Below are positions 1 to 46,591 of a stretch of DNA of 46,591 nucleotides, piece by piece. The DNA comes from Gammaproteobacteria bacterium. Lineage in GTDB: Bacteria > Pseudomonadota > Gammaproteobacteria > Steroidobacterales > Woeseiaceae. The stretch is taken from contig JAOUGX010000019.1 of assembly GCA_029865385.1 (NCBI GenBank), forward strand, positions 1-46,591, written 5' to 3'. The position numbers and the translations under genes are program-made. The notes below the pieces were generated by a model. The model saw nothing but the letters and a program-made list of their open reading frames with translations, did no database searches and was not told the origin of the DNA. The first letter of the stretch is position 1, and each line of letters opens with the position of its first letter.

Positions 1-146
1 GGATGTGCATTACCGCTACAGTGATGGGCATGCGGCGCCATCCATCGCCGGGCCAGGCAGCGACTAAGGGCGAGCGGCGAAACGGTGGATACCGGCAGCG
101 CGCTGTCTCTCACGAATGGAGTTGATACTCCAACTGCGACGTGCCA
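1..146. other. Window edge and upstream region of the first gene
   Basis: Two forward frames are open from the left edge, one stopping at 65-67 and one near 125, so the end of an upstream gene may be here, but it cannot be chosen or named. Just before the first complete gene a small perfect inverted repeat, TGGAGT-TGAT-ACTCCA, lies at 117-132. It could be an operator or a weak hairpin. No clear Shine-Dalgarno is visible. Confidence 0.3.
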
Positions 147-1181
147 ATGAGCTTCAGAGTACTGTTTGGCGCCGCATTTCTATGTAGCCTTTCTGCGTGC
201 GCGTCAGTCAAACCGCTCCCGGAGAGCTACCAGCCACCGGAGCCTTTGCCGACAGAGTATTTGGCAGGATTCTGCTATCAACCGTCGCCCATCACTGAAG
301 ACCTGAGGCTGATCAGGGAAAAGCGGAAGTATCGCATTTACGAAGGCAGCTTCGAGGCGGGCCTCGATGATTTCGGGGACGATTCTCCGATAACGTTCGA
401 GTACTACGAACGGCTGGGCCAAGACGTGTCACCCGTCGTACTGCTACTGCCGATCCTCAACGGAACGAAACACCTGATGCGGCCATTCGCGACGCTGTTT
501 GCAAAGAAGGGCTATGGCGTCATTATCGTCGACACGGTGCAGCGCCGGACACTTCTGGACGACCTGCAGAACCCGGAGCCGTCCATTCGCCAGGTCGCTC
601 AGCGTCACCGCCGTGTCATCGATTGGGCCGAGACTCGACCCGAGCTCGATGTATCGAGGCTGGGCGTGTTTGGCGCAAGCCTCGGCGGATTCAACGCCTT
701 GTATCTATCCGCCCTCGATGAGAGAGTGGACGTTGCCGCCATCGCCCTTGTCGGCGGCAGCCTGTCGGACGTACTCGTGAACTCCAAGGAACGACGTATT
801 TTGGAAGCGGTGACGGCAGTGAAAAAAGAGCTATCCCTCGATGACGAACAGCTCGCGGCCTATCTGGATGAGAGAATCGAAACCGATACGCTGACCATCG
901 CACCTCACGTCAACGCCGACCGAATCCTGATGGTGCTCGCGAAGCGCGACAAGTCGGTGCCCTATTCCAGCCAGCTCGAGCTTTACGAGGCGATGGGCCG
1001 TCCGGAGTCGATCACCTTGCCGACCGGACATGCTACAACCGCGGCATATCTGTTCTACCTGCGATCACGAATACTGAGATTTTTCGATCGCAAACTGGCG
1101 GCACCCCCGGCAGTCGGGACTGCGGTCGTTTCTCCGCAGGGTTGCGACCCGGTTTCCTCGACCATCGACGCCGGCAAATAG
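147..1181 (+). CDS. Alpha/beta-hydrolase lipoprotein
   Basis: A serine hydrolase of the alpha/beta fold, probably an esterase or dienelactone-hydrolase-like enzyme on the periplasmic face of a membrane; the substrate is unknown. The N-terminus is a lipoprotein signal ending in the lipobox LSAC. Counting from the ATG, the cysteine is about residue 18. The nucleophile elbow GASLGG follows with serine near 178, then an acidic residue in AKRDKSVP near 268 and histidine in PTGHATT near 295, which together make a plausible catalytic triad. A GTG six bases upstream (141) is an alternative start; the ATG is preferred, but no ribosome-binding site separates them. It faces a truncated sugar-acid or amino-acid dehydratase gene, which says little about its role. 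Confidence 0.8.
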   Translation: MSFRVLFGAAFLCSLSACASVKPLPESYQPPEPLPTEYLAGFCYQPSPITEDLRLIREKRKYRIYEGSFEAGLDDFGDDSPITFEYYERLGQDVSPVVLLLPILNGTKHLMRPFATLFAKKGYGVIIVDTVQRRTLLDDLQNPEPSIRQVAQRHRRVIDWAETRPELDVSRLGVFGASLGGFNALYLSALDERVDVAAIALVGGSLSDVLVNSKERRILEAVTAVKKELSLDDEQLAAYLDERIETDTLTIAPHVNADRILMVLAKRDKSVPYSSQLELYEAMGRPESITLPTGHATTAAYLFYLRSRILRFFDRKLAAPPAVGTAVVSPQGCDPVSSTIDAGK

Positions 1182-1259
1182 CCCACCAGGACGTCCCCTG
1201 CCGATGTCGTGCGATCCGGCGGGCCGGATTGGGCCGCCCGGCCAGTTCCCCGAGTGGTG

Positions 1260-1436
1260 CTATCCGTACTTGAGTGACGCCCCTCGCGATGTCTTACCGA
1301 CGTTGCGCGAATAGATCGACAAATAACCTTTCTTGATGCGCGGCTCGGGTGCCTGCCACGCCTTCTGCCGACGTTGCACCTCCACTTCGTCGACGAGAAG
1401 GTCGAGTCGGGCATTCTCGATGTCGATCGAGATCGT
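1260..1436 (-). pseudogene. C-terminal remnant of an IlvD/Edd-family dehydratase
   Basis: Reverse-strand reading from the IS3 left end gives 58 codons to a TAG. The peptide has the C-terminal signature of the IlvD/Edd dehydratases (dihydroxy-acid, arabinonate or phosphogluconate dehydratase): a strand like ISIDIENARLDLLV, then QRRQKAW, PEPRIKKGYL and a final SRGASLKYG. The intact family has about 550-600 residues, so about 90% is missing. The reading frame runs straight into the IS3 terminal repeat at 1437, so the insertion, or a deletion that followed it, destroyed the gene. Nothing like the missing part lies on the other side of the element. Which family member it was cannot be told. Confidence 0.72.
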
Positions 1437-1464
1437 TGACCGTACCCCCGTAATTCGAGCCATG
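1437..1464 (+). repeat. IS3 element left terminal inverted repeat
   Basis: Begins TGACCGTACCCC and matches the reverse complement of 2605-2630, perfectly for 12 bases and then with a few mismatches and single-base gaps. Confidence 0.85.
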
Positions 1465-1510
1465 CGGTATGCGGGATTTCCTAGTATTTTGAAGCAAAGG
1501 AGATCCCGAT

Positions 1511-1777
1511 ATGAAGCGCAAGCGCTATTCCGAAGAGAAGATCATTTCGATCCTGAAGGAGCACGAGGCCGGTGCCTCGGCTCCGGATTTATCGCGCCGT
1601 CACGGCGTATCCGAGCAGTCAATTTACCGCTGGAAGGCCAAGTTCGGCGGCATGGAGGTGTCGGATGCGAAGCGGCTCCGTGAGCTCGAGGCGGAGAACC
1701 ATAAGCTGAAGCGCCTGCTCGGCGAAGCCGAACTCGACAAGGCCGCTTTGAAGGAGCTTGTCGAGGGAAAATGGTAA
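1511..1777 (+). CDS. IS3-family transposase OrfA (helix-turn-helix)
   Basis: An 88-residue DNA-binding subunit of the IS3 transposase. An HTH_Tnp_1-type helix-turn-helix (about residues 5-45, with KRYSEEKIISILKE and SRRHGVSEQSIYRWKAKFGG) is followed by a leucine-rich coiled coil (RELEAENHKLKRLLGEAELD). The start is an ATG with AAAGGAGAT just upstream. The stop lies seven bases inside orfB, in the -1 frame relation normal for this family. A ribosomal slip at the end would make the OrfAB fusion transposase. Confidence 0.9.
   Translation: MKRKRYSEEKIISILKEHEAGASAPDLSRRHGVSEQSIYRWKAKFGGMEVSDAKRLRELEAENHKLKRLLGEAELDKAALKELVEGKW
1765..1771 (+). promoter_or_regulatory. Candidate -1 frameshift heptamer G GGA AAA
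   Basis: In the orfA frame the last codons read GAG GGA AAA TGG TAA. The run G-GGA-AAA fits the X-XXY-YYZ pattern for simultaneous -1 slippage. After a slip the ribosome enters the orfB frame exactly at its ATG (1771). Independent initiation at that ATG is the alternative. Confidence 0.6.
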
Positions 1778-2580
1778 CGGCCACGCAGCGACGCCGGGCC
1801 GTTGACCATTTGAAGAGCCGTCGCATCAGTGAACGTCGTGCCTGCCGGCTTATCGGGTTTTCCCGGTCGGCGGCCTGGCGTCCATTGCAGGGTCGTGACG
1901 ATGCCCGATTGCGGTTGCAGCTGAAGACCCTGGCCGAGCGATACCCGAAGTACGGCTGCCCGACCTTGCACGACATGCTGGTAATCGAAGGTGAGGTCAA
2001 AAATCACAAGCGGACCTACCGGATCTATTGCGAGGAAGGGCTTCAGGTTCGCACCAAGAAGCGCAAGAAGCTCGCCCGGCCGCGTGTGCCGATGCTGGTG
2101 CCGGATGCCGTCAACCAGCGCTGGTCAATGGATTTCGTCTCCGATCAGCTGGCTAACGGCCGCCGCTTCCGCGTGCTCAACGTCGTTGACGATTTCTCCC
2201 GCGAGTACGTTCTCAAGGTGGTCGACTTCTCGATCTCGGGCCACCGCGTTGCCAGGGAGCTGGATCGCCTATCAAGGAAACTGCCGAAGACAATCGTCGT
2301 TGATAACGGACCGGAGTTCACATCCAAGGCCATGTACTTCTGGGCGAAAAAAGCCGGCGTGAAGCTGCACTTCATCCAACCAGGAAAGCCAACGCAGAAT
2401 GCGTTCGTTGAAAGCTTCAACGGCAAGATGCGAGCGTACTGCCTGGATCTGCATTGGTTCGCCAACATCGACGACGCGAGATCAACAATCGACGATTGGC
2501 AACGACATTACAACCATGTCAGGCCGCACCGATCATTGGGCAAGAAACCGCCTGCGGTGTTCGCCAACGAGGCGGCCTGA
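1771..2580 (+). CDS. IS3-family transposase OrfB (DDE integrase core)
   Basis: The catalytic part of the IS3 transposase, 269 residues, related to the retroviral integrase fold. The N-terminal HTH_21-like region (ERYPKYGCPTLHDML, KNHKRTYRIYCEEGLQ) leads into the rve core. The triad is Asp121 (SMDFVSD), Asp178 (VVDNGPEF) and Glu214 (NAFVESFNG), which gives the DD(35)E spacing. The C-terminus HYNHVRPHRSLG is typical of the family. The length is normal and no frame break is seen, so the element may be active. Confidence 0.92.
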   Translation: MVTATQRRRAVDHLKSRRISERRACRLIGFSRSAAWRPLQGRDDARLRLQLKTLAERYPKYGCPTLHDMLVIEGEVKNHKRTYRIYCEEGLQVRTKKRKKLARPRVPMLVPDAVNQRWSMDFVSDQLANGRRFRVLNVVDDFSREYVLKVVDFSISGHRVARELDRLSRKLPKTIVVDNGPEFTSKAMYFWAKKAGVKLHFIQPGKPTQNAFVESFNGKMRAYCLDLHWFANIDDARSTIDDWQRHYNHVRPHRSLGKKPPAVFANEAA

Positions 2581-2604
2581 TATGCTCAATTTCCCACATC
2601 GCCC

Positions 2605-2630
2605 CATGCTCAAATTCAGGGGTACGGTCA
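2605..2630 (-). repeat. IS3 element right terminal inverted repeat
   Basis: Ends GGGGTACGGTCA, the perfect complement of the first 12 bases of the element. Confidence 0.85.
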
Positions 2631-2851
2631 CCATTGCTGCGCAAAGACATTATTGCCTCCAAAAAGTGAAGCGACAATCAGCGCACAACTATTGATTCTC
2701 CTGATACCGCGCACATCTATTCTCCTCGCACCGACGAAAATGCGACCGTCCGCTCGGGTCAGTAGCCGACATATTAACTCAGAATTCTCGGCCGACGGCT
2801 ATGCGAAGTAAAGTAGCCTCTCAGTTAACTTCCTAGCGACCGTCTCAGAAC
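2631..2851. other. Short gene-free stretch between two insertion sequences
   Basis: No convincing reading frame is seen on either strand, and no continuation of the interrupted dehydratase. It is AT-richer than the backbone. It looks like old intergenic or rearranged island DNA. Confidence 0.5.
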
Positions 2852-2872
2852 GGCCGAGGCTGTGTAAAAACG
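2852..2872 (+). repeat. IS1182-like left terminal inverted repeat
   Basis: Pairs with 4412-4434. The only difference is two extra bases near the inner end on the right. Confidence 0.85.
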
Positions 2873-2873
2873 T

Positions 2874-2882
2874 TGCTATAAT
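2874..2882 (+). promoter_or_regulatory. Candidate extended -10 promoter of the transposase
   Basis: TGC-TATAAT fits the extended -10 form (TGn before a perfect TATAAT). It lies just inside the left terminal repeat and about 30 bases before the transposase ATG. No good -35 box is visible at 16-18 bases, which an extended -10 can tolerate. Confidence 0.5.
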
Positions 2883-2911
2883 TTCCCCACCTAAGCGGTG
2901 CGGTAAATGTA

Positions 2912-4348
2912 ATGAAGCGCTTCATAGAAGGTGAGAACCGATTCCAGAGCACACTGTTTCCTGAACGCCTCGATGATTATATCGCCGAGGACAATGCGGT
3001 TCGCGTTGTTGATGCGTTCGTCGAGAAGCTGGATCTGCTGGATTTAGGCTTTGAGCGAGCGGAGCCGAGTGAGACCGGGCGCCCTGGCTATCATCCCGCG
3101 GTCCTGTTGAAGCTGTACATCTACGGGTATCTGAACCGCATCCAGTCGAGCCGGCGCTTAGAACGGGAGGCACAACGGAACGTGGAGCTCATCTGGCTGA
3201 CCGGCCGCCTGATGCCGGTGTTCAAGACCATTGCGGGCTTCAGGAAGGACAACCGCCAGGCGATCCGCAAGGTGTGCCTCGAGTTTGTTGAGCTGTGCCG
3301 CGAGTTGCAGTTGTTCTCAGGGGTGCTGGTGGCGATCGATGGCAGCAAGTTCAAGGCGGTGAACAGCCGCGACAAAAACTACACCAGGAAGAGCGTTAAA
3401 CGCAGGATCCAGAATACGCAGCAGAACATCGACCGGTACCTGGCCAAGCTCGATGCCGTGGATGCTGACGAGCCGGAGATCAGGGAAGTCAGCGCCAAAG
3501 AGCTGCAGAAGAAGATCGCCTCGATGGAGGCGAAGATGGCTGAACTTAAAGCCAGGCAAGCCGAGGTGGAGGTGCACCCGGACAAGCAGGTGTCGACCAC
3601 GGATGAGGATGCGCGTTCGATGATGAAGCCCGGTGGCGGCAGTGTCGTGGGCTACAACGTGCAGACGGCGGTGGACGAGAAGCATCACCTGATTGTTACC
3701 CACGAGGTCACCAACGCGACGAGCGATCGACAGCAGCTCGACAAGATGGGCAAGCAGGCGAAGAAGGTCCTCAATGCCAAGGCGCTGACAGTGGTTGCCG
3801 ATGCCGGTTACTACGAGGGACAGGCCATCGCCGAGTGCTATGCCGCCAGTATCACAGCGCTGGTGCCGAAGACGGACACCACCGATCGCAAGGCAAAGGG
3901 CAAATACACCAAAGCCGACTTTACTTACGATGCCAGGCGCAACGAGTACGTCTGCCCGGCCGGAGAACGTCTGACGTATCGCTTCGACAGTGTGGAAAGC
4001 GGTAAGACGCTTCGGGTATATATGCGCTACGGCTGTTCATCCTGTGCGCTACAAAAACACTGCACCACCGCCACACAAAAACGCCTCAAGCGCTGGGAGC
4101 ACGAAGACATCCTGGACAAGGCCGAAATCGAGTTAAAGAAAAACCCGCTTGCGATGCGGCAGAGAAAGGCATTGGTGGAACATCCCTTTAGTACATTGAA
4201 GCAGTCGATGGGGTCGACGCACTTCTTAATGAGGCGATTACCGAACGTAAAAGCCGAAATGAGCCTTCATGTACTGGCGTACAACATGAAACGGGCAATT
4301 AATGTGCTCGGCGCCGACAAAATCCTGAGGCAACTGCAGCCGGCGTAA
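2912..4348 (+). CDS. IS1182-family-like transposase (DUF772 plus DDE core)
   Basis: A full-length 478-residue DDE transposase. The N-terminal DUF772-type domain has GYHPAVLLKLYIYGYLNRIQ and QRNVELIWLTGRL. The catalytic core begins at Asp143 (VAIDGSKFKAVNS). A charged helical insertion follows at about 165-230 (KELQKKIASMEAKMAELKAR). The second Asp is 297 (VVADAGYYEG) and the Glu is 423 (LVEHPFSTLKQ). Between them a Cys cluster (YVCPAGE, CSSCALQKHC) resembles the zinc-ribbon-like segment of DDE_Tnp_1_6 proteins. No frameshift is seen. It has its own promoter candidate in the left end. Confidence 0.92.
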   Translation: MKRFIEGENRFQSTLFPERLDDYIAEDNAVRVVDAFVEKLDLLDLGFERAEPSETGRPGYHPAVLLKLYIYGYLNRIQSSRRLEREAQRNVELIWLTGRLMPVFKTIAGFRKDNRQAIRKVCLEFVELCRELQLFSGVLVAIDGSKFKAVNSRDKNYTRKSVKRRIQNTQQNIDRYLAKLDAVDADEPEIREVSAKELQKKIASMEAKMAELKARQAEVEVHPDKQVSTTDEDARSMMKPGGGSVVGYNVQTAVDEKHHLIVTHEVTNATSDRQQLDKMGKQAKKVLNAKALTVVADAGYYEGQAIAECYAASITALVPKTDTTDRKAKGKYTKADFTYDARRNEYVCPAGERLTYRFDSVESGKTLRVYMRYGCSSCALQKHCTTATQKRLKRWEHEDILDKAEIELKKNPLAMRQRKALVEHPFSTLKQSMGSTHFLMRRLPNVKAEMSLHVLAYNMKRAINVLGADKILRQLQPA

Positions 4349-4411
4349 AAATACCTCGCCTTTTTGTGTTCAAAATCAACAAAGGAAGAAAACAAGCGTC
4401 GAACCGAAGTG

Positions 4412-4434
4412 CGTCTTTTTACACAGCCTCGGCC
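4412..4434 (-). repeat. IS1182-like right terminal inverted repeat
   Basis: Complement of the left end; it reads CTTTTTACACAGCCTCGGCC toward the outside. Confidence 0.85.
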
Positions 4435-4735
4435 GATTCCAGCCTGTCGCCACTTCCCTAAAGCAGACACTCGAACGGCAGGTTTCGGAAAAAGCAGCCG
4501 CTCAGATTGAATGCGAAGAAGGGGTCAGAACTTGCCGCTTGGCGTCCGAATCGTGCCTGCCGTCTGTGTGCGCGTTGAAGCCTCGACGTAGAAACTAGTA
4601 AACTGTGAATCGCCGCGGGCTTTTCGGAGACTCATACTTGTGAGCCGTGCCGCGTTAACCGTTCAATCCGTGGATCCCTGACCAAAATCGCGTTCTCGTT
4701 CACTGGTGCTCTATTTATAAAGCATATACGCGTTC
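4435..4735. other. Gene-free 300 bp downstream of the toxin gene
   Basis: No reading frame is supported. It contains GGGGTCAGAACTTGCC near 4520, a GGGGTCAG-type motif of the kind seen in dispersed intergenic repeats of gammaproteobacteria. The assignment is by general resemblance only. Confidence 0.35.
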
Positions 4736-5218
4736 CTACAATTCTTGATTATTGTCGATGGCGCCTCGCAACTTGACTTTGTTGAGTCGGCGACTTCTAC
4801 CAAACGTATAAAGGCATGGCTTTGATTCGCTTACGGATATATTGACCATTTTCTGAATCATGGGCTCAATGATATCGGCGACTTCGTCGGCTGTTCCTTG
4901 TCCGACAATTAAGCAGAACGCAGCCACGCCATAAGCTTGAATCGCGTTTAGCTCCAAACGACGATGGCGAATGCGCTGATCTCGGGTCAACACAATCCAC
5001 CCTCTTTTTCCGCATTCCGACAGCCAGTCCTCATCTTCCGAACCCGCAGGTATCGCCCCGCGAGCATGCTCGACATTGGCGCCCGCTTCTCTCATTCGCT
5101 CTAGCAGGCTTCGCGAGTAAATACTCTCATCGAGATAAAAGACGGCTTTTTTAAGCCGCTTTTCGGCAATCGAGTTCGCAGCGGATTGCTTCTTCGATCG
5201 CATCTTTTGAGATTTCAT
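4736..5218 (-). CDS. VapC45-like PIN-domain toxin
   Basis: Probable ribonuclease toxin of a type II toxin-antitoxin pair, with a PIN-like fold of the VapC45/DUF5615 kind. After a basic leader the domain opens with FYLDESIYSRSLLERMREAG (the early Asp is a metal-site candidate). It continues with GSEDEDWLSECGKRGWIVLTRD, where the acidic pair and the final Asp fit the PIN metal site, and then AFCLIVGQG. It begins inside the end of the antitoxin gene: the overlap is 68 bases from this ATG and about 53 from the next (5203). Translational coupling is therefore likely. The C-terminal 40 residues are basic and not recognised. RNA cleavage is inferred from the family only. Confidence 0.75.
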   Translation of the reverse strand: MKSQKMRSKKQSAANSIAEKRLKKAVFYLDESIYSRSLLERMREAGANVEHARGAIPAGSEDEDWLSECGKRGWIVLTRDQRIRHRRLELNAIQAYGVAAFCLIVGQGTADEVADIIEPMIQKMVNISVSESKPCLYTFGRSRRLNKVKLRGAIDNNQEL

Positions 5219-5858
5219 AATCTTTCGACAAGTCGACCAATGTATCGCCAGCTTTGAATCTGTCGGCGAGAATGGCTGTTGGCACGGCGCTACCTACAAT
5301 TACCGGACGGCCGAATGCTACACGCGGGTTTATTTCGACTGGCGCAGGAGCATCTTCCGTCACGCTCATTCGAGTGAACGGATATAGCTTGACGGGCAAC
5401 CCCGATGAATCGCGCTTAATACGCTTCAAATAGGCACGAAGAAGCGTGGCCATTTCAAGTTGCCCTGATTGGGATACGTTGATCAATTTGCCAAGTTTTT
5501 CGACGAGCAGATCGACGCCATCAGTTTGAAAACTGGCGTGGGCAAGCGGCCGTTCAATACCCAGACGCTCGCTTGTATACGCCAAGGCCTGGCGGACTTT
5601 GGGCAGCGGGATTCGATGATGCCGGCGAATCGCTGTGAGAACGTGAGCTTCGACCAAGTTCAGGAACGACAGACCGTCCTGCGGTTCGCCGTCCAGATCG
5701 ATGACATTTGGAAACCGGTGTTTGTCGCCTTTCGATCCATAGGTCGTACCAACGCACCAGGATCGGAGCGTAGCGTACGGCACATTCAGGTAGTGCGCGG
5801 CCTCGGCAAACGGATAGGCGGGTGTGCGCCGCAATACATCAAAGTCTATAGCACTCAT
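5151..5858 (-). CDS. VapB45-like antitoxin (MerR-type HTH plus DUF433)
   Basis: Probable antitoxin and autorepressor partnered with the PIN gene that overlaps its 3' end. The N-terminal helix-turn-helix (about residues 15-35, FAEAAHYLNVPYATLRSW) resembles the VapB45 DNA-binding domain. A middle region (LSFLNLVEAHVLTAIRRHH, PLPKVRQAL) follows. The C-terminus from about 180 is a DUF433 domain (VAFGRPVIVGSAVPTAILAD, then YEISKDAIEEAIRCEL). The ATG has a strong Shine-Dalgarno (AGGGAGG), and a perfect inverted repeat lies directly over and upstream of it. HTH-DUF433 next to a PIN-like gene is a known toxin-antitoxin arrangement. Confidence 0.77.
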   Translation of the reverse strand: MSAIDFDVLRRTPAYPFAEAAHYLNVPYATLRSWCVGTTYGSKGDKHRFPNVIDLDGEPQDGLSFLNLVEAHVLTAIRRHHRIPLPKVRQALAYTSERLGIERPLAHASFQTDGVDLLVEKLGKLINVSQSGQLEMATLLRAYLKRIKRDSSGLPVKLYPFTRMSVTEDAPAPVEINPRVAFGRPVIVGSAVPTAILADRFKAGDTLVDLSKDYEISKDAIEEAIRCELDCRKAA

Positions 5859-5871
5859 TTCTATTGCCTCC

Positions 5872-5892
5872 CTTTAGGTACCGATCCTAAAG
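5872..5892 (-). promoter_or_regulatory. Candidate operator of the vapB45-like gene
   Basis: A perfect 7-base inverted repeat, CTTTAGG-N7-CCTAAAG, ends 13 bases before the antitoxin start and abuts its Shine-Dalgarno. Size and place suit a dimeric HTH repressor, so autoregulation is the likely use; this is inferred. Confidence 0.55.
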
Positions 5893-6482
5893 AAAACTGA
5901 CGAGACCATCTCAACATCCAATGATTCTGGCACACATTCTAGACAATTCCCGAAGCAGTTTGACGTTATTTGTTCCGATTCGAGGCGTACGGGTCGAAAA
6001 TTGTGCTTCCCGTAATATTGGCTCCGCTGTAATCGTTTGGCGTTTTGACGCCCAATCAATCGCGTCGATATTATTGTCGTTGGCAACGTAGTCCGTCACA
6101 CGGTCATACCGGAACCTAATCAGGCCAGCGGATCTGTGACCCCCTGAAAATAGCCGGTCGTGCTCTCCGGAATGCGCAAGGCCTAAATTGGAGCTATAGC
6201 TCGGAACCGTACTCTGAAGCCCTCGGAAGCGTCAAACTTCCGAGCATGCCTGGGCGGAAGCCGGCTCGCTGTGGCGCGGCCAATTGAAAGGTTTTTTGTC
6301 GGCCGATTGAAACCCTGCAAGCTGGCCAGGCGTCACTACGAAAGATGATCTTCACTTCCGGCCACAGCACCGCCCGACTCTGTTTCTTGGGAAATTCCGT
6401 AGAAACGGGGGCAAAAATCGTGCCCCCGTTTCCGCTAGTTTGTCCTTTGGACACGCGATAGAGTCCTCGCATCAACACCGTC

Positions 6483-6504
6483 GTCGTTGCGGTATACCAA
6501 CGAC
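6483..6504. repeat. Inverted repeat GTCGTTG / CAACGAC
   Basis: Seven-base perfect arms (6483-6489 and 6498-6504). The interior contains the palindrome GGTATACC (6491-6498). Confidence 0.5.
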
Positions 6505-6510
6505 ACCCAA

Positions 6511-6531
6511 ACTCTGACAGTGAGTCAGAGT
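6511..6531. repeat. Inverted repeat ACTCTGAC / GTCAGAGT
   Basis: Eight-base perfect arms with a five-base loop, six bases after the previous inverted repeat. The pair looks like a tandem of hairpins or paired protein-binding sites. Confidence 0.5.
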
Positions 6532-6922
6532 ACCCAAGCGCCTCACAGGGTCGTGCGACAGGCGCAGCGGTGAAAGCCGCCGATCCCTCTTAATGACAGA
6601 CAGCTGTTCGTGTCGCTATTCGACCGGCAGTCTGACCCAGTCGGCAGCGCTCCTGCGTCAGCCTTTCAACTCTATTGCGCCAGTTCCTGGTGCAACTCTT
6701 TAGAAAGCCGCAACAACGCGACGCCGAACTTGCTGCCGTCATGCCGGATGCGTGACCCAGTGATGTTCTGTGTCGAACCCCTGTTGCAACTCAGCCCGTC
6801 TTTGTGAGCGCCCCGGCGCCGCACAGAGACGGGCCTTTTGAAACTGGCGCAAGTCTGCGTCGCTACAGGCTTTGACCGTGCCAAGGCGCGGTGTCATAGC
6901 CGTCGAAACTCCCTGCCCGGCG

Positions 6923-6944
6923 GCCAGTCGACGGACTGACTGGC
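6923..6944. repeat. Inverted repeat GCCAGTC / GACTGGC
   Basis: Seven-base perfect arms with an eight-base spacer, about 210 bases before the first recombinase gene. Confidence 0.45.
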
Positions 6945-7156
6945 GCAGCCCACACCCGATTCCGCGGACCCTTGGGGTCGTTCTGGGGTGTGACGACCAG
7001 GGGGATTGAACCAACAGCACATCGCGCTGCTTAGGCCTTGCAATGAGGCACTCACGCTGTGACCGCCAGCTGATCCGCGGTTTATCACTCACCAGAGTTC
7101 AGGAATCGCAGTGAGAAACCGAAATGAGAACCCGGATTTGGATAGAGGAGAACGTC

Positions 7157-8107
7157 ATGAAGAAAGCAGGTGGTCATCGTAACTTTGGTTACGGCAAACA
7201 GATGGAATGGGCCGGCAAGCAGGCGCTGCGGGATCAGTACGGCAATGGACACTATGGGACAGTCACCGGTCACACCGAGCGCTGGCGACGGTTCGTTACC
7301 TGGTGTCGCGACGAGCGCGGTATATGCGATGCACGGGCGGTTGATAGTGATGTTGTTCAGGACTACGGACAATCACTCAGGGACAAGGTCGATGCCGGCA
7401 TGTCCCCGGCCTACGCACAGAACTTGTTGTCGTCGGTCAACGTGGTGCTGGAAGCGATGCGCGACGATCGGCAGATTCGCGTTGCGCCAGTCGAGTTTGT
7501 CGGCCAACGATCACGAATACGAACCGAGCAGCCGGCGGGTCTCGATCAAAAGGTCGTGCGCCAGTGTGCCGATCAACTGCGCCAGAACGGGCACGAACGG
7601 GTCGCGGCCACCGTCGAAGTCGCCCGGGCACTGGGGCTGCGTCTCAAGGAAGCCTCCCTGCTTAATGCACGGGTCGCGTTGGGGCAGGTCAAGAGACACG
7701 GTGCGGTCAATATCACGGCCGGCACCAAAGGCGGCCGGGGCAATCGGGTGGATCGCTGGGTCCCGGTCTCGGGCGCCGCGATTGGATGCCTGGTGCGAGC
7801 GGCCAGGGCTCAGGGATCGGGACGTAATCTTATTCCGTCCCACCTCACCTGGAAACAGTGGTACTCGCACATCCATCATGTCTGGGCCTCGGTCAGAGAT
7901 GAATTCGGCCTGAAGAAGATTCATGACCTGCGCGCCGCTTACGCCTGCGAGCGCTACAAGCAGTTGACTGGGTCAGTCGCGCCGGTAATGGCTAGCAGGC
8001 AGTTAGCCGATCGCAATACAGATCGTGCGGCACGACAGACCATCGCACAGGAACTCGGCCATGCACGCATTGAGGCGATCGCCTCCTACATCGGCGGTGC
8101 CCGATGA
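7157..8107 (+). CDS. Tyrosine recombinase, Integrase_1-type
   Basis: Site-specific recombinase of 316 residues, of the type often called integrase domain-containing protein in mobile islands. A core-binding region (about 25-110, with HTERWRRFVTWCRDERG) precedes the catalytic domain. Counting from this ATG, the catalytic set is Arg162 (GLRLKEASLL), Lys191 (GTKGGRGN), His256 and Arg259 (IHDLRAAYACERY), His302 (ELGHARIEAIASYIG) and Tyr311. All are present, so it should be active. The ATG at 7157 is chosen because GAGGAG lies seven bases before it; an earlier in-frame ATG at 7124 lacks one. It overlaps the next gene by ATGA. Confidence 0.8.
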   Translation: MKKAGGHRNFGYGKQMEWAGKQALRDQYGNGHYGTVTGHTERWRRFVTWCRDERGICDARAVDSDVVQDYGQSLRDKVDAGMSPAYAQNLLSSVNVVLEAMRDDRQIRVAPVEFVGQRSRIRTEQPAGLDQKVVRQCADQLRQNGHERVAATVEVARALGLRLKEASLLNARVALGQVKRHGAVNITAGTKGGRGNRVDRWVPVSGAAIGCLVRAARAQGSGRNLIPSHLTWKQWYSHIHHVWASVRDEFGLKKIHDLRAAYACERYKQLTGSVAPVMASRQLADRNTDRAARQTIAQELGHARIEAIASYIGGAR

Positions 8108-8502
8108 GCCGGCCGGCAAATCAACGGGCAGCAGCGCGCATCGCCCGGTCGCTGCTGGCAAAACGATTGCCAGGATCAAGACGCGGCACGCTGCGCCAGC
8201 ATCTTGCCCGAAGCGGATACATCGCCCAGACCATCTGGCGCCGTTGGCAGGTCGGTCCCTACCAATGGCAATTGAAGCACCTGCGTTGGTATCTGGTGGA
8301 ACGCACTAATGAGCATGCCAGCGGTACGCGTTACCGGCACTGGCTGACCGTGCGGTTATTGGTCCTTGCGCTTGATCACGACGGCTGGATCGAGCGGCTG
8401 GACGGGCCGTGGGTCAGGCCGAACGGTGAGCGTGGTGCGCTCAAAGCCGGCCGGCCGGCGCTTGAGCCGATCCCGCCGGCGAATCGAGGCGCGGGTCAAT
8501 GA
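8104..8502 (+). CDS. Unknown small basic protein of the recombinase operon
   Basis: I do not recognise this 132-residue protein. It is rich in Arg and Trp (for example YIAQTIWRRWQ, PYQWQLKHLRWYL, RHWLTVRLLVLAL) and looks mostly helical with a nucleic-acid-friendly charge. It has no signal peptide or membrane segment. It starts in the ATGA overlap with the upstream recombinase and ends in another ATGA overlap with the next gene, so all three are translated together. Context suggests a DNA-binding or core-binding partner of the recombinase; that is inference. Confidence 0.65.
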   Translation: MSRPANQRAAARIARSLLAKRLPGSRRGTLRQHLARSGYIAQTIWRRWQVGPYQWQLKHLRWYLVERTNEHASGTRYRHWLTVRLLVLALDHDGWIERLDGPWVRPNGERGALKAGRPALEPIPPANRGAGQ

Positions 8503-8876
8503 CTAGCAAACTAACAGACCGGGGAATGTCAGCAACGCGGGCTCTTCTGCCGCGATTCATTCGTCTGCGCGACGCGCCCTATTACCTCGGTATGGATCGT
8601 AATCGCTTCAATGCCGAGGTTCGGCAATGCCTCACAAGTATTCCTATCGGTCGGCAGGGTATCGCCTTCGACCGCCTTGAACTGGACGCCTGGGTGGAGG
8701 ACTATGTCTCCCGCAACGGGCGTCCCGCCAAAAGGAGCAAGATATGGGACGCAGAAGATCACCGGGCCTCTACAGACGAGGCCACAACTGGTGGATTGAC
8801 AAGAAAATCAAAGGATACGGAAGATTGGCGGAAAGCTGTGGCACGACTAACCTCGCGGAGGCGGAACACTACCTAG
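8499..8876 (+). CDS. AlpA/Xis-like helix-turn-helix protein
   Basis: A 125-residue protein with a MerR/AlpA-type winged helix near the N-terminus (about 18-70: PRFIRLRDAPYYLGMDRNRF, then EVRQCLTSIPIGRQGIAFDR, LELDAWVEDYVSRNGRP). This is the layout of excisionase-like recombination directionality factors. The tail is polar and low in complexity. The last 133 bases overlap the start of the following integrase in another frame, so the tail and the integrase N-terminus are encoded by the same DNA. Likely role: control of integration versus excision, or of transcription of the operon (inferred). Confidence 0.68.
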   Translation: MTSKLTDRGMSATRALLPRFIRLRDAPYYLGMDRNRFNAEVRQCLTSIPIGRQGIAFDRLELDAWVEDYVSRNGRPAKRSKIWDAEDHRASTDEATTGGLTRKSKDTEDWRKAVARLTSRRRNTT

Positions 8877-9874
8877 CGTTCCGCTTGAACGAGATTCGCA
8901 ATGCCATGGTCTACGGCATTCGACCGACACGGACGTTTCAGCAAGCAGCCATAAAGTATCTCGATGAGAACCAGCACAAGAAGAGTACCGAGAGATACAT
9001 TCACGCCTTCGATCGAGCCATGCCCCACATCGGGGATCTCCGGCTCGATCGTATTCACAACGATACGCTCGCGAAGTACCGGAGGTCCCGTCGCTCGGAC
9101 GGTGTCTCAGCCGGTACCATCAATAAAGAGTTGAGCTGTGTTCGACGGATACTGAATCTCGCCGCGAGGGTGTGGCGACACGACAATGGCATGTCGTGGC
9201 TGGACGTGCCGCCACTGATTGAGATGGAACAGGGACCAGCAAGAAAGCCTTATCCTCTAAGCTGGGAAGAGCAGGATAGCTTGTTCAAGGAGTTACCGGC
9301 ACACCTACAGCGTATCGCCTTGTACAAGGTGAATACCGGCTGCAGGAAACAGGAAGTGTGTCAGCTCAGATGGAACTGGGAAGTGCAGGTGCCCGAGCTT
9401 GGCACAAGTGTGTTTATTCTGCCAAGCAACGACGAGTTCCAGACCAAGAACAGTCAGGAACGAGTCGTTGTGCTCAACTCTATTGCGCGACGTGTTGTCG
9501 ACGAGCAACGGGGCAAGCATCGAGAATTCGTTTTCACTTACCGGGGAAACCCGAGGAAAACCATTCTCAACTCCGGGTGGAAACGGGCCAGGCTGCGTGC
9601 CGGTCTGCCGAATGTCAGGGTGCATGACTTACGTCATACATTTGGGCATAGGCTCCGCGCGGCTGGTGTGAGCTTTGAAGATCGTCAAGACTTATTGGGA
9701 CACAAGTCCGAACGAATGACGACGCATTACTCAGCGCCGGATATTGCTCGGCTCATCGAGGCGGCCGAACGTATATGCACTCGACGACCTAACACCGTGC
9801 TGCGCGTTGCCCGTCCCACAAATCTCCCACAATTTGAGAATCAAACGAAAACGGTACAGGAGGGCCGTTCGTAA
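8744..9874 (+). CDS. Tyrosine recombinase, tRNA-targeting island integrase
   Basis: A 376-residue phage-type integrase. The N-terminal arm (MGRRRSPGLYRRGHNWWIDK) is followed by a SAM-like core-binding domain (about 62-150) and the catalytic domain with Arg201 (NTGCRKQEVCQLRW), Lys235, His294 and Arg297 (VHDLRHTFGHRLR), His320 (DLLGHKSERM) and Tyr329 (THYSAPD). The full catalytic set is present. AAAGGAG seven bases before the ATG confirms the start despite the overlap with the upstream gene. The stop lies 24 bases from the 3' end of a tRNA-Arg gene, so that tRNA is the probable attachment site. The C-terminal 40 residues are unstructured. Confidence 0.9.
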   Translation: MGRRRSPGLYRRGHNWWIDKKIKGYGRLAESCGTTNLAEAEHYLAFRLNEIRNAMVYGIRPTRTFQQAAIKYLDENQHKKSTERYIHAFDRAMPHIGDLRLDRIHNDTLAKYRRSRRSDGVSAGTINKELSCVRRILNLAARVWRHDNGMSWLDVPPLIEMEQGPARKPYPLSWEEQDSLFKELPAHLQRIALYKVNTGCRKQEVCQLRWNWEVQVPELGTSVFILPSNDEFQTKNSQERVVVLNSIARRVVDEQRGKHREFVFTYRGNPRKTILNSGWKRARLRAGLPNVRVHDLRHTFGHRLRAAGVSFEDRQDLLGHKSERMTTHYSAPDIARLIEAAERICTRRPNTVLRVARPTNLPQFENQTKTVQEGRS

Positions 9875-9898
9875 CCATCTGAAGAAAAAGGGGAAAAA

Positions 9899-9921
9899 TG
9901 GCGCGCCCGACAGGATTCGAA
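9899..9921. other. Candidate attachment site: 3' end of tRNA-Arg
   Basis: The tRNA 3' acceptor and T-arm sequence (reverse strand, ending in an encoded CCA) is the usual crossover region for integrases next to tRNA genes. I could not find a second copy to the left within the window, so the other junction is missing, diverged or outside. Confidence 0.4.
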
Positions 9922-9975
9922 CCTGTGACCCCTGCCTTCGGAGGGCAGTACTCTATCCAGCTGAGCTACGGGCGC
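9899..9975 (-). tRNA. tRNA-Arg (anticodon CCG)
   Basis: Reverse-strand cloverleaf. Acceptor GCGCCCG pairs with CGGGCGC. The D arm is GCTCAGCTGGATAGAGT. Anticodon stem CTGCC/GGCAG encloses loop CTCCGAA with anticodon CCG at positions 34-36. The T arm has the GGTTCGAATCC loop. CCA is encoded. A run TTTTTCCCCTTTTT follows the 3' end and may terminate the transcript. It reads CGG codons. Confidence 0.95.
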
Positions 9976-10032
9976 TGACTTTATTGTTCTGATCTATTGT
10001 ATCTGGCCTTTCGCAATGTGCTCACTCAAAAG

Positions 10033-10057
10033 GTCGCCTGCAATGCAGGCTCCTACA
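10033..10057. repeat. REP-like palindromic element, copy 1
   Basis: A 25-base unit identical to the one at 11188-11212. It has the core palindrome GCCTGCA-A-TGCAGGC, flanked on one side by TCCTACA (TGTAGGA on the other strand). The GTAG-like head beside a hairpin is the structure of REP elements moved by RAYT transposases. No RAYT gene is in the window. Confidence 0.6.
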
Positions 10058-10161
10058 GATCCGGCCACTCGCCGGTAGGTTCCGACAAATTGTATCGCTG
10101 CATACGGCCGTAGGTACATCTTCGGAGTCGGGTTGATTAGAGCGATTGCTACAATGTGAGC

Positions 10162-11181
10162 ATGAAAGCCATGCTACTCGAGCAGCTTGTTTCGGTCGAC
10201 TCCTGTGATCGTCCCTTGCGCGAAGCAGACATTCCAAAGCCTGTGCCTCGCGCCGGTGAGATCTGCATCGCGGTATCTGCCTGCGGCGTCTGTCACACCG
10301 AACTCGACGAGATCGAGGGTCGAACGGCGCCACCCAGCTTGCCCGTCGTTCCCGGTCACGAAGTGGTCGGCCGGGTCGACAGTGTCGGCGCATCAGCGAA
10401 ACGTTTTCAACCGGGCGATCGGGTCGGTGTCGGCTGGATTCATTCGTCGGATGGAAGCGATGGAGAAAACCTGAGCGGCAAATTCGTGGCCACCGGCCGC
10501 GACGTGAACGGCGGTTATGCCGAGTTCATGACCGTCAACGAAAACTACGCCTACCCGATTCCGCATCTATTCAGCGATGAAGAAGCGGCGCCGTTGCTAT
10601 GCGCCGGCGCGATTGGCTACCGGGCACTTCGTCTCTGCGCGCTGCAGAATGGCGACCGCCTCGGCCTGAGCGGATTCGGCGGCTCGGCGCATATCGTGCT
10701 GCAACTTGCCCGGCATCTGTATCCGAAAAGTGAAATTTACGTTTTCGCGCGGGACGCGGAAAGTCGGAAATTCGCCACCGAACTGGGTGCCGACTGGGCC
10801 GGCGCTATCGAGTCACGCTCGCCCGCAATGCTTAATGCGATTATCGACACGACGCCGGCATGGACACCGCTCGTGTCGGCGCTTGCCAATCTCGCACCCG
10901 GCGGTCGCCTCGTTATCAATGCGATACGAAAGGAAGACGCGGACAAGTCGGCGCTCCTGAAGCTGTCTTATCACGAGCATCTGTGGATGGAACGTGAAAT
11001 CAAATCGGTCGCAAACATTACTCGCCAGGACATCGCCGAATTCCTGCCGCTCGCTGCAGAGATTCCGATTCGGCCGGAAATCAGAGTCTACGCGCTTGCG
11101 GATGCCAATGAGGCGTTGGTGTCGTTGAAACGAGAATCGGTGCGAGGGGCGAAGGTGTTGAAAATCGGTTCCGGTTTGTAG
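10162..11181 (+). CDS. Zinc-type alcohol dehydrogenase without structural-zinc cysteines
   Basis: A medium-chain dehydrogenase/reductase of 339 residues. The catalytic zinc ligands are in place: Cys44 (CGVCHTEL), His66 with Glu67 (PGHEV) and Cys147 (LLCAGAIGYRAL). The dinucleotide-binding motif is GLSGFGGSAHIVLQLA. In most relatives the loop after GWI carries four cysteines for a structural zinc. Here that loop (WIHSSDGSDGENLSGKF, about 94-109) has none; Ser and Asp occupy it. The ATG at 10162 is preferred to a GTG six bases upstream. Substrate unknown; it converges on an MDR gene across a REP-like palindrome. Confidence 0.82.
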   Translation: MKAMLLEQLVSVDSCDRPLREADIPKPVPRAGEICIAVSACGVCHTELDEIEGRTAPPSLPVVPGHEVVGRVDSVGASAKRFQPGDRVGVGWIHSSDGSDGENLSGKFVATGRDVNGGYAEFMTVNENYAYPIPHLFSDEEAAPLLCAGAIGYRALRLCALQNGDRLGLSGFGGSAHIVLQLARHLYPKSEIYVFARDAESRKFATELGADWAGAIESRSPAMLNAIIDTTPAWTPLVSALANLAPGGRLVINAIRKEDADKSALLKLSYHEHLWMEREIKSVANITRQDIAEFLPLAAEIPIRPEIRVYALADANEALVSLKRESVRGAKVLKIGSGL

Positions 11182-11187
11182 TTCGCT

Positions 11188-11212
11188 GTCGCCTGCAATG
11201 CAGGCTCCTACA
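11188..11212. repeat. REP-like palindromic element, copy 2
   Basis: Identical to 10033-10057. It sits between two convergent genes and overlaps the stop codon of the reverse-strand gene (11208-11210). The palindrome could act as a two-way transcription end. Confidence 0.6.
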
Positions 11213-12200
11213 ACACCACCATAAGCTTTCCGGTATTGCCGCCGGTGAACAAGAGGTTGATACCTTCGATTGCGCTCTCCAGGCCCTGTAGTTTGTGCGC
11301 ACGGTATTTGAGCTTGCCCGCCATGAAGTACGCCGAAAGCTTAGCGGTCATCGCCGGCACCTTGTCCCAGTGATCGGGCATCGTGAAACCCTGGATGGTC
11401 AGCCGCTTGCGGATGATGTTCAGCCAGTTCGGACCGGGTGACGGTTTGTCGGTGTTGTAGTCGGCGATCATGCCACAAACGATGATGCGCCCATGCGCGT
11501 TCATGCGACCGAACACGATGTGCTGCACCGGGCCTCCCGTGTTTTCGAAATAGATATCGACGCCGTCGGGCGTTGCGCCACGCAATTGTTTTGCGAGGTC
11601 TTCGGATCTGTAGTTGATTGCCTTGTCGAATCCGAGCTCGTCTTCCAACCAGCGGCATTTGTCATCGGTACCCGCCGTACCGATCACATGCAGGCCTTCC
11701 GCTTTCGCAATCTGGCCGACCATCGAACCGACCGAGCCGGCGGCGCCGGATACGACCAGCGTCTCGCCGGCTTTCGGCTTGCCGATCTCGACCAGTCCCT
11801 GGTATGCGGTCAATCCCGGCAGGGCCAGCACGCACAACACGGCTTCCGCCGGGATTTCGGGCGGCAACTTGTGCAGCCCCTGGCCGTTACTCACAGCGTA
11901 TTCCGTCCAGCCGATCAGTCCGGATACGCGCGTGCCGACGGGAAACTTCTCGTTTTTCGATTCGACCACTTCGGCGACGCCGCTCGATCGCATCACATCG
12001 CCCAGCGCAACCGGCGGTATGTAGCTTCCGGTGTCCGCCGACATCCAGCCCTTCATCGCCGGATCCAGTGACATGTGCGTCTGCTTCAAAAGCAGCTGCC
12101 CGTCTTCGAGCGGCGCTGTTTCCAGTGTCACCGTTTCAAATACATCCGGCGTGATGTGAATGTCCGGCCGCTTGACCAGCTTGATAGCTTTATATTTCAC
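11208..12200 (-). CDS. NADP-dependent oxidoreductase, PTGR1/CurA-like MDR
   Basis: A zinc-free medium-chain reductase of the leukotriene B4 dehydrogenase type, which reduces alpha,beta-unsaturated carbonyls with NADPH. Landmarks: N-terminal TRX-like motif SLDPAMKGWMS, nucleotide-binding GAAGSVGSMVGQIAK, IYFENTGG, and C-terminal GNTGKLMV, all usual for the family. The GTG at 12200 (VKYKAIKLVKRP) is chosen because it has GGGAA upstream and gives the normal length of about 330 residues. A longer frame reaches back into the preceding gene. It lies 40 bases behind the molybdenum hydroxylase large-subunit gene on the same strand, so it is probably the third gene of that operon. Confidence 0.85.
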   Translation of the reverse strand: MKYKAIKLVKRPDIHITPDVFETVTLETAPLEDGQLLLKQTHMSLDPAMKGWMSADTGSYIPPVALGDVMRSSGVAEVVESKNEKFPVGTRVSGLIGWTEYAVSNGQGLHKLPPEIPAEAVLCVLALPGLTAYQGLVEIGKPKAGETLVVSGAAGSVGSMVGQIAKAEGLHVIGTAGTDDKCRWLEDELGFDKAINYRSEDLAKQLRGATPDGVDIYFENTGGPVQHIVFGRMNAHGRIIVCGMIADYNTDKPSPGPNWLNIIRKRLTIQGFTMPDHWDKVPAMTAKLSAYFMAGKLKYRAHKLQGLESAIEGINLLFTGGNTGKLMVVL

Positions 12201-12240
12201 GTAATTCCCGTTGTTGTTATTGAGTGCTGGACCAATCGCG

Positions 12241-14505
12241 TCACAGGCGTATCGGAAGATCCCTGATGCGCTTGCCGGTCGCCGCAAAGATCGCGTTGCC
12301 TATTGCGGGCGGCACCGCAATCAGCGGGGGTTCGCCCATGCCGGTCGGAAATTCCGTGCTTTCCATGAAACGGATGTCGAGTTCCGGCACATCGGCCATT
12401 CGCAAAGGCGAATAGGTATCGAGATTACGATCCTTCACTTCACCGTTCTCGAATTGCGTGCCCTCGTGCAAGGCGAGGCTCAAACCCCACAAGGTGGCGC
12501 CTTCGGCCTGCGCCATCGCGCCATCGGGATGCACCACGGTGCCGCAGTCGATCGTCTGCCAGATTTTCCTGACCGTGACTTTCTTCGTTTTGCTGTCGAC
12601 GGCAACGTGCGCCACGCAGGCGGTCCAGGTCGGCATGTTGCGTTCCTGGCCGTGACTCACCGCAACGCCCATGCCCTCGCCGGCCGGCAGCTTCTTTCCC
12701 CAGCCGGAGCGTTCCGCGACATCCCTGAGCGCCGCGGCGAGGCGCAATGCACCGCCCACCGAATTGGGCGCGCTGCCCGCGTTCTTGCCCGCCGCGTCCA
12801 GTCGCGCAAGCCGAAACGCAACAGGATCTTCGCCGCTCAATGCGGCGACCTCGTCCATGAAGCTCTCGACACCCCAGCCCATCCAGCCGGAGCCGACGGC
12901 ACGCAGCCAGCCCGGCAGGAAGGTTTTCTGCGCCAGCTCGTTGTTGATAGCACGCACCCGATGCGCCGGCAGTGTGTACCAGTGATCGGCGCCGCTGATC
13001 GAAAACGGATCGAACTTGCCTTTGCCATCGATGCCGTCGCCAAGGAAACCGGGCGCCATCGCGAGCGTCGGCCAGCCGGCCGCGGCCGCATGTTCAATGC
13101 CTGTCAGCTTGCCGCTCTTGTCGAACGACGCATCGAATTTCGCGACCGACGCAGAACGCACGCAATCGAAGCGACTGTCCTCGGCTCGCGGGAACACCAG
13201 CTTGACCGGCCGACCGAGTTCGCGCGCGGCGAGCGCCGCCGGAATCATCTGGTCGCCGAACAGGCGCCGGCCGAAACCGCCGCCGAGATAGTACTGGTGA
13301 ATCATGATGTTCGCTTCCGCTACGCCGAGCGATTTGGCGAGCACAGGCACAATCAGCGATTGCCACTGGTTACCGGAGTGAATGTGGTACACGCCGTCGA
13401 CATACTCGACCAGTGCGTTCTGCGGTTCCAGCGTGAAATGCAACGCCGTGCTGGTGCGGTAAATCGCGCTGTGGTTTTTCGCCGCCGATGCGCGCGCCGC
13501 GGTGACATCGCCGTCGTTGACGACCAGCACACCGCTCGCCGGATCCGCCGCTATCTTCGCGCCTTCGGCCATGATGTCGGCCTCACTGACCTTTGCGGTC
13601 GGTCCAGCCTGCCAATCTATTTTGACGGCCTTCGCCGCTTTCATCGCGCTCGGGAAACTCTCGGCGATGACGACCGCCCAGCCCTGCAGGACTTCGCCCG
13701 GATCGGTCAGCCGCAGGGTTTGCAGGTAACCGGGAACGTCCCTGGCTGCGCTGTCATCGATCGACCCGATAGTGCTTCCATAGCGTGTCGGCGGAATCAT
13801 CGGGTGCGCGTACACCATGCCCGGTAATTCGGTATCGAGCCCGTAGACCGCTTTGCCATTCGACTTTTCCGGAACGTCGAGCGCCGCGCTCTTCCTGCCA
13901 ATGAGATCCCGATCGGCTGCCGGCTTGATCGGCATGGCCGCGAGTTCTTCGTCGGTAAAGCTGCGACTGATATCGCCTTTTGCGACAATATCGGCGAAGG
14001 AAATTTTCTTGTCCCCGGCGACAACGTTGCCACCGACCGCGCGGCAATCCGCCGCTTCGACACCGAGAAGCTTCGCACCCGCATCGATCAACACGGTTCG
14101 GCCGGCCGCGCCGGCCTGCGACAACATCGCGAACGAGGTAAAGACGGACCACGAACCACCGGTGACCATGTAGCCCCACTTCGGATCCGTATCGACGTGC
14201 CTGATCGAGACCCTGGACCAGTCGGCCCCGAGCTCATCGGCAACGATACGCGCGAGCGCCGTGCCAACGTGCTGGCCCATTTCCGCTTTGGCTATGTTGA
14301 TCAGTACTGCACCGCTGCTGTTTATCTCGAACCATACGGCGGGCGAAAAAATACGGCTCGCGCCCGACGCTGCAATTTCCTCCGCCGCTTGTTTGCGGCT
14401 GCAGCCCGGCAACACGGTGCCGAGACCCATCACCAGTCCGGTGCCGACGGTGCCGGCGAGAAACGTACGGCGACTGATTGGAATTTTTCGCTGTGGCATG
14501 ACCAT
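12241..14505 (-). CDS. Molybdopterin-binding subunit of an IorB-type hydroxylase
   Basis: Large subunit (754 residues) of a xanthine-oxidase-family molybdenum hydroxylase, close in layout to isoquinoline 1-oxidoreductase and bacterial aldehyde dehydrogenase IorB. A Tat signal (ISRRTFLAG) near the N-terminus precedes a cysteine in LPGCSRK, so it is exported folded and perhaps lipid-anchored. Cofactor-binding motifs include GGGFGRRLFGDQM, ALHFTLEPQNALVEY and GMGEPPLIAVPPAIGNAIF; the glutamate of GMGEPPL is the expected catalytic base. The ATG at 14505 has AGGGAGG just upstream; the reading frame runs further but overlaps the small subunit. It needs the 2Fe-2S subunit encoded immediately before it. 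Confidence 0.88.
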   Translation of the reverse strand: MVMPQRKIPISRRTFLAGTVGTGLVMGLGTVLPGCSRKQAAEEIAASGASRIFSPAVWFEINSSGAVLINIAKAEMGQHVGTALARIVADELGADWSRVSIRHVDTDPKWGYMVTGGSWSVFTSFAMLSQAGAAGRTVLIDAGAKLLGVEAADCRAVGGNVVAGDKKISFADIVAKGDISRSFTDEELAAMPIKPAADRDLIGRKSAALDVPEKSNGKAVYGLDTELPGMVYAHPMIPPTRYGSTIGSIDDSAARDVPGYLQTLRLTDPGEVLQGWAVVIAESFPSAMKAAKAVKIDWQAGPTAKVSEADIMAEGAKIAADPASGVLVVNDGDVTAARASAAKNHSAIYRTSTALHFTLEPQNALVEYVDGVYHIHSGNQWQSLIVPVLAKSLGVAEANIMIHQYYLGGGFGRRLFGDQMIPAALAARELGRPVKLVFPRAEDSRFDCVRSASVAKFDASFDKSGKLTGIEHAAAAGWPTLAMAPGFLGDGIDGKGKFDPFSISGADHWYTLPAHRVRAINNELAQKTFLPGWLRAVGSGWMGWGVESFMDEVAALSGEDPVAFRLARLDAAGKNAGSAPNSVGGALRLAAALRDVAERSGWGKKLPAGEGMGVAVSHGQERNMPTWTACVAHVAVDSKTKKVTVRKIWQTIDCGTVVHPDGAMAQAEGATLWGLSLALHEGTQFENGEVKDRNLDTYSPLRMADVPELDIRFMESTEFPTGMGEPPLIAVPPAIGNAIFAATGKRIRDLPIRL

Positions 14506-14507
14506 GA

Positions 14508-14966
14508 TTACACCTCCCTGCCTTTCGCCGCGCTCTTTATCGCACTGCGAATCCGCGAATACGCCATGCAGCGACAGAGATTGCCGTTCATCGCCTCGTT
14601 GATGTCCTTGTCGCCGGGCTCTGGTATGCGCGACAGCAGGTCCGCCGCCTGCATGATCTGCCCGGACTGGCAGTAGCCGCATTGCGGAACCTGCTCGTCG
14701 ACCCAGGCCGACTGCAAAGCCTTGCCTTCGGCCGAACTCAGTCCTTCGATCGTGGTAACGGAGCGATTCTCCGCCGTACTCAGCAGCGTGACGCAGGATC
14801 GAATCGCCGTACCATCCAGATGCACGGTACAAGCGCCGCATTGCGCAATGCCGCAACCGAATTTCGTGCCCTTCAACTTCATCTCGTCGCGGATAACCCA
14901 CAGAAGCGGAGTATCGGACGGACTCTCCGATGTAACGGTCTCGCCGTTCAATTGAAACTGAATCAC
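14508..14966 (-). CDS. 2Fe-2S subunit of the IorA-type hydroxylase
   Basis: Small subunit (152 residues) that passes electrons from the molybdenum site. Plant-type ferredoxin cluster: Cys38, 43, 46 and 58 (FGCGIAQCGACTVHLDG, RSC). Helical second-cluster domain: Cys96, 99, 131 and 133 (QCGYCQSGQ, LCRCMAYSRI). All eight ligands are present. The start is GTG with AGGGGGA upstream. The stop is two bases before the large-subunit ATG, so the two are coupled. The protein has no Tat signal and presumably travels with the large subunit. Confidence 0.92.
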   Translation of the reverse strand: MIQFQLNGETVTSESPSDTPLLWVIRDEMKLKGTKFGCGIAQCGACTVHLDGTAIRSCVTLLSTAENRSVTTIEGLSSAEGKALQSAWVDEQVPQCGYCQSGQIMQAADLLSRIPEPGDKDINEAMNGNLCRCMAYSRIRSAIKSAAKGREV

Positions 14967-14998
14967 GATTGTCCCCCTGAATTAGTAACGCTCGTTTC

Positions 14999-15012
14999 GT
15001 ATAAGTTTATAC
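14999..15012. promoter_or_regulatory. Candidate operator or -10 region before the IorAB operon
   Basis: A perfect palindrome GTATAA-GT-TTATAC lies about 32 bases upstream of the small-subunit GTG, between divergent genes. It can be a repressor site, and its TATAAA/TATAC bases can also serve as a -10 box. Confidence 0.4.
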
Positions 15013-15132
15013 CTTATTCCAAAGCGATCTAGACCAATCTCCGGCCCGATGCATCTAAATCATGACTCTGCGGAAACGTTGTCGTTTCGTCTGCTGCGCG
15101 AACTGGCAATTGAAGTAAGTGGAGAAAAAACA

Positions 15133-15366
15133 ATGAAATCAAGCGCTTTATTGGCAAGCGTTGCTTTTCTGGCGGGCTGTGCTGCGGTGACGGAGGAACA
15201 GATCGAGGCGCGCGAGTATCGCGATTTCGAATGGCGATCAAAGTTTTTCGCCTACAAGGCAGATTGCCGCAGCAAGGGCGGCATGATCATCGTGCATGGA
15301 ACGACAGGAAAGTTCAGTAGCGATGGAGCGCCGGCGTATGGCGATCTTTATCGCTGCCAGAAATAG
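15133..15366 (+). CDS. Small lipoprotein of unknown function
   Basis: A 77-residue protein with a short lipoprotein signal and lipobox LAGC. After it comes a small polar domain with two cysteines (YKADCRSKGG and LYRCQK) that could form a disulfide. The start is the ATG at 15133 with GGAG ten bases upstream; the frame is open earlier but has no other start signal. It ends 33 bases from the convergent 1229-residue gene. Function not recognised. Confidence 0.7.
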   Translation: MKSSALLASVAFLAGCAAVTEEQIEAREYRDFEWRSKFFAYKADCRSKGGMIIVHGTTGKFSSDGAPAYGDLYRCQK

Positions 15367-15398
15367 GAAGCGAATTCGGCGGCAGTTCGTCGTAGCTG

Positions 15399-18300
15399 CT
15401 ACTGCAGGATCAGTGGCTGCTCGATGGCATCGACAAGCTTGCGGTGAAATTCGGCGAACGCTTTGTAATCTCCCGCGTCGAAACGTGACTCGTCGGCGAC
15501 GTAGTCGAAACGAATCTCCCAGGCATCTGCTCCCTGTTTCAATTGCCGCTGCCAGTTGCCGAATCGTGACTCGTCCTCGTCGGGCTTCTTCGTGGCAATC
15601 GTTATCTGTCGCCCTTCCGGTGCCTTCAGTGACGTTACCGCAGACACGCGTAACGGGAACACCTGCTGGAACGGGAAACGACGATCGGCAACCCGTTCGA
15701 ATTCGAGGTAGTAACTCTCCATGAATCCCGGCAGGTCGAAAGTTCCGTCATCATCGACCGGCATCGTGTATTGCAACTCCACGATAAGATCGTAACTTGC
15801 GTCGAACACATTATCGACGAACACCTCTGTGACTTCCGCATCGGAATAACGGCTCGCCACCCAGCGTTGAAGTGACGCCTGCATTTCCGACGACTCGATG
15901 TCTCGCAGCTGGCCGCGCAACTCCGCAGCCTGGTAGCCGGAGAATCGGCCGGCTTCCGTCACTTTGATCTCTTCGGCCGAAACGGCTTCGACCGTGCGCT
16001 CGATGCTCAAGCCGACGAGCCCGGATTCGTACCCCGGGATCTTCACCAGCGCCGGCTGCTCGTCCAGCAGCAAAGCGAAGTTTCCGGCCATCGAACGCGG
16101 CGGCAACTTACCGAGCCGCAGGTCCTTGTCCGTCGGGTCGATGAAGTGACGGCCGCCGTCAACTTCGACCGCAACGATCATGTGGTCGAACTGATCGACG
16201 TTGGGCAGCTCGGCTATCACCTGTTCGTTGAGGTTGACCAAAGCGAGTGATGCCGGGATGCCTACGGATTGAAGCATGGAATACAGCAACACCGAATGGT
16301 CTTTGCAGTCGCCGTAGCGATCGCGCATTGTCTCGCGTGCCGTCTTGGGAATGTATGCGCGCCGTCCGAACTCGATGGCTTCGTAATGAATTTCGTTTTG
16401 CACATGCGCGCTCAGGATCTCGATTTTGCGCTGCGTGTCGTCGACCCCATCGACCATGCGACGCGCGCGCTCCTCTACCTGCGATATGTCGAGCTTGTCG
16501 CGGATCTTGTCGAGATACGCGATGCCCGCCTCCCGCCAGTCCTTGCTGACGGTACCGAAGTAGACCCACGGTAGTATCTGGTCGAAGTAAGGTTGCAACG
16601 GTTCCCAGCGATAGGGCGCGGGATTCCTCATTTCCCAGATGAGGGTCGCGCCGCTCTTTCTCGGCGCACCGACGCCGTTGCTCTGGTATTGCAACGGCTT
16701 CTGTTCACCACTGACAAATACCGCGCTGTATTCGATAGGCCGATCCGTGGACAGGTAGACGACCTCCAGTGGAAACGTGCCTTTCTCCACCGATACTGTC
16801 TTCGAAACTATCGCTTCGATCGTTACGCCGCGCGCCAGGCTCGGCACCGGAATGTGCACGGTCTTTTCCGTGCTCGCTTCGTAACTGTTGTCACTGTTGG
16901 TCACGTAGTAGGCGTTGCGCTCACCCTCGGCAAGGACCTTGCCATCGCCGTCCCGGACGACGATGCTGTTCACGTAAAGCTGTTCGAATGCCGGATCGAA
17001 ATCGAATTCCAGCGTACTGAACTGTTTGATACCGTTGTCGTCGAGGATGCGGATCTTGCGGTACTGCGTCTGTGAGACAGACTCGCTCTCGTCGAATCGA
17101 TAGCCAGTGATTCTGCTGGCATACACAGCACCAAAGCCGTCGTCGGCACTGCCGGCTGCCGACGAGGAAAACATCTTCTGCAAGTCTTTCGATAGTGGCA
17201 CGACATCGATCGGCACACTGATGCTGGCGTTCTCGCCCTCGCCAAGCATCTGGTCGATAGCGTCCAGGTACTCCTTGATGTTGGCGTTCGTCGGCGAATA
17301 GCTTTGCGCTCTCTCGAACGACTCGCGCGCTTTCTGGTACCAGCGCAGCTGGAACTCGGCATCGCCCTTGTAGTAGTAGCTTTGCAGCGAACGATAACCG
17401 TTCTCGATCAGCAGCTCGGCCAGGCGAAGTACTTCGGCCGGGTTGTCCATCTCGTATACGATGCCGATGCGTTCGTAAACCATGTCGGCATCGAACGGTC
17501 GGCCTTTGGTAACCTGGTCCAGCACCGCAAGCGCGTCCTCGTGTCGTCCGCGGCGGCTGAGGAGCCGCGCTTTTAGCACCTGTGTCGATTCACTGCCGCC
17601 TGCCGCCGTGTATGCCGCAAATTCGCCGTCGAGTTCGTCCCAAAGCCCCGCATCGGCAAGCATCGTGAGGTAAACGCCGAAATCGTCGTCATCACGATAG
17701 CCGGCGGCAAACAGGCCTTCGTAAACGCGCATTGCCTTTGCGGCATCATCGGTTTGATAGGCGAGCCAGGCGTCCCAGCTCTGTACAACCTTGTTGTCAG
17801 CGAATGCAGCAAGCCTTGGCGTCAACCACTCGGCCGCCTCGTGAAACGCCTCGATTTCGACAAGCGCACGCAGAGCATTGACGACGTAGGCTTCGTCGTC
17901 GGTATCAAGGTCCGATGCCTGGGAGAAAAATCGATAAGCGTCGCGATAGGCCCGCGCTTCGAAATAGTGCAGGCCGAATCCGTTCAGCAGAAATGCGTTG
18001 ACACGTCGTTCCTTATCTTCAGCGTAATAGTTGCTCAGAGCGGCCGGATTTTTTTCGACGTCGAAATCGGACCACAACTGCCGCAATTCCTTGCCGGCTT
18101 TCTTGTCTTTGGCGGGAGCCCAGGCCGCCAGCGTATAGGCACAGTTCGCATTCGCAACGACCCACAGGTAGTAGTCGTAGTCCTCGCCGTCGACGTTGTC
18201 CCGCCCGATGAACAGTCGGCCGGACGCATCGCCCTTGGTGACCGGTTGCTCTTCCTTGATGAAATCACTCGGATAGTCCTCGCCGAACTGCTTCATGAAG

Positions 18301-19088
18301 ACGCTGAAAACCGCATTCTCCGGCGGCGCCGCACCGTTCCAGCAGACCGGCAACACGATCGTGCCATAGCCTTTGGATGACAGTGCGCCGATATCCGCGC
18401 TCTCGTAATCCTTCACGAGATCCGCCCAGGAAAACCAGTCCCGGCTATCGGTACGAAAGCGATAGCCGAAAGTCTGCGACCGATAGTCGTCGACCGGCCG
18501 GGTGCGTTCTGCCGAAACCTGCATGGCCTCGGTATCGACGATGGAAAAAGCAGAGAGAAAGGCGTTGGCCGCTTCGACTACGACATCTTCCGGCTGGTTC
18601 GTGCCGAATGTCAGGACCTGGTAGGCGCGCGTCCGGTCGACCAGCGTCGAGACGACGTAAATGACCGGTTCCGATTCGGCGGTGCCGAAAATCGCTACCT
18701 GGTGCGCCTGCCGATCGCCGGCGGTTCGCTCACCAAGGTCGCGAAAATCCGAAACCTCCACATCCTCGTCGCCTTCCAGCCGGCTGGTCATCGCGCTGCG
18801 TACCAGCTCGGCGTATTGCCCGGCAGAGAATATGACTCCAACATCCTCTGCAATAACCATCGAAATCACGCTCGGATTGAACTGCATGCCGGCGAAACTG
18901 GCCTCAGGGACCTGCTTCGTAAAGTTGATATAGGTATACGGCAGGTCGCTCAGGTCGAGCTGATAATTCAGCGCTTCACTCCTGAAAACACCGACGCGTT
19001 TTCCGGCCTTTTTCGAATAGTCGGTGTGTTCTTGCGCATTCGCGCTCAGGACGGCGAGCGCCAGCATCAGGGCGATGACTGTTTTCAT
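15399..19088 (-). CDS. Large secreted protein with TPRs, DUF3857 and a transglutaminase-like domain
   Basis: A 1229-residue periplasmic or envelope protein with a Sec signal (MKTVIALMLALAVLSANAQ). Residues about 20-360 are an unrecognised beta-rich region. About 365-615 hold TPR-like repeats (for example GFGLHYFEARAYRDAYRFFS, SYYYKGDAEFQLRWYQKARE). About 640-850 fit DUF3857 (YRKIRILDDNGIKQFSTLEF). A transglutaminase-like core follows with Cys928 (RYGDCKDHSVLL), His969 (QFDHMIV) and Asp984 (HFIDPTD), a complete triad. The C-terminal 200 residues are DUF2569/DUF3858-like or unassigned. DUF3857 plus transglutaminase proteins are common in Bacteroidetes and some Gammaproteobacteria; true function, peptidase or amide transfer, is unknown. 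Its neighbour upstream on the strand is an amidohydrolase lipoprotein. Confidence 0.82.
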   Translation of the reverse strand: MKTVIALMLALAVLSANAQEHTDYSKKAGKRVGVFRSEALNYQLDLSDLPYTYINFTKQVPEASFAGMQFNPSVISMVIAEDVGVIFSAGQYAELVRSAMTSRLEGDEDVEVSDFRDLGERTAGDRQAHQVAIFGTAESEPVIYVVSTLVDRTRAYQVLTFGTNQPEDVVVEAANAFLSAFSIVDTEAMQVSAERTRPVDDYRSQTFGYRFRTDSRDWFSWADLVKDYESADIGALSSKGYGTIVLPVCWNGAAPPENAVFSVFMKQFGEDYPSDFIKEEQPVTKGDASGRLFIGRDNVDGEDYDYYLWVVANANCAYTLAAWAPAKDKKAGKELRQLWSDFDVEKNPAALSNYYAEDKERRVNAFLLNGFGLHYFEARAYRDAYRFFSQASDLDTDDEAYVVNALRALVEIEAFHEAAEWLTPRLAAFADNKVVQSWDAWLAYQTDDAAKAMRVYEGLFAAGYRDDDDFGVYLTMLADAGLWDELDGEFAAYTAAGGSESTQVLKARLLSRRGRHEDALAVLDQVTKGRPFDADMVYERIGIVYEMDNPAEVLRLAELLIENGYRSLQSYYYKGDAEFQLRWYQKARESFERAQSYSPTNANIKEYLDAIDQMLGEGENASISVPIDVVPLSKDLQKMFSSSAAGSADDGFGAVYASRITGYRFDESESVSQTQYRKIRILDDNGIKQFSTLEFDFDPAFEQLYVNSIVVRDGDGKVLAEGERNAYYVTNSDNSYEASTEKTVHIPVPSLARGVTIEAIVSKTVSVEKGTFPLEVVYLSTDRPIEYSAVFVSGEQKPLQYQSNGVGAPRKSGATLIWEMRNPAPYRWEPLQPYFDQILPWVYFGTVSKDWREAGIAYLDKIRDKLDISQVEERARRMVDGVDDTQRKIEILSAHVQNEIHYEAIEFGRRAYIPKTARETMRDRYGDCKDHSVLLYSMLQSVGIPASLALVNLNEQVIAELPNVDQFDHMIVAVEVDGGRHFIDPTDKDLRLGKLPPRSMAGNFALLLDEQPALVKIPGYESGLVGLSIERTVEAVSAEEIKVTEAGRFSGYQAAELRGQLRDIESSEMQASLQRWVASRYSDAEVTEVFVDNVFDASYDLIVELQYTMPVDDDGTFDLPGFMESYYLEFERVADRRFPFQQVFPLRVSAVTSLKAPEGRQITIATKKPDEDESRFGNWQRQLKQGADAWEIRFDYVADESRFDAGDYKAFAEFHRKLVDAIEQPLILQ

Positions 19089-19165
19089 AATGCGGCGATT
19101 CTAAACGTTCCGGAGGCGGCGGACTGCCACTGGCATCACAACTATCCTGTTTGCCGGGCCGGGGC

Positions 19166-20914
19166 CTACTTGCGCGTGTACTTTATCTCGCCTCCGACGA
19201 TCGTCATGTCGACCGTCGTCTGAGGAATTTTCTCTTCGTCGACGGTCAGCAGGTCCTGCGACAGCACCACGATGTCCGCGTACTTGCCTGGGGTAAGCGT
19301 GCCTTTGACGTCTTCCTCGAATGCTGCGATTGCATTGTTCAATGTGTAGGCGGCAAGGCCTTCCTCGCGCGTCATCGAATGCTCAGGCGTAAATTTCCTG
19401 CCGTTGATCATCATGCGCGACACGGAAGAATAATACGAAGCGATCGCGTCGATAGGCTCGACGGGCACGTCCGTGCCGTTGGTAATGAGTGCACCGGTCT
19501 TGATCAGGTCGCGCCACGGCTGGGACGTCGCCGCAGCGCGCTCTTCGCCCAGTCGCGTCGGAATCCACGGGCCGTCCGATGTGCCGTGGATGGCCTGCAC
19601 TGAAGCTATGACTCCGAGTTCGCCGAAGCGCGGCACATCGACCGGATCGATGTGCTGCGAATGCTCGATACGCCAGCGCAGCGGCTTGCCATCGACACCC
19701 AGCCTTTTCCAGACACGCTCGTAAAGATCGAGCGTTTCGCGCACGGCACGATCGCCGATCGCATGCGTGTTGACCTGAAAGCCGTGACGCACGGCAATTT
19801 CGGCTGTGCCTTCGATATCTTCGACGGTCTCCAGCACAAGGCCGTCAGACGACGGCAAGTCGACATAGGGCTCGAGCAGCCATGCGCCATGGGCACCTAG
19901 CGCGCCGTCGATCTGGCGTTTGATTGATCGAACGGTAAGAAAGTCATTGCCTTCAGCCACCATTAAATAGTGTGGCAATGCTTCCGCCATGACTTCGTTC
20001 GATTCCCGCCGGGCCATCACATACAGCCGAATCGGCAGCTTGCCCTCGTCTTCCAGTTTCTTGAAAAAGTCTATCGTCGCGAAATTGGCGCCGGCATCGT
20101 GGAAACTGGTGACGCCGTGGCGCAGCGCTTCGTCGGCCGCCAGCATCACGCGATCGCGGTCGAGCTGTTCGGCTTCCTCCGGTGACATACGACTGTTGTA
20201 TTCATTGACGGCATCGTTCAGCAGCCGCTGCGCCGTCTCGCGCATAAGGCCGGTCGGTTTGCCTTGCGGCGTGCGCACGATCGTGCCACCCGGCGGATCG
20301 GGCGTGTCCTTGTCTATGCCCGCTTCCGCAAGGGCGGCATCGTTGAAGAAAGCAGCATGGCCGCTGGCGTGTCCCAGCGACACCGGGTTGTCGGGCGAAA
20401 CGGCGTTCAGCGTGTCATTTCGCGGCACGCCGTCGACGGCATCCGCCGGCACGCTGTCCCATTTGTCCTGGTGCCAGCCGCGGCCGAAAATCCACTCGCC
20501 GGGCTTCGCCTTGTCGACGGCGCCGGCGACCATGGTCACCACTTCCTGCCAGTTCTTCACGTTGCGCAGATCGAGGATTTGCTTGGCACGCCCGAGGCCC
20601 AGGTAGTGACCATGCCCCTCAATGAAGCCGGGCATGGCGAAGCGTCCGTCCAGTTCGACGACTTTCGTCTCGGGTCCGATGTAGGCCGCTATCTCGTCAT
20701 CGCTGCCGACTGCGGTGACCTGATAGCCAGTGACCGCTATCGCCTGCCTGTTACCCAGCGCCGGATCGACAGTGGCTACCTTGCCGCCGCGCAGCACAAG
20801 GTCGGCCGCAGGCATTTTCGTTGCCGCATCACGCGAGTCTGCCGATTCGCGACTGCAGGAAGCTGCCACGGAAAAGCAAGCCAAAACCACAAGAATACGA
20901 ACTGGATTTTTCAC
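19166..20914 (-). CDS. YtcJ-like amidohydrolase lipoprotein
   Basis: A metal-dependent hydrolase of the amidohydrolase_3/YtcJ group, lipid-anchored outside the cytoplasm (signal VRILVVLACFSVAASC). The beta-sandwich part begins at LVLRGGKVATVDP. Metal-site histidines are in GFIEGHGHYLGLG, QVNTHAIGDRAV and RIEHSQHID, and the Asp is in NGTDVPVEP. The C-terminus TPGKYADIVVLSQDLL closes the sandwich. The GTG at 20914 with GGGAGC upstream is preferred because it starts directly at the signal peptide; the longer frame adds an unlikely leader. The substrate cannot be told; relatives act on N-substituted amides or are uncharacterised. Confidence 0.85.
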   Translation of the reverse strand: MKNPVRILVVLACFSVAASCSRESADSRDAATKMPAADLVLRGGKVATVDPALGNRQAIAVTGYQVTAVGSDDEIAAYIGPETKVVELDGRFAMPGFIEGHGHYLGLGRAKQILDLRNVKNWQEVVTMVAGAVDKAKPGEWIFGRGWHQDKWDSVPADAVDGVPRNDTLNAVSPDNPVSLGHASGHAAFFNDAALAEAGIDKDTPDPPGGTIVRTPQGKPTGLMRETAQRLLNDAVNEYNSRMSPEEAEQLDRDRVMLAADEALRHGVTSFHDAGANFATIDFFKKLEDEGKLPIRLYVMARRESNEVMAEALPHYLMVAEGNDFLTVRSIKRQIDGALGAHGAWLLEPYVDLPSSDGLVLETVEDIEGTAEIAVRHGFQVNTHAIGDRAVRETLDLYERVWKRLGVDGKPLRWRIEHSQHIDPVDVPRFGELGVIASVQAIHGTSDGPWIPTRLGEERAAATSQPWRDLIKTGALITNGTDVPVEPIDAIASYYSSVSRMMINGRKFTPEHSMTREEGLAAYTLNNAIAAFEEDVKGTLTPGKYADIVVLSQDLLTVDEEKIPQTTVDMTIVGGEIKYTRK

Positions 20915-21029
20915 AATAGCTCCCGGATTTTTTTGTCTGCAAACTGTGGCATCGGGCCACACGCAAAGCAAATACGGCGGAAACTAACGGCGACCCGCAT
21001 GCTTTGCGCGACGTCGAAAATCCCTGTTG

Positions 21030-21917
21030 CTACAGGCGCGCCTTGTCCAGCGCCTTGACGGTATTTCGATAGCCGATGTCCGCCATCTCCTCGGCTCGAT
21101 GAAATTCGAAAAAACTGCAGGCGTCGCGTGGCACGTCGACCACGATGTCCGGCGCATAAGCAGCGAGTTTCAGGCGCGCGATCGAGCCCTGCATGACATC
21201 GATGGACTGGGTCAGCAGATCGACCGCGCCGGGCGGCTCGTCCGGCTCATCGTCGCTCTCCAGCAGGTTGCTGACGAATCGGCCGATCGCCGCGCGGTAG
21301 CTCTGGTCTTCCTTTTTCGGTTTTTCCGGCGTCGCTTCTTCGGCCGGACCGAAGTGATCGGTTATGCCGCTCAGATTGACGGCGATGGTAACGTCGGTGG
21401 CGTCATTCATCGTCGGCGCAATGGGGATGGGGTTCACCAGTCCGCCATCGACCAGGATACGGCCGTTGATCGTTACCGGAGAAAATGCGCCGGGCACCGC
21501 GGTCGAGGCCTTGATCGCGGTAAACAGCGAGCCCTTGTTCAGCCACACCTCGCGTTGCTCTTCTATTGCGGTCGCGACGGCCGTAAACGCAATCGGCAGC
21601 TCTTCGATCTGCCGGTCGCCAATCAGTTGCTTCAATACTTCGATGATGCGCTCGCCTTTGAATATCGATGTCCATGTAAAGGAAAAGTCGAGCAACTTGA
21701 CCACGTCGCTCTTGCGCAGCTGCATGACCCACTTGATATAGGTATCGAGCTCCTGAGCCGCATAGATGCCGCCGATGACCGCGCCCATTGAAGTGCCTGC
21801 AATGCTGCGAATGCTGAGCTTTCGTTCTTCGATGGCGCGAATGACGCCAATGTGCGCATGGCCGCGCGCACCGCCGCTGCCAAGAACCAGCGAAACGCTT
21901 TCCGGTTTCTTACTCAT
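21030..21917 (-). CDS. Patatin-like phospholipase (RssA type)
   Basis: A cytosolic patatin-family serine acyl hydrolase of 295 residues. The oxyanion loop GSGGARGHAHIG (13-24), the nucleophile Ser43 in GTSMG and the Asp157 of the DGG motif (ILVDGGLVNPIP) form a complete Ser-Asp dyad. A charged insertion at about 190-220 (EEATPEKPKKEDQ) separates the C-terminal helices. There is no signal peptide. It is divergent from the M1 peptidase gene (96 bases between starts) and upstream of the amidohydrolase gene on the same strand with a 115-base gap, so a separate promoter is likely. Confidence 0.9.
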   Translation of the reverse strand: MSKKPESVSLVLGSGGARGHAHIGVIRAIEERKLSIRSIAGTSMGAVIGGIYAAQELDTYIKWVMQLRKSDVVKLLDFSFTWTSIFKGERIIEVLKQLIGDRQIEELPIAFTAVATAIEEQREVWLNKGSLFTAIKASTAVPGAFSPVTINGRILVDGGLVNPIPIAPTMNDATDVTIAVNLSGITDHFGPAEEATPEKPKKEDQSYRAAIGRFVSNLLESDDEPDEPPGAVDLLTQSIDVMQGSIARLKLAAYAPDIVVDVPRDACSFFEFHRAEEMADIGYRNTVKALDKARL

Positions 21918-22013
21918 TTGCGCGCTCCGCCTGATGAATCGTTATCGAATTTCGGCTTACAGGAACAGGATGATACATTAGCCGCCGGTTAGCCGAACCC
22001 GGATCACGCAAAG

Positions 22014-24500
22014 ATGAAACGACTTTTCGCCGTAACGATATTCACTTTGGCGCTGCCACTGGTTGCTCAAGCGGATGCCATACGCCAGACCAAGGGCGAT
22101 TTCTACGACGCATTCCGCCAGCTCGATGTCGACCTTCCGACGCCCAATGTCTACCGCAGCGCGTCCGGCGCGCCGGGGCCGCTGTACTGGCAGCAGCGGG
22201 TCGACTACGACATCGAAGTGGTGCTCGACGAAAAGCGTCGCCACATTACGGCATCGGAAACCGTTCGATACACGAACAATTCCCCGGACACGCTGCGCTA
22301 CCTGTGGATACAGCTGGACCAGAACCGTTTTCGCCGCGATTCGCTCGAGAACAAGACGCGTACCGCTACGGACCCAACGGCAATCCTCGACAAGAAAAAC
22401 CGCGACGTCATTACTTTCGGCGAACTGGCGCGCGAACAGGCAAGCCGCGATGAGCCTTACGGTTTCGAAATCGGCGAAGTCACCGACTCGCGCGGCCGAG
22501 CCATGCCGCACACGATCGTCGACACGATGATGCGCATCGACCTGCCGGAGCCACTTGCGCCCGGAGCACGCACCAGCTTCTCCATTGACTGGTCCTTTTA
22601 TATAGTGGACAACCCGCGAATCGGCGCGCGCAGCGGCTTCGAGCATTTTCCCGAAACCGACAGCTACATCTATTTCATCGCGCAATGGTTTCCGCGACTG
22701 GCCGCCTATACCGACTACATGGGCTGGCAGCACAAGGCCTTCATCGGGCGCGGCGAGTTCACGCTGGAATTCGGTGATTACAAGGTCGCCATTACCGTGC
22801 CATCCGATCACATCGTTTCGGCCAGCGGTGAATTGCAAAATGCGTCGGACGTGCTGAGTTCAGAGCAGCGCCAGCGCCTTGCACAGGCTCGACGTGCCGA
22901 CAGGCCGTTGTTCATCGTTACGCCGGAGGAAGCCGCGGAAAACGAAAAAGAAGCGAGCGTCGGCACGCGGACCTGGGTGTTCAAGGCAGACAACGTGCGG
23001 GACTTCGCCTGGGCCTCGTCTCGCAAATTTATCTGGGATGCGATGATTCACCGCCAGGAAGACCGACGGGTACCGGAAGTACTGGCAATGTCCTTCTATC
23101 CCAATGAAGCAGAACCCATCTGGTCGCAGTATTCGACGCACGCGGTCGTGCACACGATGGAGGTGTATTCACGATTCTCATTTCCCTACCCGTATCCCAC
23201 CGCGCAATCGGTCAACACCTGGAAATCAGGCGGCATGGAATACCCGATGATCACCTTCAACGGGTATCGTCCCGAGCCTTTCGAACAAAACGACGACGAT
23301 CCGATCGACAACCCGCCGGATAACACCTATTCGAGACGCATCAAGTACGGGCTGATCGGCGTCATCATTCACGAAATCGGCCACGTGTACTTCCCTATGA
23401 CGGTCAATTCCGACGAGCGACAGTGGACCTGGATGGACGAGGGCATCAACAGCTTCCTGGAGTACCTGGCCGAGGTCGAATGGGAAGACGATTTCCCGGC
23501 CTACCGGCCGGAGATCAGCATCCTCGATTACATCGTTCCGTACATGCTGAGCGAGAACCAGGTGCCGATCATGACCAATTCGGAATCGATCCCGCAGTTT
23601 TTCGACAATGCCTACAGCAAGCCGACGGCCGCGCTGATCGTGCTTCGCGAAACGGTGATGGGGCGCGAGCTGTTCGATTTCGCATTCAAGGAATACTCGA
23701 CTCGCTGGAAGTTCCGCCGCCCGACACCCGCCGACCTGTTCCGCACGATGGAGGACGCATCCGGCGTCGATCTCGACTGGTTCTGGCGCGGCTGGTTCTA
23801 TTCGACGGATCATGTCGAAGTGGCCATCAGCGATGTTCGCGAGTACCAGGTGTCATCGAAAAACCCGGATACCGAATTTCCATTGCAGCGCGACGAAGAT
23901 GCGCTGCTGCATCCCGAGACACTGACGCAGCAACGCAATCGCGAGGAAGGCCGGACCACCCGTGTCGAGCGCATGCCGGAACTTGATGATTTCTACAACG
24001 AGCACGACAGGTTTACGCCCTCGAACGAGGACCGCAACAGTTTCAGCGAATTGCTGGAATCACTCGAAGACCAGGAACGTGAAACATTGCGCCGGGCCAT
24101 CGAGGAGAAGCATTTCGTGTATTTCATCGACTTCGTCAATTCGGGCGGTTTGCCAACGCCACTGCCGCTATCCATTACGAACGCCGATGGCTCGAAGGAA
24201 CTCATGATGGTTCCGGCGGAGATCTGGCGACGAAACCATCGCCAGGTTACGAAGCTGCTCATTCGCGACAAGGCCATGACCGCGATTGAACTCGATCCCC
24301 GCCATGAAACGGCAGACACGGATTTTTCCAACAATCATTTCCCGCGACGCATCGCGCAATCCCGTATCGACCTGTACAAGGCCGAAGAGGACGATCGTGA
24401 CCTGATGCGCGGCATGCTGCAGAAACTTCGGGAAGCGAAAGGCCAGGCTGGCAGTAACGGGCACGAGGTGCCGCTGGAACCCGCACAACGTGAGCAGTAA
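22014..24500 (+). CDS. M1-family zinc metallopeptidase, secreted
   Basis: An 828-residue aminopeptidase-like protein with a Sec signal (LFAVTIFTLALPLVAQADA). A beta-sandwich N-terminal domain (about 60-330) precedes the thermolysin-like domain. The zinc site is His453-Glu-Ile-Gly-His457 with Glu476 (WMDEGINSF), the HEXXH-18-E spacing of family M1. The substrate-recognition loop is GGMEYPMITFNG. The C-terminal 200 residues carry a charged region (QQRNREEGRTTRVER) and an unassigned tail. It belongs to the single-signal M1 group common in marine Gammaproteobacteria. It overlaps the DUF6702 gene by 11 bases, so the two are co-translated. Confidence 0.92.
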   Translation: MKRLFAVTIFTLALPLVAQADAIRQTKGDFYDAFRQLDVDLPTPNVYRSASGAPGPLYWQQRVDYDIEVVLDEKRRHITASETVRYTNNSPDTLRYLWIQLDQNRFRRDSLENKTRTATDPTAILDKKNRDVITFGELAREQASRDEPYGFEIGEVTDSRGRAMPHTIVDTMMRIDLPEPLAPGARTSFSIDWSFYIVDNPRIGARSGFEHFPETDSYIYFIAQWFPRLAAYTDYMGWQHKAFIGRGEFTLEFGDYKVAITVPSDHIVSASGELQNASDVLSSEQRQRLAQARRADRPLFIVTPEEAAENEKEASVGTRTWVFKADNVRDFAWASSRKFIWDAMIHRQEDRRVPEVLAMSFYPNEAEPIWSQYSTHAVVHTMEVYSRFSFPYPYPTAQSVNTWKSGGMEYPMITFNGYRPEPFEQNDDDPIDNPPDNTYSRRIKYGLIGVIIHEIGHVYFPMTVNSDERQWTWMDEGINSFLEYLAEVEWEDDFPAYRPEISILDYIVPYMLSENQVPIMTNSESIPQFFDNAYSKPTAALIVLRETVMGRELFDFAFKEYSTRWKFRRPTPADLFRTMEDASGVDLDWFWRGWFYSTDHVEVAISDVREYQVSSKNPDTEFPLQRDEDALLHPETLTQQRNREEGRTTRVERMPELDDFYNEHDRFTPSNEDRNSFSELLESLEDQERETLRRAIEEKHFVYFIDFVNSGGLPTPLPLSITNADGSKELMMVPAEIWRRNHRQVTKLLIRDKAMTAIELDPRHETADTDFSNNHFPRRIAQSRIDLYKAEEDDRDLMRGMLQKLREAKGQAGSNGHEVPLEPAQREQ

Positions 24501-25002
24501 GCGTTCGTTCCGCGGCACGCTGAGCCTCTTCCTCCTTTGCCTCGCCGTGACATCGGCGACGGCACATCGGGCGAAATCGGGCCTGACCACGATCGAATTC
24601 AACGCCACCAGCGGTCTTCTCGAAATCGTTCACAGCCTGCACTGGCATGACGCCGAACTGGGTCTCGCGGAAGTCACGGGGGATCCGCAATTGTCCCTGG
24701 TTGCGCTCGAAGCCAGGGCGCGCCTCGCCCTGTATGTCGAAGAACGGTTTGCGCTTGCCGACGGAAAATCCGGCGAAAAACTGCCGCTCGTCCTGGTTGG
24801 CGCTGAATTGTCGGGCGACTATGTACTGATCTACCAGGAACTCGATTCAGCCTTGCCGGCCCTGCTGGCTGTTCGTCACGACGTACTGCGCGACGTCATC
24901 CCCGAGCAGGTGAACCAACTCAACCTGCTGCTCGGCGACGCTGTGCAGACGCTGACCTTTTCCGGCGATGATGGCTGGAAGACGATAGTCGTACGGCAAT
25001 AG
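24490..25002 (+). CDS. DUF6702-family secreted protein
   Basis: A 170-residue exported protein. The signal (GTLSLFLLCLAVTSATA) ends before HRAKSGLTTIEFN, which begins the DUF6702 fold. The conserved segment EIVHSLHWHDAELGLAEV follows; members of this family often sit next to M1 peptidases. Start GTG at 24490 lies within the peptidase 3' end. No catalytic motif is evident, so it could assist the peptidase in the periplasm; this is inference from the gene pair. Confidence 0.8.
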   Translation: MSSKRSFRGTLSLFLLCLAVTSATAHRAKSGLTTIEFNATSGLLEIVHSLHWHDAELGLAEVTGDPQLSLVALEARARLALYVEERFALADGKSGEKLPLVLVGAELSGDYVLIYQELDSALPALLAVRHDVLRDVIPEQVNQLNLLLGDAVQTLTFSGDDGWKTIVVRQ

Positions 25003-25011
25003 CCCGAAAAT

Positions 25012-25028
25012 GGGGCCGGATACATTTT
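25012..25028 (+). repeat. Direct copy of the hairpin arm GGGGCCGGATACATTTT
   Basis: The same 17 bases recur at 25041-25057 as the left arm of the hairpin. The two direct copies plus one inverted copy make a repeat cluster. Confidence 0.7.
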
Positions 25029-25036
25029 TCCTTCGA

Positions 25037-25084
25037 AAAAGGGGCCGGATACATTTTAAAGAAAAATGTATCCGGCCCCTTTTT
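25037..25084 (+). terminator. Strong intrinsic terminator after the M1 peptidase operon
   Basis: Perfect 21-base arms (25037-25057 and 25064-25084) around a six-base loop, GC-rich in the middle (GGGGCCGG) and ending in TTTTT. It begins 34 bases after the DUF6702 stop. The arms are A/T-flanked on both sides, so it could also work in reverse. Confidence 0.8.
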
Positions 25085-25149
25085 CGCCAGGCCCCTTGTT
25101 CGCCAATAATTCTCGCGCGGTAGTCGCCTGCAATAATCCTTGGCTGTTA

Positions 25150-25155
25150 TATAAT
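25150..25155 (+). promoter_or_regulatory. Candidate -10 box of the cytochrome c5 gene
   Basis: A perfect TATAAT 65 bases before the chosen start. No matching -35 is seen at normal spacing, so confidence is limited. A half copy of the REP-like unit (GTCGCCTGCAAT) lies just upstream at 25123-25134. Confidence 0.35.
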
Positions 25156-25219
25156 GCCGGGCCTTCCGGCCCGCACGCGGTTGCCGAAACAATCAGAACA
25201 GATCCTCCGGAGAACGACT

Positions 25220-25732
25220 TTGAAGCGGGACCAGAAATTTTTCGACATGTACTCACTGGTAATCGGTGTACTGGCAATCTTCGCGCTGGCGATCCTCGTG
25301 CTGGCCATGAAAATGACGGACGTCACCCAGGACGTCTTCACCAGCACCACCGACGAATACAAAGCAGAGGTCGCCAAGCGTCTCAAGCCCTTTGGCGAGG
25401 TCTATCTGCCCGGCGAAGAAGCTCATGCGGGTGAACCGGTAGTCACGGCCGCCGAGCCGGCTGCGCCAGTAACGACCGCGCTGACCGGACCGCAGGTTTA
25501 CAACGAAGCCTGCATTGCCTGCCATGGCAGTGGCATCGCCGGTGCACCAAAGGTCGGTGATGCGGCAGCCTGGACAGGCCGTGTTGCGCAGGGCAATCCC
25601 ACGCTGTACGAGCACGCCATCAACGGCTACCAGGGTTCCGCCGGTTACATGCCGGCCAAGGGTGCCCGTATGGACCTGTCGGACCAGGAAGTTCGAGACG
25701 CCGTCGATTACATGGTGTCGCAGTCAAAGTAA
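25220..25732 (+). CDS. Membrane-anchored cytochrome c5
   Basis: A monohaem electron carrier of 170 residues anchored by one N-terminal helix (YSLVIGVLAIFALAILVLAM) with the haem domain in the periplasm. The haem site is Cys98-Ile-Ala-Cys101-His102 (CIACHGSG), and the distal ligand is Met144 in GYMPAKG, the c5 signature. A Pro/Ala/Glu-rich linker separates anchor and haem domain. The TTG at 25220 (MKRDQKFFDMYSLVIG) is chosen because it matches the usual family N-terminus and has GGAG nearby. The 3' end overlaps the convergent comM gene by nine bases. Confidence 0.87.
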   Translation: MKRDQKFFDMYSLVIGVLAIFALAILVLAMKMTDVTQDVFTSTTDEYKAEVAKRLKPFGEVYLPGEEAHAGEPVVTAAEPAAPVTTALTGPQVYNEACIACHGSGIAGAPKVGDAAAWTGRVAQGNPTLYEHAINGYQGSAGYMPAKGARMDLSDQEVRDAVDYMVSQSK

Positions 25733-27217
25733 CTGCCTGAGCGCCAGCGCCTCGGCCATGTGAGGCGCTGCTACCCGCTTTTCTCCTGCAAGGTCGGCAA
25801 TAGTCCGGGCGACACGCCTGACGCGATGATGCGCCCGCGCCGACAGCGCGAATCTGTCGACTGCGCGCTCCAGAAGCTCCCAGCATTCCGCTGTCGCATC
25901 ACACACCGCCTCGAGTTCCCTGGATGAGATTCGCGCATTGCTTGCCCCGGCTCGCGCGAGCTGCAGTTCCCTTGCGCACCGAACTCGCTCTGCCACCACA
26001 GCGCTCGACTCGGCCAGCGGTGCGTCCGGGCGCAGGCAGTCCTTCGGCGGTCGCGGCACGGTCACCAGGATATCGACGCGATCGAGAAGCGGCCCGGATA
26101 TCTTGCCGCGGTAGTTCGCCACCCGGTCCGCGCTGCAACGGCAATCGCCGGCAACGTCACCGAGGTATCCGCAGGGGCAGGGATTCATCGCGGCAACAAG
26201 CTGAAAGCGTGCGGGGAATTCGGCCTGCCGGCCGACGCGCGAGATCGTAAGACTGCCGGTTTCCATCGGCTCCCGCAGCACTTCCAGAACGTGTCGGCTG
26301 AACTCCGGCAATTCGTCCAGGAACAGCACACCGTTGTGCGCACGGGAAGCCTCGCCGGGACGCGGATCCGAGCCTCCCCCGACCAGGGCCGCCGCCGATG
26401 CCGTGTGATGCGGTGCGCGAAACGGTCGCTGGCGCCATAGAGACAAGTCGAGTTCGCGACCGAGAATCGAATCGATCGAGGCGGTTTCCAGCGCCTCTGC
26501 CTCGCTCATCGGCGGCAGGATGCCGGGCAGCCGGCGCGCCAGCATGCTCTTGCCGGTTCCCGGCGGTCCGATCATGAGAATGTTGTGCTCGCCGGCCGCG
26601 GCGACTTCCATGGCGCGTCGCGCCAGCGGCTGTCCGCGAACCTCGCACATGTCGGGGGCACTTGCCGGCAACACAGGCGGGGGCGAATGGCGCAGGGTGT
26701 CGGCGCGCTGCGTTCCTGCGAGATGGGCGCTTACCTGCAACAGGCTGTCGGCGAGAAATACTTCGGCCGAAGACAGACTGGCCTCGACGCCGTTGGCCCT
26801 GGGAACCACGACGGCATGACCGGCGGATGCCGCGTGCAGCGAAGCCGGAAGCGTGCCGCTTACCGGGCGGATTTCGCCGTTCAGTGCAAGTTCGCCATAG
26901 AACTCCGTCGAATCCAGAGCCTGCAGCGGTACCAGTCGACTCGCGCCGAGAATCCCCAGCGCGATCGGCAAGTCGAATCGCCCGCCGGTTTTTCGCAGAT
27001 CGGCCGGGCCGAGGTTGACGGTGATCCGCCCTTGCGGAAACTGAAATCCGGAACTGATGATCGCGCCGCGCACGCGGTCCTTGCTTTCCCGCACTGCCGT
27101 TTCGGGCAGACCGACTATGGAAAACGTGGGCAGGCCGCCGGAGAGAAACACCTCGATCGTTACCGGCGGCGCCTGAACGCCAAGCTGCGTTCGGCTCATC
27201 AGGATGGCGACGTTCAT
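25724..27217 (-). CDS. comM: YifB/ComM-type AAA+ ATPase
   Basis: A 497-residue magnesium-chelatase-like AAA+ protein. In transformable bacteria ComM is a hexameric helicase that promotes branch migration of incoming DNA. The N-terminal ChlI-like domain (GVQAPPVTIEVFLSGGLPTF, IVGLPETAVRESKDRVR) precedes Walker A at 217-224 (GPPGTGKS), the sensor region GVLFLDELPEF, and a C-terminal domain with FALSARAHHRVRRVARTIAD. The ATG at 27217 (MNVAILMSRTQLG) gives the normal N-terminus. It lies 91 bases behind ubiK on the same strand. Confidence 0.92.
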   Translation of the reverse strand: MNVAILMSRTQLGVQAPPVTIEVFLSGGLPTFSIVGLPETAVRESKDRVRGAIISSGFQFPQGRITVNLGPADLRKTGGRFDLPIALGILGASRLVPLQALDSTEFYGELALNGEIRPVSGTLPASLHAASAGHAVVVPRANGVEASLSSAEVFLADSLLQVSAHLAGTQRADTLRHSPPPVLPASAPDMCEVRGQPLARRAMEVAAAGEHNILMIGPPGTGKSMLARRLPGILPPMSEAEALETASIDSILGRELDLSLWRQRPFRAPHHTASAAALVGGGSDPRPGEASRAHNGVLFLDELPEFSRHVLEVLREPMETGSLTISRVGRQAEFPARFQLVAAMNPCPCGYLGDVAGDCRCSADRVANYRGKISGPLLDRVDILVTVPRPPKDCLRPDAPLAESSAVVAERVRCARELQLARAGASNARISSRELEAVCDATAECWELLERAVDRFALSARAHHRVRRVARTIADLAGEKRVAAPHMAEALALRQLL

Positions 27218-27308
27218 CGGATGGCCGTGGTTACGGGGCCGCGCCTGGATTTTGCATTCCCTTGCATCGCCACTCCCTGGCAATGATTCTGAAATCCGCT
27301 AGAGCCGC

Positions 27309-27656
27309 TCAGCCGGAGCCGGATTTCTTCTTGCTGCTCTTCTTGCTGCTCTTCTTGCCGGTCCTCTTGCTGCGCTTTTTGGTCGCTGTCTTGTCGCGCT
27401 TTTGCACCGCCGATGTCGAAGCACGCCGTTCTATCGACTCCAGGCGTTGTTGCAATGCCTCCAGCTTTTCGCGGGTACGTGAGAGAACGGCTTCCTGAAC
27501 TTCGAATTCTTCGCGGGTTACGAGGTCCAGCCTGCCGAGTCCCGAGCGAAGCACGGCACGAAAGTTCTTTTCCAGGTCGTCGCGCACTGAACGCAATCCT
27601 TGAGGCACTGCTTCGGCGAGCTTTCTGGCAATTCTGTCGATCGATTCATCACTCAT
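27309..27656 (-). CDS. ubiK: UbiK, ubiquinone biosynthesis accessory factor
   Basis: A small coiled-coil protein (115 residues) that binds UbiJ and is needed for efficient aerobic ubiquinone synthesis. The body (1-85) is the BMFP domain: IDRIARKLAEAVPQGLRSVR, KNFRAVLRSGLGRLDLVTRE, then EAVLSRTREKLEALQQRLESIE. The tail from about 90 is a low-complexity Lys/Ser stretch (KKSSKKSSKKKSG), longer than in E. coli UbiK and probably DNA-, RNA- or membrane-binding. Its partner genes ubiJ and ubiB lie 16 kb away. Probably co-transcribed with comM. Confidence 0.88.
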   Translation of the reverse strand: MSDESIDRIARKLAEAVPQGLRSVRDDLEKNFRAVLRSGLGRLDLVTREEFEVQEAVLSRTREKLEALQQRLESIERRASTSAVQKRDKTATKKRSKRTGKKSSKKSSKKKSGSG

Positions 27657-27764
27657 ATGCGGTTGATACCTGACGTCAGCTGAAAACGCCAGTGGCGAAT
27701 CGGCTCGCCGGACAGACTTTTGCGGGCAGGACCCAGATCAGGGCAGACGGCGATCGAGACGCAC

Positions 27765-27779
27765 TGGCGTGGTGCATGC
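27765..27779 (+). promoter_or_regulatory. Candidate sigma-54 promoter for the porin-glnK-amtB cluster
   Basis: TGGCGTGGTGCATGC fits the TGGCACG-N4-TTGC consensus, with GG at 27766-27767 and GC at 27778-27779, the required 12-base step. It is about 120 bases before the porin start. Sigma-54/NtrC control is the known rule for glnK-amtB. No clear NtrC site was found upstream. Confidence 0.6.
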
Positions 27780-27898
27780 AGCATTTCTGAATATCGTTAT
27801 GCCATTGTTTTTATTAATACTTTCACTGCTGGCACGGATACTGCAATGAATGCTTGTACGCCTGATCTGCCGGGGAACGGTCGGGAAGAGGAATTGAC

Positions 27899-28525
27899 GT
27901 GATCAACACTCAAAGGAAAACCGCGCTGGCACTGATTCTGTCCACACTAACGGCATCGACCACGGCAGCGGCCGACTGGTCGGCCAACATCGGCTGGGCC
28001 AGCGACTACTACTACCGCGGTCTGTTCCAGGCGACCTCCAGCGCGTCCGGTGGACTCGACTATCAGAAGAACGGTTTCTACGCCGGCAGCTGGGCCGCCG
28101 ACGTCGCGGACGGTCTCGAAATCGACGGCTACTTTGGCTACGCAAAGGAATTTGGCGGTGTCGACGTAGGCATAGGGTTCACCGGCTACTACTACAGCGG
28201 CGATTTCGATGACACCTATGAAGAGATCAACCTGAATTCCGGCTACGGCATCGCGTCTCTCGATGTCGCACTCGGCCAGTACAAGAACTTTGACGGCGAG
28301 ACGCAGGACTATGCCTGGTACGCGCTGACGCTCGAGAAAAACGGGTTCTACGGCCGCATTGCAAGTTTCGATCGCGACTTCAACGGCGAATACCTGGAAC
28401 TGGGCTATGACTTTTCTCTCTCCGAAATCGACCTCGGCTTCAAGGCGATTCTGACCAATGAAGATCTCACCGGCACCGCGGAGGAGTCACTGGTGTTCAC
28501 GATTGGCAAGAGTTTCGATTTCTGA
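27899..28525 (+). CDS. TorF-family outer-membrane porin-like protein
   Basis: A 208-residue beta-barrel protein of the TIGR02001/TorF group with a Sec signal (TALALILSTLTASTTAAA). Alternating aromatic strands (GWASDYYYRGLFQA, GGLDYQKNGFYAGSWAADV, YAWYALTLEKNGFYGRI) and the terminal FTIGKSFDF with a C-terminal Phe are typical for outer-membrane insertion. GTG start with AAGAGGAA upstream. The TorF family is often next to glnK-amtB, which suggests outer-membrane passage of a nitrogen compound. A terminator follows before glnK. Confidence 0.85.
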   Translation: MINTQRKTALALILSTLTASTTAAADWSANIGWASDYYYRGLFQATSSASGGLDYQKNGFYAGSWAADVADGLEIDGYFGYAKEFGGVDVGIGFTGYYYSGDFDDTYEEINLNSGYGIASLDVALGQYKNFDGETQDYAWYALTLEKNGFYGRIASFDRDFNGEYLELGYDFSLSEIDLGFKAILTNEDLTGTAEESLVFTIGKSFDF

Positions 28526-28534
28526 ACGGATACG

Positions 28535-28565
28535 GCGCAAGTCGGAAACGACTTGTGCTTTTTTT
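28535..28565 (+). terminator. Intrinsic terminator between the porin gene and glnK
   Basis: A 10-base stem (GCGCAAGTCG/CGACTTGTGC, one G-U pair) with a GAAA tetraloop followed by seven T. It ends 25 bases before glnK, with no obvious promoter in between. Readthrough would set glnK-amtB below the porin. Confidence 0.82.
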
Positions 28566-28578
28566 AAAGGCGCGATGA

Positions 28579-28929
<351 letters not shown>

Positions 28930-28965
28930 TCCGACAATGGCAACCCAGGTAACAAGGAGAAATTC

Positions 28966-30249
28966 GTGAACGATGTGACAAACCTTGCGGGGCAGATTAC
29001 GGAGCTGAGCTACGCCCTCGATACATTCTATTTTCTGGTGATGGGCGCGCTGGTCATGTGGATGGCGGCCGGATTCACCATGCTGGAGGCTGGTCTCGTG
29101 CGGGCCAAGAACACCGCGGAAATCCTTACGAAGAACGTGGGCCTTTATGCGATCGCCTGCATCATGTACATGCTGTGCGGATACTCGATCATGTACCCAG
29201 GCGCCTACGAGGGCGGGCTGTTTCAGAGCCTTGCAACCTTCGGCAGCGGGCTGCTTGGCGCCGCAGACAACAGTGCTGCCGATGTAATCGGAAGCGGCGG
29301 GGAGACCTACTACTCCAATCTGTCGGATTTCTTTTTCCAGGTCGTTTTCGTTGCGACCGCAATGTCGATTGTTTCCGGCGCGGTTGCGGAACGCATGAAA
29401 CTCTGGTCCTTCTTCGCGTTTGCGGTGGTGTTGACGGGATTCATCTATCCCGTACAGGGTTTCTGGAAATGGGGCGGAGGATGGCTTGAGGAATTCGGTT
29501 TCCTGGACTTCGCCGGATCGGGCGTGGTGCACCTGTGCGGCGCGGCCGCGGCGCTCGCCGGTGTCCTGCTGCTCGGCGCGCGCAAGGGCAAGTACGGCGG
29601 CAAAGGCCAGATTTTCGCCATCCCGGGCTGCAACCTGCCACTCGCAACCCTGGGCACGCTGATCCTGTGGCTCGGCTGGTTCGGCTTCAACGGCGGATCG
29701 GAGTTGAAACTCAGCAACGTCAGCGAAGCCAACTCAGTGGCGCTGGTTTTCGTCAACACGAACATGGCCGCCGCCGGCGGGCTGGTATTCGCGCTGATCC
29801 TGGCACGGCTGTGGTTCGGCAAGGCCGACCTGACGATGGCATTGAACGGGGCGCTGGCCGGCCTCGTTGCGATCACCGCCGAACCGCTGACGCCGACGCC
29901 GTTGCTCGCCACGCTCATCGGCGCCATTGGCGGCTTGCTGGTGGTTGGATCCATTGTCGCGCTCGACAAAGTGCGCATCGATGATCCGGTCGGTGCCGTA
30001 TCCGTACACGGCGTGGTCGGCATCTGGGGGCTGCTCGCGGTCCCACTGTCCAATGCCGACGCGACATTCTTCAAACAGCTTGTCGGTCTTGTCTCGATAT
30101 TCTTCTGGGTGTTCCTCACCAGCCTGCTCGTGTGGTTCCTGATCAAGGTCACGGCCGGTATCCGCGTTGACGAACAGCACGAATACGAGGGTGTGGATCT
30201 CAGCGAATGCGGTCTGGAGGCCTACCCTGAATTCACGACCGCCGAATAA
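28966..30249 (+). CDS. amtB: Ammonium transporter AmtB
   Basis: An inner-membrane trimeric ammonium channel, 427 residues, about 11 membrane helices. The two pore histidines are present: His189 (SGVVHLCGAAAAL) and His348 (VSVHGVVGIWG). Family signatures FTMLEAGLVRAKN and FNGGSELKLSN are clear. No cleavable signal is seen; the first helix (FYFLVMGALVMWMAAGF) lies near the N-terminus, as in the group of shorter Amt proteins. GTG start with AAGGAG upstream. The C-terminal cytoplasmic tail is the GlnK contact in the family. Confidence 0.95.
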   Translation: MNDVTNLAGQITELSYALDTFYFLVMGALVMWMAAGFTMLEAGLVRAKNTAEILTKNVGLYAIACIMYMLCGYSIMYPGAYEGGLFQSLATFGSGLLGAADNSAADVIGSGGETYYSNLSDFFFQVVFVATAMSIVSGAVAERMKLWSFFAFAVVLTGFIYPVQGFWKWGGGWLEEFGFLDFAGSGVVHLCGAAAALAGVLLLGARKGKYGGKGQIFAIPGCNLPLATLGTLILWLGWFGFNGGSELKLSNVSEANSVALVFVNTNMAAAGGLVFALILARLWFGKADLTMALNGALAGLVAITAEPLTPTPLLATLIGAIGGLLVVGSIVALDKVRIDDPVGAVSVHGVVGIWGLLAVPLSNADATFFKQLVGLVSIFFWVFLTSLLVWFLIKVTAGIRVDEQHEYEGVDLSECGLEAYPEFTTAE

Positions 30250-30273
30250 TGGGTAATTTGTGCCCATATTCGG
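30242..30273 (+). terminator. Hairpin overlapping the amtB stop codon
   Basis: CCGAATAATGGG pairs with CCCATATTCGG (one bulged base) around a nine-base loop and includes the TAA. There is no T-run after it, so it may be a weak terminator or an RNA-stability element. Confidence 0.4.
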
Positions 30274-30343
30274 AATGATTTCTGCCTCCGGGACTCATTA
30301 GACTGATTCCGCCACCCCCCCGGCAGCGAGGCAGAGCCCGCGA

Positions 30344-30365
30344 ACCCGGCCGTTGCTGGCCGGGT
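30344..30365. repeat. Hairpin ACCCGGCC / GGCCGGGT
   Basis: Perfect eight-base arms with a six-base loop in the gene-free 287 bases between amtB and the DUF4124 gene. It is not followed by a T-run; nothing else is recognised in this gap. Confidence 0.4.
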
Positions 30366-30536
30366 CCGCACTTTCCGAGACCTGCATCACGGTTTTTTCT
30401 GTGCATGAAATCACGCCATGAAGGGCCGCTGCATGCTGTAATGCCTGCATCATCTGCGCCGGATCGAGGGTGTCAGGATTGACGATTCACGCTGCAAGGG
30501 ATTTGCAGCACCATCGGTCCCGGAAGGATCCAGATT

Positions 30537-31016
30537 ATGCGACTCAATGCCCTATCTGTTGTAAGCAAGTTGACTATTGCCCTGTTGCTGTTGGCATCCG
30601 CCCTCGGCGGTGCAGCGTTCGCCGGCGAAATTTACAAATGGACTGACGCCGACGGCAACGTCCAGTACGGCGATCGCCCCAGCGCTTCAGACGATGCCGA
30701 GCGCCTGCAGATTGCATCGCGCCCGACCGACCCGAACCGCATACAGGCTCAGACCGTTGCGTTGCAGGAACAGCAGGCTGCGGCGCGTGACGCAAAGAGC
30801 AAGGAACCCGAAGGCCCGACGCCAGAAGAACTCCGCGCCGAGGCCAACGAGCGTGCAAGCAAATGCAGCATGTATCGTGAGCGCCTTGAGCGCTTCATAC
30901 AGTCCCGACTCCTCTATCGTGAAGACGCCAAGGGTGAGCGAGTCTATCTCGACGAAGCCGAAACGCTCGCTGCAAGAGAGAAAGTGCAGCAGCAGGTCGA
31001 GGAATTCTGCAACTAG
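30537..31016 (+). CDS. DUF4124-domain secreted protein
   Basis: A 159-residue exported protein. After the signal (LTIALLLLASALGGAAFA) comes the DUF4124 motif GEIYKWTDADGNVQYGDRP. A charged helical C-terminus with two cysteines (ASKCSMYRERLERF and VEEFCN) follows. GGAAGGA precedes the ATG. DUF4124 proteins are common in Gammaproteobacteria and have no settled function. Transcribed in the same direction as algZ, 98 bases downstream. Confidence 0.85.
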   Translation: MRLNALSVVSKLTIALLLLASALGGAAFAGEIYKWTDADGNVQYGDRPSASDDAERLQIASRPTDPNRIQAQTVALQEQQAAARDAKSKEPEGPTPEELRAEANERASKCSMYRERLERFIQSRLLYREDAKGERVYLDEAETLAAREKVQQQVEEFCN

Positions 31017-31114
31017 CAATTCTGGGACAGTGACCCCGAACTCACGTCCCTGAATTCTCTCGTCCCCAAACGCACTCAGCTACAATGCCGGCTTGATTCG
31101 TTCGGAGCCCGACA

Positions 31115-32179
31115 TTGGCTGCAGCTAAGCAAACCGGCAACAATGAGTCGCAGGCCTACCTGCCGGATTTCTGTGCCGCCGGCGCCATACTGATTATCGT
31201 TGTGGTGGCTACCCTGGTAGCCATCATGCTGACGCTCGCCGCGCGCCCTTTACCCGGAACCTTCATGAGCGAACTTGGCCAGATGGCCATGTTCGTCGTC
31301 TGGATAGCTCTGCTCGGAACCGGCCTGTTATGCAAGGCGCGTTCGCGCTTAGAGCGATTCGGCAAGACACAGGCTTTTATCATCAGCTTTCTGCTGCTGG
31401 TCGGGCTTTGTGCCGTGCTAGCCGAAAGCACGTGGCAGCTAACGCGAAAATTCAATGAAGTCGCGATAATCAACGACAGCCATGCAGGGTTTGTGCTGCG
31501 TACCATAACGATCAGTTCGATTGTCATCGCACTTGGAATGCGATACCTCTATATATCGAGCGAATGGCGTCGCAGCATCGTGCTGGAAGCGCAATCACGG
31601 ATCAGTGCATTGCAGGCGATGATCCGGCCGCATTTCCTGTTCAACAGTCTCAATACGATCGCGTCGCTGGCCCGCTCCGACCCGTCCCGCGCAGAGGAAG
31701 CGGTTGAAGACCTCGCGGACCTGATGCGCGCAAACCTCGGTACACCGAAGAATCGGGTCACGCTCAAGGAAGAACTCGAAGTCGCTGCAATTTATCAGCG
31801 CATCGAGAAACTTCGCCTCGGTGATCGACTGAAGGTCAAATGGAACGTCGCCGAACTTCCCATGCGAGCATTGATACCGAGCCTGACAATCCAGCCCCTG
31901 CTCGAGAACGCCATCTACCATGGCATCGAATTGCTGCCCGATGGCGGCGAGGTCGTCGTAACCGGCTCGCGAATCGACGGCGACCTCGAGATAGTTATCT
32001 CCAACCCGGTTGCGTCGGCAAGCATCAATCGCCGCAAGGACGGTAACCAGATGGCATTGTCGAACATCCGGCAACGCTTCGATCTCGCTTATGGGAATCG
32101 TGCGGCGGTTGAAGTCGTCGAGTCGAAAGATCGTTACAGCGTGCGCTTGCGGTTTCCGCGCGATGACGGTGCCGCATGA
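31115..32179 (+). CDS. algZ: AlgZ/LytS-type sensor histidine kinase
   Basis: A membrane sensor kinase of 354 residues in the His_kinase (LytS/AlgZ) family. Four hydrophobic segments fill about 20-155 (AGAILIIVVVATLVAIMLTL, MAMFVVWIALLGTGLLC, AFIISFLLLVGLCAVLA, FVLRTITISSIVIALG). The phospho-acceptor is His173 in IRPHFLFNSLNT. The ATPase part has SLTIQPLLENAIYHGIE and the NIRQRFDLAYG end. TTG start with GGAG nine bases before it. It overlaps the response-regulator gene by ATGA; the pair sits before hem genes as in Pseudomonas. Confidence 0.88.
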   Translation: MAAAKQTGNNESQAYLPDFCAAGAILIIVVVATLVAIMLTLAARPLPGTFMSELGQMAMFVVWIALLGTGLLCKARSRLERFGKTQAFIISFLLLVGLCAVLAESTWQLTRKFNEVAIINDSHAGFVLRTITISSIVIALGMRYLYISSEWRRSIVLEAQSRISALQAMIRPHFLFNSLNTIASLARSDPSRAEEAVEDLADLMRANLGTPKNRVTLKEELEVAAIYQRIEKLRLGDRLKVKWNVAELPMRALIPSLTIQPLLENAIYHGIELLPDGGEVVVTGSRIDGDLEIVISNPVASASINRRKDGNQMALSNIRQRFDLAYGNRAAVEVVESKDRYSVRLRFPRDDGAA

Positions 32180-32922
32180 ACATCCTGATAGTCGATGACG
32201 AAACACCGGCTCGCGACCGCCTGCGGCAACTCATCGACGATTCCGGTCAACATACGGTGATCGGCGAGGCCGCCAACGGAGAGCAGGCACTGCAACTCGC
32301 CGGTCAACTCAAGCCCGACGTCGTACTGCTCGATATTCGCATGCCGGGTCTCGACGGAATCGAAACGGCATATCACTTCAATGCATTCAACGAGCCACCC
32401 GCAGTTGTATTCACGACCGCCTACGACGAGTACGCCATCCAGGCATTTGAAGCCAACGCAATCGGCTACATCCTGAAACCGGTTCGGCGAGAACGCCTGG
32501 ACAGGGCGCTGGCCCAGGCGGCGCGGCTGAGTCGCGAAAAACTTGGTGAACTCGCCATGCATGAAGGTGTTGGCGAACCGCGCGGACACATCTGTGCGCG
32601 TCGCCAGGGCGAACTGAAACTGATCGCAATTGCGGATATCCTGTGTTTCTTCGCAGACCAGAAGTATGTCACCGTAGTGCACAACGACGGTGAAGACCTC
32701 ATCGATGACACACTCAAGACTTTAGAGACAGAATTTGCTACGCAGTTCGTCCGAATCCACCGTGCTGCGCTGGTTGCACTCAACAGGATCGAGGCTCTCG
32801 CAAAGAACGACGACGGCCAGCTCGAAGTCAGATTGCGCGGCAGCGACGCCGGGAGTCGCCACCCGCTGCAGGTCAGCCGACGACACGTGGCCGACCTGCG
32901 CCGCCGGCTGAAGGGGAAATAG
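32176..32922 (+). CDS. algR: AlgR-type LytTR response regulator
   Basis: DNA-binding partner of the kinase encoded just before it. The receiver domain (1-120) has the acidic pocket DDE, phospho-acceptor Asp53 (VVLLDIRMPGLDG), FTTAYDEYA and the Lys of GYILKPV. The LytTR DNA-binding domain (about 140-245) has ILCFFADQKYVTVV and FVRIHRAALVAL. Its target genes cannot be seen here. The last base of its stop region overlaps the hemC GTG, so regulator and haem genes share a transcript. Confidence 0.9.
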   Translation: MNILIVDDETPARDRLRQLIDDSGQHTVIGEAANGEQALQLAGQLKPDVVLLDIRMPGLDGIETAYHFNAFNEPPAVVFTTAYDEYAIQAFEANAIGYILKPVRRERLDRALAQAARLSREKLGELAMHEGVGEPRGHICARRQGELKLIAIADILCFFADQKYVTVVHNDGEDLIDDTLKTLETEFATQFVRIHRAALVALNRIEALAKNDDGQLEVRLRGSDAGSRHPLQVSRRHVADLRRRLKGK

Positions 32923-33845
32923 TGACATTGAATATAAGAATCGCCACAAGAAAAAGTGAACTCGCCTTGTGGCAGGCAGAACACGTTGCCGGCGAGTTGC
33001 GAACCTTGCCCGAGGTCGACGATGTCGTACTCGTCCCGATGACGACGCGCGGTGACGAGATACTCGACCGGAGCTTGCAGAATATCGGCGGCAAGGGGCT
33101 TTTCATCAAGGAACTGGAGACGGCAATTAAGAACGACATTGCTGATATCGCCGTGCATTCGATGAAAGACGTGCCGGCTGACATGCCGGCGGGGTTTTGC
33201 ATCGCTACAGTATTGGAACGAGCCAGTCCTTTCGACGCGTTGCTTACACGCAGCGGGCAGAAATTTATGGAGTTGCCACATGCGGCGATCATTGGCAGCT
33301 CCAGTCTGCGACGCCAGGCGCAGCTTCGTGCGCTGCGTCCCGATGTTCGCGTCGAGGCATTGCGGGGCAACGTGAACACGCGACTCGGCAAACTGGCGGA
33401 CGGCCAGTACGATGCCATCGTACTGGCTTGCGCAGGTCTCGAGCGGCTGGGGTTCGAGCAACGGATCAGCGAGCGCTTCGATCCGGAACAGATGCTGCCC
33501 GCCGCTGCGCAGGGCGTCATCGGCATCGAATGCCTGGAGGAACGTGACAACCTGCGCAGACTTCTGGCGCAGCTCGAACATGCTCCGACGCGGCAGACCA
33601 CGCTTGCCGAGCGCGCTGTTGCACGCCGCCTGCAGGCGACCTGCCAGTCGCCGGTTGCCAGTTTCGCAACGCTGCACGGAGACGACCTGACCTTGCTCGC
33701 CCTTGTTGCCGGGATAGATGGCAGTCACATTCTCCGTGAGGAAATTACCGGCAGCAGTGCGGATGCCGACGCGCTGGGGACGGAAGCGGCAGATAGGCTG
33801 CTGGCGCGTGGCGCCGCCGAACTGCTTGCGCCAGAGTCTGCATGA
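32922..33845 (+). CDS. hemC: Porphobilinogen deaminase (hydroxymethylbilane synthase)
   Basis: Joins four porphobilinogen units into hydroxymethylbilane for haem and sirohaem. 307 residues, normal length. Motifs IRIATRKSELALWQAEH, GNVNTRLGKL, SSLRRQAQLRALRPD and AAQGVIGIEC are conserved. Cys241 (LQATCQSPVAS) holds the dipyrromethane cofactor. GTG start overlapping the algR stop. The next gene begins in an ATGA overlap. Confidence 0.95.
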   Translation: MTLNIRIATRKSELALWQAEHVAGELRTLPEVDDVVLVPMTTRGDEILDRSLQNIGGKGLFIKELETAIKNDIADIAVHSMKDVPADMPAGFCIATVLERASPFDALLTRSGQKFMELPHAAIIGSSSLRRQAQLRALRPDVRVEALRGNVNTRLGKLADGQYDAIVLACAGLERLGFEQRISERFDPEQMLPAAAQGVIGIECLEERDNLRRLLAQLEHAPTRQTTLAERAVARRLQATCQSPVASFATLHGDDLTLLALVAGIDGSHILREEITGSSADADALGTEAADRLLARGAAELLAPESA

Positions 33846-34618
33846 CCGCCGGTCCGCTTGCCGGCCACGGCGTCCTTGTAACAAGACCGGAACAGCAATC
33901 TGCCGACTTGTGCCGTGCGATCGAGACTGCCGGCGGTACTGCCATTCGCTTGCCGTTGCTTGAGATCGAATCGCGCGATGCCGATGATATATCGACCGAC
34001 GAGAAGCGGTTGCCGCGACCGGACCTGACGATTTACGTCAGTCCAAACGCGGTTTGTCACGGAATAGAATGGCAAGTTGCGAATACGGCAGTTGCCGGAA
34101 TCGGACCGTCGACCGCGGCTGAACTTCGCGCATATGGCAGCGCGGACGTCATATTTCCGGCCGACGGCTTCGACAGCGAAAGCCTGCTGGCACACAACAC
34201 ATTAAAGGCTGTGAGCGGCAAGAACATCCGAATCGTGCGCGGCCAGCAGGGTCGCGAGCTTTTGGGCAGCACGTTGGCCGCCAGGGGCGCTCGTGTGGAC
34301 TACCTGGAAGTCTATACGCGGCGCGCGCGGCACTTGTCCGAAGCCGATCGTCAGCAGCTGGAAAATAGTCTGAGGGCAGGACAAATCAGTTGCATTACCG
34401 TGATGAGTGTCGCGACATTGAACAGCCTTTTCGCTGCATTGCCTGGCACCGGCCGCGAACTGTTACGCTGTGCGCGACTGGTGACCCCCAGCAGTCGTGT
34501 GTTAAAAAACATCACTGAACTTATGCCCGGCCTGCCGGCAACCCTTGCCCCTGGTCCCCAGGCCGACGACATGATCCTCGGTCTGATCGCATGCCTGACA
34601 CAGGACAAAACCGAATGA
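33842..34618 (+). CDS. hemD: Uroporphyrinogen-III synthase
   Basis: Cyclises hydroxymethylbilane to uroporphyrinogen III. The 258-residue sequence shows the weakly conserved HemD fold: GHGVLVTRPEQQSADLCRAI, PLLEIES, FPADGFDSESLL, IRIVRGQQGRELLGSTLAAR, and VDYLEVYTRR. Position between hemC and hemX supports the call. Starts ATGA with hemC and ends ATGA with hemX. Confidence 0.92.
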   Translation: MTAGPLAGHGVLVTRPEQQSADLCRAIETAGGTAIRLPLLEIESRDADDISTDEKRLPRPDLTIYVSPNAVCHGIEWQVANTAVAGIGPSTAAELRAYGSADVIFPADGFDSESLLAHNTLKAVSGKNIRIVRGQQGRELLGSTLAARGARVDYLEVYTRRARHLSEADRQQLENSLRAGQISCITVMSVATLNSLFAALPGTGRELLRCARLVTPSSRVLKNITELMPGLPATLAPGPQADDMILGLIACLTQDKTE

Positions 34619-35823
34619 ACGAAAATTCGAGCAACGACAGCCGGACGGACGCAACGTTAGGTGACCAGCCGCCGGCGTCCGCTGACAGCACCGATTCGGC
34701 CGCTCCAACGCCGGTCGAGGGCAGGAAAGCCAGATCCGTCAAAGGGATCGTCTGGCTGATCCTGGTTGCTGTGGCTGCAGGGGTCGCTGGCGCCGCGTAC
34801 TGGTATGTCACTCAGGGCCCGCAAGACGACCTGCCGAACCCGAACGACGAGCGTATCAGCAACTTATCGACGTCGCTGGATGCCGCTCGCGATGCGATCA
34901 ACGAACTCGGAGCAAGAATCGACGAACTCGCCAGCCGGACGGCCGGGCGCGAGCAAAAGCTTCAGACTGTCGAGGGCCAGCTGAACGAACGGCTGCGTCA
35001 GCTGGAATCGTTACCGGGTCGCGTAGGCAACCTCGAAGGATCGATGGCATCGCTGCGCGGCATTTCCAGCGGGTTGCGTGACTCGTGGTTGCTGGCGGAA
35101 GCCGAGTACTACATGCAAATTGCGAACGCCCAACTGCAGCTTGCCGGCAATCCCGCGCTCGCCATTCTTGCTCTCCAACTAGCCGACGAAAAAATCCAGC
35201 AACTGGCAAATCCCGCACTGACGGATATACGCCGTGCATTGGCAGAAGAACAGCGCTCACTGGAGGCTGTCGGCAATCCGGACATTGAGGGCATCGCGCT
35301 GACACTGTCCAGTCTAGCGGCAGTTGCCGACAGCCTGCCACTCGACAACGAGATCAAAGACTCGCGTTCCGGCGATGCAGCCGACGTCGATGCCGAACTC
35401 GGCGGCATGGACAGGTTCTTCGCGTCGCTAAGAAAAACGGCCTCCGATATTGTGTCAGTCCGGCGAAGCGATGAAGAAGTGCAACCACTGATCGCGCCGG
35501 AAGCACAGTACTTTCTGCGCGCCAACCTGGCATTGCAATTTCAGGCTGCCCGCCTTGCATTGCTGCGCGGCGAACAAGCCTTGTTTGATCAGAGCCTCGA
35601 TGATGCGGCCACCTGGCTGAATCGTTACTACGATACGCGCAGCGAGCCGGTGCAGAGCGCGTTGAACGCGATTGCCAAAGCCAGGCAGAGCGTGATTCCC
35701 ACATCGTTGCCGGACATTTCTGGATCGCTGAAACTGCTGCGCGAGTACCGCGTCCTTTCTGCCGCCCAAAGACCCGCCCCGACCAGAGCCGTGCCTGCGG
35801 CCGAAGACGGGGACCCTCAGTGA
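34615..35823 (+). CDS. hemX: HemX-like membrane protein
   Basis: An inner-membrane protein often annotated as uroporphyrinogen-III C-methyltransferase, although no methyltransferase motif is present. Pro/Ala/Ser-rich cytoplasmic start, one membrane helix (GIVWLILVAVAAGVAGAAYW, about 45-64), then a long coiled-coil and helical periplasmic part (LSTSLDAARDAINELGARID, LLAEAEYYMQIANAQLQLAG). The ATG at 34615 is chosen for its ATGA overlap with hemD. It is probably a scaffold for late haem steps with HemY; this is inferred from the conserved operon. Confidence 0.87.
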   Translation: MNENSSNDSRTDATLGDQPPASADSTDSAAPTPVEGRKARSVKGIVWLILVAVAAGVAGAAYWYVTQGPQDDLPNPNDERISNLSTSLDAARDAINELGARIDELASRTAGREQKLQTVEGQLNERLRQLESLPGRVGNLEGSMASLRGISSGLRDSWLLAEAEYYMQIANAQLQLAGNPALAILALQLADEKIQQLANPALTDIRRALAEEQRSLEAVGNPDIEGIALTLSSLAAVADSLPLDNEIKDSRSGDAADVDAELGGMDRFFASLRKTASDIVSVRRSDEEVQPLIAPEAQYFLRANLALQFQAARLALLRGEQALFDQSLDDAATWLNRYYDTRSEPVQSALNAIAKARQSVIPTSLPDISGSLKLLREYRVLSAAQRPAPTRAVPAAEDGDPQ

Positions 35824-37046
35824 AATTCGGCCTGATCGTTGTCGTCGCGCTGCTCGCCAGCGCCTTCGCCGCACATTTCCTGCTGCAGGACCCCGGCTAC
35901 GTCGTCATCAATTTTCGCGGCTATATCATCGAGATGTCTGTGCCGGTCTTGCTCGGAATCGCCATGGCAATCATTTTCGTGCTGTGGCTGCTGCTGAAAA
36001 TCTGGCAGGCGCCGCGAAAACTTGGCGAAGCGGCCGGCCGCTACCGAAGTGGCCGGGCAGGCCAGCGACTTACGCGCGGCATGATCGAAATCGCGGAGGG
36101 CAACTTTTCCAAGGGCGAGAAAATGCTGGCCCGCTCGGCCAACGTCAGCGATGCGCCGCTGCTGAACTACCTGCAGGCCGCGCGAGCGGCCCATCTGCTG
36201 GGAAACGACGAACGTCGCGACAACTGGCTGAAACAAGCCTACGAACAAATGCCGGCCGCGGCCAACGCGGTGTTGTTGACGCAAGCCGAGCTGCAACTCG
36301 ACCAGGGCCAGCACGAGCAGGCGCTTGCTACGCTGCGCAGGCTCGATGAGAACGCGCCCAATCACAGCCACGCGCTGGCCTTGCTGGGACGCCTTTACTA
36401 TCGCCTGGAAGACTGGCCTCAATTGGCGGCGCTTCTGCCGCGCCTCGGCAAGCACGGCCGCGTCGATGCGGAAACACTCGAGAAATGGTCTGTTCGCGTA
36501 TACCGCGAGCTGATGCATGCCGCGAAAGACGCCGAAGCTCTCAACGAAGTGTGGCGCGGCGTGCCGCGCAAGCTCAGGAAAAACACGGCCATGCTCGAGG
36601 CCTGGTATGCCGGCCTCATCCGAACCGAGCAACACGAACAAGCGGAAAAGGAATTGGCAGGCGAACTGAAGCGCGAATGGCGGCCGCCGCTGGTGCGACT
36701 GTTCGGGCTGGTCAGGGGCAAGGACGCCGTCCGGCAGCTGAAAAAAGCAGAGAGCTGGTTGCAGCAGCATCCTGACGACGCAGAATTGCTGATGGCGGCG
36801 GCCAGGCTGTGCCTGCGAAACGAATTGTGGGGCAAAGCCCGCAGCTACCTGGACACCGTCATTTCGGTGCGGCCCACGCCGGAGGCCTACCAGGAATTCG
36901 GCCGCCTGCTCAATCAGCTGGGCGATGAGGAAGGAGCAGCGGAAGCGTATCGTTCCGGGCTGAACCTCGTGGCCGGCTCGGAATTGCCGGCCATTCCGCA
37001 CCTGAGTGCCGCCGGCAAGTCCCGGCCCACGAAGACCAGAGCCTGA
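35820..37046 (+). CDS. hemY: HemY-type TPR membrane protein
   Basis: An inner-membrane protein of 408 residues with two N-terminal helices (FGLIVVVALLASAFAAHFLL and VPVLLGIAMAIIFVLWLLL) and a TPR-rich remainder (LLTQAELQLDQGQHEQALAT, ALALLGRLYYRLEDWPQLAA). HemY_N domain in the first 135 residues. This is the gammaproteobacterial HemY, not the protoporphyrinogen oxidase of Gram-positive bacteria. GTG start overlapping the hemX stop. Confidence 0.9.
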   Translation: MKFGLIVVVALLASAFAAHFLLQDPGYVVINFRGYIIEMSVPVLLGIAMAIIFVLWLLLKIWQAPRKLGEAAGRYRSGRAGQRLTRGMIEIAEGNFSKGEKMLARSANVSDAPLLNYLQAARAAHLLGNDERRDNWLKQAYEQMPAAANAVLLTQAELQLDQGQHEQALATLRRLDENAPNHSHALALLGRLYYRLEDWPQLAALLPRLGKHGRVDAETLEKWSVRVYRELMHAAKDAEALNEVWRGVPRKLRKNTAMLEAWYAGLIRTEQHEQAEKELAGELKREWRPPLVRLFGLVRGKDAVRQLKKAESWLQQHPDDAELLMAAARLCLRNELWGKARSYLDTVISVRPTPEAYQEFGRLLNQLGDEEGAAEAYRSGLNLVAGSELPAIPHLSAAGKSRPTKTRA

Positions 37047-37070
37047 AAGACGGGCGCCAGCCGCTAAGCC

Positions 37071-37931
37071 ATGCAAATCGCTGTTATTGGTGCAGGTTAC
37101 GTCGGCGGTCGGGTGCTGGAGGGCCTGGGCCCGGGCAAGGCCGTTGCGTACGGCCGGTCACCTTCATCCGGCCATGCGGTGCAATCGCTGGATCTCGATC
37201 ACGGGCCATGCGCGATTGCCTCCATGCCGGAGAAAATTTTTTACACGGTACCGCCCGATCCACAGGCTGGCAGTGACCCGCGGCTGGCGGCACTGCTCGC
37301 GACATTGGATCCGGCGCCGGAGCGATTCGTCTACCTCAGCACCAGCGGCGTGTATGGCGATTGCAAAGGCGAGCTGGTCAGGGAATCCAGGCAGCCGGCA
37401 CCGGTGACGCCGCGTGCAATCCGCCGCCATGCCGCGGAAAAAATGCTGCAGGACTGGTGCAGCAAATTCGCAACGCGGTGCATCATTTTCCGGGTGCCAG
37501 GAATCTATGGGCCGGGACGGCTTGGTGTCGAAAGAATTGCGGCGGGCGAAGCCTATATCCGCGAAAAAGACGCGAATCCTGGCAATCGCATCCATGCGGA
37601 CGACCTGGCGGCGGCCTCGATTGCTGCGCTGGAGCGCAACATTCCCGAGGGTATTTACAACGTCTGTGATGGCGACTATCGCAGTGCGACCTGGTTCGCA
37701 CTGACGGTTGCAAAGCTTGCCGGACTGAGTCCCCCGCCGCTTATCTCACGGTCGGAAGCACTCGCTTCGATGTCTCAGCTGCGGCTTTCATTCCTTGCGG
37801 AATCCCGCCGACTGGATACGCAAAAGATGCGCGAGGTGCTGCGTTTTGAACCGCGGTACACAAATGCCGAGGACGGCATTCGTGCGAGCCTCCTTGCGGA
37901 CGACCTGCTTCGCGGTCAAAGAACGACGTAA
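37071..37931 (+). CDS. Atypical SDR / NAD-dependent epimerase-like protein
   Basis: A 286-residue Rossmann protein with GAGYVGGRVLEGLG at the N-terminus, FVYLSTSGVYGDCKG and a conserved RVPGIYGPGR. In the usual catalytic spot, where an extended SDR has YxxxK, the sequence reads RAIRRHAAEK, so both Tyr and Lys appear replaced by Arg. It may act through other residues or be a binding protein. It follows hemY by 24 bases and could be co-transcribed. The substrate is unknown. Confidence 0.8.
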   Translation: MQIAVIGAGYVGGRVLEGLGPGKAVAYGRSPSSGHAVQSLDLDHGPCAIASMPEKIFYTVPPDPQAGSDPRLAALLATLDPAPERFVYLSTSGVYGDCKGELVRESRQPAPVTPRAIRRHAAEKMLQDWCSKFATRCIIFRVPGIYGPGRLGVERIAAGEAYIREKDANPGNRIHADDLAAASIAALERNIPEGIYNVCDGDYRSATWFALTVAKLAGLSPPPLISRSEALASMSQLRLSFLAESRRLDTQKMREVLRFEPRYTNAEDGIRASLLADDLLRGQRTT

Positions 37932-37935
37932 ATTC

Positions 37936-37962
37936 CCGAAATCAGCTCAGGGCTGACTTCGG
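37936..37962. terminator. Candidate two-way terminator between convergent genes
   Basis: CCGAAATCAGC pairs with GCTGACTTCGG except for one central mismatch, with a five-base loop. It spans the ends of the SDR gene and the convergent parA-like gene. No long T-run. Confidence 0.35.
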
Positions 37963-38585
37963 ACGCTGCGCAGCCACTTGGTCAGCGGCTCCCACTGCTC
38001 CCAGTCGGGCCAGGCAAGGTACTCGGGCAATTCAAAAATACCGAGGCCGCGCGTGTACGCCCGAACGTAATTCTGTGCTTCGCGCAAGGCCGTCAGGTAG
38101 GGCACTCGCGCCGACGTCAGGTACTCGTCGAGCTCCTCGAATATCAGCGTGTATTCGCGCACCCGGTTGGCAACGACGCCAACCTTGGCCTCCTTGCGAT
38201 CCACCTTGGCCACTGCCTTCAGTTCCTTGATGAATCGGTCCGAGGCCTGCATGTCGATGGTCGACGGCAGCACCGGAACCACGATGGTCTCGGCGTGTTT
38301 CACGAGATCGATAAGCTCTTTTCCGTGCGAGCGTGCCGGCGCGTCGATTATCAGGTAGTCGGCGTTCCGCGGTGCATGTCGCAGGCCGTCCTCGAAGCCC
38401 GCAACCGCTGCAATTTTCGGGCGGTCATCCGGGCGTCGCTCCAGCCAGTCCAGGCTGGAACGTTGCGGATCGTAATCGGCAAGCGCCACCGCGTAGCCCT
38501 CGGAAGCGAAATAGGAGGCGATGTTGGTTGCGAGAGTGCTTTTGCCGCAGCCGCCCTTGGCGTTCATGACCATAATGTGGCGCAT
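37947..38585 (-). CDS. ParA/MinD-like ATPase, orphan
   Basis: A 212-residue deviant-Walker ATPase. Walker A is NAKGGCGKSTLATN (8-21) with the signature lysine. Walker A' Asp is in ADYDPQRSSLDWL and Walker B is DYLIIDAPA. It is short and has no N-terminal helix-turn-helix. No parB or centromere-like repeats are nearby, so a plasmid-type partition role is unlikely; it may position another cargo. Divergent from the DUF484 gene with about 200 bases between starts. Confidence 0.85.
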   Translation of the reverse strand: MRHIMVMNAKGGCGKSTLATNIASYFASEGYAVALADYDPQRSSLDWLERRPDDRPKIAAVAGFEDGLRHAPRNADYLIIDAPARSHGKELIDLVKHAETIVVPVLPSTIDMQASDRFIKELKAVAKVDRKEAKVGVVANRVREYTLIFEELDEYLTSARVPYLTALREAQNYVRAYTRGLGIFELPEYLAWPDWEQWEPLTKWLRSVRSQP

Positions 38586-38783
38586 AGAAAATCCCCGGAA
38601 GAACGTTTATTTGGAGTTTTTTGGGTTTATGTAAACTACCGTCGCAGACCGAAAAAGTCCATTCATCCAGCCGCTTGCAACAAGTCCCGAGGTTCGGTAG
38701 CGCAGGACTCGTGTTAAGCTGCGCCGGGCACACCGCCGGGGCGCTTGGGGCATGGCCCGGAACATCAGGGGAAGAGAAAAACT

Positions 38784-39488
38784 ATGAGCACGCAACGCAA
38801 AGCGGACTTTGTCGACGAGCGATTGTCCGAAGGCGCCGTTCACGACTATCTGAAATGCAACCCGGACTTTTTCGAACGTCACAGCGGCTTGCTCGGCATC
38901 CTCCGCCTGCCGCACGTCACCGGCGGAACAGTTTCGCTGGTGGAGCGCCAGGTATCTGTTCTTCGGCAAAAGGACCTTAAACTCGAGCGCAAGCTGAAGG
39001 ACCTTCTGGACGTCGCCCGCGCCAACGACCTGCTCACCGCGAAACTGCACCAGCTGACGCTGCAGCTGCTTGCCGCCGGCAGCCTGGCGGATACGCTCGG
39101 CGCACTGGAGACAGCGTTGCGCACAGGCTTCAGCGCCGACCAGTCAATCCTCGTGTTATTCGGCGATCCCGCATCGTTCGATGACATTCGCGCCGGGAGA
39201 TTTTTCAAGGCAGTCGAACGTGACGATCCCTCATTGAAGGCGTTCGATACGTTTCTTAACAGCCACAATCCACGCTGTGGACAGGTACGTGATGTACAGC
39301 GGGACTTCCTGTTTGGCAGGGACACCGACGAAGTGGGTTCGGCCGCGTTGATTCCACTTGGCAAGAAGGCCGAGGTCGGGTTTCTGGCCATCGGCAGCGT
39401 GGACAAGGATCGTTTCCATCCCGGGATGAGCGTCGACTTCCTGAAACGGCTCGGCCAGCTTGTCGCGGAGGCCCTCAGGCGCTACTGA
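38784..39488 (+). CDS. DUF484-family protein
   Basis: A 234-residue protein of the DUF484 family, a GAF-like fold regularly found before xerC in Gammaproteobacteria. N-terminal signature VHDYLKCNPDFFERHSGLL, then the coiled region VERQVSVLRQKDLKLERKLK and a GAF-like C-terminal half with SAALIPLGKKAEVGFLAIGS. The ATG at 38784 has GGGGAAGAG upstream; the open frame extends earlier without a start signal. Role unknown. xerC starts 11 bases later. Confidence 0.88.
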   Translation: MSTQRKADFVDERLSEGAVHDYLKCNPDFFERHSGLLGILRLPHVTGGTVSLVERQVSVLRQKDLKLERKLKDLLDVARANDLLTAKLHQLTLQLLAAGSLADTLGALETALRTGFSADQSILVLFGDPASFDDIRAGRFFKAVERDDPSLKAFDTFLNSHNPRCGQVRDVQRDFLFGRDTDEVGSAALIPLGKKAEVGFLAIGSVDKDRFHPGMSVDFLKRLGQLVAEALRRY

Positions 39489-39499
39489 TTCTTGCCGCC

Positions 39500-40426
39500 A
39501 TGATGCTGCAAGGCGAAAAAAACTGGATAGACCGATTCGGCAAGCACCTGCAATACGAACGTCGCCTGTCCGACCTGACCTGCAAGCATTACCGCAGGGA
39601 TCTCGTGGCTTTCTACGAGTGGTCCGAAGCTGCGGCTGTCGATCGATGGCGGGACATCGATAGCGAGCACATCCGTAACTATGCCGCCAGCTGTTACCGC
39701 AAAGGCCTGTCACCGCGCAGCATTCAGCGCCAGCTCTCCGCATTGCGAACTTTTTTTCGCTATCTTGTGCGGGAAAAGCAGCTCAAGAAGCATCCCGTGC
39801 AATCGGTCCGGCCGCCGAAGTCCGGCAAGCGGCTGCCCGAAAACCTCGACGCCGACCGCATGGCGCGTCTCCTCGATCTGCCGGGCGACGGCCCGCTGGT
39901 TAATCGCGACCGGGCCATGCTGGAGCTGCTTTATTCGTCGGGCCTGCGGCTTTCCGAACTGACCGGGCTGGACCTCGGCGAGCTGGACCTGGCCGACGCC
40001 ACGGTGCGGGTCACTGGCAAAGGCAACAAGGAAAGGATTCTGCCGGTCGGGCGGATGGCGCTGGCAGCGCTCAAGAGCTGGTTGAAAGTCCGCGCGAGTG
40101 TTGCGGATGCCGATGAAATGGCGCTTTTCGTCAGCAACCGTGGCGGTCGGCTGAGCGCCCGGTCGGTGCAGGCGCGAGTGGACTACTGGGCCAGGCGCCA
40201 GGGCATCGACACCCGCGTCTACCCGCACCTTTTGCGGCATTCCTTCGCGACCCACTTGCTGGAATCGAGCCACGATTTGCGCGGCGTACAGGAATTGTTA
40301 GGCCACGCCAATATCTCGACGACGCAGGTCTATACCCATCTTGACTTCCAGCATCTCGCCCAGATATACGACCGGACACACCCGCGCGCGCGGCTCAAAG
40401 ACAAATCCCGGACACCGACAAAGTAA
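39500..40426 (+). CDS. xerC: Chromosome-dimer recombinase XerC
   Basis: Tyrosine recombinase that acts with XerD at dif to resolve chromosome dimers. 308 residues. Core-binding domain (about 10-95, ERRLSDLTCKHYRRDLVAFY) and catalytic domain with Arg in YSSGLRLSELTGL, Lys in VTGKGNKER, HLLRHSFATHLLE, ELLGHANISTTQVYTH (His and Tyr). The genomic place after DUF484 and before hslVU separates it from the island recombinases. Confidence 0.94.
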   Translation: MMLQGEKNWIDRFGKHLQYERRLSDLTCKHYRRDLVAFYEWSEAAAVDRWRDIDSEHIRNYAASCYRKGLSPRSIQRQLSALRTFFRYLVREKQLKKHPVQSVRPPKSGKRLPENLDADRMARLLDLPGDGPLVNRDRAMLELLYSSGLRLSELTGLDLGELDLADATVRVTGKGNKERILPVGRMALAALKSWLKVRASVADADEMALFVSNRGGRLSARSVQARVDYWARRQGIDTRVYPHLLRHSFATHLLESSHDLRGVQELLGHANISTTQVYTHLDFQHLAQIYDRTHPRARLKDKSRTPTK

Positions 40427-40488
40427 GGCCAGGACTGGCCCGCAGCCGCGGCTGTTCTGAAGGCCTTTTTCCTTTAAGGATCAAATAG

Positions 40489-41040
40489 ATGGAACAATTC
40501 AGAGGGACCACTATCGTCTCGGTCCGGCGCAATGGCCGGGTCGCCATTGGCGGCGACGGTCAGGTCAGCCTGGGAAACACGGTCATGAAGGGAAATGCCC
40601 GTAAAGTCCGGCGCCTCGCAAACGGTCGCGTTATCGCAGGCTTTGCCGGCGGCACAGCCGATGCGTTCACGCTTTTCGAGCTGTTCGAGACCAAGCTCGA
40701 GCAGTACGGCAAGCTGACCCGTGCCGCGATCGAACTGGCCAAGGACTGGCGAACAGATCGCCGCCTTCGTCGTCTCGAAGCTTTGTTGTGCGTAGCGGAT
40801 GCAGAAGGTTCGTTCATCATTTCCGGCAACGGCGATGTCATCGAGCCGGAGAAAGACCTCATGGCAATCGGATCCGGCGGCCCGTTTGCCCAGGCCGCGG
40901 CACAGGCCCTGCTGGAGAACACCGACCTCGATGCCAGAACCGTCGTCGAGAAAGCACTCGCCATTGCAGGCGACATCTGTGTCTACACCAATCACAACAT
41001 CGTCGTGGAGGAATTGCCCGCGGCAGCAGGCAAGGATTGA
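40489..41040 (+). CDS. hslV: HslV, peptidase subunit of the HslUV protease
   Basis: Threonine peptidase that forms a double hexamer capped by HslU and degrades unfolded proteins. 183 residues. The short leader MEQFRG is removed to expose the catalytic Thr7 ([18 protein letters not shown]). [15 protein letters not shown] and [12 protein letters not shown] are conserved. AAGGA upstream of the ATG. Four bases separate it from hslU. No clear heat-shock promoter was seen before it. Confidence 0.96.
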
Positions 41041-41043
41041 TCA

Positions 41044-42384
41044 ATGTCACAAATGACACCGAGGGAAATCGTCCAGGAACTGGACAAGCACATAGTTGGC
41101 CAGGACGAGGCCAAGCGCGCCGTGGCGATCGCATTGCGAAACCGCTGGCGTCGGGTCCAGGTGGACGAGCCTCTGCGCAGCGAGATCACGCCGAAGAATA
41201 TTCTGATGATCGGCCCGACAGGCGTCGGCAAGACGGAGATTTCGCGACGTCTTGCCAAGCTGGCCAAGGCACCGTTCATAAAAGTCGAAGCAACCAAGTT
41301 CACCGAGATCGGCTACGTGGGTCGCGAAGTCGACAGCATTGTCCGCGACCTGATGGACAGCGCGGTGAAAATGACGCGCGAGGAAGAACTCGGCAAGGTA
41401 CGTCACCGCGCCGAAGATTCGGCCGAAGAACGGGTGCTCGACGCATTGTTGCCGCGTTCACCGCGCAGCGTCGGCTTCGCATCGGAACCTGCGAAAAATG
41501 ACGACGGCAATGAGACACGGCAAAAGTTTCGCAAGATGCTTCGCGAAAAGAAGCTCGACGACAAGGAAATCGAGATCGAGATCCAGTCCATGCCGATGGG
41601 CGTAGAGATCATGGCGCCCCCTGGCATGGAAGAAATGACCAGCCAGTTACAAGGCATGTTTCAGAACCTGTCGGGCAACCGGAAGAAAACGCGCAAGCTC
41701 AGGGTGCGGGAAGCGATGAAGCTTCTGACTGACGAGGAAGCCGCCAAGCTGGTGGACGAGGAAGAGTTGAAATTGCGTGCGCTGAATGCGGTGGAGCAGC
41801 ATGGCATCGTGTTTCTGGACGAACTGGACAAAGTGACGCGCAGCTCCCAGACGATGGGTGCGGACGTGTCGCGTGAAGGCGTGCAACGCGATCTGTTGCC
41901 ACTCGTCGAGGGCTGCACCGTCAACACGAAGTACGGGATGGTGCGCACGGATCACATACTGTTCATCGCCTCGGGTGCGTTTCACGTTTCGAAACCGTCG
42001 GATCTCATTCCGGAGCTGCAGGGCCGCTTCCCCATTCGCGTCGAGCTTAAGTCGCTCAAGACGGAGGACTTCGTGCGCATCCTGACGGAACCGGATGCCT
42101 CGCTGACATCGCAGTACCGCGCCCTCCTCAATACTGAAGAAGTCGATATTGAATTCACGGAAAGCGGTGTTCGGCGGATCGCGGAAGTAGCCTTTCAGGT
42201 CAACGAGAGCACCGAGAATATCGGCGCCCGCCGCCTGCATACCGTCATGGAGCGTTTGCTGGAAACGATTTCATTCGAAGCGTCGGACAAAAGCGGCAGC
42301 AGCCTGAAGATCAACGCCGGCTATGTCGACTATCACCTGGCCGAGCTCGCGAAAGACGAAGACCTTAGCCGATACATCCTCTAG
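41044..42384 (+). CDS. hslU: HslU, AAA+ unfoldase of the HslUV protease
   Basis: ATPase that unfolds substrates and feeds HslV. 446 residues. N-terminal [20 protein letters not shown], Walker [10 protein letters not shown] (57-65), [14 protein letters not shown] pore segment, an intermediate domain (about 110-240, [20 protein letters not shown]), Walker [12 protein letters not shown], and a C-terminal [16 protein letters not shown]. The C-terminus LSRYIL is the tail that docks into HslV. Confidence 0.96.
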
Positions 42385-42400
42385 ACCCTGACTGACACCC

Positions 42401-42769
42401 ATGGATATCACGCCCAGCGAGATCCGATTGCGCAAGAAGTCGCGCTTGCTGTCGCTTGCATTCGACGACGGCAGTTCCTTCGACTTGCCGTTCGAATACC
42501 TGCGGGTTTTTTCGCCATCCGCCGAAGTCAAAGGCCACGGGCCCGGACAGGAAGTTCTGCAAACGGGAAAACAGGCGGTCAGCGTCACTGCCATCGAGCC
42601 GATCGGGCACTACGCCGTGCGGCTCGTGTTCGACGACGGCCATAACACCGGTCTCTATACGTGGAAGTACCTGCATGAACTCGGCGTCAATCAGGAGAGT
42701 AACTGGAAGAGCTACCTCGACCGCCTGAAAGCGGCAGGGTATGCTGGCCGGCCGCATGCAGGGCACTGA
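42401..42769 (+). CDS. DUF971-family protein
   Basis: A 122-residue protein of the DUF971 family, homologous to the N-terminal domain of gamma-butyrobetaine hydroxylase. Signature [38 protein letters not shown] and [15 protein letters not shown]. It is regularly found between hslU and ubiE in Gammaproteobacteria; function unknown, possibly linked to Fe-S or metal handling in some relatives. One base separates it from ubiE. Confidence 0.9.
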
Positions 42770-42770
42770 G

Positions 42771-43514
42771 ATGAACAAGGACTCGACTCATTTCGGCTAC
42801 GAAACCGTACCGGTTGCGGATAAAGCGCGCCGGGTGAAGGGTGTCTTCGACTCGGTGGCCAGTCGTTACGATCTGATGAACGACCTGATGTCCGGCGGAC
42901 TTCACAGACTGTGGAAGCGCTTTACGATTGAGCAGGCGGCGGCAAAACGTGGCCAGTCGGTGCTGGATCTGGCCGGTGGTACGGGTGATCTGGCGCGCGT
43001 GTTCGCGGGCAAGGTTGGGGCCGGCGGCACTGTCGTTCTGGCAGACATCAACGACAGCATGCTGCGGGAAGGTCGACGCAGGCTGGTCGATGCCGGTGTC
43101 GGCGGAGACGTATCGATCGCCCAAGTCAATGCCGAAAGCCTGCCGTTTTCAGACGCCAGCTTCGACTGCATTACGATTGCGTTCGGCCTGCGCAATGTAA
43201 CCGACAAAGAAGCCGCGCTTGCCTCAATGTACAGGGTACTGAAGCCGGGTGGCAAAGCGTTGATACTGGAATTTTCCAGACCCGCCGATGCGATCAGGCC
43301 GATGTACGAACTGTATTCGTTCAAGGTGCTCCCGCTGATGGGAAAGCTCGTCACCAACGACGAACAGAGCTACCGTTACCTGGCGGAATCGATTCGCATG
43401 CATCCCGACCAGGACACACTGCTTGCCATGATGCAGGACGCCGGGTTCGAACGCTGCCGCTTTCATAACCTTGCCGGCGGCATAGTCGCCCTGCACGTCG
43501 GCTACAGGATCTGA
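42771..43514 (+). CDS. ubiE: UbiE, ubiquinone/menaquinone C-methyltransferase
   Basis: SAM-dependent C-methylation of the quinone ring. 247 residues from the ATG at 42771; the frame is open ten codons further into the DUF971 gene but the internal ATG matches the usual N-terminus. [23 protein letters not shown] motif [25 protein letters not shown] and the C-terminal [12 protein letters not shown] are diagnostic. First of three ubiquinone genes in a row. Confidence 0.95.
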
Positions 43515-43524
43515 GCACTGTACT

Positions 43525-44148
43525 TTGGACACGCTGCAAACCGCCCTGCGGCCACTTGCCGCGCTGCTGAACCGGCAGATCCGGTCGAAATCACCGGCGC
43601 GTGCACTGTGCAACGGCCTCGATGGCAAGACTCTCGCGGTACGCGTCCGGGATACGGGTCTTGCGACCTACGTAAGTGTGGCATCCGGCAATATCCTTTT
43701 GTCGTCACAGTACGAACAGGAACCCGACGCAATTGTCAGCGGTACGCTCCTGTCGTTGTTGAGGCTTTTTCGTTCGGCAGACGAAAATATGATTCGCGAT
43801 GGCGAAGTCGAATTCTCCGGTGACAGCGATGTTGCTCAGCAGTTTCAGGAATTGATGCGTTTTGCCAAACCCGATCCGGAAGAAGAACTGTCACGCCTGG
43901 TAGGCGACGTCGCGGCACATGGCATAGGTGAGTTTGCGCGTGGCGTCGAAAAGTGGAGTCGCCAGGCGCGTGCGACGGTGGGACAGAATATCAGCGAGTA
44001 TCTGCAGGAAGAAAGCCGGGTATTGCCGAGTCGCTACGAAGTGGATCGCTTTCGACGTCGCGTCGAAACCCTGCGTGACGATGTGGCGAGACTCGAGGCG
44101 AAGCTCCGCCGCCTCGAAATAGAATCGATCGCTGACGGTGACACCTGA
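43525..44148 (+). CDS. ubiJ: UbiJ, SCP2-domain ubiquinone biosynthesis factor
   Basis: A lipid-binding scaffold of the Ubi complex (207 residues). SCP2 domain in the first 115 residues (LALCNG-like LCNGLDGKTLAVRVRDTGLA, VSGTLLSLLRLFRSADENM, GDSDVAQQFQELMRFAKPD), then a helical tail with a coiled coil (YEVDRFRRRVETLRDDVARL). TTG start ten bases after ubiE. Partner of UbiK, encoded at 27.3-27.7 kb. Confidence 0.9.
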   Translation: MDTLQTALRPLAALLNRQIRSKSPARALCNGLDGKTLAVRVRDTGLATYVSVASGNILLSSQYEQEPDAIVSGTLLSLLRLFRSADENMIRDGEVEFSGDSDVAQQFQELMRFAKPDPEEELSRLVGDVAAHGIGEFARGVEKWSRQARATVGQNISEYLQEESRVLPSRYEVDRFRRRVETLRDDVARLEAKLRRLEIESIADGDT

Positions 44149-44150
44149 CC

Positions 44151-45791
44151 ATGTGGCGCGGCAAGACTTTGCTGAGACTACTGCGTATTCAGCGCGTTCT
44201 GGTTCGTCACGGTCTCGACGAAGTCATTATTGCAACGCACTTCCTTCGCCCGCTTCGATTCATCTTCTACTTGCTACCCCGGGGCAGCGACCGGTCGGCG
44301 CCAATCGGCGTTCGCATACGCCTGGCGCTGCAGGAGCTCGGCCCGATTTTCGTCAAATTCGGACAGGCGGTGTCGACCCGTCGCGATCTCTTGCCGCCGG
44401 ATATCGCCGATGAACTGGCCAAGCTGCAGGATCAGGTGCCGCCGTTTCCGGCCGAGGAAGCGGTTGCCATACTGGATGCCGCCTATGGTCAGTCAGTCAA
44501 TGCGGTTTTCGAGCGATTCGATTTCCAGCCGCTGGCCGCCGCGTCGATTGCGCAGGTACACAGCGCCGCGCTCCCGGGCGGGCAGGAAGTTATCGTCAAA
44601 CTGCTGCGCCCGGGGGTACGACGCCTCATCGAGCAGGATCTCGATGTGCTGTACGCGATCGCTGGCCTCGCGGACCGGTACTGGAAGAACTCCAGACGGC
44701 TGCGGCCGCTGGAACTGGTTGCCGAGTACGAGAAAACCATCATCGACGAGCTCGACCTGATGCGGGAAGGCGCGAATGCGGCGCAACTCAAGCGCAACTT
44801 CGAGAACTCCGAAATGTTGTACGTTCCCGAGGTTTTCTGGGATTTCTGCCGCCCTACAGTACTGGTGCAGGAACGAATTTACGGCGTACCCATCAGTGAC
44901 ATGAAGTCACTGCGAGCCGCTGGCACCAACATTCAGCGGCTGGCGGAAAACGGCGTCGAGATATTCTTCACGCAGGTCTTTCGCCACAATTTCTTTCATG
45001 CCGACATGCACCCCGGCAATATTTTTGTACAGACTGAGGATCCAGAGCACCCCAAATACGCTGCCGTCGATTTTGGCATCGTTGGAACCCTGAGCCCCAG
45101 CGATCAGCAATATCTGGCCGGAAATTTTCTGGCTTTCTTCGATCGCGACTATCACAAGATAGCGAAGCTGCACCTTGACTCCGGCTGGGTACCGCCCGAA
45201 ACACGAATCGACGAGCTCGAATCGGCAATTCGATCTGTCTGCGAACCGATTTTCAACAAGCCCCTGTCCGAGATTTCCTTCGCCCAGGTCTTGATACGGC
45301 TGTTCGAAACCGCACGCCGGTTCAATATGGAAATTCAGCCTCAGCTCATCTTGCTGCAGAAGACACTCTTCAATATCGAGGGACTCGGGCGGGAACTCTA
45401 TCCGCAACTCGACCTGTGGAAGACCGCTCAGCCGGTGTTGCAACGCTGGATGGATGAGCAGCTTGGCGGACGCGCGGTGCTGGAAAGCCTGCGGGAAAAC
45501 CTGCCGCAGCTCAGGGATGCCCTGCGCGAGCTACCGGGCGTAATTCGGCACCTCGCGGAGCAGGCATCGCAGGGAAAACTGCAGATGCAAATGGAATCGA
45601 CAGAGTTGCGCCAGATGCGGCAGCTGATGCTTCAGCAACAACGGCAGCGATTCTTTCTCGGTGTCGGCGGAACATCGGTTGTCAGCGGAACCGTGCTTCT
45701 GGGGCTGGGATCTGCCATTCCGCTGGCTTGGGTAATGATTGCGGCGGGTGTCGCGATGGTTACTTCCGGACGCCCGACCGGGAGTCGCTAG
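44151..45791 (+). CDS. ubiB: UbiB, atypical kinase-like ubiquinone biosynthesis protein
   Basis: A membrane-anchored ABC1/ADCK-family ATPase of 546 residues that helps extract or deliver ubiquinone intermediates. The KxGQ motif is VKFGQAVSTRRDLLP, the Ala-rich loop is PLAAASIAQVHSA, the catalytic region has NFFHADMHPGNIFV and AAVDFGIVGTL. Two C-terminal hydrophobic helices (FFLGVGGTSVVSGTVLLG, IPLAWVMIAAGVAMVTSG) anchor it. Two bases follow the ubiJ stop. Length is normal. Confidence 0.95.
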   Translation: MWRGKTLLRLLRIQRVLVRHGLDEVIIATHFLRPLRFIFYLLPRGSDRSAPIGVRIRLALQELGPIFVKFGQAVSTRRDLLPPDIADELAKLQDQVPPFPAEEAVAILDAAYGQSVNAVFERFDFQPLAAASIAQVHSAALPGGQEVIVKLLRPGVRRLIEQDLDVLYAIAGLADRYWKNSRRLRPLELVAEYEKTIIDELDLMREGANAAQLKRNFENSEMLYVPEVFWDFCRPTVLVQERIYGVPISDMKSLRAAGTNIQRLAENGVEIFFTQVFRHNFFHADMHPGNIFVQTEDPEHPKYAAVDFGIVGTLSPSDQQYLAGNFLAFFDRDYHKIAKLHLDSGWVPPETRIDELESAIRSVCEPIFNKPLSEISFAQVLIRLFETARRFNMEIQPQLILLQKTLFNIEGLGRELYPQLDLWKTAQPVLQRWMDEQLGGRAVLESLRENLPQLRDALRELPGVIRHLAEQASQGKLQMQMESTELRQMRQLMLQQQRQRFFLGVGGTSVVSGTVLLGLGSAIPLAWVMIAAGVAMVTSGRPTGSR

Positions 45792-45880
45792 GCAGTCATT
45801 GCACGCACGGCGGACCCGTGTCGCGATATACTTCCGCGGCAAGCTCGAGAATATTATAAGAACAGTTACGGAGATCCTGT

Positions 45881-46540
45881 ATGGCCGACAGCGCCGAAAA
45901 ATCTCAGCCCGCAGCACGTCACGTATTCGATGCGTTGATTGCGCGATATGCGGATAGTCGCAATGTCGAAGAACAGACGATCATCCGCAATCGCATCTGG
46001 CGGCAGTTCGGAACCTGCGGAGCGGCCTTTATTTCCGATATGGCAAACTTCTCCAGCATCTCCCGGCGGCTCGGTGTGTGTCATTTTCTGAAGCTGATAC
46101 ACAGGGCGCGACTGACCATTGCACCTGTTATCGCGGCCAACAGGGGTACGCTTCTGAAGTGTGATGCGGATAACTGCTATGCCTACTTTGCAAAAACCGA
46201 TGATGCGATCCAGGCAAGCCTCGAGGTTAACGCCGAGCTGTTCCGGTCGAATCAATTGCTGGACCTTGCAGATCACATTTACCTTTCGGTGGGCATCGAC
46301 TACGGCGACCTGCTGCTTGTCGGAACAGAGGATTTCTATGGTGATCCGGTGAATACGGCGTCCAAACTGGGCGAGGACCTGGCTGTCAAGGGTGAAACGC
46401 TGGTCACCGAGAGGGCAATCGCCGAGTCCTCGTATGTTGCCTCGGAGAACGTGGAACGCATGGTCGCCAGGATTTCCGACATCGAGATCAGCTACCTGAA
46501 GCTGCCGATGAGAAAATCGTCATCGCGTATAGCGACCTGA
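45881..46540 (+). CDS. Class III nucleotidyl cyclase-like protein, short and diverged
   Basis: A soluble 219-residue protein with an adenylate/guanylate cyclase catalytic fold. First metal Asp53 is in FISDMANFSS and the second is Asp97 in LKCDADNCYAYF. The transition-state Asn158 is in GDPVNTASKL, but the Arg usually four residues later is Lys162. The base-selecting position was not assigned. No membrane or sensory domain is attached. It may be a weak cyclase or a regulatory homologue. GGAG precedes the ATG. Last gene of the window; 51 bases after it show nothing. Confidence 0.75.
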   Translation: MADSAEKSQPAARHVFDALIARYADSRNVEEQTIIRNRIWRQFGTCGAAFISDMANFSSISRRLGVCHFLKLIHRARLTIAPVIAANRGTLLKCDADNCYAYFAKTDDAIQASLEVNAELFRSNQLLDLADHIYLSVGIDYGDLLLVGTEDFYGDPVNTASKLGEDLAVKGETLVTERAIAESSYVASENVERMVARISDIEISYLKLPMRKSSSRIAT

Positions 46541-46591
46541 TCAGGACACGCCCCATGCCACCCGGTCAGTCGTCAACCGAGACGCAAGCGC

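Follow-up and report, generated by a model that had tools for sequence, protein, structure and literature searches.

Why would a short stretch of bacterial DNA encode two different tyrosine recombinases in overlapping genes? We asked this question about a four-gene cluster within the window, which is the entire stretch of 46,591 nucleotides that was analyzed. The original prediction described four overlapping genes with two different tyrosine recombinases. Both descriptions hold: g1 and g2 share an ATGA at 8104–8107, g2 and g3 share another at 8499–8502, and g3 and g4 overlap by 133 bases (8744–8876). Furthermore, g1 is assigned to Integrase_1 (PF12835, 1.7e-08), while g4 is assigned to Phage_integrase (PF00589, 8e-19; also phrog_1, 3.8e-52). 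The genes are:

7157–8107, plus strand: g1, 316 amino acids (an alternative start at 7124 is possible), MpsA-like tyrosine-recombinase-type relaxase
8104–8502, plus strand: g2, 132 amino acids, MpsB-like core-binding-domain protein
8499–8876, plus strand: g3, 125 amino acids, small conserved protein; putative excisionase or directionality factor, by position alone
8744–9874, plus strand: g4, 376 amino acids, tyrosine integrase for the tRNA-Arg site

We propose that, with high probability, these genes belong to an integrative mobilizable element that has inserted in the 3' end of tRNA-Arg(CCG), and that they make up the end of it which serves mobilization and integration. In our proposal, g1 and g2 would nick an origin of transfer (oriT) and g3 and g4 would integrate and excise the element.

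The best reading of g1, in our view, is that it encodes a conjugative relaxase like MpsA of Salmonella Genomic Island 1 (SGI1), and not a second integrase. The mobilization of SGI1 is reported to involve two proteins: MpsA, a relaxase of the tyrosine-recombinase type, and MpsB, which is similar to a core-binding domain (PMC6414798, PMC9299015). We took the sequence of MpsA from record OR851053.1 (L180). Because the published residues R162, H247, R250, H251, and Y319 (PMC9299015, PMC6414798) fit this reading frame with an offset of 0, we identify it as MpsA. It is 33% identical to g1 (6e-41), in an alignment that covers almost all of the protein and extends to the C-terminal SYLG/SYIG. Profile comparison of g1 and MpsA gave 1.2e-41, and a profile of the g1 family matched MpsA at 5.9e-60. 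Across an alignment of 34 g1 sequences, R162, K191, R259, H302, and Y311 are invariant and H256 is nearly so; H251 of MpsA, the residue after R250, is not kept in g1. Only five residues lie beyond the catalytic tyrosine in g1, and only two in MpsA, as against 47 in g4. The predicted structure of g1 (pLDDT 88.7) matches the Tn1549 integrase, IntI, XerH, lambda integrase, and Cre, and the best Foldseek rows have TM of about 0.5–0.58. We also placed 36 homologues in an unrooted tree, where MpsA groups with a protein from an Aeromonas plasmid (88/83), and these two fall outside a 29-row group that contains g1 (100/99). IMG/VR yielded no relative when searched with g1 alone and 10 relatives when searched with the g1 alignment.

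Its neighbor g2 appears to be a homologue of MpsB that resembles the core-binding domain of recombinases, judging from iterated searches and a predicted structure. Direct profile comparison of g2 with MpsB gave no match. An iterated profile search that begins with g2 reaches MpsB in the third round (2.3e-12, in a set of 110), via plasmid intermediates. As a control, none of 110 reversed sequences matched; 15 background matches had E below 1, and those listed are g2 reading frames themselves. The best matches to the predicted model of g2 (pLDDT 81.5) are core-binding domains of tyrosine recombinases. The first 25 rows of a fold search were tyrosine recombinases, with Z from 9.7 to 5.9 (9.7 to 8.9 for the first four), and the first unrelated row had Z = 4.7, with the caveat that small helical folds can reach scores like these by chance. 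Foldseek with the g2 model gave no match at E of 0.001 or better; the recombinase rows stand out only on a second look. A g2-like stretch is also found without g1 in L006 and, as one copy, in L045.

Do all four proteins form one integration machine, as the tight coupling was originally taken to imply? The genes overlap, and the expectation that their order would recur in other genomes was borne out: all four genes are in order at 14 of 103 distinct g1 loci (after 13 duplicates were dropped). (The g1 loci include the best 80 of 369 contig matches, and over 40 of those 80 are from Pseudomonas.) But 75 of the 103 loci have at least 2 kb of downstream sequence with neither g3 nor g4, and g2 is missing from 21 of 30 g3 loci, so a single machine is very improbable. 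What is kept together is each pair. Among 90 loci that were selected by g1 (L051–L140), 83 have a reading frame for g2, and the 4-base overlap of g1 and g2 is kept in 18 of the 19 loci that were read (it is 10 bases in L049). Similarly, all 30 g3 loci have a g4-like gene. Upstream of g3 are g2 (9 loci), a different Integrase_1-type gene (10 loci), or neither (11 loci, among them L219, where hardly any upstream sequence is available). The gene after g2 can also be one for a serine recombinase (L033), another tyrosine recombinase (L040), a PrtN-domain protein (PF11112, L042), or KfrA (on the Halomonas plasmid L005). Overall, g2 was found in 15 of 149 genomes, including its own. On this distribution, the four genes are two separable modules, g1-g2 and g3-g4. 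In the aligned parts of the 14 four-gene loci, g3 and g4 overlap by 106–130 bases in 10, by 49 bases in three, and not at all in L035. Ten four-gene loci have an identified tRNA, and they lie beside tRNA-Arg (CCG, ACG, or TCG) or tRNA-Phe.

The g3-g4 module of the window lies beside tRNA-Arg(CCG) (9899–9975, minus strand), whose 3' end is towards g4 and which is the only tRNA found in the window. Two more features are relevant here:

9899–9943, no strand assigned: attachment repeat, 45 bp inside tRNA-Arg(CCG), with an identical copy at G000:C161:401–445
9815–9831, plus strand: two CCCACA motifs, 11 bp apart, possible arm sites for the integrase, with the same pair at G000:C161:543 and 554

An integrase beside the 3' end of a tRNA, together with a direct attachment repeat, marks this as a tRNA-targeting element. 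The suggestion that one of the recombinases acts at the tRNA thus fits g4, given the second copy of the 45-bp repeat. The CCCACA pairs sit on the inner side of both copies. In our reading, each copy is one end of an integrated element, probably an integrative mobilizable element, that extends over more than one contig. Its length is at least about 15.8 kb, provided that C161 is oriented inward from the repeat. We found no empty site: in the relatives that were read, neither flank gene has a tRNA within about 1.5 kb. As for g3, it had been described as AlpA/Xis-like, which our searches do not bear out. It has no match in Pfam or NCBIfam, a sequence search of solved structures found nothing, and its one match is to PHROG 13517 (1.8e-24), whose function is unknown.

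The original prediction also pointed to an inverted-repeat region upstream of the genes, on which the other recombinase might act. This region is real and conserved, and it is g1 that belongs to it. Its features are:

6402–7150, plus strand: noncoding DNA that is conserved upstream of g1; proposed transfer region, comprising oriT and its flanks
6402–6432, no strand assigned: GC-rich palindrome (12-bp arms around a 7-bp spacer) that marks the left edge of conservation
6794–6834, no strand assigned: signature hairpin GTCTTTGTG...CACAGAGAC, proposed counterpart of a repeat in the oriT of SGI1
6868–6901, no strand assigned: inverted repeat that shows compensatory changes, with 84% of cells paired; assigned to the proposed oriT
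6919–6950, no strand assigned: inverted repeat with strong conservation and 99% of cells paired; also assigned to the proposed oriT
7077–7109, no strand assigned: imperfect inverted repeat just upstream of g1 (compare the SGI1 repeat near mpsA)

Across these roughly 750 bp, the window is 67–92% identical to the other 20 loci in an alignment of 21, and the left edge of conservation is sharp, at the 31-bp palindrome. The position of this palindrome resembles that of a terminator-like GC-rich 11-bp repeat of SGI1; our terminator scan did not call it. SGI1 is also reported to have a 9-bp imperfect repeat upstream of mpsA (PMC6414798, PMC9299015). We rejected a minus-strand reading frame at 6739–7092 because it has frameshifting indels and is interrupted in relatives. 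We also noticed that one repeat found upstream looks REP-like.

The oriT of SGI1 is described as 125 bp with three inverted repeats (PMC6414798, PMC9299015). By our calculation from the papers' coordinates, and not from a published sequence, it lies roughly 300–430 bp upstream of mpsA. A hairpin whose core is common to the window (at −359) and SGI1 (at −414 from mpsA in L180) should therefore be one of these repeats. So, judged by sequence, the region upstream of g1 looks like an oriT of this type, with inverted repeats upstream of an mpsA homologue and a hairpin core in common with SGI1. More broadly, 38 of 101 loci have the GTCTCTGTG...CACAGAGAC hairpin at 300–620 bp upstream of g1 with at most 3 mismatches, and about 20 of these 38 are close kin of the window. 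When up to 4 mismatches are allowed, 10 of 17 plasmid loci also have it. By chance, with up to 3 mismatches, it was found in 5 of 460 shuffled 1.5-kb stretches. Within the large Pseudomonas clade, only L126 has the hairpin. It is also absent from all ten IMG/VR loci, from L045–L049, L073, L081, L082, L087, and L089, and from the plasmids L143 and L204–L207; plasmid L208 has a related palindrome only. Carriers are found on both sides of the split between MpsA and g1 in the tree, on which the hairpin label needs 8 changes. A literature search with the letters of the hairpin found nothing on the subject among the matches listed.

Is the upstream region kept as DNA or as RNA? On the plus strand, the region folds with z = −7.1 (20 shuffles), or −4.3 for its last 700 bases (12 shuffles), and its consensus energy is −353, whereas five column shuffles gave −213 to −229 and the coding region of g1 gave −245. 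Because of this strong fold and the column-shuffle results, we first suspected a large RNA that guides or regulates g1. Furthermore, SGI1 is reported to make an RNA of 650–700 bases in the corresponding region (PMC9299015). However, a structured RNA should tolerate G-U above A-C changes, and in helices predicted on both strands, the ratio of G-U to A-C changes is 51:51, versus 81:3 for RNase P. If we fold without G-U pairs, the ratios are 69:46 and 112:12. (The RNase P control is from relatives and used 28 of 44 RNase P hits, with similar identity, 0.78 vs. 0.74.) The cells behind these ratios are not independent, yet the contrast with RNase P is so large that we take the upstream repeats to be conserved DNA dyads. 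Nor does 6402–7150 have any match in Rfam, where only the tRNA was above the cutoff. We therefore rejected a structured RNA as the identity of this region and give that reading almost no credence. In SGI1, sgm-sRNA is encoded between oriT and mpsA; the corresponding region here is conserved, and it lacks both RNA-type covariation and a promoter match in 6100–7200. Because neither a sigma-70-like promoter nor a terminator was found in 6100–7200, a transcript like sgm-sRNA is only putative. An RNA that needs little structure is possible upstream of g1.

Alternatively, g1 and g2 might be a second site-specific recombination system, for dimer resolution, inversion, or cassette capture, which acts on the upstream palindromes with the 12-7-12 palindrome at 6402 as its core site. 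The spacing of this palindrome is like that of a core site for a tyrosine recombinase, its spacer is variable, and homology ends exactly there on the left. Also, relatives of g1 are found on small plasmids, where resolvases are common. However, within 7 mismatches we found no second 6402 palindrome in the 21 loci. Across the genome, no other site has fewer than 2 mismatches to the inner part of the palindrome; there are 10 sites with at most 2, versus 4 for the control. Integron-like capture at this palindrome was likewise rejected, as neither the loci nor the genome have another close copy. Also against a second recombination system, both genes are homologous to MpsAB, the hairpin is homologous to that of SGI1, and g1 stops five residues past its tyrosine when g4 continues for 47. 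Similar palindromes also lie upstream of another relaxase-like gene in L243 and L245, although 35 of 330 shuffled stretches have a match within 6 mismatches. Overall, we consider this alternative unlikely.

We return to our proposal of a mobilization module joined to an integration module, and we infer from it how the element would move. g4, with g3 as its likely directionality factor, would integrate and excise the element at the 45-bp repeat in the tRNA. Once the element has been excised, g1, with g2 supplying the core-binding domain, would nick one strand of oriT within 6402–7150, probably within about 6790–6955. The nicking residue would be the catalytic tyrosine of g1, five residues from the C-terminus. 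g1 would then lead the nicked strand through a mating pore that a helper plasmid or ICE provides.

The different Integrase_1-type genes found in front of g3-g4 suggest, by their sequences, a second family of relaxases with its own oriT signature. L216 belongs to this family, which replaces g1-g2, and a copy is on contig C7 of the same genome. Independent support for our proposal comes from a plasmid of Acinetobacter johnsonii, which has a distant Integrase_1-type relative of g1 (32.5% identity over half of g1), followed by a small overlapping reading frame and then directly by a type IV coupling protein (TrwB_AAD_bind, 3.3e-29). Both this Acinetobacter relative of g1 and the family member in L216 are of a fused PF12834-PF12835 form. 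Among ten loci of this kind (seven on chromosomes and three on plasmids), GTCACTAC...GTAGTGAC forms an exact hairpin between −484 and −694 in five, two of which are the C7 copy and the locus on the Acinetobacter plasmid; when up to 3 mismatches are allowed, 20 of 330 shuffled stretches also contain it.

How do these modules compare to known systems? Like SGI1 mpsAB-oriT, the window has a tyrosine-recombinase-type MpsA, an adjacent MpsB, and a GC-rich oriT region with inverted repeats upstream of mpsA (PMC6414798, PMC9299015), as well as the same hairpin core and a catalytic tyrosine at the extreme C-terminus. But the identity is just 33%, and the module of the window is coupled by ATGA, is fused to an integrase cassette at tRNA-Arg, and has a longer conserved palindromic region. 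Furthermore, SGI1-family islands have a traN/traG/sgaC backbone and insert at trmE (or, for relatives, dusA or yicC), while the attachment repeat of the window is in tRNA-Arg(CCG), so, judged by its integration site, the element is not an SGI1-family island. The dusA-specific SGI1-like islands of Vibrio also combine an mpsAB-oriT module with an integrase that is not SGI1's, and their proposed directionality factor is a PrtN-domain protein (PMC8409611), like the one after g2 in L042. However, their MpsA is described as 64–93% identical to SGI1's, and they carry traG/traN and insert in dusA (PMC8409611). TcpM (from pCW3) and MobK (from pIGRK) are also tyrosine-recombinase-like relaxases (PMC8152469), with oriT upstream of the gene (PMC9299015), but they are said to lack an equivalent of MpsB or significant similarity to MpsA (PMC8152469), and we set them apart on that description. 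XerC/XerD, integron, and lambda-type recombinases have a catalytic fold like g1 and a core-binding fold like g2, but in g1 only five residues follow the tyrosine, and its partner g2 is a core-binding-like protein in its own right.

In the papers we found, MpsAB belongs to islands related to SGI1, among them Vibrio and marine ones (PMC8409611, PMC9035990), and its discoverers state that the SGI1 mobilization module seems unique (PMC9299015). In the open-licence literature, mostly at the level of search listings, we found no MpsAB modules outside SGI1-related elements. What is new here, as read from sequence, is an MpsAB module outside SGI1 that is fused to a tRNA integrase cassette and lies within a wider family. 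Attempts to map the nic site of SGI1 are reported to have failed (PMC6414798), and the related modules with a common hairpin provide diverged oriT sequences for locating the nick by comparison.

Plasmid typing may have a blind spot for this family. Among 100 plasmid records that match g1 (33 of them over at least 80% of g1), 80 are typed as non-mobilizable, as are 7 of the 10 hairpin-carrying plasmids examined. We give even chances to a broader idea: that tyrosine-recombinase-type relaxases are a large and mostly unrecognized class of mobilization proteins, which make many "non-mobilizable" plasmids transferable. This class would have at least two oriT signatures (GTCTCTGTG hairpins with MpsA and MpsB, and GTCACTAC hairpins with the fused PF12834-PF12835 protein), and both would swap in front of the same directionality-factor-integrase cassette. 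Finally, a relaxase with a terminal tyrosine and a separate core-binding protein would be a natural test of how a recombinase fold becomes a one-strand nickase.

The cassette of g3, a putative directionality factor, and g4, the tRNA-Arg integrase, is not always preceded by the MpsA-like relaxase g1 and the MpsB-like g2. In 10 of 30 loci (contig C7 of the window's own genome = L228, L240; L215-L247), a different, relaxase-like Integrase_1-type protein precedes it, ending three residues past its tyrosine. The region upstream of this second gene is conserved, and the exact GTCACTAC hairpin was present there in four of the seven loci fetched. The same hairpin also lies upstream of an Integrase_1-type gene in an Acinetobacter johnsonii plasmid (L205), where the genes are consecutive:

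L205 2590-5540: Integrase_1-type gene, then a small ORF, then a type IV coupling protein

At the left edge of the conserved region upstream of g1 is a palindrome (6402-6432). Across 21 loci, its arm variants occur in differing combinations and its 7-bp spacer varies. Similar palindromes were found upstream of the second-type gene in L243 and L245.

The window also contains a repeat of about 110–130 bp (4432-4564), which is possibly REP-like; it occurs twice in L034 and also in L051. Judging from the appearance of the translations, the element's cargo includes:

1511-4348, 4736-5858: putative IS3- and IS1182-type transposase genes and a toxin-antitoxin-like pair (minus strand)

In Pseudomonas (L088, L090-L130), g1-g2 are common; the signature hairpin of g1 loci was absent from all of these loci except L126. 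In L112, g1-g2 lie near an integrase and an OLD-like ATPase/UvrD helicase pair, which we take to resemble the Gabija defence pair.

Homologues of g1, most of them with g2, are also carried by IMG/VR contigs that are classed as viral (L131-L140); these contigs are possibly mislabelled mobilizable elements.
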